Notes under the pieces: generated by a model
What the model was told of the DNA's origin: nothing
What the model saw: the letters and a program-made list of their open reading frames with translations, nothing else
Database searches by the model: none
Shown here: piece after piece, positions 1 to 52,200 of the stretch
How the letters are laid out: each line of letters starts with the position of its first letter
Position numbering within the stretch: position 1 is the first letter of the stretch
Position numbers and translations under genes: made by a program
Source: Pseudomonas sp. ACM7
GTDB lineage: Bacteria > Pseudomonadota > Gammaproteobacteria > Pseudomonadales > Pseudomonadaceae
NCBI RefSeq assembly: GCF_004136015.1
Contig: NZ_CP024866.1
Coordinates: forward strand, 4,344,563-4,396,762
Length of the DNA: 52,200 bases
Reading direction: 5' to 3'

Positions 1-28
1 CTTCGCGAGCAAGCCCGCTCCCACAGGG
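1..28. repeat. REP half-site (TGTGGGAGCGGGC type)
   Basis: The window opens with GCGAGCAAGCCCGCTCCCACA. This is one arm of the same palindromic family seen at 6880-6990, 28698-28721, 33341-33460, 34367-34471 and 35934-36020. The partner arm would lie before the window start. It is intergenic, as is usual for Pseudomonas REP elements. Confidence 0.7.
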
Positions 29-109
29 GTTAGGCATAACGGCCCGGCATTGGGGCAAGCCTGACGTGCGAAAAGTCGTTACTATAAGCGCCTCTTTGCC
101 TGCCTTGCC

Positions 110-607
110 ATGGACACCATGACCGAGAACGACTATCTGATCGCTTGGGGGCTCTACGCCTTCGCCGCTTTGGGCTGCCTGCTGGTGTGGATGCGCCTGA
201 CCCGCTGGATGTGGCGCTGGCTGCGTGAACCGTTACGGCTATTGGTTGCCGTGTTGCTGTTCAGCCCGACCATCATCGACCCGGTGAAGGAAAAGGTCGC
301 TCCGGCCATCGCCATTACTGCCCTTGATCTATTGTTCAAGGTCGGCAACAACGCCTGGCGGGCGGTTTCCGACCTGTTCATGTACGGCATGATCGCCTTC
401 GGCATTTACCTGGTATTCGTGGCGATCCGTTTCCCTATAGAACGTGCGTCCAACGCTCGCAAGGAACAGGCTGCCGCTGCCAAGGCTGCGGCCCGGGCCG
501 ATGACCCTGAAGAGGATCGTCCTTTCGGCGGTGCGGGCGATGATCGTTACGGTCGTCCACCGGTGCCGAGCAACCCTCAGCGATTGCGGGTCGAACCGCG
601 TCTGTAA
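110..607 (+). CDS. small inner-membrane protein, unknown function
   Basis: A 165-residue protein with three hydrophobic segments (about residues 8-28, 38-60 and 90-112). They are followed by a charged, Ala/Lys-rich cytoplasmic tail with a Pro/Arg-rich end. I recognise no catalytic motif. A second in-frame ATG at 119 is an equally good start, and no clear Shine-Dalgarno decides between them. It ends 32 bp before the amidotransferase gene on the same strand, so the two and the following DUF2937 gene may be cotranscribed. Codon use matches the neighbours, so it is very probably real; function is unknown. Confidence 0.75.
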
Positions 608-639
608 CCTTGCCCCTGCCTTTCAGCGAGAATCCGAGC

Positions 640-1416
640 ATGTGTGAGTTATTGGGCATGAGCGCCAATGTGCCGACCGATATCGTGTTCAGCTTCACCG
701 GGCTGATGCAGCGCGGCGGCCGCACCGGTCCGCACCGTGACGGCTGGGGCATCGCTTTTTACGAGGGCCGTGGCCTGCGCCTGTTTCAGGACCCGGCGGC
801 GAGCTGCGAATCCGAAGTCGCGAACCTGGTGCAACGCTATCCGATCAAGAGCGAAGTGGTGATCGGGCACATCCGCCAGGCCAACGTCGGCAAGGTCTGC
901 CTGTCCAATACCCATCCATTCGTGCGCGAGCTGTGGGGCCGTAACTGGTGTTTCGCCCATAACGGCCAGCTCGCGGAGTTTCAACCGATCAAGAGTTTTT
1001 ACCGCCCAGTCGGCGATACCGACAGCGAAGCGGCGTTCTGCGATTTGCTCAACCGCGTGCGCGCAGCGTTCCCGGAACCGGTAGAGGTCGAAGAACTGCT
1101 GCCAGACCTGGTGGCCGCCTGCGCCGAATACCGTAGCAAAGGCGTGTTCAACTGCCTGCTCAGCGATGGCGATTGGTTGTTCTGTTATTGCTCGACCAAA
1201 TTGGCGCAAATCACCCGTCGCGCGCCATTCGGCCCGGCGCGCTTGAAGGATGTCGATGTGATCGTCGATTTCCAGGCCGAAACCACGCCCAACGACGTGG
1301 TCACGGTGATCGCCACCGAACCCTTGACCGAAAACGAAACCTGGACCCGCTACGAACCGGGCCAATGGAGCCTCTGGCGACGCGGTGAATGCGTCAGCCA
1401 GGGCAAGACCGAATAA
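640..1416 (+). CDS. class II glutamine amidotransferase (YafJ-like)
   Basis: A 258-residue N-terminal-nucleophile glutamine amidotransferase of the stand-alone YafJ type, expected to release ammonia from glutamine; the acceptor reaction is not known. The ATG at 640 gives Met-Cys-Glu-Leu-Leu-Gly, putting the catalytic cysteine at residue 2 so that it is exposed after Met removal. An upstream TTG in frame at 610 would bury the cysteine and is rejected. Family motifs follow: GPHRDGWG with GIAFYEG (about residues 27-40), an N-terminal-domain THPF segment and FAHNGQL. The length is normal for the family. It lies between two small membrane-protein genes on the same strand, with a 12-bp gap to the next gene, which suggests an operon. 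Confidence 0.9.
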
Positions 1417-1428
1417 GGATTTCCCTTC

Positions 1429-1971
1429 ATGTTGCTCAGTTATCTACGGCTGGTGTTGTTTGCAGCGGGCTTGTTGATCGGTGTCCAGGTGCCGGGGTTC
1501 ATCAGCGATTACGCCAAACGGGTCGAAGCGCATCTGATTGAGGCGCAGACCAGTCTGAGCGGTTTTCAGGGCACGGCGAATCAGTTCTTCAAGGGCGACA
1601 TGCAGGCGTTGGTGGCCCATTACCGCGGCAGCGAAGACCCGATTTTTCGCAGCGATGCTGACAGCCTGAGCACCTTGCTGACCCGTCAGCTGGCGCTCGA
1701 CAAACAGTTCCAGGCCATGCAGGGGCCGTGGTACATCCGCTTCCTGCAGGTTGCACTGGCGGCTGATCCGGATATTCGCAAGGAAACCTGGAACGGCTAC
1801 AGCTACCAGATCCTGCTGACGCCGGAAGCGATGATCTGGGGCATGAGCGGAGCGTTGCTGTTGTCGTTCGGCATTGAATGCCTGTTCCGTCTGATCGACT
1901 GGGTGGTACTGGGCGGCAAACGCCTGCGCCAGAGCCGACCGATCGAAGATCGGGATGTGCGGGGGTTGTAA
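1429..1971 (+). CDS. DUF2937 family membrane protein
   Basis: A 180-residue protein with an N-terminal membrane anchor (about residues 3-22), a soluble middle part of roughly 100 residues and a C-terminal hydrophobic segment (about residues 130-165). This matches the DUF2937 layout known from proteobacteria; no function is established. The start ATG at 1429 has an AAGGA Shine-Dalgarno 9 bp upstream. It begins 12 bp after the amidotransferase stop. The gene is followed at once by a strong palindrome that probably ends transcription. Confidence 0.8.
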   Translation: MLLSYLRLVLFAAGLLIGVQVPGFISDYAKRVEAHLIEAQTSLSGFQGTANQFFKGDMQALVAHYRGSEDPIFRSDADSLSTLLTRQLALDKQFQAMQGPWYIRFLQVALAADPDIRKETWNGYSYQILLTPEAMIWGMSGALLLSFGIECLFRLIDWVVLGGKRLRQSRPIEDRDVRGL

Positions 1972-1972
1972 C

Positions 1973-2054
1973 AGCAAAAGATCGCAGCCTTCGGCAGCTC
2001 CTACATTGGAATGCGTTCCCCTGTAGGAGCTGCCGAAGGCTGCGATCTTTTGCT
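1973..2054. repeat. REP doublet / bidirectional terminator
   Basis: Perfect 33-bp inverted arms at 1973-2005 and 2022-2054, separated by 16 bp. The core is GCAGCCTTCGGCAGCTCCTA and the arms are flanked by AAAAGATC/GATCTTTT. It sits between the convergent DUF2937 and LysR genes, two bases from the LysR stop, so it can act as a terminator in both directions. Same REP family as 12135-12165, 17788-17892, 21907-22012 and 23367-23470. Confidence 0.85.
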
Positions 2055-2056
2055 CT

Positions 2057-2971
2057 TCAACGACTCAAAGTGATGTAATCCTCACCCACCTTCTTCGCAT
2101 ACCCGTCCAGCACCTGCTGACACAACGAAACAATCTCCTCGACCCATTCCACGCCAACCCGCCACGACACCACCACCTGCAAATTCGGTGGACGTTGATC
2201 GATGGCCAGCAAGGTCAATTCCCCCCGCGCCAGTTCCTCGGCTACCAGCACCGGTGGCAGCGCGCCAATACCGAAACCGTCCCGCAGCAACCGGGTGATC
2301 GCCGATACCGAGTTCACGCAGTTCAACCGTGGCGTCATGATGCCGTTGGCCTGCATCAGGGCGAGAATCTCCTGATGCGGATGGGAGTTTTTCGAATAGG
2401 TAATGATCCGTTCCCGCGCCAGGTCGGCAATACCTGAATACTCGCGGTTGTAGATCGAATTCGTAGCCACAATCCAGCCCATCGGGTGACTGGCCAGCTC
2501 AAGGCTGCGCACACTTTCCTGACGCAACAGGTCGGTTTGCAGGATCAGATCGAGAAAGCCTTTTTGCAGCTGATCGCAGAGGTTGAGCGCGGTATCGGCC
2601 ACCAACTCGATTTCCACCAGCGGATAGTGATCCATCATGTGCGCCACCAACGGGCTCAGCCAGGTATGGATGACCGTGTCCATCACGCCGATGCGAACCC
2701 GTCCGACCTTGCTCGAGCGGGTTTCGATCGACTGCTTGAGGGCTTGCATGGTGTCCATCATTTGCTCGGCGTACTCGAGCACTTTCAAGCCTTCGGGCGT
2801 CAGGCTCACGCCACGTGAATCTCGCAGGAACAGCTTCACCCCGAGCTCGCCTTCGAGCACGGCAATGCGGCTGGAAACCGACGCCTGGGTGGTGAAGAGC
2901 TTGTCTGCCGTCAGGCGAAAACTCTTGAGTCGGGCGACCCAGACAAAGGTCTCGAGAAACTTCAGGTTCAT
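2057..2971 (-). CDS. LysR-family regulator of the 5-oxoproline genes
   Basis: A 304-residue LysR-type regulator. The N-terminal winged helix-turn-helix (about residues 3-62) contains the typical ADKLFTTQASVSSRI recognition region. A substrate-binding-like effector domain follows, starting near VGRVRIGVMD (residue 90). The length is standard. It is transcribed divergently from the MFS transporter and pxpABC, the classical arrangement for a LysR activator controlling its neighbour; the inducer is presumably 5-oxoproline or a related metabolite (inference). The intergenic region holds a short palindrome at 2990-2999 that could be part of its binding site. The Shine-Dalgarno is weak. Confidence 0.88.
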   Translation of the reverse strand: MNLKFLETFVWVARLKSFRLTADKLFTTQASVSSRIAVLEGELGVKLFLRDSRGVSLTPEGLKVLEYAEQMMDTMQALKQSIETRSSKVGRVRIGVMDTVIHTWLSPLVAHMMDHYPLVEIELVADTALNLCDQLQKGFLDLILQTDLLRQESVRSLELASHPMGWIVATNSIYNREYSGIADLARERIITYSKNSHPHQEILALMQANGIMTPRLNCVNSVSAITRLLRDGFGIGALPPVLVAEELARGELTLLAIDQRPPNLQVVVSWRVGVEWVEEIVSLCQQVLDGYAKKVGEDYITLSR

Positions 2972-2989
2972 GGGGTCTGCTCGGGGATA

Positions 2990-2999
2990 AAGAATTCTT
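2990..2999. promoter_or_regulatory. candidate LysR operator in divergent intergenic region
   Basis: The perfect palindrome AAGAATTCTT lies 19 bp upstream of the LysR start codon, in the 159-bp divergent space between the regulator (2971) and the MFS gene (3131). LysR proteins usually bind imperfect dyads at such positions. The assignment rests on position and symmetry only. Confidence 0.3.
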
Positions 3000-3130
3000 A
3001 TGTCTAGGGCGGGGTTTTATTAGTTGGACGTAGCAGGGCAAGGCGCCCAAAAATCGGGCCATCCGGTTCCCACGATAGGCGTCGTCGGGGCTCAGAACAA
3101 TACCAATAAAAATTAGCGCGGAGATTTGCC

Positions 3131-4417
3131 ATGAGTGCGCCCGACACGCTCGACATCCCCAAAGCCACGGTTCGTCCTGGACCTTTCGACTGGTACCGCA
3201 ACATCAACAAGCAGGAACGCCGCACCTTCTGGAGCTGCAAGATCGGCTATGGCCTGGACGGCATGGACACGCAGATGCTCAGCTTCGTGGTGCCGACCCT
3301 GATTGCGATGTGGGGCATCACCACCGGCGAGGCCGGGTTGATTCACACCAGCACCCTGATCGCCTCGGCTATCGGCGGTTGGGTGGCGGGGATTCTGTCC
3401 GACCGAATCGGTCGCGTACGCACCTTGCAACTCACCGTGCTGTGGTTCGCCTTTTTCACCTTCCTCTGCGGCTTTGCCCAAAACTACGAACAACTGCTGA
3501 TCAGCCGCACGCTGATGGGCTTCGGTTTCGGCGGCGAATGGACCGCTGGCGCGGTGCTGATGGGTGAAGTGATTCGCGCCAAGGACCGGGGCAAGGCTGT
3601 TGGCATGGTGCAATCCGGCTGGGCATTGGGTTGGGGACTGACTGCGATTTTGTATGCGCTGCTGTTCTCGGTGCTGCCACCGGAAGACGCCTGGCGCGCA
3701 CTGTTCATCCTTGGCATCGTGCCGGCGATCTTTGTGATCTTCGTCCGCCGACTGGTCAAGGACCCGGAAATCTATCGCGAAGCCAAGGCTAAGCAAGAGC
3801 CCAGCAATCCGGCAAAATTCTACGAGATATTTGCTCCCGGCATCCTTTTCACCACGATTCGCGCGTCGGTGCTGACCACCGGTGCTCTGGGCGGTTACTA
3901 CGCGATCACCTCCTGGTTGCCGACGTTTCTGAAGAACGAACGCGGTTTGAGCGTACTCGGTACGGGCGGTTATCTGGCGATGGTGATCGTCGGTTCCTAC
4001 GTCGGTTACGTCATCAGTGCGTATTTGACTGACATCCTCGGGCGTAAAAAGAACTTCATTCTGTTCGCGGTCGGCTCGTTCACCATTGTTCTGCTCTACA
4101 CCCAATTGCCGGTGAGCAATGGCGTGATGCTCTGGCTAGGCTTTCCTCTGGGCTTCTTCGCCTCGGGGATCTTCAGCGGCATGGGCGCGTTTTTGACCGA
4201 GCTGTTTCCAACACGGATTCGCGGTTCGGGTCAGGGCTTTTGCTACAACATTGGTCGGGCGCTGGCGGCGTTGTTCCCGCTGTTGATCGGCTTGATGAGC
4301 CAGAAGGTGCCATTGAGCGTGGGAATCGGTGCTTTTGCGGCAGTGTCCTACGGGGTGGTGATCCTAGCGGCCCTGAGTCTGCCGGAAACCCGTGGCAAGC
4401 AACTCGAAGCCCAATAA
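3131..4417 (+). CDS. MFS transporter, probable 5-oxoproline/organic acid:H+ symporter
   Basis: A 428-residue major facilitator protein with about 12 hydrophobic segments. The loop 2-3 signature is DRIGRVRTLQ (about residue 92), the segment GFGFGGEWTAGAVLMGE follows (about residue 128), and the C-terminal LPETRGKQLE is typical of metabolite/organic-acid symporters. The ATG at 3131 has GGAGA 7-11 bp upstream. It lies between a divergent LysR gene and pxpABC, so I infer that it imports 5-oxoproline or a related acid; the substrate cannot be read from the sequence. The gap to pxpA is 78 bp, so cotranscription is possible. Confidence 0.9.
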   Translation: MSAPDTLDIPKATVRPGPFDWYRNINKQERRTFWSCKIGYGLDGMDTQMLSFVVPTLIAMWGITTGEAGLIHTSTLIASAIGGWVAGILSDRIGRVRTLQLTVLWFAFFTFLCGFAQNYEQLLISRTLMGFGFGGEWTAGAVLMGEVIRAKDRGKAVGMVQSGWALGWGLTAILYALLFSVLPPEDAWRALFILGIVPAIFVIFVRRLVKDPEIYREAKAKQEPSNPAKFYEIFAPGILFTTIRASVLTTGALGGYYAITSWLPTFLKNERGLSVLGTGGYLAMVIVGSYVGYVISAYLTDILGRKKNFILFAVGSFTIVLLYTQLPVSNGVMLWLGFPLGFFASGIFSGMGAFLTELFPTRIRGSGQGFCYNIGRALAALFPLLIGLMSQKVPLSVGIGAFAAVSYGVVILAALSLPETRGKQLEAQ

Positions 4418-4495
4418 CTTAATGCCCAGCAACTGATAATCTGCGGGCAAATGCCTTACAGATAGAAAAGAATAAAACTTACAGGAGTGTTCACC

Positions 4496-5248
4496 GTGAG
4501 CCGCCTGCTATTGAACTGCGACATCGGCGAGAGTTTCGGCAACTGGACCATGGGTCTGGACGCCGAGGTCATGCCCTTCATCGATTGCGCCAACATTGCC
4601 TGCGGCTTCCATGCCGGCGATCCGAGCATCATGCGCAAGACCGTCAGTCTGGCCTTGAGCAACGGGGTGCAGATCGGTGCTCATCCGGCCTATCAGGACC
4701 TTGTGGGGTTCGGCCGCCGTTCCATGGCTTATACCGCCCAGGAACTTCAGGACATTGTGCATTACCAGATCGGCGCCCTCGACGGCATTTGCCGGGCTCA
4801 GGGTGGGCGGGTGAGTTACGTCAAGCCGCACGGCGCGATGTACAACGACATGATGGCCAACCCGGCGCAATTGCGCGCAGTGCTTCAGGCTGTGGCGTCC
4901 TATGATCGTGAGTTACCGCTGATGTTGATGGCCACTCGCGACAACAGCGCAGCCCAGCAGTTGGGCGATGAATACGGCGTAACCCTGTGGTTCGAAGCCT
5001 TCGCCGATCGCGCTTACGACAGTGCGGGAATGCTGGTCTCGCGGCAACTGCCGGGCGCGGTGCATCACGATCCCGAAACAATCATCGAGCAGGCGCTGAC
5101 CATTGCCCGCGGCGGCAACCTCACGGCCAGCGATGGCAGTGCCTTGCACTTGCAGGCCAATACCCTTTGCGTACACGGCGACAATGCCAGTTCGGTAGCC
5201 GCCGTGCGGCGTATTCGCGAAGCACTTGATCAGCAGAGCGCGCCATGA
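4496..5248 (+). CDS. pxpA: 5-oxoprolinase subunit A (LamB/YcsF family)
   Basis: A 250-residue subunit of the ATP-dependent 5-oxoprolinase PxpABC, which opens pyroglutamate to glutamate. Family motifs are [12 protein letters not shown] at the start, [27 protein letters not shown] and [10 protein letters not shown], all at the expected positions. I choose the GTG at 4496 because an AGGAG lies 8 bp upstream; the longer GTG start at 4487 would overlap that ribosome binding site. The stop overlaps the pxpB start by 4 bp (ATGA), giving translational coupling. The MFS transporter lies upstream. Confidence 0.94.
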
Positions 5249-5949
5249 AAATCCGGGTCGAAGTGGTGGCGCTGGATTGCTTGATGGTCCGTCTGTTTGA
5301 TGAGATCAGCGAGGCCAACATGCCGTGGATGCTCGCCGCCAGTGAAAGTCTGCGGGCTGCATTCGCCGGGCATCTGATCGATCTGGTGCCGTCCTATACG
5401 ACGTTGATGGTGCATTACGATCTGACCGCGTTGAGTCCGGCCCAGGCTCGGGAGCTGATCGCCGAGGCCTTGATCGATCTGTCGCCCAACGCCTGCACCC
5501 GCGGCAAATGTCATGTGTTGCCGGTCTGGTATGACTTGAGCGTTGGCCCGGAGTTGAGCCTGTTGTCCCTGCGCAGCGGATTGGCCGTGGATGAAGTGAT
5601 CCGTCGCCACAGCGAGCGCGAGTATCAGGTATTCGCCTTGGGTTTCGCGCCGGGTTTCGCCTTCATGGGGCTGGTGGAAGAAGCGCTGGCGGCGCCGCGT
5701 CTGAACACTCCGCGTAAAAAGGTGGCCGCCGGCAGTGTCGGCATCGCCGAACGCCAAACGGCCGCTTACCCGGTGGTGTCCCCCGGTGGCTGGAATCTGA
5801 TCGGTCGCACCCCGGCCAAATTGTTCGACCGCGAACGCGACGGCTACAGCCTGATGCAACCAGGCGACACGGTGCGCTTCGAAGCCGTCAGCCATGCCGA
5901 ATTCATCAATCTGGGCGGTGATGACACGCCGTTGGAGGCGCAGGCATGA
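5245..5949 (+). CDS. pxpB: 5-oxoprolinase subunit B (KipI family)
   Basis: A 234-residue protein of the KipI/PxpB family (AHS1 domain). Characteristic segments are [17 protein letters not shown] (about residue 131), [17 protein letters not shown] and [12 protein letters not shown] (about residue 177). In the complex it works with PxpC; in Bacillus the homologue KipI also inhibits the sporulation kinase KinA. It is coupled on both sides by 4-bp ATGA overlaps with pxpA and pxpC, which supports a fixed-stoichiometry complex. The length is normal. Confidence 0.94.
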
Positions 5950-6872
5950 GCCGTCTATCAATAGAAGCGAGTACACCGCTGTGCCTGTTGCAGGACGCTG
6001 GCCGTTTCGGCGTGCGGCATTTGGGCGTGACCCAGGGCGGGGCGGCGGACTGGCGATCAATGTCGTGGGCTAATTGGTTGCTGGGCAATGGCCTGGAAGC
6101 ACCGGTGATTGAAATCACCCTGGGTGGGTTCACCGTCGTTGCCGAAGAGGATTGCGTGCTGGCCTTGGCCGGAGCGGATCTGGGGGCACAGGTGGATGGC
6201 GAGGCGTTGGCACCGTGGCGCAGTTTCAGGCTGAACAAAGGTCAGCAATTGCAATTCACTCAGCCGCTGCTTGGGGCTCGGGCATATTTGGCGGCCCCGG
6301 GCGGATTTGATGCGCCAAAGGTGTTGGGCAGCAGCGCAACGGTGGTCCGTGAGGAGCTCGGTGGGCTGGATGGCATGGGCCGGGCGTTGGCCAAAGATGC
6401 GCAGTTGAGCTACTCCGGGAGCTCGCTGCTACTGATACGGGAATTGGCGCGCGAACAGGTGCCGGATTTCAAACTCAACGCGCCACTGGACCTGGTGCTC
6501 GGTGCCCAGATCGGCGAGTTCAGTGGACAGAGTTCGTTTGACGCGTTCAACAGCATCTGGACCCTCGACAGCCGTGCCGACCGGATGGGCATCCGCTTGC
6601 TGGGAACGGCGTTGCAGTATCAGGGTAAGCCGATGATTTCCGAAGGCATCCCGCTGGGTGCGGTTCAGGTGCCGCCGGACGGGCAGCCAATTGTGTTGCT
6701 CAATGATCGGCAGACCATTGGTGGCTATCCGCGATTGGGCGCCTTGACGCCGTTGGCACTGGCGCGACTGGCGCAGTGTCTGCCGGGAACGCAGGTACGG
6801 TTGAAGCCGGTGGTGCAGGAAGTCGCGCATCGGGAGCAGCTCGAGTACCTACGCCGGTTTGTGAACCGCTAA
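5946..6872 (+). CDS. pxpC: 5-oxoprolinase subunit C (biotin-dependent carboxyltransferase-like, KipA family)
   Basis: A 308-residue AHS2-domain protein. Recognisable segments are LLQDAGRFGVRHLGVTQGGAAD near the N-terminus, APGGFDAPKVLGSSAT in the middle and SEGIPLGAVQVPPDGQPIVLLNDRQTIGGYPRLG toward the C-terminus (given as consecutive blocks). It completes the PxpABC 5-oxoprolinase. The start codon overlaps the pxpB stop by 4 bp. Downstream lies a REP pair and then the convergent VWA gene. Confidence 0.93.
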   Translation: MSRLSIEASTPLCLLQDAGRFGVRHLGVTQGGAADWRSMSWANWLLGNGLEAPVIEITLGGFTVVAEEDCVLALAGADLGAQVDGEALAPWRSFRLNKGQQLQFTQPLLGARAYLAAPGGFDAPKVLGSSATVVREELGGLDGMGRALAKDAQLSYSGSSLLLIRELAREQVPDFKLNAPLDLVLGAQIGEFSGQSSFDAFNSIWTLDSRADRMGIRLLGTALQYQGKPMISEGIPLGAVQVPPDGQPIVLLNDRQTIGGYPRLGALTPLALARLAQCLPGTQVRLKPVVQEVAHREQLEYLRRFVNR

Positions 6873-6879
6873 AAGCATC

Positions 6880-6990
6880 GTCGGAACGCCGCCCGGAGCA
6901 AGCTGGCTCCCACATTGGATCGTTGTTGCCCACACATTTTGTGAACGACACATTCCCCTGTGGGAGCGAGCTTGCTCGCGATGGCGTCCG
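6880..6990. repeat. REP pair between convergent genes
   Basis: Two inverted arms with the cores GGAGCAAGCTGGCTCCCACA (about 6895-6914) and TGTGGGAGCGAGCTTGCTCG (from 6959), followed by CGATGGCGTCCG. They lie between the pxpC stop and the VWA-protein stop. The left arm is diverged. It may act as a transcription barrier between the convergent genes. Confidence 0.75.
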
Positions 6991-7003
6991 GTCAGGCACC
7001 GAG

Positions 7004-8182
7004 TTATTTGGAAAGAAACCGCATCCCTTCTTCCAACCCCCGCAATGTCAGCGGGTACATCTGGTCGTTAATCAAGTCCCGCACGATGTTGGTCGACGAC
7101 GTATAACCCCACGTATCTTTCGGATACGGGTTGATCCAGATGACCTTCTTGTACTTCTCCATGAACCGCTGCATCCACACATAACCCGCTTCTTCGTTCC
7201 AGTGCTCGACGCTGCCGCCGGCCTGGGTGATTTCATACGGCGCCATGGCGGCGTCACCGATGAAGATCACTTTGTAGTCGGCGCCGTATTTGTGCAGCAG
7301 ATCCTGGGTCGAGGTGCGCTCGGAAGTGCGGCGCATGTTGTTCTTCCACACCGATTCATAAATGAAGTTGTGGAAGTAGAAATACTCCAGGTGCTTGAAC
7401 TCGGTCTTGCAGGCCGAAAACAGCTCTTCGCAGATCTTCACGTGGGCGTCCATCGAGCCGCCGATGTCGAACAGCAGCAACAACTTGACGGTGTTGCGCC
7501 GCTCCGGACGCATCTGGATGTTCAGCAGCCCGGCATCTCGCGCGGTGTGGTCGATGGTGCCATCGATGTCCAGTTCTTCCGCCGCACCCTGGCGCGCGAA
7601 TTTGCGCAACCGACGCAGGGCGACCTTGATGTTGCGGGTGCCCAATTCGACCGAATCGTCGAGGTTCTTGTATTCGCGCTGATCCCAGACCTTGACCGCT
7701 TTGCCCTGACGCTTGCCGGCATCGCCGACCCGAATGCCTTCCGGGTTGAAGCCCCCGGAGCCAAACGGACTGGTGCCACCAGTGCCGATCCACTTGTTAC
7801 CGCCGGCATGACGTTCTTTCTGTTCTTCGAGGCGTTTCTTGAACTCTTCGATCAGCTTGTCCAGGCCGCCGAGAGACTGGATCGCCGCCCGCTCTTCTTC
7901 GGTCAGCGAACGCTCGAACTCCTTGCGCAGCCAGTCTTCCGGGATCAATGCCTGAAGGTGATCGTCAAGTTTTTCCAGGCCGTTGAAGTAGGCACCGAAC
8001 GCGCGGTCGAATTTGTCGAAATGCTTTTCGTCCTTCACCAGAATCGCCCGGGACAGGTAATAAAACTCGTCCATGTCGGCGAAGGTCACGCGCTGCTTCA
8101 GCGCGTTGATCAGGTCCAGCAACTCCCGTACCGAGACCGGCACTTTGGCTGCGCGCATTTCATTGAACAGGTTGAGCAGCAT
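7004..8182 (-). CDS. CoxE-like VWA domain protein
   Basis: A 392-residue protein with a helical N-terminal half, a charged linker (about residues 85-130), a Gly-rich segment (131-145) and a C-terminal von Willebrand A domain. The metal-site motif reads DIGGSMD (residues 239-245), so the usual first serine of DxSxS is a glycine. The start is 11 bp after the stop of the MoxR-type ATPase gene. MoxR/VWA pairs act as chaperone-like machines that insert cofactors or remodel partner complexes. No partner enzyme gene is adjacent, so the client is unknown. The large open frame opposite (6776-8464, plus strand) is a shadow. Confidence 0.9.
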   Translation of the reverse strand: MLLNLFNEMRAAKVPVSVRELLDLINALKQRVTFADMDEFYYLSRAILVKDEKHFDKFDRAFGAYFNGLEKLDDHLQALIPEDWLRKEFERSLTEEERAAIQSLGGLDKLIEEFKKRLEEQKERHAGGNKWIGTGGTSPFGSGGFNPEGIRVGDAGKRQGKAVKVWDQREYKNLDDSVELGTRNIKVALRRLRKFARQGAAEELDIDGTIDHTARDAGLLNIQMRPERRNTVKLLLLFDIGGSMDAHVKICEELFSACKTEFKHLEYFYFHNFIYESVWKNNMRRTSERTSTQDLLHKYGADYKVIFIGDAAMAPYEITQAGGSVEHWNEEAGYVWMQRFMEKYKKVIWINPYPKDTWGYTSSTNIVRDLINDQMYPLTLRGLEEGMRFLSK

Positions 8183-8193
8183 GGCGTTTGCCC

Positions 8194-9039
8194 TTATCGA
8201 GTGCCGCGACGGCTCATGAACGCCAGACGCTCAAGCAACTGCACGTCCTGTTCGTTCTTCACCAAAGCGCCTGCCAGCGGCGGAATCGCTTTGGTCGGAT
8301 CGCGTTCGCGCAGTACTGCTTCACCGATGTTGTCGGCCATCAGCAGTTTCAGCCAGTCCACCAGTTCGGAGGTCGATGGCTTCTTCTTCAGGCCCGGTAC
8401 CTTGCGCACGTCGAAGAACACGTCCAGCGCTTCGCTGACCAGGTCTTTCTTGATGTTCGGGTAGTGCACGTCGACGATCCTCTGCATCGTGACGCGGTCG
8501 GGAAAAGCGATGTAATGGAAGAAGCAGCGGCGCAGGAAGGCGTCCGGCAGCTCTTTCTCGTTATTGGAAGTAATGATGATGATCGGGCGTTTCTTGGCTT
8601 TGATGGTCTCGTCGATCTCGTAAACGTAGAACTCCATCTTGTCGAGTTCTTGCAGCAAGTCGTTCGGGAACTCGATGTCGGCCTTGTCGATTTCGTCGAT
8701 CAGCAGGATCACCCGCTCTTCGGATTCGAAGGCTTCCCAGAGCTTGCCCTTTTTCAGGTAATTGCGAACGTCGTGGACCTTTTCGGTGCCCAGCTGCGAG
8801 TCGCGCAGACGGCTGACCGCGTCGTACTCGTACAGGCCTTGATGCGCTTTGGTGGTGGATTTGATGTGCCAAGTGATCAGTTTGGCGCCGAAGGACTCGG
8901 CCAGTTGCTCGGCGAGCATGGTTTTACCAGTGCCCGGCTCGCCCTTGACCAGCAGCGGGCGCTCCAGAGTGATGGCGGCGTTGACCGCCAGCTTCAGGTC
9001 ATCGGTGGCGACGTAGGCCTGGGTGCCTTCGAACTTCAT
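8194..9039 (-). CDS. MoxR-family AAA+ ATPase
   Basis: A 281-residue AAA+ protein. It has Walker A GEPGTGKT (residues 33-40), Walker B ILLIDEID (111-118), a sensor-1 region IIIITSNNEKELPDAFLRRC and the arginine finger region that follows. The C-terminal lid is helical. Genomic pairing with the VWA protein immediately downstream (11-bp gap) is the hallmark of MoxR systems, in which the ATPase ring loads or remodels targets bound by the VWA partner. The ATG at 9039 begins MKFEGTQAYV. The length is normal for the family. Confidence 0.93.
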   Translation of the reverse strand: MKFEGTQAYVATDDLKLAVNAAITLERPLLVKGEPGTGKTMLAEQLAESFGAKLITWHIKSTTKAHQGLYEYDAVSRLRDSQLGTEKVHDVRNYLKKGKLWEAFESEERVILLIDEIDKADIEFPNDLLQELDKMEFYVYEIDETIKAKKRPIIIITSNNEKELPDAFLRRCFFHYIAFPDRVTMQRIVDVHYPNIKKDLVSEALDVFFDVRKVPGLKKKPSTSELVDWLKLLMADNIGEAVLRERDPTKAIPPLAGALVKNEQDVQLLERLAFMSRRGTR

Positions 9040-9208
9040 CTGCTAATCCTCGAACGGTAACGCCGACCTGAACGAGGCAGGGGTGGGCGCAATAATTGTA
9101 GTACCCGACTATAACGCGGTGCCCGGTCGACTGTGAACGCAGACGGCTTATTCAGTCTCTGAATGGGGCGTCACATCTTGACTCAGTCTCGGCTGCTTGC
9201 CAGTATTG

Positions 9209-9233
9209 AGCTATCGCCATTTTGGCGATAGCT
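9209..9233. promoter_or_regulatory. perfect palindrome upstream of the DUF4160/DUF2442 pair (candidate operator)
   Basis: The 11-bp perfect arms AGCTATCGCCA and TGGCGATAGCT are separated by TTT and end 7 bp before the DUF4160 start codon. A TTGACT box at 9178-9183 lies upstream, with only a weak -10 around 9201-9206. The site would therefore cover the transcription start or leader. The second gene of the pair carries a helix-turn-helix, so autoregulation through this site is plausible. As RNA it could instead form a hairpin next to the start codon. Confidence 0.55.
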
Positions 9234-9240
9234 TGCGGGC

Positions 9241-9471
9241 ATGTCTACTAAATACCGATTTCGCGATACGTACCGCATTCAGTTGCGCGAGAAGGATCAT
9301 CCGCCGCCCCATGTCCACCTGACCGGTGGCGGGCTGGACGGCATGCTCAGCCTTGAAACCGTCGAAGTGATGGTGGGCAAGGCGCCGCCGCTGATTATCA
9401 AGGAAGCGCTGGCGTGGGTCAGTGCCCATCAGGTGCAATTGCTGGAGGATTGGAAACGATGTTACCCATGA
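9241..9471 (+). CDS. DUF4160 family protein (possible toxin of a TA-like pair)
   Basis: A 76-residue protein beginning with the family pattern in which RFRDTYRIQLREKDHPPPHVHL carries the conserved E-x-DH-PPHVH block (about residues 14-22). The body EALAWVSAHQVQLLEDWKR is also typical of DUF4160. The family has no established biochemical role and is often found next to DUF2442 genes. The reading frame overlaps the start of the DUF2442 gene by 13 bp, giving translational coupling. No good Shine-Dalgarno is seen; the palindrome at 9209-9233 occupies its place. Confidence 0.85.
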   Translation: MSTKYRFRDTYRIQLREKDHPPPHVHLTGGGLDGMLSLETVEVMVGKAPPLIIKEALAWVSAHQVQLLEDWKRCYP

Positions 9472-9962
9472 AACGACCACGGCTGTCGGCCGTGCAGGCG
9501 TTGCCGGATCACCGCCTGACGCTAACCTTTATCGACGGTCAGCAACTGAACCTCGATTTGAGTCGGGACCTGCGCGCCTATCCGGGGTTGCAGCCGTTGC
9601 TGGAGGTTGGCGCTTTCGATGGGGCAACCCTGGGCGACGATGGCTGGAGCGTTGAGTGGCCCGAACTGGACATCCAGATCGGCGCAGACACTCTTTATCT
9701 GGATGCGCTCGCGCAAAACGCATCGGACGAAAACACGCGGATTTTTATCGACTGGCGCGCTCGTACCGGGCTGCCACTCAATCAGGCGGCCGAAGCGTTG
9801 GGGGTCAGTGCTCGCAGCATCACGCGCTACAGCAGTGGGCGTGAAGCCGTACCGCGATCGCTGGCACTGGCCTGCCTGGGCTGGGACTTCTTGCAGCAGC
9901 AATCGAACCCGGCGCGGGTGGCCGAAGAAACCGGTCGCTACATCGTCACCCGAAAACCTTAG
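9459..9962 (+). CDS. DUF2442 protein with C-terminal helix-turn-helix (possible antitoxin)
   Basis: A 167-residue protein. Residues 11-85 form a DUF2442 domain (DHRLTLTFIDGQQLNLDLS onward, ending in a WPELDIQIGADTLYLDAL strand pair). Residues 104-140 read as an Xre-like helix-turn-helix (LPLNQAAEALGVSARSITRY). The ATG at 9459 has GGAGG 10 bp upstream inside the preceding gene, so it is preferred over the ATG at 9468. The two-domain layout, the overlap with DUF4160 and the upstream palindrome fit an autoregulating antitoxin. The stop overlaps the convergent DUF748 gene by 4 bp. Confidence 0.85.
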   Translation: MLPMKRPRLSAVQALPDHRLTLTFIDGQQLNLDLSRDLRAYPGLQPLLEVGAFDGATLGDDGWSVEWPELDIQIGADTLYLDALAQNASDENTRIFIDWRARTGLPLNQAAEALGVSARSITRYSSGREAVPRSLALACLGWDFLQQQSNPARVAEETGRYIVTRKP

Positions 9963-11035
9963 CCCGCATCCGGCTTGGGTCGTTCGTATTGGGCATTGAA
10001 CGCCTGGATGAAGCCGTTGCGTAAAATCTGCAAAAAAGCCTCGAATGCGCTGATATCTCGGCGATGCACATTGCCGCTCAGTTCCACGCGAGTCGCAAAC
10101 TGGTTTTTGCCCTGGTTTTTCAGCACCGTTTCGGAGCCGCCGACGATGGCCTCCCAAATGGAGCGGAAAATCCCTTTGTCCTTGTTCTCGACGTCCTGAT
10201 GCCAATTGAACACGTCGACGTCCTTTAGCAGCGGTTTGATGTAACCCGTTAATTGAGCTTTTTTAGCCTGCGCTTCAATGACCACATCACCGTGACCTGC
10301 ATTGAAGTCGAACTTGCCATAGGCGGAGGCAAAGTCGTTCATGCGTTTGAGCTCGATGTTTTTGGCCCGCAGGCGGAACTCGAAATCTTCAAAGTTGCTT
10401 AAGGGGTCGAAGGTGGCGGTGGTTTCCAGTGGTGCGTGCCCGAGCAGCAGCGCCTTGCCTTCGAAGCGAGCATCGCGCTTGCCTTTGGTGTCGACCACGT
10501 TGGTCAGGTTATAGATGCTGGCGTTGACCTGAGTGGCGTTCATGTTCACGGGGGGCTTGGAATTGAAGTTGCGGAAACTGATCTTGCCATCGCTGATCCG
10601 CACTTCGTTCAGGGTGATGGGGGCCAGTTTGCTCAACTGCGCACGCCAGTCGGTGCCCTGACCGGTCTGGGAGTTTTGCTTGTTGGCGCCGCCGTCGACG
10701 AAGTTCACCTCGGGGTTGAAGAACTTCACCTCGGCCACAACGGCGTGGTCGTACAAGAGCGAGTGCCAGCTGACAGAAAGATCGATCAGCGGCGCGTTGA
10801 CGAAAGGCACCGGAACCTTGCCCTCGACCTTGACGATTTTCAGTCCGTTGATTTTGTACGCTCCGCGCCACAGGGCCAGGTCCACATCAGTGATCTGGCC
10901 ACGGTAGTCGCCCATGTCCGCCAGCTTGTCGTTCAGGTAGTCGCGCACCATGTAGGGCAGGGCGATGTGCAGGGCAATCAGCAGCACAACGAGGCCAGCG
11001 AGGATCCACAGGGGCCAACTGTATCTGCGTTTCAT
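9959..11035 (-). CDS. DUF748 (AsmA-like) envelope protein
   Basis: About 358 residues. An N-terminal membrane anchor (WPLWILAGLVVLLIALHIALP, about residues 6-26, split here by one residue) precedes a periplasmic domain. That domain has the DUF748 pattern of repeated beta segments such as WRGAYKINGLKIVKVEG and LIDLSVSWHSLLYDHAVVAEV. AsmA/DUF748 proteins are periplasm-spanning and associated with envelope lipid handling; the precise role here is unknown. I choose the ATG at 11035, which starts MKRRYSWPLW, a typical signal-anchor start; the longer frame from 11065 adds ten unlikely residues. It is convergent with the DUF2442 gene (4-bp overlap) and divergent from cysK. Confidence 0.8.
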   Translation of the reverse strand: MKRRYSWPLWILAGLVVLLIALHIALPYMVRDYLNDKLADMGDYRGQITDVDLALWRGAYKINGLKIVKVEGKVPVPFVNAPLIDLSVSWHSLLYDHAVVAEVKFFNPEVNFVDGGANKQNSQTGQGTDWRAQLSKLAPITLNEVRISDGKISFRNFNSKPPVNMNATQVNASIYNLTNVVDTKGKRDARFEGKALLLGHAPLETTATFDPLSNFEDFEFRLRAKNIELKRMNDFASAYGKFDFNAGHGDVVIEAQAKKAQLTGYIKPLLKDVDVFNWHQDVENKDKGIFRSIWEAIVGGSETVLKNQGKNQFATRVELSGNVHRRDISAFEAFLQILRNGFIQAFNAQYERPKPDAG

Positions 11036-11161
11036 GATGACAAATCTCTGGCGATGTATAGCCATTGACTGCTGCGGTTACGGGACGTTCGACTGACTGG
11101 ACGACCAAGGGCAACAGGCATACCTTGGAGAGCTTATTTAACGCTGTATAAGGACCCAGCC

Positions 11162-12136
11162 ATGAGCCGTATCTACGCTGACAACGCTCATTCCATCGGC
11201 AATACGCCGCTGGTGCAGATCAACCGTATCGCCCCGCGCGGCGTGACCATCCTGGCCAAGATCGAAGGGCGTAACCCCGGTTACTCGGTCAAGTGCCGGA
11301 TCGGTGCGAGCATGATCTGGGACGCCGAAAGCACCGGCAAACTCAAGCCTGGAATGACCATCGTCGAACCGACCTCGGGCAATACCGGTATCGGCCTGGC
11401 ATTCGTTGCTGCGGCCCGCGGTTACAAGCTGATGCTGACCATGCCGGCGTCCATGAGTATCGAGCGACGCAAAGTGCTCAAGGCACTGGGGGCCGAACTG
11501 GTACTGACCGAACCGGCCAAGGGCATGAAAGGAGCGATCGAAAAGGCTGCTGAAATTGTCGCCAGCGACCCGGCTGCCTACTTCATGCCGTCGCAGTTTG
11601 AGAACCCGGCCAACCCGGGCATCCACGAAAAAACGACCGGTCCGGAAATCTGGAACGACACCGACGGTGCAGTCGACGTACTGGTGGCAGGCGTCGGAAC
11701 GGGTGGAACCATTACCGGGGTTTCGCGGTATATCAAGAATACCCAGGGCAAACCGATTATCTCGGTGGCGGTGGAGCCAGCGGTGTCGCCAGTCATCACC
11801 CAGGCAATGGCCGGTGAAGAAATCAAGCCGAGCCCTCACAAGATCCAGGGTATTGGTGCCGGTTTTGTGCCGAAGAATCTTGATCTGTCGATGGTCGATC
11901 GGGTTGAGTTGGTCAGCGATGAAGAATCCAAGGCCATGGCCCTGCGACTGATGCAGGAAGAAGGGATTTTGAGCGGCATTTCCTGCGGGGCCGCCATGGC
12001 GGTGGCCGTCCGTCTGGCGGAAACCCCGGAAATGCAGGGCAAGACCATCGTGGTGATCCTGCCGGACTCCGGTGAACGCTACCTGTCGAGCATGCTGTTC
12101 AGTGATCTGTTTACCGATCAGGAGAATCAGCAGTAG
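11162..12136 (+). CDS. cysK: cysteine synthase A (O-acetylserine sulfhydrylase)
   Basis: A 324-residue PLP enzyme that makes L-cysteine from O-acetylserine and sulfide. The PLP lysine is K44 in SVKCRIG, the substrate loop is TSGNTG (residues 71-76), and the phosphate-binding loop is GTGGT (179-183). The block [20 protein letters not shown] and the C-terminal [11 protein letters not shown] match CysK rather than CysM. The length equals that of E. coli CysK. AAGGA lies just upstream of the ATG. A half REP element follows the stop directly, then a G/C-rich hairpin at about 12186-12209. Confidence 0.95.
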
Positions 12137-12165
12137 GAGCTGCCGCAGGCTGCGATCTTTTGATC
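12135..12165. repeat. single REP arm after cysK
   Basis: GTAGGAGCTGCCGCAGGCTG followed by CGATCTTTTGATC begins at the cysK stop codon. It is one arm of the REP family found as full pairs at 1973-2054 and 23367-23470; no inverted partner is visible here. Confidence 0.75.
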
Positions 12166-12370
12166 TTGTTTTTGAACTTGTGTAAGGGGGGGTGACTCAG
12201 GTCAGCCCCCGTTCAGGACCTTTATGTTAAGAAGTGCTTTATTGCGCAATGTTTAACACTGAATGTTCAGTTACACGGGTATTTCCCGAGGCCGGTAATG
12301 TTTATCATGGCCGGCTGCCACGTTGGGTAAATGGCGTTGCGCAGAGTTGTCTACTATCAAGGAGTTGTTG

Positions 12371-13309
12371 ATGACCTTTTCCCTTGCCGCGAAAGCGTCG
12401 CTGTTGCTGCTGTTCCTCGGCAGCACTCTCTATGTGCATTTGCGCGGCAAGGCACGATTGCCGGTCCTGCGTCAGTTCGTCAACCATTCAGCGTTGTTCG
12501 CGCCCTATAACGCTTTGATGTACCTGTTCTCCGGTGTGCCGTCCAAACCCTATCTGGACCGCAGCAAGTTCCCGGAACTGGACGTGCTCAAGGACAACTG
12601 GGAAGTCATCCGCGACGAAGCGATGCACCTCTTCGACGAGGGCTACATTCGCGCCGCCGAAAGGAACAACGACGCCGGTTTCGGATCGTTCTTCAAAAAA
12701 GGCTGGAAGCGTTTCTACCTCAAGTGGTACGACAAACCGCTTCCCTCAGCTGAAGCCTTGTGCCCGAAAACCGTGGCCTTGGTCAGCAGCATTCCCAACG
12801 TCAAAGGCGCCATGTTCGCGTTGCTGCCAGGCGGCAGCCACCTCAACCCGCATCGCGATCCGTTCGCCGGTTCCCTGCGTTATCACCTGGGGCTGTCGAC
12901 GCCGAACTCCGACGATTGCCGGATCTTCGTCGACGGTCAGGTCTATGCCTGGCGTGATGGTGAAGACGTGATGTTCGACGAAACCTATGTGCATTGGGTC
13001 AAGAACGAAACCGACAAGACGCGGGTCATCCTGTTTTGCGACATCGAACGACCGTTGAGCAACCGCCTGATGACCCGCATCAACCGCTGGATCAGCGGCC
13101 TGCTCGGTCGCGCGACTGCACCGCAGAACCTTGATGATGAACGTGTTGGCGGGATTAACCAGGCTTACGCCTGGAGCAAGAACTCCAGCGACAAGTTCAG
13201 TGGCGTGATCAAAAAGTGGAAGCGTCGCAATCCCAAGGCCTACCGCGTGCTGCGACCGGTGTTGGCGGTGGTGGTGCTGACATTGTTGGGGTATTGGTTG
13301 TTTGGGTGA
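12371..13309 (+). CDS. lpxO: LpxO-like lipid A dioxygenase (aspartyl/asparaginyl beta-hydroxylase family)
   Basis: A 312-residue Fe(II)/2-oxoglutarate dioxygenase. An N-terminal hydrophobic segment (about residues 5-22) and a C-terminal one (about 293-311) place it at the inner membrane. The metal site is HRD (H161, D163) with distal H208, and R218 fits the 2-oxoglutarate-binding position. In the LpxO family this hydroxylates the secondary acyl chain of lipid A at C2. The ATG at 12371 has AAGGAG 6 bp upstream (12359-12364), so the longer in-frame start at 12323 is rejected. No convincing PhoP box was found upstream. It ends just before a terminator split by a MITE. Confidence 0.88.
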   Translation: MTFSLAAKASLLLLFLGSTLYVHLRGKARLPVLRQFVNHSALFAPYNALMYLFSGVPSKPYLDRSKFPELDVLKDNWEVIRDEAMHLFDEGYIRAAERNNDAGFGSFFKKGWKRFYLKWYDKPLPSAEALCPKTVALVSSIPNVKGAMFALLPGGSHLNPHRDPFAGSLRYHLGLSTPNSDDCRIFVDGQVYAWRDGEDVMFDETYVHWVKNETDKTRVILFCDIERPLSNRLMTRINRWISGLLGRATAPQNLDDERVGGINQAYAWSKNSSDKFSGVIKKWKRRNPKAYRVLRPVLAVVVLTLLGYWLFG

Positions 13310-13334
13310 TTCCGATTCCTGAAGAAAAAAACCG

Positions 13335-13345
13335 CTCCTTGGGAG
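13335..13345. repeat. 11-bp target-site duplication, left copy
   Basis: CTCCTTGGGAG is repeated directly at 13617-13627, flanking the 271-bp element. An 11-bp duplication fits IS4-family insertion, which makes direct repeats of about 11-13 bp. Confidence 0.75.
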
Positions 13346-13616
13346 TAATGTCAGTCAGTTAAGCAATTTCACCAGCAACGCATACCTTGTAGCAGCTGGC
13401 GAAGCCTGCGTTCGGCTCGGGCCGCGATCGGACGCAGCAGTCGTGAAATCAGGCAGTGCGGTGTTTCAGATAAACCTCGCACACAGGTTTTACGACTGCT
13501 GCGTCCGATCGCGGCCCGAGCCGAACGCAGCCTCGCAAGCTCGACAGCTGCTACAGCGCCGAACGCAGGCTTCGCCAGCTGCTAAGGATCGCGTTATGGC
13601 TTACTGATCGGCATTA
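13346..13616. mobile_element. IS4-type MITE (non-autonomous, 271 bp)
   Basis: The left end is TAATGTCAGTCAGTTAAGC. The right end, read inward on the other strand, is TAATGCCGATCAGTAAGCC. Both resemble the TAATGCCGATCAGTTAAG ends of IS4, from memory. Direct 11-bp repeats flank the unit. Inside there is no transposase but a nested hairpin: a perfect 38-bp inverted repeat (13407-13444 with 13492-13529) and a perfect outer 24-bp one (13392-13415 with 13559-13582). It would depend on a transposase supplied by a related IS elsewhere. Confidence 0.75.
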
Positions 13617-13627
13617 CTCCTTGGGAG
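13617..13627. repeat. 11-bp target-site duplication, right copy
   Basis: This is the second CTCCTTGGGAG, directly abutting the right end of the MITE and continuing into CG and a run of seven T that belonged to the original terminator. Confidence 0.75.
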
Positions 13628-13700
13628 CGTTTTTTTATGCACCTGTTCGTCACTGGGGTTGGTGTAAGACTCTTGCTTATCGGTTCTTCCAGCTTAGTCA

Positions 13701-13730
13701 TTGCAATCCATCTCACACGCTGGTTATAGT
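13701..13730 (+). promoter_or_regulatory. sigma-70-type promoter upstream of the 54-codon ORF
   Basis: TTGCAA at 13701-13706 and TATAGT at 13725-13730 are separated by 18 bp. Transcription would begin near 13737, about 47 bp before the small ORF at 13784. It matches well at the -10 and moderately at the -35. Confidence 0.5.
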
Positions 13731-13783
13731 CGGCGCTCGATGTTTTCCAACCCAGCTTTCTACCCTTCAAAAAAGATCAGCCC

Positions 13784-13948
13784 ATGCCAGCTTCCCTCAT
13801 CAACGCGGTAGTCGATTCAGCGGTCAACGCTGGCGTCGTGCCGTGCGGGAATCAGCAGCCTGCGCAGATCAGTCATTACCCTCCACCTGTCAGTAGCACG
13901 CCGGTGTGCGCAGTCGTATCACCGCCAGGCGTTGGCTTCTCGGGCTGA
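13784..13948 (+). CDS. possible small protein, 54 aa, unknown
   Basis: An ATG-to-TGA frame of 54 codons that starts MPASLINAVVDSAVNAGVV. It has two cysteines (residues 21 and 42) and a Pro-rich second half (HYPPPVSSTP, VSPPGVG). It follows a plausible promoter and ends at a GCTGATCAGC palindrome with six T (13944-13959). The Shine-Dalgarno is poor (AAGATCAG). The composition reads like a real protein rather than noise, but I do not recognise the family. It lies in 750 bp between lpxO and an EamA transporter that otherwise holds only the MITE and terminator-like hairpins. A longer overlapping frame (13621-13896) looks random. Confidence 0.45.
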   Translation: MPASLINAVVDSAVNAGVVPCGNQQPAQISHYPPPVSSTPVCAVVSPPGVGFSG

Positions 13949-14012
13949 TCAGCTTTTTTCTGCTGTTTCCATGCCCGTCTAAAAAGTGCCCGCCTGAAAA
14001 AACTACTGAATT

Positions 14013-14039
14013 TCAGCTTCGGCTGAGTTGGCTTTTTTT
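14013..14039 (+). terminator. terminator-like hairpin upstream of the EamA gene
   Basis: A TCAGC-TTCG-GCTGA hairpin is followed by GTTGGC and seven T. It lies 22 bp before the transporter start at 14061. It may end the transcript of the small ORF, or act as an attenuator if the transporter is read from the promoter at 13701. The stem is short. Confidence 0.45.
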
Positions 14040-14060
14040 GCCTGACTACAGGTGGTATTC

Positions 14061-14924
14061 ATGTTTGTCCTTTCGAAAAACACCGCGCTCGCGGCGGCGT
14101 CCACGAGCCTGTTCGTTTTGCTGTGGAGCAGCGGGGCGATCTTCTCCAAATGGGGCTTGGCCCACGCGTCACCCTTTGCTTTTCTGTTGATTCGCTTCGC
14201 TATCGCAATCTGCGGATTGGTGCTGCTGGTGCCGTTGCTCAAGCTGAAACTGCCCAAGGGCGGCAAGCCGATGGTGTATGCGATGGCCACCGGCGTGGTG
14301 TTGCTGGGGGCTTATCAGATTTTCTATCTGCTGGCCCTGGACCTCAAAGTCACACCGGGCGTCATGGCAACGATCATGGGCGTGCAGCCCATTCTTACGG
14401 TGGTGATCATGGAGCGTCAGCGATCAGCCAACAGAATGTTTGGTTTGGCACTGGGTTTGGCCGGGTTGATCATGGTGGTGTACCAAGGCATCGGTCTGGC
14501 CGGCATGTCGTTCGCCGGAATGCTCTTCGGTTTGCTGGCGCTGGCGAGCATGACGTTCGGCTCGATCATGCAGAAACGCATCACCGAAAATCCCCTCGGC
14601 ACGCTGCCAGTGCAGTACCTGGCGGGGCTGTTGCTCTGCGGGATCTTCGTACCGTTCCAGCCCTTTCATTTCGAACACAGCACCGGTTTCATCGTGCCAG
14701 TGTTGTGGATGGGATTGGTCGTGTCGGTGCTGGCGACCTTGTTGCTGTATCGGCTGATTGCACGGGGCAATCTGGTGAATGTCACCAGTCTGTTTTACCT
14801 GGTGCCGGCGGTGACGGCGGTGATGGACTACCTGATTTTCGGCAACCGGCTGGCGGCGTTGAGCATGCTTGGCATGTTGCTGATCATCATCGGTCTGGTG
14901 TTCGTATTCCGTAAAAACGCTTGA
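14061..14924 (+). CDS. EamA-domain DMT transporter
   Basis: A 287-residue drug/metabolite transporter with about ten hydrophobic segments in two EamA halves. The first half has SLFVLLWSSGAIFSKWGLAH (residues 14-33), a typical EamA opening. The second half has the MTFGSIMQKR and LIARGNLVNVTSLFYLVPAVTA stretches (the latter in two blocks). The substrate is unknown; relatives export amino acids or metabolites. The ATG at 14061 has AGGTGG 5 bp upstream, so it is preferred over the GTG at 14052. It is followed by a good terminator at 14934. Confidence 0.9.
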   Translation: MFVLSKNTALAAASTSLFVLLWSSGAIFSKWGLAHASPFAFLLIRFAIAICGLVLLVPLLKLKLPKGGKPMVYAMATGVVLLGAYQIFYLLALDLKVTPGVMATIMGVQPILTVVIMERQRSANRMFGLALGLAGLIMVVYQGIGLAGMSFAGMLFGLLALASMTFGSIMQKRITENPLGTLPVQYLAGLLLCGIFVPFQPFHFEHSTGFIVPVLWMGLVVSVLATLLLYRLIARGNLVNVTSLFYLVPAVTAVMDYLIFGNRLAALSMLGMLLIIIGLVFVFRKNA

Positions 14925-14933
14925 AACAAAACA

Positions 14934-14966
14934 AGGCCTGGGGCATGAGTTCCAGGTCTTTTTTAT
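14934..14966 (+). terminator. rho-independent terminator after the EamA gene
   Basis: Stem AGGCCTGG / CCAGGTCT (one G-U pair) with a 10-base loop and a following run of T (14959-14964). It starts 10 bp after the transporter stop and separates it from the convergent EamA gene. Confidence 0.8.
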
Positions 14967-15019
14967 TTGGCCAGCGCATGCTCGGCCCGCACCGAATTCA
15001 CATTGGCCGCACCACAAAA

Positions 15020-15928
15020 CTACCTGGCAACCACCTCTTTCGACTTCACCACCGTCGTCTTCAACACCAACCACAACGCCGCCGCAATCAACACCCCGCC
15101 ATAGATATGCGCCATCGACAACGGCTCATCCAGCAACAGCGCTCCCCACAACACCCCGAACGGCGGAATCAGAAAGGTCGTGGTCATCGACTTCACCGGC
15201 CCGACCGAGCTGAGCAACCGGAAGTAAATAATGTACGCAAGCGCCGTACACACCAGCCCCAAACCCAGCAATGACAACCAGACACTCCAGCCGCCCCAGC
15301 TCTCCGGTGGCTGGCTGATCACGCTGTAACCGAACAGCGGCAACAGAAACAATGTCGCACCCAGCATGCTGCCCACCGCCGATAGACGACTGTCGAGACC
15401 ACCGGCCTGATCAAGCCAGCGGCGCGCGAGGAACCCGGCGAAACCGTAGCAGGTCGTGGCGAGCAGGCAGGCGAGGGCGCCCATCATCAGTTCCATGTCG
15501 AACGCCACCGGACCGGCTCGGGTCAGGATGCCCACGCCCAACAGCCCGAGGAACACGCCGCCAAGTTTGGCGGCGGTGAGTTTTTCATGGAAGAACAGAC
15601 CTCCGATCAGCACGCCCATCAATGGCGTGGTGGCGTTGAAAATCGCCGAGTAACCGGCCGGCAGCACCTGGGCGGCTACCGAGTACAGGGTCGCCGGAAT
15701 CCCGGAGTTGATCACTCCAAGCAGCATCACGGTTTTGAGTTTGCCTTTGAAATCCCAGCTGATGCGCATCAGCCCCAGGATCACCAACAGGCCGACCGCG
15801 GCAATCGACACGCGGAAAAAGGCAGTGGGGATTGTGCCAATCACCGGGGCAATGATGCGCATGAACAGAAAGCTAGCGCCCCAAATGGCGGCGAGCGACA
15901 ACAAACGCAGAGTATCGACGGGGTTCAC
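15020..15928 (-). CDS. EamA-domain DMT transporter
   Basis: A 302-residue protein with ten predicted membrane helices in two EamA repeats. It opens with LLSLAAIWGASFLFMRIIAP, the canonical first helix of the RhaT/EamA group, and the second repeat has YIIYFRLLSSVGPVKSM with FLIPPFGVLWGALLLDE. The ATG at 15928 is preceded by GGAAGG on the coding strand. It is convergent with the other EamA gene (14061-14924), but the two are not close duplicates. It is divergent from aceK. Substrate unknown. Confidence 0.9.
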   Translation of the reverse strand: MNPVDTLRLLSLAAIWGASFLFMRIIAPVIGTIPTAFFRVSIAAVGLLVILGLMRISWDFKGKLKTVMLLGVINSGIPATLYSVAAQVLPAGYSAIFNATTPLMGVLIGGLFFHEKLTAAKLGGVFLGLLGVGILTRAGPVAFDMELMMGALACLLATTCYGFAGFLARRWLDQAGGLDSRLSAVGSMLGATLFLLPLFGYSVISQPPESWGGWSVWLSLLGLGLVCTALAYIIYFRLLSSVGPVKSMTTTFLIPPFGVLWGALLLDEPLSMAHIYGGVLIAAALWLVLKTTVVKSKEVVAR

Positions 15929-16057
15929 AGCACGTTCCTTCCTTGATTAGCGCGCAAGTGTCGCGCCAGTCAGGACGCAAGGCAATGGTTGCGTTGCGTA
16001 ACAAAGGGCCACTAAGCTCATGCCCCACGATAAGAATCAGCCGCCGAGGTTTTACCT

Positions 16058-17776
16058 ATGCCGCAGCAATGGCCAGCCGCCGACATCGCCCGAATGATCC
16101 TCGATGGCTTTGACGATTATCGCGAGCATTTCCGCCAGATCACCGACGGCGCCCGGGCTCGCTTCGAGCAGGCCAAGTGGCAGGAGACGCAAACGGCGTC
16201 GGCCGCGCGGATCAATCTCTACGAAGAAAAAGTCAGCGAAACGGTAGGGCGGCTGCACATCGCTTTCGACGCTGACACGCTGGATGTCAGCTGCTGGCCG
16301 CTGGTCAAAAGCGCTTACATCACGCTGATCGACCTGCGCTTCGACGATGAACTGTCCGAAACCTGGTACAACTCGATCTTCTGCGGGCTGTTCAGCCACG
16401 ACCTGATCAGCGACGGCTGCATGTTCATCCACACCACCCGGCCGAGCCTGCGCCGGGCCCGTGCTGCACAAACCCGCACGTACAAGCCCCAGGGCCAGTT
16501 GTCCGGGATGCTCGCGAGCATTTTTGCCGACTACCGCTTCAGCGAGGATTACGCCAACCTGGCGGGCGACCTGAGTCGTCTCGAAGGACAATTGCGCGAG
16601 AACCTGCCGGACTGGGTCTGCAAGGACCCGGAGCTGAGTGTCGAGCTGTTTTCCTCGGTGCTTTACCGCAACAAAGGCGCGTACCTGGTCGGGCGCATCT
16701 ATACCCAGGACGAACAATGGCCGCTGGTGATTCCGCTGCTGCACCGTGAAGGTCGCGGGATTCAGATCGATGCGCTGATCACCGATGAAGCGGACGTGTC
16801 GATCATCTTCTCGTTCACCCGTTCGTACTTCATGGTCGACGTGCCGGTGCCGGCGGAGTTCATCGGTTTCCTCAAGCGCATTTTGCCGGGCAAGCACATC
16901 GCCGAGCTGTACACCTCGATCGGTTTCTACAAACACGGAAAATCCGAGTTCTACCGGGCGCTGATCAATCACCTGGCCAACACCGACGACCAGTTCATCA
17001 TGGCCCCGGGCGTGCGTGGCATGGTGATGAGCGTGTTTACCCTGCCGGGCTTCAACACCGTATTCAAAATCATCAAGGACCGCTTCTCGCCGTCAAAGAA
17101 CGTCGACCGCGCCACGGTGATCGAGAAGTACCGTCTGGTGAAAAGCGTCGACCGGGTCGGGCGCCTGGCTGACACCCAGGAATTTGCCGACTTCCGCTTC
17201 CCGTTGAGCAAGTTCGACCCGGCCTGTCTGGAAGAATTGCTCGAAGTGGCCGCGTCCACCGTGTCGGTAGAGGACGACACCGTGCTGATCCGCCACTGCT
17301 GGACCGAACGGCGGATGACGCCGTTGAACCTGTATCTGGAGAACGCCAACGACGCTCAGGTCCGCGAGGCGCTGGAGGATTACGGGCTGGCGATCAAGCA
17401 ACTGGCGGCGGCGAACATCTTTCCCGGCGACATGCTGCTGAAGAATTTTGGCGTCACTCGTCACGGGCGGGTGGTGTTTTATGACTATGACGAGATCTGT
17501 TTCCTGACTGAAGCCAACTTCCGGCATATCCCGCAACCGCGTACGCCGGAAGACGAGATGGCGTCGGAACCGTGGTATTCGATTGGGCCGCTGGATGTGT
17601 TTCCTGAAGAGTTTCCGCCGTTTTTGTTTGCCGATTCGGGGCAGCGCAAGTTGTTTGATCAGTTGCATGGTGAGCTTTACAACGCCGATTACTGGAAAAG
17701 CCTTCAGGAAGCCATTCGCGCCGGGAAGTTGATTGATGTGTTTCCGTATCGGCGCAAGGGCCTGGATAACGAATAA
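16058..17776 (+). CDS. aceK: isocitrate dehydrogenase kinase/phosphatase
   Basis: A 572-residue AceK, which phosphorylates and dephosphorylates isocitrate dehydrogenase to steer carbon into the glyoxylate bypass on acetate or fatty acids. It opens as the family does with [20 protein letters not shown]. The ATP-binding kinase core includes [15 protein letters not shown], the metal/catalytic region [23 protein letters not shown] (given as one family block, about residues 451-473) and the C-terminal [16 protein letters not shown]. coli AceK is of nearly equal length. Here it is not in an aceBAK operon but stands alone, divergent from an EamA gene. Confidence 0.95.
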
Positions 17777-17787
17777 CACCACGCTAC

Positions 17788-17892
17788 CTGTAGAAGCTGT
17801 CGAGAGAAACGAGGCTGCGATCTTTTGATCTTGTTTTTTAAAATCTAAAATCAAAAGATCGCAGCCTCGTTTCACTCGACAGCTCCTACAGT
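17788..17892. repeat. REP doublet (REPIN-like), left flank of hrpA
   Basis: A near-palindrome starting CTGTAGAAGCTGTCGAG and ending CTCGACAGCTCCTACAG. The inner arms are GAGGCTGCGATCTTTTGATC and its complement, around an AT-rich loop. It lies between aceK and hrpA. The copy after hrpA (21907-22012) is the same element in reverse orientation, judged by the loop sequence. Confidence 0.85.
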
Positions 17893-17966
17893 AGAACCCC
17901 CCGCAATCCCTGCCAAATCTGCGACAATCCGCCCCCTGCGCCACTAGACGACTTATTGCGTACCTG

Positions 17967-20900
17967 ATGACTGACGAATCGCCCTCCATCGACAAACTGC
18001 TGAAAAACCTCGATCACGCCATGCTCGCCGACCGCCACCGGCTGCGGCGGCAGTTGCTTGAGCTGCGCAAAAAACCTGACGAGGCCAAGCTGGCCCAGTG
18101 GGTAACGCGCACGCAGGCGTCCTGTGATCAGGTGTTGGCGCGGCGGGCCAGCCTGCCGGTGATTCGTTACGACGACAGCCTGCCGATCGCCGCCAAGCGC
18201 GACGAAATCAAAGCAGCGCTGCTCAAGCATCAGGTGCTGATCATTGCCGGTGAAACCGGTTCGGGTAAAACCACCCAGTTGCCGAAGATCTGCCTGGAAA
18301 TCGGTCGCGGTCAGCATGGCCTGATCGGCCACACCCAACCCCGTCGAATCGCCGCCCGCAGCGTGGCGAGCCGGGTCGCCGAAGAACTGGCGACACCCTT
18401 GGGTGCGCTGGTCGGCTATCAGGTGCGGTTCGAGGATCAGAGCGATTCCAACACCCTGATCAAACTGATGACCGACGGCATCCTGCTGGCGGAAACCCAG
18501 AACGACCGTTACCTCGAACGCTACGACACGATCATCGTCGACGAAGCCCACGAACGCAGCCTCAACATCGACTTCCTGCTCGGTTACCTGAAAACCCTGC
18601 TGCCGCGTCGCCCGGACCTGAAAGTCATCATCACCTCGGCGACCATCGACCTGGAGCGTTTCTCCAAGCATTTCGATGACGCGCCGATTGTTGAAGTCTC
18701 GGGCCGCACCTTCCCGGTAGAAACCTGGTACCGTCCGCTGACCCTGGAGCAGGACGAAGAGGGCAACCGCGTCGAGGATGACCTGACCGTGGATCAGGCG
18801 ATCCTCGCCACCCTCGACGAAATCGCCGCGTTCGAACGCAGCGAACGCAAGAGCCCCGGCGATGTGCTGGTGTTCCTGCCCGGTGAGCGTGAGATTCGCG
18901 ACGCCGCGGACATGCTGCGCAAGGCCCAGCTCAAGCACACCGAGATTCTTCCGTTGTACGCGCGGTTATCGCCGGCCGAACAGCAGCGGATTTTCCAGTC
19001 GCACCCAGGCCGTCGCGTGGTCCTGGCAACCAACGTCGCGGAAACCTCGCTCACCGTGCCGGGCATTCGTTACGTGATCGACAGCGGCACCGCGCGCATC
19101 AGCCGTTACAGTTACCGCGCCAAGGTCCAGCGCTTGCCCATCGAAGCCATTTCCCAGGCCAGCGCCAACCAGCGTAAAGGTCGCTGCGGACGGGTCGAGC
19201 CGGGCATTTGCATCCGCCTCTATGGCGAAGAAGATTTCATTGGCCGACCGGAATTTACCGACCCGGAAATTCTGCGGACCAACCTCGCGGCGGTGATTTT
19301 GCAGATGCTGCATCTGCGCCTCGGCGAGATCACCGATTTCCCGTTTATCGAGCCGCCGGATGGCAAAGCCATCAGCGACGGTTTTAACCTGCTGCAAGAA
19401 CTCTCGGCGGTCGACCGCAACAGCCAGCTGACGCCACTCGGTCGCCAGTTGGCGCGCTTGCCAGTGGACCCGCGCATGGGCCGCATGCTGCTGGAAGCGG
19501 CGAAACTCGGCAGCTTGCAGGAAGTGCTGATCGTCGCCAGCGCCATGTCGATTCAGGACCCGCGCGAGCGTCCGCCGGAACGTCAGCAAGCGGCGGATCA
19601 GGCGCACGCACAATGGAAAGACGTGGACTCGGACTTCGCCGGCCTGGTCAATTTGTGGCGTGGTTTCGAAGAACAGCGCCAGGCGTTGACCGCCAGCCCG
19701 CTGCGCAATTGGTGCCGCAAAAACTTCCTGAATTACCTGCGTCTGCGCGAATGGCGCGACTCCCATCGGCAGTTGAGCCTGATCTGCCGCGACATGCAGT
19801 TGAGCCTCAATAAAGAGCCGGCGGATTATCCGAAACTGCACAAAGCCGTGCTCTCGGGGCTGCTCAGCCAGATCGGCCAGAAAACCGAAGACGGCGACTA
19901 CCTCGGCGCCCGTCAGCGGCGCTTCTGGATTCACCCGTCATCGGGCCTCGGTAAAAAGCGTCCGCAATGGCTAATGGCCGCCGAACTGGTGGAAACCACC
20001 AAGCTCTACGCGCGTATGGTCGCCAAGATCGACGCCGACTGGATCGAGCCCTTGGCCGGGCACCTGATCAAGAAAAACCACTTCGAACCCCATTGGGAGA
20101 AGAAGCGCGGTCAGGTCGTGGCCTTCGAGCAAATCACCTTGTTCGGGCTGATCGTGGTCGGTCGCCGGCCGGTGCATTACGGGCCGATCGATCCCGTGGT
20201 GTCTCGTGAGTTTTTCATTCGTGAAGGCCTGGTGCGCGGCGAGATTCAATCCAAAGCCAAGTGCCTGACGGCCAATGCGCAACTGCTGGAACAGCTCGAC
20301 GAACTGGAAGCCAAGGCTCGCCGTCGCGACATTCTGGCGGACGAAGAAACCCTGTTCGCCTTCTACGATGCGCGACTGCCAGCGGAGATCCACCAGACCG
20401 CGACCTTCGACAGCTGGTATCGGGTCAACAGCCAGAAAGACCCGCAGCTGCTGATCATGCGCGAAGAAGACGTACTGGCTCGCGAGGCCAGTGAAGTCAC
20501 CGCGCTGCATTACCCGGACACCTTGCACATCGGTGATCTGGAGTTGGCGCTGAGCTACCACTTCGAACCGAACCACCCGCGTGACGGCGTGACCCTGCGT
20601 GTGCCGGCACCGTTGTTGCCGATGCTGCCGCCGGAGCGCCTGGAATGGCTGGTGCCGGGCGTGATCGAGGCCAAGTGCATCGCGCTGGTGCGCAACCTGC
20701 CTAAAGCCCTGCGCAAGAATTTCGTACCGGTGCCGGACTTCGTCAAAGCCGCATTGCAGCGCGTGACTTTCGCCGAGGGCTCGTTGCCTCAAGCGCTGGG
20801 CCGTGAACTGTTGCGCATGACCGGTGCGCGGGTCAGCGATGAAGCCTGGGCCGAAGCGTCGCAGCAGGTCGACAGTCATTTGCGGATGAATCTGGAAATC

Positions 20901-21878
20901 GTCGACGGCCAGGGTAAGTTCCTTGGCGAAGGGCGTGATCTGGCGGAACTGACCGCACGCTTTGCCGAAGCCAGTCAGGCCGCGTTGGCGGTGCCGCAAA
21001 CCGCGAAAAACCAGCAACCGGTGGAGCCGAAAGTGTTTGCCGCCGTCGCCGAGAAAACCCAGCAGAAGATCGCCGGGCTGTCGATGACGGTGTACCCGGC
21101 GCTGGTGGAAGAGAGTGGCACGGTCAAGGAAGGACGTTTCTCGACACCGGCCGAAGCCGAGTTTCAACATCGCCGCGCCTTGCAGCGTTTGCTGATGCAG
21201 CAACTGGCCGAACCGGCGAAGTTCCTGCGCAGCAAGTTGCCAGGGCTGACCGAGCTGGGGCTGATGTACCGCGACATGGGTCGTATCGACAGTCTGGTCG
21301 AAGACATCCTGCTGGCCAGCCTCGACAGCTGCATTCTCGACGGCGAAGACCCGCTGCCACGGGATGGCGCCGGGTTGGCATCGCTGGCCGAACGCAAACG
21401 CGGCGGCTGGACCGAGCACGCCGAGCGTCTGGCCAAGCTGACGCTGGAAATCCTCAAGCTCTGGCACGGCCTGCAAAAACGCTTCAAGGGCAAGATTGAT
21501 CTGGCGCAAGCCGTGGCCCTGAACGACATCAAGCAGCAGCTCAGTCATCTGGTGTATCCGGGGTTTGTCCGGGAAACCCCGATGCAGTGGCTCAAGGAGT
21601 TGCCGCGTTATCTGAAAGCGGTCGAGCAGCGCTTCGAGAAAATCGGCGCTCAGGTGCAGAGGGATCGGGTCTGGAGTGGCGAGTTGTCTGGCCTGTGGAC
21701 GCAATATCAAACCCGCGCCAACAAACATGCCCAGGAAGGTAAACGCGATCCGCAGCTGGAGCTCTATCGCTGGTGGCTGGAGGAATACCGGGTTTCCCTG
21801 TTCGCCCAGCAATTGGGGACCAAGGTGCCGATTTCCGACAAGCGCCTGAACAAGCAGTGGACCCAGGTCGAACCCTGA
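17967..21878 (+). CDS. hrpA: ATP-dependent RNA helicase HrpA
   Basis: A 1303-residue DEAH-box helicase, about the length of E. coli HrpA (1300). Motif I GETGSGKTT is near residue 95, the DEAH box (VDEAHERSLN) near 191, SAT near 213 and the QRKGRCGR motif VI near 391. The OB-fold and large C-terminal DUF3418 region typical of HrpA follow. In E. coli it rescues stalled or collided ribosomes. The ATG at 17967 starts MTDESPSIDK; the Shine-Dalgarno is poor. Inverted copies of one REP doublet bracket the gene. A 645-codon open frame on the opposite strand is a shadow. Confidence 0.96.
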   Translation: MTDESPSIDKLLKNLDHAMLADRHRLRRQLLELRKKPDEAKLAQWVTRTQASCDQVLARRASLPVIRYDDSLPIAAKRDEIKAALLKHQVLIIAGETGSGKTTQLPKICLEIGRGQHGLIGHTQPRRIAARSVASRVAEELATPLGALVGYQVRFEDQSDSNTLIKLMTDGILLAETQNDRYLERYDTIIVDEAHERSLNIDFLLGYLKTLLPRRPDLKVIITSATIDLERFSKHFDDAPIVEVSGRTFPVETWYRPLTLEQDEEGNRVEDDLTVDQAILATLDEIAAFERSERKSPGDVLVFLPGEREIRDAADMLRKAQLKHTEILPLYARLSPAEQQRIFQSHPGRRVVLATNVAETSLTVPGIRYVIDSGTARISRYSYRAKVQRLPIEAISQASANQRKGRCGRVEPGICIRLYGEEDFIGRPEFTDPEILRTNLAAVILQMLHLRLGEITDFPFIEPPDGKAISDGFNLLQELSAVDRNSQLTPLGRQLARLPVDPRMGRMLLEAAKLGSLQEVLIVASAMSIQDPRERPPERQQAADQAHAQWKDVDSDFAGLVNLWRGFEEQRQALTASPLRNWCRKNFLNYLRLREWRDSHRQLSLICRDMQLSLNKEPADYPKLHKAVLSGLLSQIGQKTEDGDYLGARQRRFWIHPSSGLGKKRPQWLMAAELVETTKLYARMVAKIDADWIEPLAGHLIKKNHFEPHWEKKRGQVVAFEQITLFGLIVVGRRPVHYGPIDPVVSREFFIREGLVRGEIQSKAKCLTANAQLLEQLDELEAKARRRDILADEETLFAFYDARLPAEIHQTATFDSWYRVNSQKDPQLLIMREEDVLAREASEVTALHYPDTLHIGDLELALSYHFEPNHPRDGVTLRVPAPLLPMLPPERLEWLVPGVIEAKCIALVRNLPKALRKNFVPVPDFVKAALQRVTFAEGSLPQALGRELLRMTGARVSDEAWAEASQQVDSHLRMNLEIVDGQGKFLGEGRDLAELTARFAEASQAALAVPQTAKNQQPVEPKVFAAVAEKTQQKIAGLSMTVYPALVEESGTVKEGRFSTPAEAEFQHRRALQRLLMQQLAEPAKFLRSKLPGLTELGLMYRDMGRIDSLVEDILLASLDSCILDGEDPLPRDGAGLASLAERKRGGWTEHAERLAKLTLEILKLWHGLQKRFKGKIDLAQAVALNDIKQQLSHLVYPGFVRETPMQWLKELPRYLKAVEQRFEKIGAQVQRDRVWSGELSGLWTQYQTRANKHAQEGKRDPQLELYRWWLEEYRVSLFAQQLGTKVPISDKRLNKQWTQVEP

Positions 21879-21906
21879 ACCCGATACCCTGCGATCACCG
21901 CGATCC

Positions 21907-22012
21907 ACTGTAGGGGCTGTCGAGTGAAAGGAGGCTGCGATCTTTTGATTTTAGATTTTTAAAAGCAAGATCAAAAGATCGCAGCCTCGTTTCACTCGAC
22001 AGCTCCTACAGT
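21907..22012. repeat. REP doublet (REPIN-like), right flank of hrpA
   Basis: Outer arms CTGTAGGGGCTGTCGAG and CTCGACAGCTCCTACAG, inner GGCTGCGATCTTTTGAT and its complement. The AT-rich loop reads as the reverse complement of the loop in the copy at 17788-17892, with few changes. It probably also terminates hrpA. Confidence 0.85.
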
Positions 22013-22151
22013 CCTACAAGTAGTGTGCGCTTTATCCAGCAAAAGGCGCCAAACCCCAATGTTTATGGCAAACTTCGCGCCTATAAACGCCGGTCCCGCG
22101 GTTTTGAGCCTTCACAGGTCTGGGCGGATTGGAATAAAGCGATGCCAGGTT

Positions 22152-22205
22152 TGCTCCCCCTGACGGGAGCAGATCCTTTGTGTGTTGGTACGTCGGTGCC
22201 AACAC
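22152..22205 (+). promoter_or_regulatory. two tandem stem-loops in the fabH-like leader
   Basis: Hairpin 1 is TGCTCCC-CCTGA-CGGGAGCA (about 22152-22172). Hairpin 2 is GTGTTGGTAC-GTCG-GTGCCAACAC (22182-22205, nine of ten pairs plus a G-U). They lie 31-84 bp before the start codon at 22236, in a 357-bp gap that otherwise holds only a REP doublet. No T-run follows, so they are not simple terminators. They could be an operator dyad or an RNA structure; the role is not known. Confidence 0.45.
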
Positions 22206-22235
22206 TTTCTGCCTGAACAGATTAGAGAAACGACC

Positions 22236-23357
22236 ATGCATAACGTCGTCATCAGCGGCACCGGCCTGTACACCCCGGCCAACAGCATCTCCAACGAAGA
22301 GCTGGTGCAGTCTTTCAACGCTTACGTCGCGCAATTCAACGCCGACAATGCCGACGCCATCGCGCGCGGCGAAATCGAAGCGTTGACCGAGTCCAGCGCG
22401 GCGTTTATCGAAAAAGCCTCTGGCATCAAAAGCCGCTTTGTCATGGACAAGGAAGGCATCCTCGACCCGCAACGCATGGCGCCACGCCTGCCGGAACGCT
22501 CGAATGACGAGTGGTCGGTGCTTTGCCAAATGGCCATCGGCGCCGCCGAGCAAGCCTTGCAGCGCGCCGGCAAAACCGCCGCGGACATCGACGGCGTGAT
22601 CGTCGCCTGCTCCAACCTGCAACGTGCCTACCCGGCCATCGCCATCGAAGTCCAGGAAGCCTTGGGAATCCAGGGTTTCGGTTACGACATGAACGTCGCC
22701 TGCTCCTCGGCGACCTTCGGCATTCAGGCTGCGGCCAACAGCGTGCAACTGGGCCAGGCCCGGGCGATCCTGATGGTCAACCCGGAAGTCTGCACCGGTC
22801 ACCTGAACTTCCGCGACCGCGACAGCCACTTCATCTTCGGCGACGCCGCTACCGCGGTGATCATCGAACGTGCTGACCTGGCGACGTCCAAGTATCAGTT
22901 CGATATCGTCAGCACCAAGCTGCTGACCAAGTTCTCCAATAACATCCGCAACAACTTCGGCTTCCTCAACCGCGCGGCGGAAGAGGGCATCGGTGCCAAG
23001 GACAAACTGTTCGTGCAGGAAGGCCGCAAGGTGTTTCGCGATGTCTGCCCGATGGTCGCTGAGCTGATCGCTACGCACCTGGAAGAGAACACGCTCAACA
23101 TCAGCGACGTGAAACGCTTCTGGCTGCATCAGGCCAACCTCAGCATGAACCACCTGATCGTCAAGAAGCTGCTGGGCCGCGAAGCCACCGAAGAAGAAGC
23201 CCCGGTGATTCTCGACACCTACGCCAACACCAGCTCCGCCGGTTCCGTGATTGCGTTTCACAAGAACCAGGACGATCTGGCCGCCGGTTCGCTGGCAGTG
23301 CTCAGCTCGTTCGGCGCCGGTTACTCGATTGGCAGCGTGATTCTGCGCAAGCGCTGA
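22236..23357 (+). CDS. beta-ketoacyl-ACP synthase III (FabH-like)
   Basis: A 373-residue KAS III enzyme with a complete Cys-His-Asn triad: C156 in NVACSSATFG, H298 in WLHQANLSMNH and N331 in YANTSSAGS. It is longer than E. coli FabH (317), like the Pseudomonas PA3286-type enzyme, which condenses a medium-chain acyl-CoA from beta-oxidation with malonyl-ACP. I assign it to that type from length and overall look, not from an alignment. The extra length is mostly an insert between residues 28 and 90. I chose the ATG at 22236 (AGAGAAA upstream); the frame is open further up to 22182 but through the leader hairpin. A REP doublet with a T-run ends the unit. Confidence 0.88.
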   Translation: MHNVVISGTGLYTPANSISNEELVQSFNAYVAQFNADNADAIARGEIEALTESSAAFIEKASGIKSRFVMDKEGILDPQRMAPRLPERSNDEWSVLCQMAIGAAEQALQRAGKTAADIDGVIVACSNLQRAYPAIAIEVQEALGIQGFGYDMNVACSSATFGIQAAANSVQLGQARAILMVNPEVCTGHLNFRDRDSHFIFGDAATAVIIERADLATSKYQFDIVSTKLLTKFSNNIRNNFGFLNRAAEEGIGAKDKLFVQEGRKVFRDVCPMVAELIATHLEENTLNISDVKRFWLHQANLSMNHLIVKKLLGREATEEEAPVILDTYANTSSAGSVIAFHKNQDDLAAGSLAVLSSFGAGYSIGSVILRKR

Positions 23358-23366
23358 GTTCGCCTT

Positions 23367-23470
23367 AAAAGATCGCAGCCTGCGGCAGCTCCTACACGGG
23401 ATTGGATTTCAACGCGATATCGCGGTTGGAATACGGTCGGTGTAGGAGCTGCCGCAGGCTGCGATCTTTT
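23367..23470. repeat. REP doublet / terminator after the fabH-like gene
   Basis: AAAAGATCGCAGCCTGCGGC at the left and its inverted partner ending GCTGCGATCTTTT at 23470, followed by further T. The arms are perfectly complementary over about 30 bp. It ends the fabH-like transcript. Confidence 0.85.
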
Positions 23471-23481
23471 TTTGCGCCAAC

Positions 23482-23541
23482 AAAAAAACTCGCGCTGCAG
23501 TATCGGACGGATGATGGGGACCGATACCACAACGCGAGTTT
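23482..23541 (-). terminator. long-stem terminator of the porin gene
   Basis: Read on the minus strand, AACTCGCGTTGTGGTATCGG pairs, with a few mismatches, with CCGATACTGCAGCGCGAG, and seven T follow (complement of 23482-23488). It lies 45 bp downstream of the porin stop. Confidence 0.75.
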
Positions 23542-23586
23542 GTAAAAGCGGCTCAGGTTTCCTTGCCCGAGTCGTGTAGCGGGGAA

Positions 23587-24903
23587 TCAGAACTTCGCTT
23601 CGGCATCCAGTTGCAGGGTGTTGATGTCCGAATCTTTGAGAGTGGCGTTAGTGTAGTCAGAGTTAGCCATGAAGTACGTCGCACCCAGGTTGAAGTTTTT
23701 GTCCAGCTCATAACTCACTTTCAACTTGCTGCCACGCGAACCGGTGAAACCGTTGGCGAAGTCGGAGTCGGTGAAGGCGCCGACCACCGCGTTACGCTGT
23801 ACGTCGCGGTAGTTGTAGTCCACTGCGAAGCCGTAGAACTTGGTCTTTACACCGGCCAACCAGGCAGAGTCCTGATCGTTGCTGGCGTCTTTGTTATTCA
23901 CGTACTGACCGTACAGCGAGAGCGGCATAGGCAGGCCACCGATGTCGAGCTGACCAAAGCCTTCGTACAGTTTGAATTGCTCGTTCGGGCTGTTGCCGTT
24001 GATGGCCAGTGCGGCTGGAATGCTTGTGCCCCCTGCTCTGATGTCGTCATCATTGTCGTAGCCGTAGACGCTGCCACCCAGGGTCAGTTTCAGGTTGTCA
24101 GTGATGGCGAAGCGCGCACCCAACTGGCCGGCGTAAAGACGCAGGTCGTGTTTGAACTGCACACCCTCGCCGTCGACGTTGTCCTTGAGGGTGTAGTGAC
24201 CGGCGCTACCGAACAGCTCGGTGCTGCCGCCCAGCGGGTATTTGTAAGTCGCTGCCAGGCCTTCCGGGTTGATGTCGCTATCCCAGATGATGTCGCCCAT
24301 GCTCACCCATTGTTGCGGCATCTTGCCGCCGACGAGGTGCAGGTTCTTGATCGCGTCGGGGTGGTAGTCGACGTAGCCCTGGTCCAGCCAGATCGACTTC
24401 TTGTCGAAGTAGTTGTTCAGGTCCTGGTTGGTGGACCGGGCGTCGTCGTTGCTGCCGGTGGCGATACGAATACCGGTGTCGACCTGAGGGTTGATTTCGC
24501 TGTAGGCACCCAGACGGGCACGAATGCGCTGACGATCCTGGTCTTTGTTGTTTGAAACGCCATCGTTGTGGACGGTTTCCTGACGGAAACGCACGTCACC
24601 CTTGAATTGGGTCTTGGCGGCCCACGCCAGTTTCTGGTCGAAGGTACTCAGTTCATTGGTTTTCTTCGCGGTCGCTGCGATCTGTTCGTTGGTCTCTTGT
24701 TGAGCCTGACGAGCAATCTGCTGGTCCTTTTGATCCCTGGTCAGCTCGGCTTGCAGTTCGCTGTACTGCGCGTTGGTAATCGAGCCGTTTGCCTTAAGCA
24801 TGTCGAGCAGTTTGGCGTCGACTGCGGCGCTGGCCGGAACGCTCATGGCCAGCAACAGCCCGCCACACAGGGCTGCCGCAGTTTTCGTGGAAGCAAGACG
24901 CAT
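23587..24903 (-). CDS. putative outer-membrane porin
   Basis: A 438-residue protein. A Sec signal peptide (TAAALCGGLLLAMSVPASA, about residues 8-26) is followed by a coiled, Gln/Glu-rich N-terminal segment (to about residue 80). A beta-barrel-like domain comes next, rich in alternating hydrophobics and Gly/Asp turns, ending in a terminal Phe (DAEAKF) as outer-membrane barrels do. It fits the 'putative porin' family common in Pseudomonas; substrate unknown. The ATG at 24903 has GGAG 6 bp upstream and starts MRLASTKT just before the signal; the longer open frame to 25074 is rejected. Divergent from the GNAT-like gene. Confidence 0.88.
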   Translation of the reverse strand: MRLASTKTAAALCGGLLLAMSVPASAAVDAKLLDMLKANGSITNAQYSELQAELTRDQKDQQIARQAQQETNEQIAATAKKTNELSTFDQKLAWAAKTQFKGDVRFRQETVHNDGVSNNKDQDRQRIRARLGAYSEINPQVDTGIRIATGSNDDARSTNQDLNNYFDKKSIWLDQGYVDYHPDAIKNLHLVGGKMPQQWVSMGDIIWDSDINPEGLAATYKYPLGGSTELFGSAGHYTLKDNVDGEGVQFKHDLRLYAGQLGARFAITDNLKLTLGGSVYGYDNDDDIRAGGTSIPAALAINGNSPNEQFKLYEGFGQLDIGGLPMPLSLYGQYVNNKDASNDQDSAWLAGVKTKFYGFAVDYNYRDVQRNAVVGAFTDSDFANGFTGSRGSKLKVSYELDKNFNLGATYFMANSDYTNATLKDSDINTLQLDAEAKF

Positions 24904-25183
24904 ATCAATCTCCGAAGATGAGAGGGGATGACTGAGCCATCCAGGACACAACCGACCGTTACGGGCGGAAAACAGTGGCCGGGCTAGAACCCGACGCTCT
25001 AAAAACAGGCGCCAGTATCGCGATGGTTTATGACAGAGCAGTGGCAATGTGATGGCGTCTCGATGACGATACAAATATGGCGTAAGGCCTTATCCAGAGC
25101 CCTGTCGGCGGATTGCTCGTGTGGATTTTTTGGCGATGGGCGATACTCGCCGGGCTTTCACGCAAAGAAGTAGGGAAGAACTG

Positions 25184-26308
25184 ATGCCGCTGCAACGTCT
25201 GGAAAGTCTGTCCGAAATCGCGTCGCAGACGTGGGATGCCCTGGTGCCCGAGAATCAGCCCTTTCTGCGCCACGCCTTTCTCCGCGCGCTGGAAGACAGC
25301 GGCAGCGTCGGCCCTCATTCCGGCTGGCAACCCGAGCATTTGTTGCACATCGAAGGCGATCGCCTGATTGCTGCGCTGCCCAGTTACCGCAAATGGCATT
25401 CCTACGGCGAGTACGTGTTCGATCACGCCTGGGCCGATGCCTGTGAGCGTGCCGGTATCGATTACTACCCCAAGCTGCTGACGGCTGTGCCGTTCAGTCC
25501 GGTCAGCGGCCCGCGTTTGCTGGCGGCCACGCTCGAGGACGGTTTCGAACTGTTGAAAAGCCTGCCGGGCTACCTTGAAATCGAACAACTCTCCAGTGCC
25601 CACATCAACTTCACCGACCCGTTCACTGACGCGGCCTTGGCCGAGCAGCCAGGCTGGTTGCAGCGAATCGGCTGTCAGTACCACTGGCAGAATCGTGGCT
25701 ATCGGGATTTTCAGGACTTCCTCGACGTCCTCAGTTCGCGCAAGCGCAAGCAGATGCGCAAGGAGCGCGAACAAGTGGCGGGGCAGGGTATTGATTTCGA
25801 ATGGCTTGAAGGTAGGCAGCTCGATCAGGCGCAGTGGGATTTTGTCTATGCCTGCTACGCCAACACCTACGCAGTGCGTCGGCAAGCGCCGTATCTGACG
25901 CGGGAGTTTTTCAGTTTGCTGGCCGAGCGCATGCCAGAGTCGATTCGTGTGGTGTTGGCCAAGCAAGGCTCACGGCCGGTGGCAATGGCCTTCAGTCTGG
26001 TGGGTGGCGACAGCTTTTACGGTCGTTACTGGGGCTGTCTGGCGGAGTTCGACCGTCTGCATTTCGAGACCTGTTTCTACCAGGGCATGGACTACGCGAT
26101 TGCCAATGGCTTCCAGCGATTCGATGCCGGTGCTCAGGGTGAGCACAAGTTGATTCGCGGGTTTGAGCCCGTGATCACTCATTCATGGCATTACCTTCGC
26201 CACCCTGGACTGAAAGCAGCGGTGAAGGATTTTCTCGAGCGGGAACGGGTGGGGGTGCAGGCGTATGCGCACGAGGCAAAATCGGCTTTGCCCTACCGGC
26301 AGACTTAA
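25184..26308 (+). CDS. FemAB/GNAT-like N-acyltransferase (DUF482, COG3146)
   Basis: A 374-residue protein of the COG3146 family, which has an acyl-CoA acyltransferase fold related to FemAB peptidoglycan enzymes. Typical segments are PFLRHAFLRALEDSGSVG, the central SRKRKQMRKER block (about residue 188) and the C-terminal GFQRFDAGAQGEHKLIRGF with SWHYLRHPGL. The biological substrate is not established. The ATG at 25184 has AGGGA 8 bp upstream; the open frame from 25121 adds 21 residues of poor quality. Divergent from the porin. The 260 bp after it are AT-richer and lead into the delta-60 gene. Confidence 0.85.
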   Translation: MPLQRLESLSEIASQTWDALVPENQPFLRHAFLRALEDSGSVGPHSGWQPEHLLHIEGDRLIAALPSYRKWHSYGEYVFDHAWADACERAGIDYYPKLLTAVPFSPVSGPRLLAATLEDGFELLKSLPGYLEIEQLSSAHINFTDPFTDAALAEQPGWLQRIGCQYHWQNRGYRDFQDFLDVLSSRKRKQMRKEREQVAGQGIDFEWLEGRQLDQAQWDFVYACYANTYAVRRQAPYLTREFFSLLAERMPESIRVVLAKQGSRPVAMAFSLVGGDSFYGRYWGCLAEFDRLHFETCFYQGMDYAIANGFQRFDAGAQGEHKLIRGFEPVITHSWHYLRHPGLKAAVKDFLERERVGVQAYAHEAKSALPYRQT

Positions 26309-26568
26309 GGTCGCCGCGACGACTTTTTCATCGGCAGACGTTCGTTTGTAGTGCGTGCGCAATCTCCATCATGGATTCAGGCACCTTCGTCTTCCCTTGA
26401 AAACGTGGTTCCAGATGACTCGAATTATTTGTCGGACTTATGGATTGGTTCTCCGCTGAATCGATAAACCTGATACTTGTGTCAGTAGCTTTGTAAAAGA
26501 GATGAGTATTTAAATGGTCCTAAACCTCGTTTGGTTGTAAACGACTTGACCATCAAAGGTGCTTTATC

Positions 26569-27903
26569 ATGAACAAGCAACTTGACACTCTGCGCAAAGT
26601 GGCCGGCGATTTAGATCAAAGCTTCAATAAGGGAAGTGTGCTTACTTTTAGATTTTATGAGCGTGAGATGAATTTCGCATATGACGCCGTCGTAGGAGTG
26701 GATGAGCGGATTTATATCGCGGGTTCTGTCATTGGGCGATTTGCGATCGCTGTATTAAATCAGGATGGAACGTTTGCGAATGAGTTCAATGGTAACGGCA
26801 AGTTGCTGGATTCATTTCATGGTGATGAACGGTCCACGGGATATCGGATCAAGCTGGTCGACGGAAAGATCCGGTTGCTGGGTGAGACCGATGTGTCGAT
26901 GGAGGCTGGCGTAAGACGCTGTCCAGCGATTGCCAGTTATCATTTGAACGGTCAACTGGATACTGCATTTGGTGATGGCGGGTACAAGGTCATCAATCCC
27001 GATTTTGAAGCCGGCGTTGAATTTATCCATCACTATAACGATTTGCATTGGTCCACTCATGGCAATAAAACATACGTTGCGGCCTTTCGACCATACGATC
27101 TTTCCGTCGTAGTGACCTGCCTGAACATTCACGGCCAGGTGGACCCTCTGTTTGGTGTCGGCGGAGTAGCTACTATCAAACACCCTCGCACTGCGCAGAT
27201 GGCGCTTATCCGTGCTACGGACGAGGGTATCTACCTGGCAGGTTCATTTTCGATGGGGGGAGTTGACCGTAGAGCCTTTTGCAAACTCGACCTGGAAGGA
27301 GAGATGGATCTGAGTTTCGGTACCGACGGTTTTGTGCATGATGAAACTCCGTACTCGGGTGTAAGCGCACTGCCTCAGCATTCCAGTGCCACACTCCTGG
27401 GTGTCGGGAGAAACACCAATGGCTCCGATGAAGAGGGATACATCAGGTATCAAGGCGCCCTGGTGAGCCTCGATCAATTCGGTAACCCTGATAAAAATTT
27501 CAATGACGGCGCGCCGGTGTTCACCGAGATCGATTTTTCAACGGTCTGGATGACCGGGGCTGTTCAGGAAGATGGTGTAATCGTGGCATTAGGATCAACT
27601 GGAGATCCGAGGCCCTCGGCCCCACGTACAGCACCTGAACAGCCGGAGCTTAAGTACGTTGACCATAATAAACACGACAGGGCGCAGGAACGGGGCCTTG
27701 AAAGCTATCGATTTACCGTCGCACGTTTCTTGCGCGAGGGGGCTATTGATACAAGTTTCGGTAGAGATCATCGGGGTTGGATAACGTTTAATATTAACCA
27801 AGGGGCTGAGCCTATGGGTATTGCCGTGCAGTCGGACCACGCGATAATCGTCGTTGGGTTTACCGGTGATTACAGCGTTTTTGTTTGTCGGTTCAACGGT
27901 TGA
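26569..27903 (+). CDS. delta-60 repeat protein (beta-propeller-like)
   Basis: A 444-residue protein with recurring units of the delta-60 type: LDQSFNKGS, FANEFNGNGK, LDTAFGDGGY, VDPLFGVGGV, MDLSFGTDGF, PDKNFNDGA and IDTSFGRDHRG, each followed by strands such as IYLAGSF. About seven units suggest a propeller. No signal peptide is seen and no function is known for the family. AAGGTG lies 8 bp before the ATG. Its base composition is clearly more AT-rich than that of neighbouring genes, as is the 260-bp stretch before it, which suggests acquired DNA. It ends 18 bp from the stop of the truncated aquaporin gene. Confidence 0.85.
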   Translation: MNKQLDTLRKVAGDLDQSFNKGSVLTFRFYEREMNFAYDAVVGVDERIYIAGSVIGRFAIAVLNQDGTFANEFNGNGKLLDSFHGDERSTGYRIKLVDGKIRLLGETDVSMEAGVRRCPAIASYHLNGQLDTAFGDGGYKVINPDFEAGVEFIHHYNDLHWSTHGNKTYVAAFRPYDLSVVVTCLNIHGQVDPLFGVGGVATIKHPRTAQMALIRATDEGIYLAGSFSMGGVDRRAFCKLDLEGEMDLSFGTDGFVHDETPYSGVSALPQHSSATLLGVGRNTNGSDEEGYIRYQGALVSLDQFGNPDKNFNDGAPVFTEIDFSTVWMTGAVQEDGVIVALGSTGDPRPSAPRTAPEQPELKYVDHNKHDRAQERGLESYRFTVARFLREGAIDTSFGRDHRGWITFNINQGAEPMGIAVQSDHAIIVVGFTGDYSVFVCRFNG

Positions 27904-27921
27904 TCCGAATCGGTATTCGAG

Positions 27922-28509
27922 TTATGTGCCAACTGGATGTGGCAGAACACGGGCATCCAGACTTACGGTGACAGGGATCGAGATCAGGTGAATCAGCGTC
28001 AGGGCCAGGCCGATGGTGATCGGCGCCAGCCCGGCGGGGGCGCGTTTGTCGGTGGCACCGAGGATGATCAGCACGAACATCGCCGTCATCACCAGCTCAC
28101 AGACAAAGCCTGCGGCCATCGAGTATTTGCCGGGAGAATGCTCGCCGTAGCCGTTGGAAGCCAGACCGTTGGCGAGATCGAAGCCTTCCTTGCCGTTGGC
28201 GATGTAGTAGATCAAGGCCGCCGCGATAATCGCGCCAATCACCTGAGCGATGATGTAGGCGGGCAGCTCTTTGGCGGGGAATCGAGCGCCGACGAACAAA
28301 CCGACCGAGACGGCGGGGTTGAGATGACAGCCGGAAATATGGCCAATGGCGAATGCCATGGTCAGTACCGTCAGACCAAAGGCCAGGGCCACACCCAGCA
28401 CCCCGATCCCCAGCGGAGAAGACGCGGCCAGGACCGCACTGCCGCAACCCCCCAACACCAGCCAGAACGTACCTAACAACTCAGTGACTGAACGTTTGAA
28501 CAGAGACAA
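27922..28509 (-). pseudogene. aqpZ: aquaporin Z, C-terminally truncated
   Basis: 195 codons of an AqpZ-type water channel. Residues 1-181 are typical: [14 protein letters not shown], first NPA box HLNPAVSVG (N64-A66), [17 protein letters not shown] and [14 protein letters not shown]. Full-length AqpZ continues with NTSVNPARS and a sixth helix. Here, directly after SIPVT (codon ending at 27967), fourteen unrelated residues and a stop follow. The second NPA box, the selectivity-filter arginine and helix 6 are therefore missing, and a functional pore is unlikely. The breakpoint faces the AT-rich delta-60 gene, so a rearrangement or insertion there probably removed the 3' end. Confidence 0.88.
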
Positions 28510-28634
28510 GAGAGCGTCCTTGATAGGCTTCCTATCGAGACTGTATCGAGTGATGCCTCCTGCACATTTACGACAGGCTCATCTCCAGAACCTTGGCTGA
28601 TTACAGCAGGGGTTTTGCGGATTTCCAGCGGCCA

Positions 28635-28672
28635 TAAAAAACCGCCAAGGCCCGTGGTTGACGGTCTCTGAC
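28635..28672 (-). terminator. terminator of the ABC exporter operon
   Basis: On the minus strand CCGTCAA-CCACGGGCC-TTGGCGG (one G-U pair) is followed by six T, about 75 bp downstream of the ABC gene stop. On the plus strand ACGGTTTTTC makes it possibly bidirectional. Confidence 0.65.
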
Positions 28673-28697
28673 GGTTTTTCAGGGTGTCGAAGATAAA

Positions 28698-28721
28698 TGT
28701 GGGAGCGAGCTCGCTCCCACA
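28698..28721. repeat. compact REP palindrome
   Basis: A perfect 24-bp palindrome, TGTGGGAGCGAG and its exact complement with no spacer. It matches the core of the second REP family and lies 25 bp from the ABC gene stop. Confidence 0.85.
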
Positions 28722-28745
28722 GGGGACAGTGTTGATCACACGATA

Positions 28746-30578
28746 TCAATCGATGCCGACAAATCCACCCGTCTGGTGCTGCCACAACCGCGCATACAAC
28801 CCGCCATGGGCCAGCAGTTCGGCGTGGCTGCCGGTTTCGGCGATCTTGCCTTTTTCCAGCACCACCAGCCGGTCCATGCGGGCGATGGTCGAGAGCCGGT
28901 GAGCGATGGCGATCACGGTTTTGCCCTGCATCAGGGTTTCGAGGCTTTCCTGGATCGCCGCTTCGACTTCCGAGTCCAGCGCCGAAGTGGCCTCGTCCAT
29001 GATCAGGATCGGCGCGTCCTTGAGCAGCACGCGAGCAATCGCAATCCGCTGACGCTGGCCGCCGGAGAGTTTCACCCCGCGCTCACCGACGTGGGCATCG
29101 AAACCGGTGCGGCCTTCGGAGTCCGACAACAACGGAATGAACTCGTCGGCGCGGGCCTTGTGCACCGCCTCCCAGAGTTCGGCGTCGGTGGCGTCGGGTT
29201 TGCCGTACAGCAAATTGTCGCGGATCGAGCGATGCAGCAAGGACGTGTCCTGGGTGATCATGCCGATGCGCTCGCGCAGGCTTTCCTGGCCGACTTCGGC
29301 GATGTTCTGGCCGTCGATGAGGATGCGTCCGCCCTCCACGTCATAGAGGCGCAGCAGCAGGTTGACCAGTGTCGACTTGCCTGCGCCGGATGGACCGATC
29401 AGGCCGATTTTCTCGCCAGGCTTGATGGTCAGGTTGAGGTCGCCAATGATCCCGCTCTTCTTGCCATAGTGGAAATCCACGTGCTCGAAACGCACTTCGC
29501 CACAGGTTACCAGCAACGGTTTGGCCTGCTCACGATCAGTGACGCTGACCGGTTGAGAAATGGTCTGCAAACCGTCCTGAACCATGCCGATGTTTTCGAA
29601 AATGCCGGTGACCACCCACATGATCCAGCCGGACATGTTGACGATGCGGATCACCAGGCCGGTGGCCAGGGCAATGGCGCCTACGGTGATCAGCGACTGC
29701 GTCCACAGCCACAGGGCCAGGCCGGTGGTGCCGACGATCAGCAAGCCGTTCATGCTGGTGATGACCACGTCCATGCTGGTGACCACCCGGCCGGCCAGTT
29801 GGGCTTTTTCGGTTTGTTCCTTGATCGCTTCGCGAGCGTATTGCTGCTCGAAATTGGTGTGGGCGAACAGCTTCAGGGTGGTGATATTGGTGTAGCCGTC
29901 GACAATCCGTCCCATGAGTTTGGAGCGCGCATCGGAGGACACGACCGAACGTTCCTTGACCCGTGGCACGAAGTAGTAAAGGGCACTGATGAAGGCGACG
30001 ATCCAGGTCAGCAGCGGGATCATCAGGCGCCAGTCGGCTTCGGCGAACAGCACCAGCGAACTGATCGCGTAGATCAGCACGTGCCACAGCGCGTCCACGG
30101 CTTGCACGGCTGAATCGCGCAGCGAGTTGCCGGTTTGCATGATGCGTTGGGCGATGCGTCCGGCGAAGTCGTTCTGGAAAAAATTCAGGCTCTGTTTGAG
30201 CACATAACTGTGGTTCTGCCAGCGGATCAGGCTGGTCATGCTGGGGCTCAGGGTCTGGTGCACCAGCAGGTCATGCAGGCCAACAAAAATCGGCCGAAAA
30301 ACCAGGGCTACCACCGCCATCCAGGCCAGTTCGATGCCGTGTTCCTTGAAGAAGTCGACGTTAGGCGTGCCTTGGGTCAGGTCGATGATGCGACTCAGGT
30401 AACTGAACAGCGCTACTTCGATCAGCGCACCGATCAGACCGACGAACAGCAGGACGGCGAAACTCGGCCAGACCTGCTTCAGATAATAGGTATAAAAAGG
30501 GAGAACCCGATCCGGCGGAGCGGCCGTCGGGGCCTCGCGGAAAATGTCGATCAGTTTCTCGAAACGGCGATAAAGCAT
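28746..30578 (-). CDS. ABC exporter, fused permease and ATPase
   Basis: A 610-residue half-transporter. The N-terminal half has about six membrane helices (about residues 35-330). The C-terminal ATPase has Walker A GPSGAGKST (about 400), a Q-loop region, signature LSGGQRQR, Walker B ILIMDEATSALDS and the H-loop AHRLST. It resembles the MsbA/multidrug exporter class; substrate unknown. The ATG at 30578 has GGAG 5 bp upstream, so the open frame to 30629 is not used. It is the last gene of a minus-strand run with ppiA (82-bp gap), the hydrolase and a LysR gene. Confidence 0.92.
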   Translation of the reverse strand: MLYRRFEKLIDIFREAPTAAPPDRVLPFYTYYLKQVWPSFAVLLFVGLIGALIEVALFSYLSRIIDLTQGTPNVDFFKEHGIELAWMAVVALVFRPIFVGLHDLLVHQTLSPSMTSLIRWQNHSYVLKQSLNFFQNDFAGRIAQRIMQTGNSLRDSAVQAVDALWHVLIYAISSLVLFAEADWRLMIPLLTWIVAFISALYYFVPRVKERSVVSSDARSKLMGRIVDGYTNITTLKLFAHTNFEQQYAREAIKEQTEKAQLAGRVVTSMDVVITSMNGLLIVGTTGLALWLWTQSLITVGAIALATGLVIRIVNMSGWIMWVVTGIFENIGMVQDGLQTISQPVSVTDREQAKPLLVTCGEVRFEHVDFHYGKKSGIIGDLNLTIKPGEKIGLIGPSGAGKSTLVNLLLRLYDVEGGRILIDGQNIAEVGQESLRERIGMITQDTSLLHRSIRDNLLYGKPDATDAELWEAVHKARADEFIPLLSDSEGRTGFDAHVGERGVKLSGGQRQRIAIARVLLKDAPILIMDEATSALDSEVEAAIQESLETLMQGKTVIAIAHRLSTIARMDRLVVLEKGKIAETGSHAELLAHGGLYARLWQHQTGGFVGID

Positions 30579-30660
30579 CAGTTCTCCGCCCGCGCACGGG
30601 CTCTCCTTTGAACAGTGTGAGCGGCGCACTCCGGCGGCCGCTCAAGACTTCCTGTGTAGC

Positions 30661-31218
30661 TTAGTCGATGACTTTGGCTGACTTGATGAACACAGGGTCG
30701 GCTGGCACATCTTTCATGCCGCCACGGGTGGTGGTTTGCGAGTTGACGATGACGTCCACCACGTCCATGCCTTTCACGACTTTACCGAAGACCGCATAGC
30801 CGTCACCGCTGTCGAGGAAGTCGTTGTCCTTGACGTTCACGAAGAACTGGCTAGTGGCCGAATCAGGATTAGAGGTGCGGGCCATGGACAGCGTGCCACG
30901 GACGTTATGCAGACCGTTTTTGGACTCGTTCTTGATCGGTGCCTTGGTTTCTTTCTGCTGCATTTGTTGAGTGAAACCGCCGCCCTGGATCATGAACCCT
31001 GGAATGACACGGTGAAAAATCGTGTTGTTGTAGAAGCCGCTGTTGACGTAATCAAGGAAGTTCTTGGTACTGATCGGCGCTTTGACCGGGTCCAGTTCGA
31101 TCTCGATCTGGCCGTTGGTGGTTTCCAGCAGCACGTGCGGCGCCTTGGCGGGCGTTGCGGCCATCAGGTTGGCGGCAAACAGAACGGAGCCAGCGACGAG
31201 GGCGATTTTTTTCAGCAT
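30661..31218 (-). CDS. ppiA: periplasmic peptidyl-prolyl cis-trans isomerase A
   Basis: A 185-residue cyclophilin that speeds proline isomerisation during folding of exported proteins. The signal peptide is [15 protein letters not shown] (about residues 6-20, cleavage after A20). The catalytic region [14 protein letters not shown] carries the conserved Arg-Pro-Phe surroundings; [19 protein letters not shown] and [14 protein letters not shown] complete the domain. The start overlaps the hydrolase stop by 7 bp, giving translational coupling on the minus strand. Confidence 0.94.
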
Positions 31219-32027
31219 GGGTCAGTGATCCTGAGTGAGGTGGTGTCGACTGCGGTGAGAAACTCGAGCAGCGTTTGGTTGAATATTTCGGGTTGATCCA
31301 GCGGGGTGGCGTGGCGCGAATCGGCAATCACCACCAGCCGCGCATCGGGCAGCAGTTTTACGTAGGTCTCTTTCAGCGAAACCGGTGTGTAGTCACGGTC
31401 GGCGCTGACGATGAGGGTTGGACAGGAGACCCTCGAAAGTCGTTCCTGAACCCCCCAGCCAACGATTGCATCGAAGCTGGCGAGATAAGCATGTTTGTCG
31501 TTTTTTGCCCAGCGCTCGGCCATTTTTTGTCGCAAGTCACCCTGTTCGGGTTTCGGGAACAGCTTGCCGCCCAAGGCCGTGCCGATGGCGCCCAGACTGA
31601 GGACGCGCATCAGGCTCCAGCGCTTGAACCACTGCCAGTAATCGTCGCGGCTGCGCAGTTTGACCTCCGGCGCGCTGTTGACGATGCACAGGCTTTTGAG
31701 CAATTGCGGCTGATCCACGGCCAGTTGAAAACCGATCATGCCGCCCATGGACAGGCCCACGTAATGAGTGGGGCCGAGGTTCAGGTGTTCAATGAGGGCG
31801 ATCAGGTCGGCGCTGAACCCGGCGATGCTGTAGCGCTCGCGGGGTTTGTCGGAGCGACCGTGGCCGCGTACATCCGGGACGATCACCCGGTAGCGGGCCG
31901 ACAGCGCCGGGATCTGCTTTTCCCAGTCCAGGGTGCTGGAACCCAGCCCGTGAACCAGCAGCAACGGCGTGCCGTGGCCATATTCCTCATAGTGCAGGTT
32001 GCAACCTTCATGTTCGAAATAGGCCAT
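31212..32027 (-). CDS. alpha/beta-fold hydrolase
   Basis: A 271-residue enzyme with an oxyanion-hole [10 protein letters not shown] (about residue 26), DVRGHGRSD, a nucleophile elbow GLSMGGM (Ser about residue 96) and a C-terminal catalytic His in [11 protein letters not shown]. It fits the esterase/lactonase-type hydrolases, but the substrate cannot be inferred. It begins 14 bp after the LysR gene stop and overlaps ppiA by 7 bp, which suggests the LysR protein, hydrolase and ppiA are made from one message. Confidence 0.9.
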
Positions 32028-32041
32028 GCGTACACTCCGTG

Positions 32042-32965
32042 TCAGGCTTGTTCAGGGGCGGCGAAAGGTGCATCCAGCGGCGCAGTGTCGAAAGTGCGCA
32101 GCAGTTCGATAAGAATCTGCGTGGCCGGACCCAAGGGTTTGTCCTTGTTCGAGTACAGGTAGAAGCTCGGGTTGCGGCTGCCACCCTGGTCCAACGGTAG
32201 CAGCTTGAGCAGACCTTCCTTGAGTTCTCGTTCGATCATGTGCCGAGGCAACCAGGCGAAACCCAGGCCGCTGCTGACAAAAGTCGCCGCGGTGGCCAGG
32301 CTGCCGACGGTCCATCGCTGTTCCGCGCCGAGCCAGCCAACGTCCCGTGGCTGCTGGCGGCCGGAGTCGCGAATGACCACTTGCATCTGAGATTCCAGAT
32401 CCTGGAAGTTCAGTTCGCGGTTCAGTCGATGCAGCGCATGTTCCGGATGGGCAACGGCGACGAATTCAACATCGCTCAATTCCGCGCCCAAATAACCGGG
32501 AATGCTGAACCCGGTGATCGCCAGGTCCGCCACGCCTTCCAGCAACACTTCTTCGACACCCGACAACACCTCTTCGCGCAGACGCACCCGGCAGCCACGG
32601 CTCTGCGGCATGAACGCGGTCAAGGCGCGGACGAGGCGGGCGCTCGGGTAGGCGGCGTCAACCACCAGTCGCACTTCCGCTTCCCAGCCTTGTTCCATGT
32701 GGTGGGCCAGGTCTTCCAGCTGACTGGCCTGTTTCACCAGTTGCCGCGAACGACGCAGCAGCACGCCGCCGGCTTCGGTCAGCACCGCTTTGCGGCCGTC
32801 GATGCGCAACAGCGGCACGCCGAGCTGGTCCTGCATGCGCGCCACGGTGTAGCTCACCGATGATTGCGAGCGGTGCAGCGCTTCGGCGGCCTGGGCGAAA
32901 CCGCCGTGGTCGACCACGGCCTGTAACGTTCGCCATTGATCAAGGGTCACGCGGGGCGCTTTCAT
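32042..32965 (-). CDS. LysR-family regulator
   Basis: A 307-residue LysR protein. The helix-turn-helix is at the N-terminus (about residues 8-65, AQAAEALHRSQSSVSYTVAR) and an effector domain follows from about residue 95. It is the first gene of the minus-strand run that includes the hydrolase, ppiA and the ABC exporter, and is divergent from a small secreted protein gene 49 bp away. LysR genes usually regulate the divergent or following gene; which one here is not shown. Confidence 0.9.
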   Translation of the reverse strand: MKAPRVTLDQWRTLQAVVDHGGFAQAAEALHRSQSSVSYTVARMQDQLGVPLLRIDGRKAVLTEAGGVLLRRSRQLVKQASQLEDLAHHMEQGWEAEVRLVVDAAYPSARLVRALTAFMPQSRGCRVRLREEVLSGVEEVLLEGVADLAITGFSIPGYLGAELSDVEFVAVAHPEHALHRLNRELNFQDLESQMQVVIRDSGRQQPRDVGWLGAEQRWTVGSLATAATFVSSGLGFAWLPRHMIERELKEGLLKLLPLDQGGSRNPSFYLYSNKDKPLGPATQILIELLRTFDTAPLDAPFAAPEQA

Positions 32966-33014
32966 GAATAGCTCCTCTTGTCCTAAGCTGGCAGTCCTTA
33001 TTGGAGACTGCTGA

Positions 33015-33329
33015 ATGAAAAAATTCTGTTGCGTGCTGTTGGCAATGCTGCCGCTGACGGCGTTTGCCTATCCGATCGACGTTGAAAAACAGCTGAACGG
33101 CTTGAGCATCGACTACAACGCGTATGACACGGATAGCGACATCGCCTCCATTCAGGTGAACAACTACGGCACCACCGATGCGGCCTGTAAGGTAGTTTTC
33201 AACAATGGCCCGGAAGCGCCACGCACCCGCAATATCGAAGTGGCCGCTGGTAAACACAAAAATGCCACCGCCAAGTTCAACCGGAGCATCATCAAGATGC
33301 GTATCAAACTGACCTGCACCCCCAAATGA
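33015..33329 (+). CDS. small secreted protein, unknown function
   Basis: A 104-residue protein with a signal peptide (KKFCCVLLAMLPLTAFA, cleavage after residue 18). The mature part of about 86 residues is beta-rich (IASIQVNNYGTTDAACKVVF) with two cysteines that could form a disulfide. It has a basic C-terminal end. Homologues occur in Pseudomonas, some carrying a misleading 'phosphoglycerate kinase' name, which nothing in this sequence supports. Divergent from the LysR gene. Confidence 0.8.
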   Translation: MKKFCCVLLAMLPLTAFAYPIDVEKQLNGLSIDYNAYDTDSDIASIQVNNYGTTDAACKVVFNNGPEAPRTRNIEVAAGKHKNATAKFNRSIIKMRIKLTCTPK

Positions 33330-33340
33330 CCTTACAACCC

Positions 33341-33460
33341 TGTGGGAGCGGCGGTGCGGCGATCCGACTTGCTCGCGAAAGCGGTATGTCAGTCAACATT
33401 GATGTCGACTGACACGGCCTCTTCGCGAGCAAGTCGGATCGCCGCACCGCCGCTCCCACA
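33341..33460. repeat. REP doublet with 39-bp perfect arms
   Basis: Starts TGTGGGAGCGGCGGTGCGGC and ends with its complement at 33460. The arms match over 39 bp, around a 42-bp loop that itself contains GTCAGTCAACATTGATGTCG (an imperfect dyad). It lies after the small secreted protein gene. Confidence 0.85.
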
Positions 33461-33588
33461 AGGCATGCTCCGCTTATAAACGAATTTATTGATGGTTTAT
33501 AGCAGTTATTTGCGCTTTTTCATCGATTTAACTCTGTTTAACCTTCACTCCATCGACCTACAGCATTCTCAGATGGAGGCTACATCCC

Positions 33589-34188
33589 ATGTCCCGCGTT
33601 CTGATCATCGAAAGCAGCGCTCGTCAGCAAGACTCGGTTTCGCGTCAACTGACCCAGACCTTCATCAGCCAGTGGCAAACCGCGCACCCGAACGACCAGA
33701 TCACCGTTCGTGACCTGGCCGTCAACCCGGTACCGCATCTGGACATCAACCTGCTGGGCGGCTGGATGAAAGCTGCCGAACAGCGCAACGACATCGAACA
33801 GGTTTCCCTGGAACGCTCCAACCAGTTGACCGACGAACTGCTGGCCGCCGATGTGCTGGTCATGGCCGCTCCGATGTACAACTTCGCCATCCCGAGCACC
33901 CTCAAAGCCTGGCTCGACCATGTGCTGCGTGCCGGCGTGACCTTCAAATACACCGACACTGGCCCGCAAGGCTTACTCAGCGGCAAGTGTGCCTACGTGC
34001 TGACTGCGCGCGGCGGGATCTACGCCGGCAGCCCGGCGGATCACCAGGAACCCTACCTGCGTCAGGTCATGGGCTTCATCGGGATTCACGACGTGACGTT
34101 CATTCACGCCGAAGGCATGAACCTGGGCGGTGACTTCCAGGAGAAAGGCCTGAGCCAGGCCAACGCCAAGCTTTCCCTCGTCGCCTGA
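33589..34188 (+). CDS. azoR: FMN-dependent NADH-azoreductase
   Basis: A 199-residue flavodoxin-like quinone/azo reductase. The FMN phosphate loop is ESSARQQDSVSRQL (residues 6-19). The isoalloxazine-contacting region is PMYNFAIPSTLKAWLDHVLR, and GPQGLLSGK with LTARGG is typical of AzoR. It uses NAD(P)H to reduce quinones and azo compounds and is often part of electrophile-stress defence. GGAGG lies about 17 bp upstream of the ATG, so the spacing is long. It is monocistronic, with a strong terminator at 34297. Confidence 0.93.
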   Translation: MSRVLIIESSARQQDSVSRQLTQTFISQWQTAHPNDQITVRDLAVNPVPHLDINLLGGWMKAAEQRNDIEQVSLERSNQLTDELLAADVLVMAAPMYNFAIPSTLKAWLDHVLRAGVTFKYTDTGPQGLLSGKCAYVLTARGGIYAGSPADHQEPYLRQVMGFIGIHDVTFIHAEGMNLGGDFQEKGLSQANAKLSLVA

Positions 34189-34296
34189 GGCTTTAATCGC
34201 CAGATAATCCCTTGATGTTCAAGTGACCTGGCGCAACCTCTTCAAGGCTTTACGCGCATCGAACCTCCCTTTGCACTTGTTGCTCCTGAGTGCTGT

Positions 34297-34335
34297 AGCC
34301 CGATTGAACGCTTTAGCGAGATCGGGCTTTTTTTT
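34297..34335 (+). terminator. rho-independent terminator after azoR
   Basis: Outer stem AGCCCGAT / ATCGGGCT encloses a small CGC-TTTA-GCG hairpin and is followed by eight T (34328-34335). Confidence 0.85.
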
Positions 34336-34366
34336 GCCCGGGATTCGGGAGCGTGCACATAACCCC

Positions 34367-34471
34367 TGTGGGAGCGGGCTTGCTCGCGATTGCGGTGTGT
34401 CATTCAACATTGATACCGACTGGCACGCCCTCTTCGCGAGCAAGTCGAATCGTCGCACCGCCGCTCCCACA
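34367..34471. repeat. REP doublet (unequal arms)
   Basis: The left arm is TGTGGGAGCGGGCTTGCTCG. The right arm ends CACCGCCGCTCCCACA and carries an extra segment, so the arms belong to two subtypes. With the terminator at 34297 this fills the 365-bp gap between azoR and the next gene. Confidence 0.8.
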
Positions 34472-34553
34472 TTAGTGGATTTGTGTGTTGCCTGACGATT
34501 CGCAGAGAAGAGTAAAAACCGCTATCGTCGCCGCCATTCGAAACGAGGCGAGC

Positions 34554-35432
34554 ATGGGCTATCTACTTTTTGTCACGCTGATTCAGGCGTTTTCCTTCAG
34601 CTTGATCGGCGAATACCTGGCCGGTCATGTCGACAGTTACTTTGCGGTGCTGGTGCGAGTGGTACTGGCGGGGCTGGTGTTCATTCCGTTGACCCGCTGG
34701 CGTTCGGTTGAACCGGCGTTCATGCGCGGCATGCTGCTGATCGGCGCGTTGCAGTTCGGCGTGACCTACGTCTGTCTGTACCTGAGCTTTCGGGTGCTGA
34801 CAGTGCCGGAGGTGTTGCTGTTCACCATCCTCACACCGCTGCACGTGACCTTGATCGAAGACGCGCTGAACCGGCGCTTCAATCCGTGGGCATTGGTCGC
34901 GGCACTGGTGGCGGTGATGGGCGCGGCGGTGATTCGCTACGACCGGATCAATCCCGATTTCTTCATGGGCTTCCTGCTGCTGCAACTGGCCAACTTCACC
35001 TATGCCGCCGGGCAGGTCCTGTACAAACATCTAGTGGCGCGCCATCCGAGCGATCTGCCGCATTATCGGCGCTTTGGTTACTTCTACCTGGGGGCATTGG
35101 CGGTGGCGTTGCCGGCGTTTCTGTTGTTCGGCAAACAGAACTTCCTGCCCGAAGCACCGCTGCAATGGGGTGTGCTGGTGTTCCTCGGGCTGGTCTCGAC
35201 GGCGCTCGGGTTGTACTGGTGGAACAAAGGGGCGTGCCTGGTGAATGGCGGGACGCTCGCGGTGATGAACAACCTGCATGTGCCGGTGGGGTTGCTGATC
35301 AATCTGCTGATCTGGAATCAGCATGAAGCGCTGGGGCGGTTGTTTCTCGGTGGATCGGTGATTTTGATGGCAGTGTGGATCAGTCGGTTGGGCGTCAGGC
35401 GAGAAGTACTTCCGTTGCGGGAACGGCCATGA
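34554..35432 (+). CDS. DMT-family transporter (carboxylate/amino acid/amine type)
   Basis: A 292-residue protein with about ten hydrophobic segments in two EamA-like halves. It starts MGYLLFVTLIQAFSFSLIGE and has LLQLANFTYAAGQVLYKHL and STALGLYWWNKGACLVNGGT as typical later helices. The substrate is unknown. The ATG at 34554 follows a GAGG; the open frame to 34485 lies partly in REP-adjacent DNA and is rejected. It overlaps the MepB-like gene by 4 bp, so the two are translationally coupled. Confidence 0.88.
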   Translation: MGYLLFVTLIQAFSFSLIGEYLAGHVDSYFAVLVRVVLAGLVFIPLTRWRSVEPAFMRGMLLIGALQFGVTYVCLYLSFRVLTVPEVLLFTILTPLHVTLIEDALNRRFNPWALVAALVAVMGAAVIRYDRINPDFFMGFLLLQLANFTYAAGQVLYKHLVARHPSDLPHYRRFGYFYLGALAVALPAFLLFGKQNFLPEAPLQWGVLVFLGLVSTALGLYWWNKGACLVNGGTLAVMNNLHVPVGLLINLLIWNQHEALGRLFLGGSVILMAVWISRLGVRREVLPLRERP

Positions 35433-35929
35433 CGGACCTGATCGACGCCATCGAGCAGATCTACAAGCCCGCAGGCATGACATTAACGGATGAAGCTCGG
35501 CGCGAGGAGGAGAGTGCCGACTACGGCGCCTGCCGCTTTGGCCTCGATGGCCAGGCGATGGTCTTCCGCGTAGCGAAAACCACGCCGACCAAGATTGGCC
35601 AATTCGTCACGCTCTGGAAGCGGCCAACGCCTGCCAGCGAGATTGCACCGCTCGACACCGGCGATGGCGTCGCCTTTGTGGTGGTGAGCGTTGCTGATGA
35701 AACCCATCGCGGGCAGTTTGTGTTTGACCGGGAGATATTGGCAGCCAAAGGGGTCATGTCGATTGATGGCGAAGGTGGCAAGCGGGCGATTCGTGTCTAT
35801 CCGCCATGGTCCAGACCCGTCGCTAAACAAGCTATGAAGACGCAGCAGTGGCAGTTGACGTATTTCCTCGCGCTTGACCAAAGCGGTAATGCCGACCTCG
35901 TTCAGGTGCGCCGACCCCTTCAAGTCTAA
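35429..35929 (+). CDS. MepB-family protein
   Basis: A 166-residue protein matching the MepB family, first named from the Staphylococcus mepRAB multidrug-efflux operon. The conserved ESADYGACRFGLDG and VAKTTPTKIGQFVTLWKRP blocks (about residues 30-70) and the ending VYPPWSRPVAKQAMKTQQWQ are all present. The molecular function is unknown. Its start overlaps the upstream transporter stop by 4 bp (ATGA), repeating the transporter-MepB association. Confidence 0.85.
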   Translation: MTDLIDAIEQIYKPAGMTLTDEARREEESADYGACRFGLDGQAMVFRVAKTTPTKIGQFVTLWKRPTPASEIAPLDTGDGVAFVVVSVADETHRGQFVFDREILAAKGVMSIDGEGGKRAIRVYPPWSRPVAKQAMKTQQWQLTYFLALDQSGNADLVQVRRPLQV

Positions 35930-35933
35930 ACAT

Positions 35934-36020
35934 ACAAGCGAGCTTGCTCGCGATGGCTGAGTGTCAGGCAACATAGATGTCGCCTGACACTCAGCCATCG
36001 CGAGCAAGCTCGCTCCCACA
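35934..36020. repeat. REP doublet
   Basis: Perfect 32-bp inverted arms at 35938-35969 and 35982-36013, beginning GCGAGCTTGCTCGCGATGGC. It lies between the convergent MepB-like and MscS-type genes. Confidence 0.85.
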
Positions 36021-36033
36021 AGGGATCTCAGTG

Positions 36034-37332
36034 TTACATGACGTGTTTTTCGGCCTCGGGAATGTGGCTTGCGCCCAACATTGCCGGTAACAACCCCGCC
36101 CGCAAATCCCCGCCACTGGGCTGCTGATAAAGGCTCAAGCCAAACTCCGGCAACACCGCCAGCAGGTAATCGAAAATATCCCCCTGAATCCGCTCGTAAT
36201 CCGCCCACACGGTGGTGCGGGTGAAACAGTAGATCTCCAGCGGAATCCCCTGCGCAGTAGTCTGCATCTGGCGGACCATGCAGGTCATGTTCGACTGGAT
36301 TTCCGGGTGACTCTTCAAATACGCCAATGCATACGCGCGGAAGGTCCCGATATTGGTCATCCGCCGACGGTTAGCCGACATCGCTGCAACGTTGCCCTGC
36401 GCTTCGTTCCACGCCTTGAGCTCGGCCTGCTTGCGACTGATGTAGTCGGTCAGCAGATGCACCTGGGACAGCTTCTGCTCTTCGTCATCGCGGATGAATC
36501 GCACGCCACTGGCGTCGATGAACAGGCTGCGCTTGATCCGTCGTCTACCGGACTGCTGCATCCCGCGCCAGTTCTTGAACGACTCGGACATCAGGCGCCA
36601 GGTCGGAATCGAAACGATGGTTTTATCGAAATTCTGCACCTTGACCGTGTGCAGCGTGATGTCGACCACGTCACCGTCGGCGCCGACTTGCGGCATCTCG
36701 ATCCAGTCGCCGACCCGCAGCATGTCGTTGCTGGTCAGCTGCACGCTGGCGACGAACGACAGCAGGGTGTCCTTGTAGACCAACAAAATCACCGCCGACA
36801 TGGCGCCCAGACCCGACAGCAGCAACAGCGGCGAGCGGTCGATCAGCGTGGCGACAATGATGATTGCGCCAAGCACGTACAAAACCATTTTCGTGAGCTG
36901 CACATAGCCTTTGATCGAGCGGGTACGGGCATGTTCGGTGCGCGCATAGATGTCGAGCAGGGCGCTGAGCAGGGCACTGACCGCCAACAGCAGGAACAGA
37001 ATGGTGAATGCCAGCGCGACGTTTCCGAGGAAGATCAGACTGGTCTTGCCCAGCTCCGGCACCAGGTGCAAGCCGAACTGGATCACCAGCGAGGGTGTGA
37101 TCTGCGCCAGACGATGAAAGACCTTGTTATGCCGAAAGTCATTGATCCAGTGCAATGCCGGCTGGCGACCGAGCATTTTGGTCACATGCAGAATGAGGTA
37201 GCGCGCCACTCGTCCGAGGACCAGCGCAACCACCAGCAATAGCACCAATGCCAGGCTGGAATGCAGGAGCGGGTGCTGATCGAGGGCACCCCAAAGGTCT
37301 TGGACGTTGAGCCAGAGCTGTTTGATATCCAT
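36034..37332 (-). CDS. mechanosensitive channel, MscS superfamily (YbdG-like)
   Basis: A 432-residue protein with about five hydrophobic segments between residues 20 and 190. The MscS pore helix and beta domain follow (SGLGAMSAVILLVYKDTLLS, then VGDWIEMPQVGADGDVVDIT and IVSIPTWRLMSESFKNW). A longer cytoplasmic C-terminal part resembles YbdG/MscM rather than small MscS. It would release solutes under membrane tension. The ATG at 37332 begins MDIKQLWLN; the Shine-Dalgarno is weak, and an open frame to 37431 exists. Divergent from the DEAD-box helicase gene. Confidence 0.9.
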   Translation of the reverse strand: MDIKQLWLNVQDLWGALDQHPLLHSSLALVLLLVVALVLGRVARYLILHVTKMLGRQPALHWINDFRHNKVFHRLAQITPSLVIQFGLHLVPELGKTSLIFLGNVALAFTILFLLLAVSALLSALLDIYARTEHARTRSIKGYVQLTKMVLYVLGAIIIVATLIDRSPLLLLSGLGAMSAVILLVYKDTLLSFVASVQLTSNDMLRVGDWIEMPQVGADGDVVDITLHTVKVQNFDKTIVSIPTWRLMSESFKNWRGMQQSGRRRIKRSLFIDASGVRFIRDDEEQKLSQVHLLTDYISRKQAELKAWNEAQGNVAAMSANRRRMTNIGTFRAYALAYLKSHPEIQSNMTCMVRQMQTTAQGIPLEIYCFTRTTVWADYERIQGDIFDYLLAVLPEFGLSLYQQPSGGDLRAGLLPAMLGASHIPEAEKHVM

Positions 37333-37525
37333 GGGCAAAAACGGTTCTTCTGTAGGACGCGACGGGGCGATTAGAGCACTTAAGACGCTTTGGATGACGT
37401 TTGAGGACAAAAGACGCAACAAAAAAACCACTGTTTAGCGCCGTTTGTATAAAGAAACTCGGCCTTAGCGCTCGAAACCGTTACCCTATGCAGCTGTTTT
37501 TTTGTATTTCTTCGAGGTAGCACCC

Positions 37526-38872
37526 GTGTTTTCCCAATTCGCCCTGCACGAACGCCTGCTCAAAGCCGTGGCCGAGCTTAAATTTGTCGAGCCAACGCCT
37601 GTGCAAGCAGCGGCTATTCCGCTGGCGCTCCAAGGGCGTGACCTGCGGGTGACAGCGCAAACCGGCAGCGGCAAAACCGCCGCCTTCGTTTTGCCGATCC
37701 TCAACCGTCTGATCGGCCCGGCTAAAGTCCGCGTCAGCATCAAGACCCTGATCCTGCTGCCGACCCGCGAGCTGGCCCAGCAGACCATCAAGGAAGTTGA
37801 GCGTTTCGCTCAGTTCACCTTCATTAAGTCCGGCCTGATCACCGGCGGTGAAGACTTCAAGGTCCAGGCCGCCATGCTGCGCAAGGTGCCGGACATCCTG
37901 ATCGGTACGCCGGGCCGGATGATCGAGCAACTGAACGCCGGCAACCTCGACCTCAAGGAAGTCGAAGTACTGGTCCTCGACGAAGCCGACCGCATGCTCG
38001 ACATGGGCTTTGCCGAAGACGTCCAGCGTCTGGTGGAAGAGTGCACCAACCGCCAGCAGACCATGCTGTTCTCTGCCACCACCGGTGGTTCGGGCCTGCG
38101 CGAGATGGTCGCCAAGGTGCTGAACAACCCTGAGCACCTGCAGCTCAACAACGTCAGCGATCTGAATGCGACCACCCGTCAGCAGATCATCACCGCTGAC
38201 CACAACCAGCACAAAGAACAGATCGTGAACTGGCTGCTGGCCAACGAGACCTATCAGAAGGCCATCGTGTTCACCAACACCCGGGCCATGGCCGACCGTA
38301 TCTACGGCCGCCTGGTGGCGCAGGAATACAAAGCGTTCGTCCTGCACGGTGACAAAGACCAGAAAGACCGCAAGCTGGCCATCGACCGTCTGAAGCAGGG
38401 CGGCGTGAAAATCCTGGTTGCCACCGACGTCGCCGCTCGCGGCCTCGACGTGGAAGGCCTGGACCTGGTGATCAACTTCGACATGCCGCGCAGCGGCGAC
38501 GAATACGTGCACCGCATCGGTCGTACCGGTCGCGCCGGCAACGATGGCCTGGCCATCTCGCTGATCTGCCACGGCGACTGGAACCTGATGTCGAGCGTCG
38601 AGCGCTACCTCAAGCAGAGCTTCGAGCGCCGCACCATCAAGGAAGTCAAAGGCACCTACGGCGGACCGAAAAAGGTCAAGGCCTCGGGCAAAGCCGTTGG
38701 CGTGAAGAAGAAAAAGGTCGACGCCAAAGGCGACAAGAAGAAAACCGGCGCCAAGGCCCCGACCAAACGCAAAATCGCCAACCGCCCGAAGACCGACGCC
38801 CTGTCGCTGGTCAGCAAGGACGGCATGGCGCCGCTCAAGCGCCGCAAGCCGGAAGCGCCGGCTGCTGAATAA
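37526..38872 (+). CDS. DEAD-box RNA helicase (RhlE/SrmB-like)
   Basis: A 448-residue helicase with the full motif set: AQTGSGKT, PTRELA, GTPGR, DEAD (VLDEADRMLDMGF), SAT, VFTNTRA, ATDVAARGLD and HRIGRTGR. A Lys-rich basic tail of about 75 residues follows (KKKKVDAKGDKKKTGAK region), likely for RNA binding. I choose the GTG at 37526, which has GAGG 8 bp upstream. Such enzymes act in ribosome assembly and mRNA decay, often in the cold. It is closed by a symmetric terminator. Confidence 0.9.
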   Translation: MFSQFALHERLLKAVAELKFVEPTPVQAAAIPLALQGRDLRVTAQTGSGKTAAFVLPILNRLIGPAKVRVSIKTLILLPTRELAQQTIKEVERFAQFTFIKSGLITGGEDFKVQAAMLRKVPDILIGTPGRMIEQLNAGNLDLKEVEVLVLDEADRMLDMGFAEDVQRLVEECTNRQQTMLFSATTGGSGLREMVAKVLNNPEHLQLNNVSDLNATTRQQIITADHNQHKEQIVNWLLANETYQKAIVFTNTRAMADRIYGRLVAQEYKAFVLHGDKDQKDRKLAIDRLKQGGVKILVATDVAARGLDVEGLDLVINFDMPRSGDEYVHRIGRTGRAGNDGLAISLICHGDWNLMSSVERYLKQSFERRTIKEVKGTYGGPKKVKASGKAVGVKKKKVDAKGDKKKTGAKAPTKRKIANRPKTDALSLVSKDGMAPLKRRKPEAPAAE

Positions 38873-38891
38873 AGCAGCGTCGTGATCCCAT

Positions 38892-38921
38892 AAAAAAACC
38901 GGACCAATGTCCGGTTTTTTT
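38892..38921. terminator. bidirectional terminator between convergent genes
   Basis: AAAAAAACCGGAC-CAAT-GTCCGGTTTTTTT is a perfect hairpin with A7 and T7 flanks. It serves both the helicase gene and the convergent small secreted protein gene. Confidence 0.9.
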
Positions 38922-38944
38922 ATGCCTGGGATTCCTGAGCTGGA

Positions 38945-39220
38945 TCAACCCTCGGTTTTCTTCTCCGCTGATTCCAGCTCCTTCAATCGCTGATCGATCA
39001 ATTGGCACTTGTCCGGCAAATCCTTGCTCGCCGTCCCCAAATCCATTTTCTGTAACTCATCGTTGATCTCCTTGGCCTTGGCCGGATTTTGCTCGGTGAG
39101 CTTGGTCACTTCCTTGGCTAATTGTTCGCGTTTTTCAGTGGCTTCCTCGGGCGTGCAGGCCCAGATGGGGAGGGCGCAGGTGAGGGTGGCGGCGAGGGTG
39201 AGTTTCAGCAGGGTTTTCAT
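38945..39220 (-). CDS. small periplasmic helical protein, unknown function
   Basis: A 91-residue protein with a signal peptide (LLKLTLAATLTCALPIWA, cleavage before C22 or nearby). The mature part of about 70 residues is highly charged and helical (EEATEKREQLAKEVTKLTEQ) with two cysteines, C22 and about C72. No lipobox is obvious, although the cysteine directly follows IWA. I do not recognise the family. It is convergent with the helicase gene and divergent from the giant exoprotein gene. Confidence 0.75.
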   Translation of the reverse strand: MKTLLKLTLAATLTCALPIWACTPEEATEKREQLAKEVTKLTEQNPAKAKEINDELQKMDLGTASKDLPDKCQLIDQRLKELESAEKKTEG

Positions 39221-39345
39221 GGAGTGGGCCTCAATATCTGCATCGCGACGATATTGAGTGGAGGGTCGAGCGCTCTCAAAAGTTCAGGGAATTTGCGAAG
39301 ACCAGCGGCCTAGAGCGTTGGTGAAAAAAACCTGAAATCAACTTA

Positions 39346-39374
39346 TTGACGTCAGAATGATGGCAACTTAACAT
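39346..39374 (+). promoter_or_regulatory. sigma-70 promoter of the CdiA-like gene
   Basis: TTGACG (39346-39351) and TAACAT (39369-39374) are separated by exactly 17 bp. It is the best promoter match in the 381-bp gap and implies a 5' leader of about 220 nt before the ATG at 39602. The leader is GC-rich and may fold, but I identify no known riboswitch in it. Confidence 0.6.
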
Positions 39375-39601
39375 CGCGCCACTAGATTGATATCACGTTG
39401 TCATTTCGAGGGATCGAACAGTCCTGACGCCTGCCGTCGCGAAGGACAGTGCAGCCTGCCCTGGACGTCCTGACCGGGGCGCGCACTTATCCCTTTTGAA
39501 GTCCGACCCGCTGCGAGCACCCATCGTGCCGGCAGTGACGGGATTGCTTTGCCTTCGATTTTTGTCTTCCACCATCGCTCCGACGAAACGAGATCTTTGA
39601 C

Positions 39602-42600
39602 ATGGACGTTCGCCACTATGCCCTCCTCGCTGGCCAGCCCTCTGCTGCGGTCAAAAACCGTGAGCGCTTCTGGGGTATGCCCAAGCGCGGGTTGGCGTTC
39701 CTGTTGGCCAACGTCATGTTCTGGCAACCGATGTGGGCCCAGGCCGAGGGGATCGTTGTGGCGACGCCGGGCACTAGTCTCGGTCAGGCGGGCAACGGTG
39801 TGGCGATCGTCAATATCGCCACGCCAAATGGCACCGGGCTGTCGCATAACCAGTTCCACGATTACAACGTCGGCACCCAGGGCGTGATCCTCAACAACGT
39901 CGCCAACCAGACCGGCGCGACGCAGTTGGGCGGGATCATCGTCGGCAACCCCAACCTGACCAACCGGATCGCGGCGCAAACCATCCTCAACGAAGTGATC
40001 GGCGGAAGCCCCAGCCAGTTGCGCGGTTACACCGAAGTGGCGGGGCAGTCGGCACGCGTCATCGTCGCCAACCCGTATGGCATCAGTTGCAACGGTTGCG
40101 GTTTCATTAACACCCCGCGTGTGACATTGACCACCGGCAAACCCGTGCTCGACGGCGGCGGTCGTCTGGATCGCTTCCAGGTCGATCAGGGCAGCATCGC
40201 CATCGAAGGTGCCGGACTCAACGCCACGAACGTCGACCGCTTCGAAATCATCACCCGCAGCGCGAAAATCAACGCCGAGATTCAGGCGAACAACCTGACC
40301 CTCATCGCCGGGCGCAACGACGTCAACGCCGACAGCCTCAACGCCACCGCCCGCGCCGACGACGGCAGCGCCAAGCCGGGGCTGGCTATCGACTCCTCGG
40401 CCTTGGGCGGCATGTACGCCGGGGCGATCAAACTGGTGGGCACCGAAGCCGGGGTCGGGGTGAAACTCGACGGCAAACTGATTGCCAGCGGCGGCGACAT
40501 TCAGCTCGATGCCAACGGGCACTTGAGCCTGGTCGACACCTCGGCCACCGGCGCCGTTATCGTCAAAGCCGCGAGCCTCGACGCCCGCGGTCCGGTTTAT
40601 GCCGGATCCGCGCTGAACGTTCAAACCAAGGGCAACCTGACCAACCAGCAAACCCTCGCCGCCCGCGACAGCATCATGTTGAGCGCCGGTGGTCAGTTGA
40701 CCAACAGCGGCGTCATCGAGGCCGGGGTTAACGCCGACAGCAGCCGCAACGCCAACGGTGATGTGAGCCTGACGGCGCAAAATCTCAACAACAATGGAAA
40801 AAGCGTGGTTGCCAGTCGCAACCTGTCGGTCAATACCGCGCAGACCCTGAGCAACCAGGGCGGCACGTTGAGCGCCGCGCAAACCGCAAACATTACCGCC
40901 GGCACACTAGATAACCGGAACAATGGTCGGGTATTGAGCACGGGGGCGCTGAACATCACGGCCAATCAGGCGTTTAACGCAAGCGGGGTCATCAACAGTG
41001 TCGGCAATCTGACGGGCACTTTCGGTCAGATGAACAACAGCAACGGTGAAATCTCCAGCACCCGCATCACCCGGCTCAACGCCATTACGCTGAACAACCA
41101 AAGTGGCCAGGTCCTGGGCGACCTTGGCTTGAACATTGACCTCAGCGGCGCGCTGGATAACCGGGACGGTTTGCTCGGTTCAGGCAAGCAGGTTGAACTC
41201 AAAGCCGCCAGCATCGACAACCGCGACGCGGGCGTGATCGTCAGCGACGGTAGCCTCACCGCGCGCATCAGCGGTTTGCTGGATAACCAGAACGAGGGCG
41301 AGATCAGCGCCAAGGGCGCAATCGATGTACGCAGCGGCAGCCTCGACAACCGCGGTGGCAAAGTCAGCGGTAAAGACACGCTGACCGTCAGCAGCGACTC
41401 TGCTGATAACCGTGGCGGGGTGATCCAGGCCGACAAACAGCTGAAACTGCAAATCAGCCAACTGGATAACCGCGATAAAGGTTTGATCAGTGGCAAGGCC
41501 GGTATCGCTTATGACGGTACTCGCCTGGACAACAGTGCCGGTTTGCTCAGTGCCATCGGCGCGGTCACCCTCAACGCCGATGAAGTGCAAAACGCGGCCG
41601 GGCGGATCTCCAGCCAAAGTGACCTCACTGCCAACATTGGGCTGCTGCAACAACAAGGCGGGGCATTGGTTGCCCAAGGCAATCTGAGCCTGACCGGCAC
41701 GACCCTCGATAACCGCAACGGCGGCCTGGTCGGCACCACTAAAGCGCTGACGCTGAAAGTCGGCGACATCGACAACCGTGCAGGCGAGCTCTCCAGCGGC
41801 TTGTTGCTGAACATCAAAGGTCAGCGCCTGGACAACAGTGATGGCGGGAAAGTGCTGGCCGCGACCCATCTGGAAATGGTCGTTGCCAAACTGATTAACC
41901 AGAATAAAGGCCAGATCGTCGCCAAGGGCGCAACGACGCTGACCGGCACCACGCTGGATAATACTGGCGGCACCTTCGACAGCCTCAATGGTTTGGTGAT
42001 CACCCTCGACGATGCCTTGCTCAATGGCCAAGGGCTGATCAGCAGCGAAGGGATTTTGACCATCAACGCGGCCAGCCTCGACAACAGCGCCGGCAGCCTG
42101 GGCAGTGCCGGTGCGTTGTCCGTGACCAGTCGTGGCGCCTTGGTCAATCAGAGTGGCTCGATCAGCACCGACAACACTTTGACCCTTGATAGCGCCAGCC
42201 TGGATAACAGCCAGAAAGGCCTGATATCCGGCAAAGACACCACCCGCGTCGTCACTGGCAACGTTGATAACAGTCAGGGCGGGCGTCTCATCAGTGGCGC
42301 CACGCTGGAGCTCACTGCCAAGCAGGTTAATAACGCCACCGGACGCATTGCCAGCCAGCAAGCATTAACCGCCTCGGTCACCGGGCTTGACCAACAGGGC
42401 GGTGAACTGTTCAGCCAAACCAGCCTGAGCCTGGACCTGAACAACGGTCAACTGAACAACCAGGGCGGTCTGATCAACGCGCCGTTGCTGATGTTGAAAA
42501 ACCTCAAGGACGTCAACAACCAGCACGGTGAAATTTCCAGCGCTCAAGCCTTCACACTGGCCGCTCAAAACCTGGACAACAGCAACGGCAAATTGCTGAG

Positions 42601-45600
42601 CAATCAGGGTCTGACCCTGCGCATCGCACAAGCCTTGAACAACCTCAAAGGCGTGATCTCCGCCTCTTCCCTCGATAGCCACAGCGCCAGCCTCAACAAC
42701 AGCGAAGGCTTGATCAGCAGTCACGACCGGCTGGAACTCACCACTGACAACACACTGGATAACCAGCAAGGTGCGGTCATCGCTGACGGTGAACTGCTGC
42801 TTACTGCCGACACCCTGGACAACCTTGGCGGCGATATTGCCGGCAAGGCCGACGCCACCGTTCAGGTCAAAACCCTGAATAACCAGAAAGGCAAATTGAT
42901 CACCACCGGTGTGCTCAAGCTGACCGCCGATACCCTCGATAACCGCCAAAAAGGTCTGCTGGGGTCCACCAAAGCCATGACCCTGACGGTCGATGACCTC
43001 GATAACCGCGGCGGCGAAGTCAGCACCAACGCCGACTTGTCGGTCACCGGCACAAAACTCGACAACAGCGATGGCGGCCAGATTTTCACCGGTCAGGCAC
43101 TGACCCTCACCGTGGATCAGTTGCTCAACCGCAACAAAGGCCTGCTCAGCGCCACCACCGCGCTGAACCTGCAAGGGCGTTTGCTGGATAACAGCGGCGG
43201 CCATTTGCTCAGCGTGCAAAACATGCACTTGAACCTGACCGGCGCATTCGACAACAGCCTGGGCGAGGTCGGCAGCGAAGGTGCGTTGACCGTCAAAACC
43301 ACGCAACTGACCAACACCGAGGGCAGTCTTTCCAGCGCGGCCGGCCTGAAGCTCACCAGCGACGGCAGCGTCAGCAACCAGGGCGGTGCAGTGGTCACCG
43401 ATGGTGCACTCACACTCAACAGTGCCAGCCTCGACAACCGCCAGCAAGGCAACATCAGCGGCAAAGGCGCGGTGACGGTCACCACCGGCGCGTTCGATAA
43501 CAGTCAGGGCGGGCGACTCAACAGCGCCAGTACCCTGAACCTCGTCGCGGGCCAAGTCACCAACCGGGCCGACGGCCGTATCGGCAGCGAGGGCGCCTTG
43601 ACCGCTTCGGTCACCGGGCTGGATCAGCAGGGTGGCAAGCTGTTCAGCAACAGCAGCCTCAGCCTGGACCTGAACAACGGCCAACTGAATAACCAGAACG
43701 GGCTGATTAATGCTCCCGGTACCTTGCTGCTCAAACAACTTAAGGGTGTTAACAACACGGGCGGCGAAATTTCCAGTACCGAAGCCTTCACGCTAACTGC
43801 GCAAAGCCTGGACAACAGCAACGGCAAATTGCTGAGCAATCAGGGCTTGACCCTGCGCATCGCCAACGCGCTGGATAACATCAAAGGCCTTATCGGCGCG
43901 GCGTCCCTTGACGCGCACGCCGCCAGCGTGAACAACAGCGGCGGTAGCCTGACCAGCCGCGGCGATCTCGAACTGACCGTCGACGGTGTGTTGCGCAACG
44001 ATGCCAAGGGCCTGATCAACGCGGCTCAGCTACTCAAAATCGGTAGCGCCGAATTCAATAACCAGAGCGGCACCGTGCTCGGCGTCAGCGCCGTCATCCT
44101 CGATGCCATGGCGCTGAACAACCGTGATGGCGGCTTGATTAACAGCCAGGGCAACCTGACCCTGATCGCCACCAGTCTGGACTCTAGCAACGACGGCGAA
44201 GTCTCGGCCAAGGGCAACATCGACCTGACTCTGACGTCCCTGACCCAGAACGGTGGTCGCCTGCTCGGCGACAAAGCCGTCACTGTGGAGCTGGCCAACG
44301 GCGACTTCGACAATCGCAACGGCCTGCTCACGGCCAAGGGACCGCTGACCCTCAAGCGCCTTCGCGATCTCAACAACCAGAACGGCGAAATCTCCAGCAA
44401 CCTCGGTTTTGATGTGATTGCCCGCGCCTTGGATAACAGCGCCGGCAAGCTGATCAGCAATCAGCTACTGACCGTCAACGGCACCGCCCTGGTCAACCAG
44501 AAGGGACTGATCTCCGGCTGGCAGGGCCTGACCGTCAACGGCGATAGCCTCGATAACCGCGACAGCGGCACACTCTCGAGTCGCAACGGTGATGTTGCCG
44601 TGGACCTCAAGGGCGCCTTGCTCAACAGCAATGCCGGAGCATTGGTCGGTCAGGGCAGCCTGAACGTCAAAGCGAGCACACTGGATAACAGCAACAAGGG
44701 CATTCTCAGCAGCGCGGCGGGGCAGACACTCACCCTGACGTCGCTCAACAACAACCAGGGCGGCCTGATCGACAGCGGCGCCGCACTGGACATCACCGCC
44801 GGCGCATTGACCAACGCGGGCGGCACGATCAACGCACAAGAGGCGATCAATGCCACGGCCACCGGCCTGGACAACACGGCCGGGAGCATCGCCGGCAATG
44901 GCGCGGTGACGCTGGATCTGCTTGGTGCATTGACCAATACCCGCGGCAAGCTGGCCGGTGCCGGACCGGTGCTGATCAAGCGCGTGACCGATCTCGCTAA
45001 CCAGAACGGCCAACTCGCCAGCCAAAGCACACTGACCCTCCTGACCGGTTCGCTGGACAACAGCAACAACGGCACCATCGCCGCCAAAGACGCGTTGCAG
45101 ATCACCGCCAGCGGCGCGGTACGCAATGACGCTAATGGTTTGATCTACAGCCAGAACGCCGGCCTGAACCTGCAAGCCGCCAGCCTGGCCAACGGCAAAG
45201 GCGCGATCCAGAGCCAGAACGGTCTGACCCTCGACGTCAGCGGCAACCTCGATAACCAGAGCGGCAAAGTCATTGCCGAGAACGGCGTGGTGACGGTCAA
45301 AGCCGCCAGCATCGACAACCGCGGCGGCGTGCTGTCGAGTATCAAAGGCGCCCTTGAAGCACGAACCGTTGGCGTATTGCGTAACGGCTACGACCTCAAC
45401 AACAACCGTCAGGGCGGGATCATTCAAGGCCAGGGCCTGACGCTGTCGGCACTGGCCGGCCTGGACAACAACGGCGGACGGATCTCGGCGCAAGCCACTG
45501 ACGCGAGCATCACCACCGCCGCGTTCGACAACCGTAATGGCGTGCTCTATGCCAAGGGCCTGGTCGGCGTGACCGGCATCAGTCTGGACAACGGTAACGG

Positions 45601-48600
45601 TCAGATTGCCGGCAACCGCATCGACCTCAGCCTCAGCGGCGCCCTGAGCAACCGTGCCGGTATCGTTGAAAGCGACACCACGCTGACCGTCAAAGCGGCT
45701 AGCGTCGATAACCAGACGGGCCGGCTTCGCTCTCTGGGCACTACCGGCAAGACCAGCTTCCAGATCGGCGGTTTGCTGGATAACCGCAATGGCGTACTCG
45801 AGACCGCCAACACCGACCTGACCTTGGCCGTTGGCAGCTTTCTGAATGCCGGTGGCCAACTCAATCACGTCGGTCGTGGCCGATTTGATATCTCCACCGC
45901 CAACGTCATCGGCGCCGGAGGCGGCATCACCACCGGCGGCACGCTGGATCTGAATGCCGACACCTGGGCCAACTCCAGCGTCATCCAGGCCGGGCGCTTG
46001 AACGTTAACGTCAATAATTTCAGTCAGACCGCGAGTGGCAAGTTGCTGGCCTCTGACTACTTGCAAGCTCGTGGTGGTAACTGGACCAATGATGGCCTGA
46101 TCGCCAGCGATGGCGTGTTGGATATGCAGTTGGGCGGCAGTTACAGCGGCAACGGGCGGATGTCGAGCATTGGCGGTCTTTCCCTGACCGCGGCACAACT
46201 GAGCCTGAACGCAGCCTCAAGCATCGCGGGTGGTGGTGATTCCACGGTCAAAGTTGGCGGACAACTGACCAACGCCGGGCGGCTGACTTCCAATGCCGAC
46301 CTGACTGTCGAAGCCGGTAGCCTGAACAACACCGGCACACTGGGCAGTTCGCAAGCGCTTCTGATCAAAACGCCTAACCTGATGAATGATCGCGGCCTGA
46401 TCTTCAGCGGTCAGAACACTGCACTGGAAGTCGGCAGCCTCACCAACAATTACGGCGACTTCTACAGCCTCGCTGACCTGACCATTAAGGGCTACGCGGG
46501 TGCGGCGCGAGCCAACGTCTTGGAGAATATTTCCGGGGTGATGGAGAGTGTCGGCAACATGTCGATCAATGCCACGACCCTGAACAACCGTGGCGACAAG
46601 TTTGAGGTGACGCGCAAGCTGGTGTCCGGCTTCATTGCGGTTCACTGCAATGATTGCCGCGGGGATACCTATTCCGTCGACTACGGCCTGCGGGAAATTT
46701 ACGAAGGCTCGGTCTCCGATCAGTCGCCCGGGGCAAAGTTGACCTCGGGCGGCAACTTCACGTTCAACGGCGGTGACTTCCTCAATAGCCGCAGCGAAGT
46801 GGTCGCGGCTAGCAATATCACGATCAACGCCAACAACTTCACCAATCTCGGTGCGTCAGCTGGCACCATCGAACGTACGCGGATCTTCACCGCACCGGGG
46901 ATAACCGACGGTACTCATACCCGTTTCGTCCTGGGCGATCTCTGGGAATACAACAAACGCAATGACAACGGCCCATTGACCTTTCACTACATTGACAATA
47001 CCGGGCAGTTTCGCACCACCAATTATGCAACTGAGGAGTACACCCTCAAGGGGAGTTTTGAGTATCGCAGCATCCTTGTGGACAGTGAAACCGGCAAGAA
47101 GCTGATAGGCTACGGCGGCGCGCGTCACCCTGACCGTTATGAGCAATCGGAGTACGACCCGAACAATCTGCTTTCGATACCCACTCGGCTTGCTAACTAT
47201 GCGGTGGTCAGCGACGTTGAGGTGTCCCGCGACGGCGGCGCTGTTCAATCGGCCATCGTTCAGGCAGGTGGCAAAGTCAGCATCAACGCCGCGCAGAACC
47301 TCACCAATAGTGTGATCCACCAGGATTACGGCTTCAGCGCCGGCGTTGATCGTCGACAAAATACCCAAGGTGGCGGGACCGGCAAACCGCTGCTGGTGCA
47401 CCTTAACAGCCAACTGCCACCAGACCTTTCACAGCAGCAAGTCAACCCGCTGACATTGCCGGGCTTTAGCCTTCCCTCCGGGGAGAACGGCCTGTTTCGC
47501 CTTAGTGAACAGGGCGCAAGCAGTCTTCCAGCGGGGGTAGGGACACAGCATCCGTCGAACTGGATTGTGGGCAGTGAAAACGTCAGCACCCTGGGACACG
47601 TGGTCGCCGCATCCAGCGGTGGCCCGCGCAGCTTGCTGGTAGACAGTCCTGTGGCCGTCTCCAGCAGTGATCGCGCCGTCGACCCGGTCAGGCGTCCACC
47701 GACGGTGGCGGCGGGTGTCGCCAGCACACTCGACGTTTCCGTGACGTCGACCGCTCCTCGCACGGGCGGACTCGGCGACGATATGAAGAGCTCGTTTGAC
47801 AACCGCCCCGTGACGCGCGTCACCGGCTTGCCGGACGTGAAAGCGCCGGCCAACGGTCACAAATACCTGATCGAAACCAATCCGGTACTCACCAACCTCA
47901 AGCAGTTCATGAGTTCGGATTACCTGCTGAGCAACCTCGGCTACGACCCGGACACCAGCGCCAAACGCCTGGGCGACGGTCTCTACGAACAGCGCCTGAT
48001 CCAGCAAGCGGTCGTCGCTCGCACCGGCCAACGCTACATCGACGGCCAGACCACCGACGAAGGCCTGTTCAAGTACCTGATGAACAACGCCATCGCCAGC
48101 AAGGACGCCCTCAATCTGTCGATGGGTGTCAGCCTTACCTCGCAACAAGTCGCGGCGCTGACCCACGACATCGTCTGGCTCGAAGAGCACGAAGTGAATG
48201 GCGAAAAAGTCCTGGTGCCGGTGCTCTATCTGGCACAGGCCGAAGGCCGTCTCGGCCCGACCGGTGCGCTGATCGCCGGTAAAGACGTGACGCTGATCGC
48301 CGGTCAGAACCTCGATAACGTCGGTACGTTGCGCGCCACCAATAACCTGTCGGCGACGGCGGGCAAGGACCTGGTCAACAGCGGCTTGATTCAGGCGGGT
48401 AATCGCCTGGACGTGCTGGCGGGTAATGACGTCATCAACAAGTCGGGCGGTATTCTTGCTGGTCGTGACGTGAGCGTGAACGCGATCATGGGTGACGTGC
48501 TCAACGAGCGCACCATTACTTCGCAAGACAACAAAACGCGCTTCGGTACGCAACATCACGATTTCGCTGACAGCGCCGCGCGCATTGAAGCCGCCAATGA

Positions 48601-51337
48601 CCTCAATGTCTCGGCGGGGCGGGACATCAACAATATTGGTGGTGTGCTGCAAAGCGGCCGTGACATAGACCTGAATGCCGGACGGGATCTCAACGTCTCC
48701 TCGGCGCAGGTCACCAACAGTGTGTTCCGCGATAGCAGGCACAACAGCAGCGACATCACCCAATTGGGTGCCACCGTCAGCGCCGGCCGTGACCTGTCGG
48801 CCCAGGCTGGGCGTGATATCAGCGTGATCGCCAGCCAGATTGATGCCAAACGCGACATCGCGATGTCGGCAACCGATAACCTGATCATCAGTTCTGCGGC
48901 GGACGAAGAGCACTCCCTGTCCAAGAGCAAAAAGCTCACCCGGCAGGAAGATCATGTCAGCCAGGTCATGTCGGGTATTACGGCGGGCGGCGACGTGGCA
49001 TTGGGTGCCGGTCAGAATCTCGCCGTGGTCTCCAGCCGCATTACTGCCGGCGACGAAGCGTATCTGGTGGCGGGCGACAGCCTCGACATTCTCGCGGCGC
49101 AGGACACCGATTACTCGCTATACGACAAAAAGAAAAAAGGCTCCTTCGGCTCGAAGAAAACCAAGCGCGATGAAGTCACCGATGTGAAAAACATCGGCAG
49201 CGAAATCACCTCCGGCGGCAACATGGTGCTCGCCAGTGGCGGCAATCAACATTACCAGGCCGCCAAGCTCGACAGCGGCAATGACTTGACCATCAGCAGT
49301 GGCGGGGCCATCACGTTCGAGGGTGTGAAGGACCTGCATCAGGAGAGCCACGAGAAAAGTGATACCAGCCTGTCCTGGAACTCAATGTCGGGCAAAGGCA
49401 ATACCGACGAGACCCTGCGGCAAAGTCAATTGGTGGCTCAGGGGCAATTGGTGATCAAGGCGGTTGATGGCCTGAACATCGATATCAAACAGATTAATCA
49501 GAAATCGGTCAGCCAGACCATTGATGCAATGGTGCAGGCAGATCCACAACTTGCGTGGCTTAAAGAGGCCGAGAAGCGTGGGGATGTGGATTGGCGTCTG
49601 ATCAAGGAGACACACGAGTCCTTTAAATACAGCAACTCCAGCCTGGGCCAGGGCGCGATGTTGGTGATCATCATTATTGTCACTGTCCTGACGGCCGGAG
49701 CCGCGAGTGCGGCTGCGGGGACTGCCGCCGGCGCGACGGCGGGTTCAGGGACTGCCATGGCAGCAGCGGGTACGGCATCCGCCTCGGCAGTGGCCGGCGG
49801 CGCTGCAGTCGGTTCAACCGTGGGGGCGGGGTTGGGGAACATGATGGCTTCCGCCGTGTTGACCTCCATGGCCAGCACTGCGGCCGTCAGCACGATCAAC
49901 AACAAAGGCAATGTCGGAGCAGCTTTCAAAGACGTCTTCTCTTCTGACAACCTCAAAGGTTATGTGCTCGCAGGTGTCACCGCAGGCATCGCCGCACAAT
50001 TCGGCTTTAACCCTACGGAGTTGACGTTCGATTCGGCCGATGCCAAGGCCGTGGCAATCAAGATTGCAGCCGACACAGTGGCCAAAACGGCAATTATGGG
50101 CGGTAGCCTGACGAACAATCTGGTCGACGCGACGGTAGGGGCCGGGATCAGTATTGGTGGGGCACTTGCGGCCAACAAAATTGGCGATGTAACCCTGTTT
50201 GAAAACGGCAAGTTGACAAAACTCGCGATGCACGCGGCTCTCGGCGGCCTGATGGCTGAGGCCATGGGGGGCGACTTTCGTACGGGGGCTCTGGCTGCAG
50301 GGGCAAATGAAGCGGTTGTGGACTTCCTGGCCGACAAGTTGTTACCGGTCGGGGTCGACAGAAATAGCCTCGAGTATCAACAAGGGGTTAGTAAGCTGCT
50401 GGCGGCCTCCCAACTGGTCGGCGTGTTGACGGCGGCCGTTACGGGAGGCGATGCCTCCGCCGCCGCTGCAGTGACGGCAAACGCAACGCAATACAACAAC
50501 CTCGACCATCCGTCGGCTGAGCGATTGCTTAAAGAGCTTCAGGGCTGCCGGGCGACTCAAGGGTGTACTGCCGAAAACATCCGCGAAATCGTTGGACAGT
50601 ACGAAAAACTGTCGAGCCAGCGCTCGATGGCTATTAACGCCTGCGGAAACAGGGCGTGTGTGGAGGATATTCAGAAAAGTGCGGTCTCGCTGGAGACACC
50701 CGTTGCCAAGGACTTGATGGATTTCCTGCGGCGTAATATTTCATATGACATGGCAGGGCTGCTAACGGGAAATCCAGGATTGATTGCAGTCCCATCGCAG
50801 GGGGTTGATCCGTGGGGAGCAATGTTTACTTCGGATAAGCAGATGGCTTTCGCGAAGTACGTCAAGGAAGGCTGGCTGACACCTGATGAAACGGCAGGCA
50901 TCGATCAATGGGTCAAGGACACTAGTTGGCTTGATGTGCAGGCTGGGAAGCAATTGTCTCTGCAGGATCGAGCGAACATGATGACCGGGCTGACATCTGC
51001 GGCTGCGATGGCGCTCATTGGTCGGAATCCGGCGGGTGCAGGTGGAGTCGGTGCAAAAGGGGTAAGTTCGGTTGCAGATGATTTCTTCGCGGGAACTAAA
51101 TATACGGATAAGGTTGTAGGCCAAATTAAAATAGGCGATCTACATGCGTTCCCGGAAAGTGTCAAAGCATTCCAAGGCTCTGGGCAAGTGACGAAGATCA
51201 CTGGAGGGGATGGGGTCGTGAGGGATATGCTGAAAATTCCCGGCGAGTACCGTGGCAAGCAAGGTGTATTCGAATTCATAAAGGAATCGGATGGGTCAAT
51301 CAATCATCGTCTATTTAAACCGAGTTCGGGGCAGTGA
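39602..51337 (+). CDS. CdiA/filamentous haemagglutinin-type TpsA exoprotein with C-terminal toxin
   Basis: A 3911-residue two-partner-secretion effector. Residues 1-48 are an extended signal peptide (cleavage after WAQA). Residues 50-300 form the TPS domain with NPNLTNR (116-122), NPYGI (157-161) and CNGC (163-166). Residues 330-2330 hold about 20-residue LDN/G-rich beta-helix repeats, with a 411-residue duplication. Residues 2334-2760 are non-repetitive and may bind a receptor. Residues 2893-3300 are a second repeat field. From 3353 a hydrophobic VIIIIVTVLTAGAA stretch and a DUF637-like region follow. NATQYNNL (about 3625) stands where VENN is usual. The last ~90 residues (from GTKYTDK, about 3830) are the likely toxin. 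The immunity gene starts 3 bp after the stop. No cdiB is nearby. Confidence 0.92.
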   Translation: MDVRHYALLAGQPSAAVKNRERFWGMPKRGLAFLLANVMFWQPMWAQAEGIVVATPGTSLGQAGNGVAIVNIATPNGTGLSHNQFHDYNVGTQGVILNNVANQTGATQLGGIIVGNPNLTNRIAAQTILNEVIGGSPSQLRGYTEVAGQSARVIVANPYGISCNGCGFINTPRVTLTTGKPVLDGGGRLDRFQVDQGSIAIEGAGLNATNVDRFEIITRSAKINAEIQANNLTLIAGRNDVNADSLNATARADDGSAKPGLAIDSSALGGMYAGAIKLVGTEAGVGVKLDGKLIASGGDIQLDANGHLSLVDTSATGAVIVKAASLDARGPVYAGSALNVQTKGNLTNQQTLAARDSIMLSAGGQLTNSGVIEAGVNADSSRNANGDVSLTAQNLNNNGKSVVASRNLSVNTAQTLSNQGGTLSAAQTANITAGTLDNRNNGRVLSTGALNITANQAFNASGVINSVGNLTGTFGQMNNSNGEISSTRITRLNAITLNNQSGQVLGDLGLNIDLSGALDNRDGLLGSGKQVELKAASIDNRDAGVIVSDGSLTARISGLLDNQNEGEISAKGAIDVRSGSLDNRGGKVSGKDTLTVSSDSADNRGGVIQADKQLKLQISQLDNRDKGLISGKAGIAYDGTRLDNSAGLLSAIGAVTLNADEVQNAAGRISSQSDLTANIGLLQQQGGALVAQGNLSLTGTTLDNRNGGLVGTTKALTLKVGDIDNRAGELSSGLLLNIKGQRLDNSDGGKVLAATHLEMVVAKLINQNKGQIVAKGATTLTGTTLDNTGGTFDSLNGLVITLDDALLNGQGLISSEGILTINAASLDNSAGSLGSAGALSVTSRGALVNQSGSISTDNTLTLDSASLDNSQKGLISGKDTTRVVTGNVDNSQGGRLISGATLELTAKQVNNATGRIASQQALTASVTGLDQQGGELFSQTSLSLDLNNGQLNNQGGLINAPLLMLKNLKDVNNQHGEISSAQAFTLAAQNLDNSNGKLLSNQGLTLRIAQALNNLKGVISASSLDSHSASLNNSEGLISSHDRLELTTDNTLDNQQGAVIADGELLLTADTLDNLGGDIAGKADATVQVKTLNNQKGKLITTGVLKLTADTLDNRQKGLLGSTKAMTLTVDDLDNRGGEVSTNADLSVTGTKLDNSDGGQIFTGQALTLTVDQLLNRNKGLLSATTALNLQGRLLDNSGGHLLSVQNMHLNLTGAFDNSLGEVGSEGALTVKTTQLTNTEGSLSSAAGLKLTSDGSVSNQGGAVVTDGALTLNSASLDNRQQGNISGKGAVTVTTGAFDNSQGGRLNSASTLNLVAGQVTNRADGRIGSEGALTASVTGLDQQGGKLFSNSSLSLDLNNGQLNNQNGLINAPGTLLLKQLKGVNNTGGEISSTEAFTLTAQSLDNSNGKLLSNQGLTLRIANALDNIKGLIGAASLDAHAASVNNSGGSLTSRGDLELTVDGVLRNDAKGLINAAQLLKIGSAEFNNQSGTVLGVSAVILDAMALNNRDGGLINSQGNLTLIATSLDSSNDGEVSAKGNIDLTLTSLTQNGGRLLGDKAVTVELANGDFDNRNGLLTAKGPLTLKRLRDLNNQNGEISSNLGFDVIARALDNSAGKLISNQLLTVNGTALVNQKGLISGWQGLTVNGDSLDNRDSGTLSSRNGDVAVDLKGALLNSNAGALVGQGSLNVKASTLDNSNKGILSSAAGQTLTLTSLNNNQGGLIDSGAALDITAGALTNAGGTINAQEAINATATGLDNTAGSIAGNGAVTLDLLGALTNTRGKLAGAGPVLIKRVTDLANQNGQLASQSTLTLLTGSLDNSNNGTIAAKDALQITASGAVRNDANGLIYSQNAGLNLQAASLANGKGAIQSQNGLTLDVSGNLDNQSGKVIAENGVVTVKAASIDNRGGVLSSIKGALEARTVGVLRNGYDLNNNRQGGIIQGQGLTLSALAGLDNNGGRISAQATDASITTAAFDNRNGVLYAKGLVGVTGISLDNGNGQIAGNRIDLSLSGALSNRAGIVESDTTLTVKAASVDNQTGRLRSLGTTGKTSFQIGGLLDNRNGVLETANTDLTLAVGSFLNAGGQLNHVGRGRFDISTANVIGAGGGITTGGTLDLNADTWANSSVIQAGRLNVNVNNFSQTASGKLLASDYLQARGGNWTNDGLIASDGVLDMQLGGSYSGNGRMSSIGGLSLTAAQLSLNAASSIAGGGDSTVKVGGQLTNAGRLTSNADLTVEAGSLNNTGTLGSSQALLIKTPNLMNDRGLIFSGQNTALEVGSLTNNYGDFYSLADLTIKGYAGAARANVLENISGVMESVGNMSINATTLNNRGDKFEVTRKLVSGFIAVHCNDCRGDTYSVDYGLREIYEGSVSDQSPGAKLTSGGNFTFNGGDFLNSRSEVVAASNITINANNFTNLGASAGTIERTRIFTAPGITDGTHTRFVLGDLWEYNKRNDNGPLTFHYIDNTGQFRTTNYATEEYTLKGSFEYRSILVDSETGKKLIGYGGARHPDRYEQSEYDPNNLLSIPTRLANYAVVSDVEVSRDGGAVQSAIVQAGGKVSINAAQNLTNSVIHQDYGFSAGVDRRQNTQGGGTGKPLLVHLNSQLPPDLSQQQVNPLTLPGFSLPSGENGLFRLSEQGASSLPAGVGTQHPSNWIVGSENVSTLGHVVAASSGGPRSLLVDSPVAVSSSDRAVDPVRRPPTVAAGVASTLDVSVTSTAPRTGGLGDDMKSSFDNRPVTRVTGLPDVKAPANGHKYLIETNPVLTNLKQFMSSDYLLSNLGYDPDTSAKRLGDGLYEQRLIQQAVVARTGQRYIDGQTTDEGLFKYLMNNAIASKDALNLSMGVSLTSQQVAALTHDIVWLEEHEVNGEKVLVPVLYLAQAEGRLGPTGALIAGKDVTLIAGQNLDNVGTLRATNNLSATAGKDLVNSGLIQAGNRLDVLAGNDVINKSGGILAGRDVSVNAIMGDVLNERTITSQDNKTRFGTQHHDFADSAARIEAANDLNVSAGRDINNIGGVLQSGRDIDLNAGRDLNVSSAQVTNSVFRDSRHNSSDITQLGATVSAGRDLSAQAGRDISVIASQIDAKRDIAMSATDNLIISSAADEEHSLSKSKKLTRQEDHVSQVMSGITAGGDVALGAGQNLAVVSSRITAGDEAYLVAGDSLDILAAQDTDYSLYDKKKKGSFGSKKTKRDEVTDVKNIGSEITSGGNMVLASGGNQHYQAAKLDSGNDLTISSGGAITFEGVKDLHQESHEKSDTSLSWNSMSGKGNTDETLRQSQLVAQGQLVIKAVDGLNIDIKQINQKSVSQTIDAMVQADPQLAWLKEAEKRGDVDWRLIKETHESFKYSNSSLGQGAMLVIIIIVTVLTAGAASAAAGTAAGATAGSGTAMAAAGTASASAVAGGAAVGSTVGAGLGNMMASAVLTSMASTAAVSTINNKGNVGAAFKDVFSSDNLKGYVLAGVTAGIAAQFGFNPTELTFDSADAKAVAIKIAADTVAKTAIMGGSLTNNLVDATVGAGISIGGALAANKIGDVTLFENGKLTKLAMHAALGGLMAEAMGGDFRTGALAAGANEAVVDFLADKLLPVGVDRNSLEYQQGVSKLLAASQLVGVLTAAVTGGDASAAAAVTANATQYNNLDHPSAERLLKELQGCRATQGCTAENIREIVGQYEKLSSQRSMAINACGNRACVEDIQKSAVSLETPVAKDLMDFLRRNISYDMAGLLTGNPGLIAVPSQGVDPWGAMFTSDKQMAFAKYVKEGWLTPDETAGIDQWVKDTSWLDVQAGKQLSLQDRANMMTGLTSAAAMALIGRNPAGAGGVGAKGVSSVADDFFAGTKYTDKVVGQIKIGDLHAFPESVKAFQGSGQVTKITGGDGVVRDMLKIPGEYRGKQGVFEFIKESDGSINHRLFKPSSGQ
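42422..44890 (+). repeat. 1233-bp diverged tandem duplication inside the CdiA-like gene
   Basis: The coding block with SLSLDLNNGQLNNQ at 42422 recurs at 43655, with matching sequence both before (VTGLDQQGG and DNSQGGRL) and after it (DNSNGKLLSNQGLTLRIA). A third, weaker copy follows near 44300 (ELANGDFDNRNG, DNSAGKLISNQ). The period between the first two is 1233 bp (411 codons), so the frame is kept. The outer limits given are approximate. Confidence 0.65.
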
Positions 51338-51340
51338 AGT

Positions 51341-51700
51341 ATGAATAATATTTGGTCGAGTGAGGTTGATGTCATTCTAAGTGTCGGTGTGCCCCTAGAG
51401 TGCATTGGAATAAAAAATTGGGCTTTAAGTCGTAATGAAGCGATATCTGCTATTTGTGAACTTGAAACTCATGGAATACCTATACTAGGTGGCGATGTAT
51501 ATCATTTGGTTAATGGGGCGGCTGAGCAAACATACGACAATTGGTACTGTGACCGAGATGCAAATGAACTGGCTTCAGAGTTTTTAAGACGCAGTGTGAG
51601 TAAAGCAAAAAGCTATATCGAGAATTACGAAGTGGATGGTGCTTTGTTTGCGATAGTGCCTATGATTGGAAACTCTGAAAAAGACATCCAGATTTGGTGA
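51341..51700 (+). CDS. probable CDI immunity protein (Imm40-like)
   Basis: A 119-residue acidic protein without a signal peptide. The segments GIKNWALSRNEAISAI and IPILGGDVYHLVNG resemble the Imm40 family of polymorphic-toxin immunity proteins, recalled from memory and not aligned. It starts 3 bp after the toxin gene stop, the standard CdiI position, and should protect the producer cell by binding the toxin domain in the cytoplasm. It is strongly AT-rich compared with everything upstream, as exchanged toxin-immunity cassettes usually are. The transposase gene starts 37 bp after its stop, so the last codons may come from the IS end. Confidence 0.75.
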   Translation: MNNIWSSEVDVILSVGVPLECIGIKNWALSRNEAISAICELETHGIPILGGDVYHLVNGAAEQTYDNWYCDRDANELASEFLRRSVSKAKSYIENYEVDGALFAIVPMIGNSEKDIQIW

Positions 51701-51737
51701 AATACGCACCTCGCACAAACTGAGCGGTTGAACCCCG

Positions 51738-52200
51738 ATGAAACAGATGTCCTTCGCCGATGCCGAATATGCCGGAAAACGTAAGCAGACCCGCCGCGAG
51801 CGCTTCCTGATCGAGATGGATCAGGTGGTGCCTTGGAAGGGCCTGATTGCCTTGATCGAGCCACACTATCCGAAGGGCGAAGGTGGCCGTCCGGCGTATC
51901 CGTTGATGGCTATGTTGCGGGTTCATCTAATGCAGAATTGGTTCGGCTACAGCGATCCGGCAATGGAAGAATCACTGTATGAAACGACCATTCTGCGTCA
52001 GTTCGCGGGGTTGAGTCTGGATCGGATTCCCGATGAAACCACGATCCTCAACTTCCGGCGCTTGTTGGAGAAACATGAGTTGGCGGGCGGAATCTTGCAG
52101 GTTATCAACGGCTATCTGGGTGACCGTGGCTTGATGCTGCGCCAAGGCACGGTGGTCGATGCGACGATCATTCATGCGCCGAGTTCGACCAAGAACAAGG
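51738..52200 (+). mobile_element. IS5-family insertion sequence, transposase gene (partial, runs off window)
   Basis: The ATG at 51738 opens a frame that stays open to the window end (154 codons). It begins MKQMSFADAEYAGKRKQT, with FLIEMDQVVPWKGLIALIEP, GRPAYPLMAMLRVHLMQNW, RQFAGLSLDRIPDETTILNFR and VVDATIIHAPSSTKNK, the last holding the first Asp of the DDE site. These are hallmarks of the IS5 subgroup. GC content is back to the chromosomal level. The left inverted repeat must lie in or just before 51690-51737; I cannot place it without the right end. Confidence 0.92.

Follow-up and report, generated by a model that had tools for sequence, protein, structure and literature searches.

Introduction

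The closest described counterpart of the toxin considered here is Ntox19, a family that was predicted in 2012 (Zhang et al., PMC3482391) and that, in the accessible part of the literature, is still listed as awaiting experiment; assays published under other names would escape such a listing. A related two-histidine family, Ntox50, is represented by Bacillus subtilis YxiD-YxxD, for which the available text of the report (PMC12700104) gives an Sm-like immunity protein and a toxin reported to be metal-dependent. In CDI systems, CdiA proteins combine a TPS domain and FHA repeats with an exchangeable C-terminal region (CT) that begins after a VENN-like motif, and the immunity gene lies downstream. 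The window analyzed here is a stretch of 52,200 nucleotides from Pseudomonas sp. ACM7, in which a giant CdiA-like protein is predicted to end in a swappable toxin that cuts RNA in rival bacteria, the small gene behind it being the predicted matching antidote.

Organization of the locus

Coordinates of the features are collected in Table 1. The giant protein matches the Pfam TPS (1.9e-54) and Fil_haemagg (9.2e-52) models and contains 42 stretches of TIGR01731. Its end had been described, from the nucleotide sequence alone, as a tail set off by a Gly/Ala-rich linker and by lower GC, with an AT-rich 119-aa gene starting three bases past the stop codon, and this description holds in each respect. 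The linker lies near 51030-51060 and GTKYTDK begins at 51092, while GC falls from 0.602 in the preceding CdiA (39602-50480) through 0.548 in the entry domain and 0.478 in the toxin to 0.403 in the small gene. In comparisons at steps of 20 nt, the toxin is below every 276-nt stretch of the preceding CdiA (minimum 0.507) and the small gene is below every 360-nt stretch of the window 5' of it (minimum 0.419).

Table 1. Features at the end of the CdiA-like protein and beyond it. Conservation counts come from an 81-row alignment and include only rows with a letter at the given position.
Feature	Position	Strand	Basis
CdiA-like two-partner-secretion exoprotein, 3911 aa	39602..51337	+	ORF; Pfam TPS, Fil_haemagg; TIGR01731
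NATQYNNL, VENN-like junction, start of C-terminal region	50480..50503	+	Identity break with paralogue; sharing with G061, G106
Probable cytoplasm-entry (pre-toxin) domain, residues 3637-3814	50510..51043	+	Genus distribution, G061 swap; role inferred
Ntox19-type toxin domain, residues 3820-3911	51059..51334	+	58-member alignment, family motif, predicted fold
Codon of conserved His 29 (domain), predicted catalytic	51143..51145	+	H 71/73
DxxxR motif, domain residues 51-55	51209..51223	+	D 76/78, R 62/79
Codon of conserved Glu 72 (domain)	51272..51274	+	E 74/78
HxxF motif, residues 83-86 of the domain; its His is the second predicted to be catalytic	51305..51316	+	H 77/78, F 77/78
Imm40 immunity protein, 119 aa	51341..51700	+	PF15569 47.2 bits; model pLDDT 89.6; closest solved fold ImmE5 2fhz_A
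IS5-family transposase, 5' part, runs past window end	51738..52200	+	NF033581 158 bits

The suggestion that NATQYNNL takes the place of VENN agrees with a comparison to the second cdiA of the strain, in which DNA identity is 86.6% from 48000, the start of the query, to 50497, where it ends. The region up to NATQYNNL is common to two other genomes (G061 and G106) and the paralogue. Seen more closely, the boundary has two steps: NATQYNNL marks the CT junction, and near residue 3815 the entry domain gives way to the toxin. The segment between these steps is probably a cytoplasm-entry domain, which is present in 14 of 298 genomes of the genus and is kept at 72% in G061, but there with an Ntox21 toxin behind it. 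Among 51 upstream stretches, DUF637 was found in 12, RHS_repeat in 8, PT-VENN in 5, and MafB in 2.

The toxin domain

No Pfam or NCBIfam toxin model matched this domain in the tail or in its 58 aligned members. The sequence-only reading had left the toxin without a named family; by comparison with the published description alone, it fits Ntox19. All residues of the motif order D, H, DxxxR, E, HxxF are present in the window toxin, and the four blocks singled out in the sequence-only reading are conserved blocks of the 58-member alignment. Beyond the counts in Table 1, position 27 is D in 57 of 73 sequences (E in 6), and Y replaces R55 in 13 of 79. His 29 and His 83 are predicted to be catalytic, in the case of His 29 by reference to Zhang et al. 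(2012). The domain is predicted to consist of two helices and a four-stranded meander, and its fold is probably that of a BECR RNase. Taken together, the results support the earlier proposal of a small C-terminal toxin, probably of the BECR RNase fold, paired with an Imm40 gene at a VENN-like junction. The range of Ntox19 extends beyond Pseudomonas to Bacteroidota, Bacillota, and Planctomycetes.

Several other families were considered. Ntox10 matched a single member of the 58 (1.1e-10) and was set aside on that account and because the relative so labelled (P0060) has about 70 residues before the domain. Ntox50 (PF15542) was rejected because the HxVP motif is absent, HRLF standing in its place, and because there is no Pfam match in the tail or the 58 members; one relative (P0102) bears the source name 'Bacterial toxin 50'. 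At E<=1, neither the tail nor any of the 58 members had the colicin E5 RNase (PF12106) among its matches. Sequence searches of the PDB with the tail and the immunity protein gave nothing credible. In viral contigs, 64 stretches fitted the pattern of the toxin alignment and none was confirmed, so that the search did not bring back the mimivirus member known from the literature.

The immunity protein

The small gene had been called Imm40-like, and it scores 47.2 bits against Imm40 (PF15569), for which the cut-off is 25. Across 32 sequences, G50, D52, W68, and F103 do not vary and G51 hardly does; in a set of 77, G50 and D52 are invariant, G51 and W68 nearly so, and F103 is not listed. An Imm40-like gene occurs at 72 of 75 toxin loci, contrary to what would be expected if the small gene were missing or unrelated where the tail occurs, and DUF2247 (Imm38) is next door at loci L064 and L007-L011. 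The modular build of the CdiA end, the family motif, and the linkage and co-variation of the toxin with Imm40 are results of computation, as is the fold and profile link described next.

In the predicted model (pLDDT 89.6, with nine C-terminal residues of low confidence), the closest solved fold is ImmE5 (2fhz_A), and Imm40 is tied computationally, by fold and profile, to ImmE5-type immunity proteins. The antidote looks like a distant cousin of that of colicin E5. For the small protein, Imm40 is the one family listed at E<=10, and ImmE5 (PF11480) is absent among the 25 families listed for the 77 Imm40 members. PF11480 itself gave four weak matches, none above cut-off, across 321 genomes of the class, and one match, above cut-off, across 348 genomes of the genus. 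No Imm40-ImmE5 link was found in the accessible parts of the literature on Imm40, Ntox19, DUF2247, CdiA tRNases, BECR, and colicin E5.

We consider it conceivable, though still doubtful, that Imm40, ImmE5, and the colicin-E5-type CdiI of Pseudomonas form one superfamily, with Ntox19 as a histidine-using, tRNA-cutting counterpart of colicin E5. If this is true, BECR RNases have kept a plug for the RNA cleft as their partner even as the toxin sequences drifted too far apart to be recognized as related, and Ntox19 would cut tRNA perhaps in the anticodon loop. The fold link suggests that immunity proteins can expose kinship between toxin systems that has been lost from the toxin sequences, and makes a poorly known pair directly testable with regard to where Imm40 binds and which kind of RNA is cut.

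Proposed mechanism and alternatives

On balance we favor a CDI toxin-immunity cassette, in which a CdiA-delivered Ntox19 RNase, likely tRNA-cutting, is neutralized by Imm40. We infer its RNase activity, tRNA target, blocking mode, and delivery as follows. A CdiB partner would export CdiA, the C-terminal region would be cut loose near NATQYNNL inside the target cell, and the entry domain would ferry the C-terminal ~92 residues to the cytoplasm. There the toxin would act as a metal-independent BECR-fold RNase, using H29 and H83 with help from D51, R55, and E72, its substrate being most likely tRNA. Imm40 would shield the producer and its kin by sitting over the RNA-binding cleft, a position suggested by its ImmE5-like fold.

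A substrate other than tRNA (rRNA, mRNA, or general RNA) for an Ntox19 RNase that Imm40 neutralizes, with the likeness to ImmE5 reflecting no more than an immunity scaffold re-used against BECR folds, is unlikely. Speaking for it, BECR toxin substrates vary widely in the accessible literature, one characterized BECR CdiA-CT being an rRNase, and histidines are predicted for Ntox19 that colicin E5 does not use, while the toxin profile shows no link to colicin E5 (hhalign P 0.29). Against it stand the available text of a review, in which all characterized BECR CdiA-CTs except one are tRNases, and the inclusion of a tRNase in the two-histidine sister family Ntox50, as far as the source describes it. 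That the toxin is real but the window copy is not deployed seems improbable. Just two ShlB-type genes were found in this genome (PF03865, E<=0.001): one adjoins the paralogue, and the other lies past the window end and ahead of another cdiA, ~3.3 kb downstream of the window copy and beyond the IS5 element, whose full transposase is a 325-aa ORF (L146, 2301-3278). No cdiB is directly upstream. However, the 3911-aa frame is open, its TPS domain is kept, and either CdiB might serve, as their adjacent CdiAs are 84% and 49% identical to the window CdiA over most of their length. A reading of the tail as a structural terminus of the haemagglutinin, with the small gene as a passenger, is very improbable. 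The tail is in frame and makes up just ~2% of the protein, but within the genus 10 of 298 genomes have it (five strongly), whereas the preceding CdiA region was found in 55 of 119, so that a conserved haemagglutinin part is not borne out; the swaps already refute this reading, and Rhs, MafB, and HINT modules precede the same domain at some other loci.

Comparison with known systems

The favored cassette differs from colicin E5 (PF12106; 2fhz, 2dfx) in having no sequence link to it and in its predicted use of histidine, of which colicin E5 makes none; likewise, Imm40 matches ImmE5 (PF11480; 2fhz, 2dfx) by fold, whereas a model match to PF11480 was not seen. With Ntox50, the available text of Zhang et al. 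(2012) suggests a shared two-histidine BECR arrangement, with a C-terminal His where S/T sits, but YxiD-YxxD, as far as its report shows, has HxVP where HRLF is found here. Unlike CDI systems, the locus has no cdiB directly upstream, and PT-VENN (PF04829) had no match in the 3911-aa protein (Pfam, E<=1); it resembles them in its TPS domain, FHA repeats, variable CT behind a VENN-like motif, and downstream immunity gene. The small protein shares the conserved GGD, W, and F of Imm40 (PF15569), with nothing notable to set it apart. Overall, the likeness is to Ntox19 as the accessible description (PMC3482391) gives it: the conserved D, H, DxxxR, E, and HxxF in order, a C-terminal place behind FHA, Rhs, or MafB modules (here TPS and FHA repeats), delivery by CdiA, Rhs, and MafB proteins, and an adjoining Imm40 partner, or Imm38 in a sibling branch.

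Module Structure of the CdiA Tail

The tail of the giant CdiA, its last ~92 residues (3820-3911), is a module. DNA identity to the strain's second cdiA is 86.6% from 48000, the query start, to 50497, where it ends inside the VENN-like motif NATQYNNL, and past that point the two tails are unrelated. Among other Pseudomonas genomes, the G061 protein is 92% identical up to the motif and 72% over the next 178 residues before ending in a Pfam Ntox21 toxin, while that of G106 is 89% identical up to the motif and has Pfam Colicin_E5 as its terminal toxin. The stop in paralogue identity and the differing tails bear out the proposal of the sequence-only reading that NATQYNNL is the CT junction. Sequence comparison indicates that a further boundary can be placed near residue 3815, between entry domain and toxin: judging by the entry region kept in G061 and the Colicin_E5 end of G106, residues 3637-3814 appear to form an entry domain that can be swapped, with the toxin from about residue 3815.

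The last 92 codons have a GC content of 0.478 versus 0.602 in the remainder, below every equal-length stretch of the preceding CdiA (sampling step 20 nt), and the small gene, starting 3 bases past the CdiA stop, is lower still at 0.403; the low-GC tail and adjacent AT-rich gene described earlier are thus real. A tail conserved in all such haemagglutinins, which would have spoken against a toxin, did not occur, as it is present in 10 of 298 genus genomes (five strong, 81-195 bits; five weak, 25-33 bits) versus 55 of 119 for the pre-junction region.

Features of the window and of the comparison loci
Feature	Location	Strand	Remark
Mechanosensitive channel	36034-37431	-	upstream neighbour
Frame ending 38872	38500-38872	+	upstream neighbour; resembles a DEAD-box helicase C-terminus by eye
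Giant CdiA ORF	39602-51337	+	3911 aa; TPS secretion domain and FHA repeats
NATQYNNL	50480-50503		
Imm40 gene	51341-51700	+	119 aa
IS5 to EndoU CdiA	L146 2301-19756		own genome, past the right end of the window
Perfect 271-nt direct repeat	L146 3153-3423, 3524-3794		starts 371 nt apart; overlaps IS5 transposase 3' end
Paralogous CdiA	L147 2654-14983		own genome, 2.66 Mb
Orphan Imm40	L140 3394-3747		G220
Colicin-E5-type immunity gene	L139 2973-3305		also L162-L170

Linkage of Imm40 to the Toxin

Pfam identifies the 119-aa product as Imm40, at 47.2 bits against a cut-off of 25. With a profile made from this gene and its relatives, a match lies within 120 nt of the toxin frame end in 72 of 75 toxin-encoding loci (Pseudomonadota, Bacteroidota, Bacillota, Planctomycetota and others), reaching at least 25 bits in 67; the small gene being absent or unrelated at tail loci, the other outcome that would have counted against the pair, was therefore not seen. 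Pfam assigned 56 of 83 downstream ORFs (74 from toxin loci, nine from the genus search) to Imm40 and six to DUF2247, which follows the toxin in five distant Pseudomonas siblings and in a Bacteroidales locus (L064). DUF2247 is Imm38, and Imm40 and Imm38 are given as Ntox19 partners in PMC3482391; with both next door, the Ntox19 assignment is firmer than by motif alone. The five siblings (L007-L011) form a distant Ntox19-like branch with THQRF at the end, followed by DUF2247 in 5/5.

Strong tails and Imm40 genes, five of each in 298 genus genomes, coincide in four (P = 8e-8); the fifth tail (G088) is frame-broken and has a broken immunity gene, and the fifth Imm40 (G220) is an orphan behind a different CdiA. 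Between the distance matrices of toxin and immunity protein the correlation is 0.71 (67 pairs), exceeding all 5000 permutations, which partly reflects shared ancestry.

The CdiA ahead of the orphan ends in another tail and is followed by small ORFs, the orphan among them; the locus also holds an interrupted relative of a colicin-E5-type immunity gene. That family, present in 9/298 Pseudomonas genomes and without a Pfam match in both members scanned, adjoins a colicin-E5-profile match in 8/9.

Other CdiA Proteins of the Strain

No cdiB was found directly upstream of the window's cdiA, which is a caveat on whether this copy is deployed. After Imm40 come a 325-aa IS5 transposase, a 568-aa cdiB (~3.3 kb downstream) and a 4282-aa CdiA ending in a Bacterial EndoU nuclease. 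The paralogous CdiA (84% identity over about 3700 aa) has its own cdiB upstream; its unnamed tail resembles GIY-YIG nucleases by eye, DUF6862 at 0.01 being the only match listed for the last 349 aa, and the 152-aa gene right after it is without a Pfam match. This brings the CdiA proteins of the strain to at least three, each of the three with a tail of its own; two ShlB-type cdiB genes were found.

Proposed Mechanism and Comparison with Known Systems

The RNA site of colicin E5 is blocked by ImmE5. The title of 2fhz, the closest solved fold to modelled Imm40, names an RNase inhibited by its immunity protein. In the CDI scheme as outlined in PMC9086364 and PMC9424206, CdiA is displayed by CdiB and its CT is freed in the target cell; there the entry domain passes through the inner membrane, and the cytoplasm is where the toxin acts. 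The window's CdiA would likewise be displayed by CdiB and release its CT in the target cell, where the entry domain would take the toxin across the inner membrane into the cytoplasm. Ntox19 appears among families awaiting experiment in a 2023 review (PMC9990079); one Salmonella survey argues for RNase activity of an Rhs effector from Imm40 (PMC11669294) and a second counts Ntox19 among Salmonella effectors (PMC12994826). According to PMC9086364, all characterised BECR CdiA-CTs are tRNases with one exception, and the active site is where their immunity proteins usually bind. A solved tRNase of the sister family Ntox50 has its cleft occluded by its immunity protein (PMC12700104). Together with the ImmE5 fold of Imm40, these precedents make the tail toxin most likely a tRNase whose RNA-binding cleft would be plugged by Imm40; target, catalysis and plug mode are inferred.
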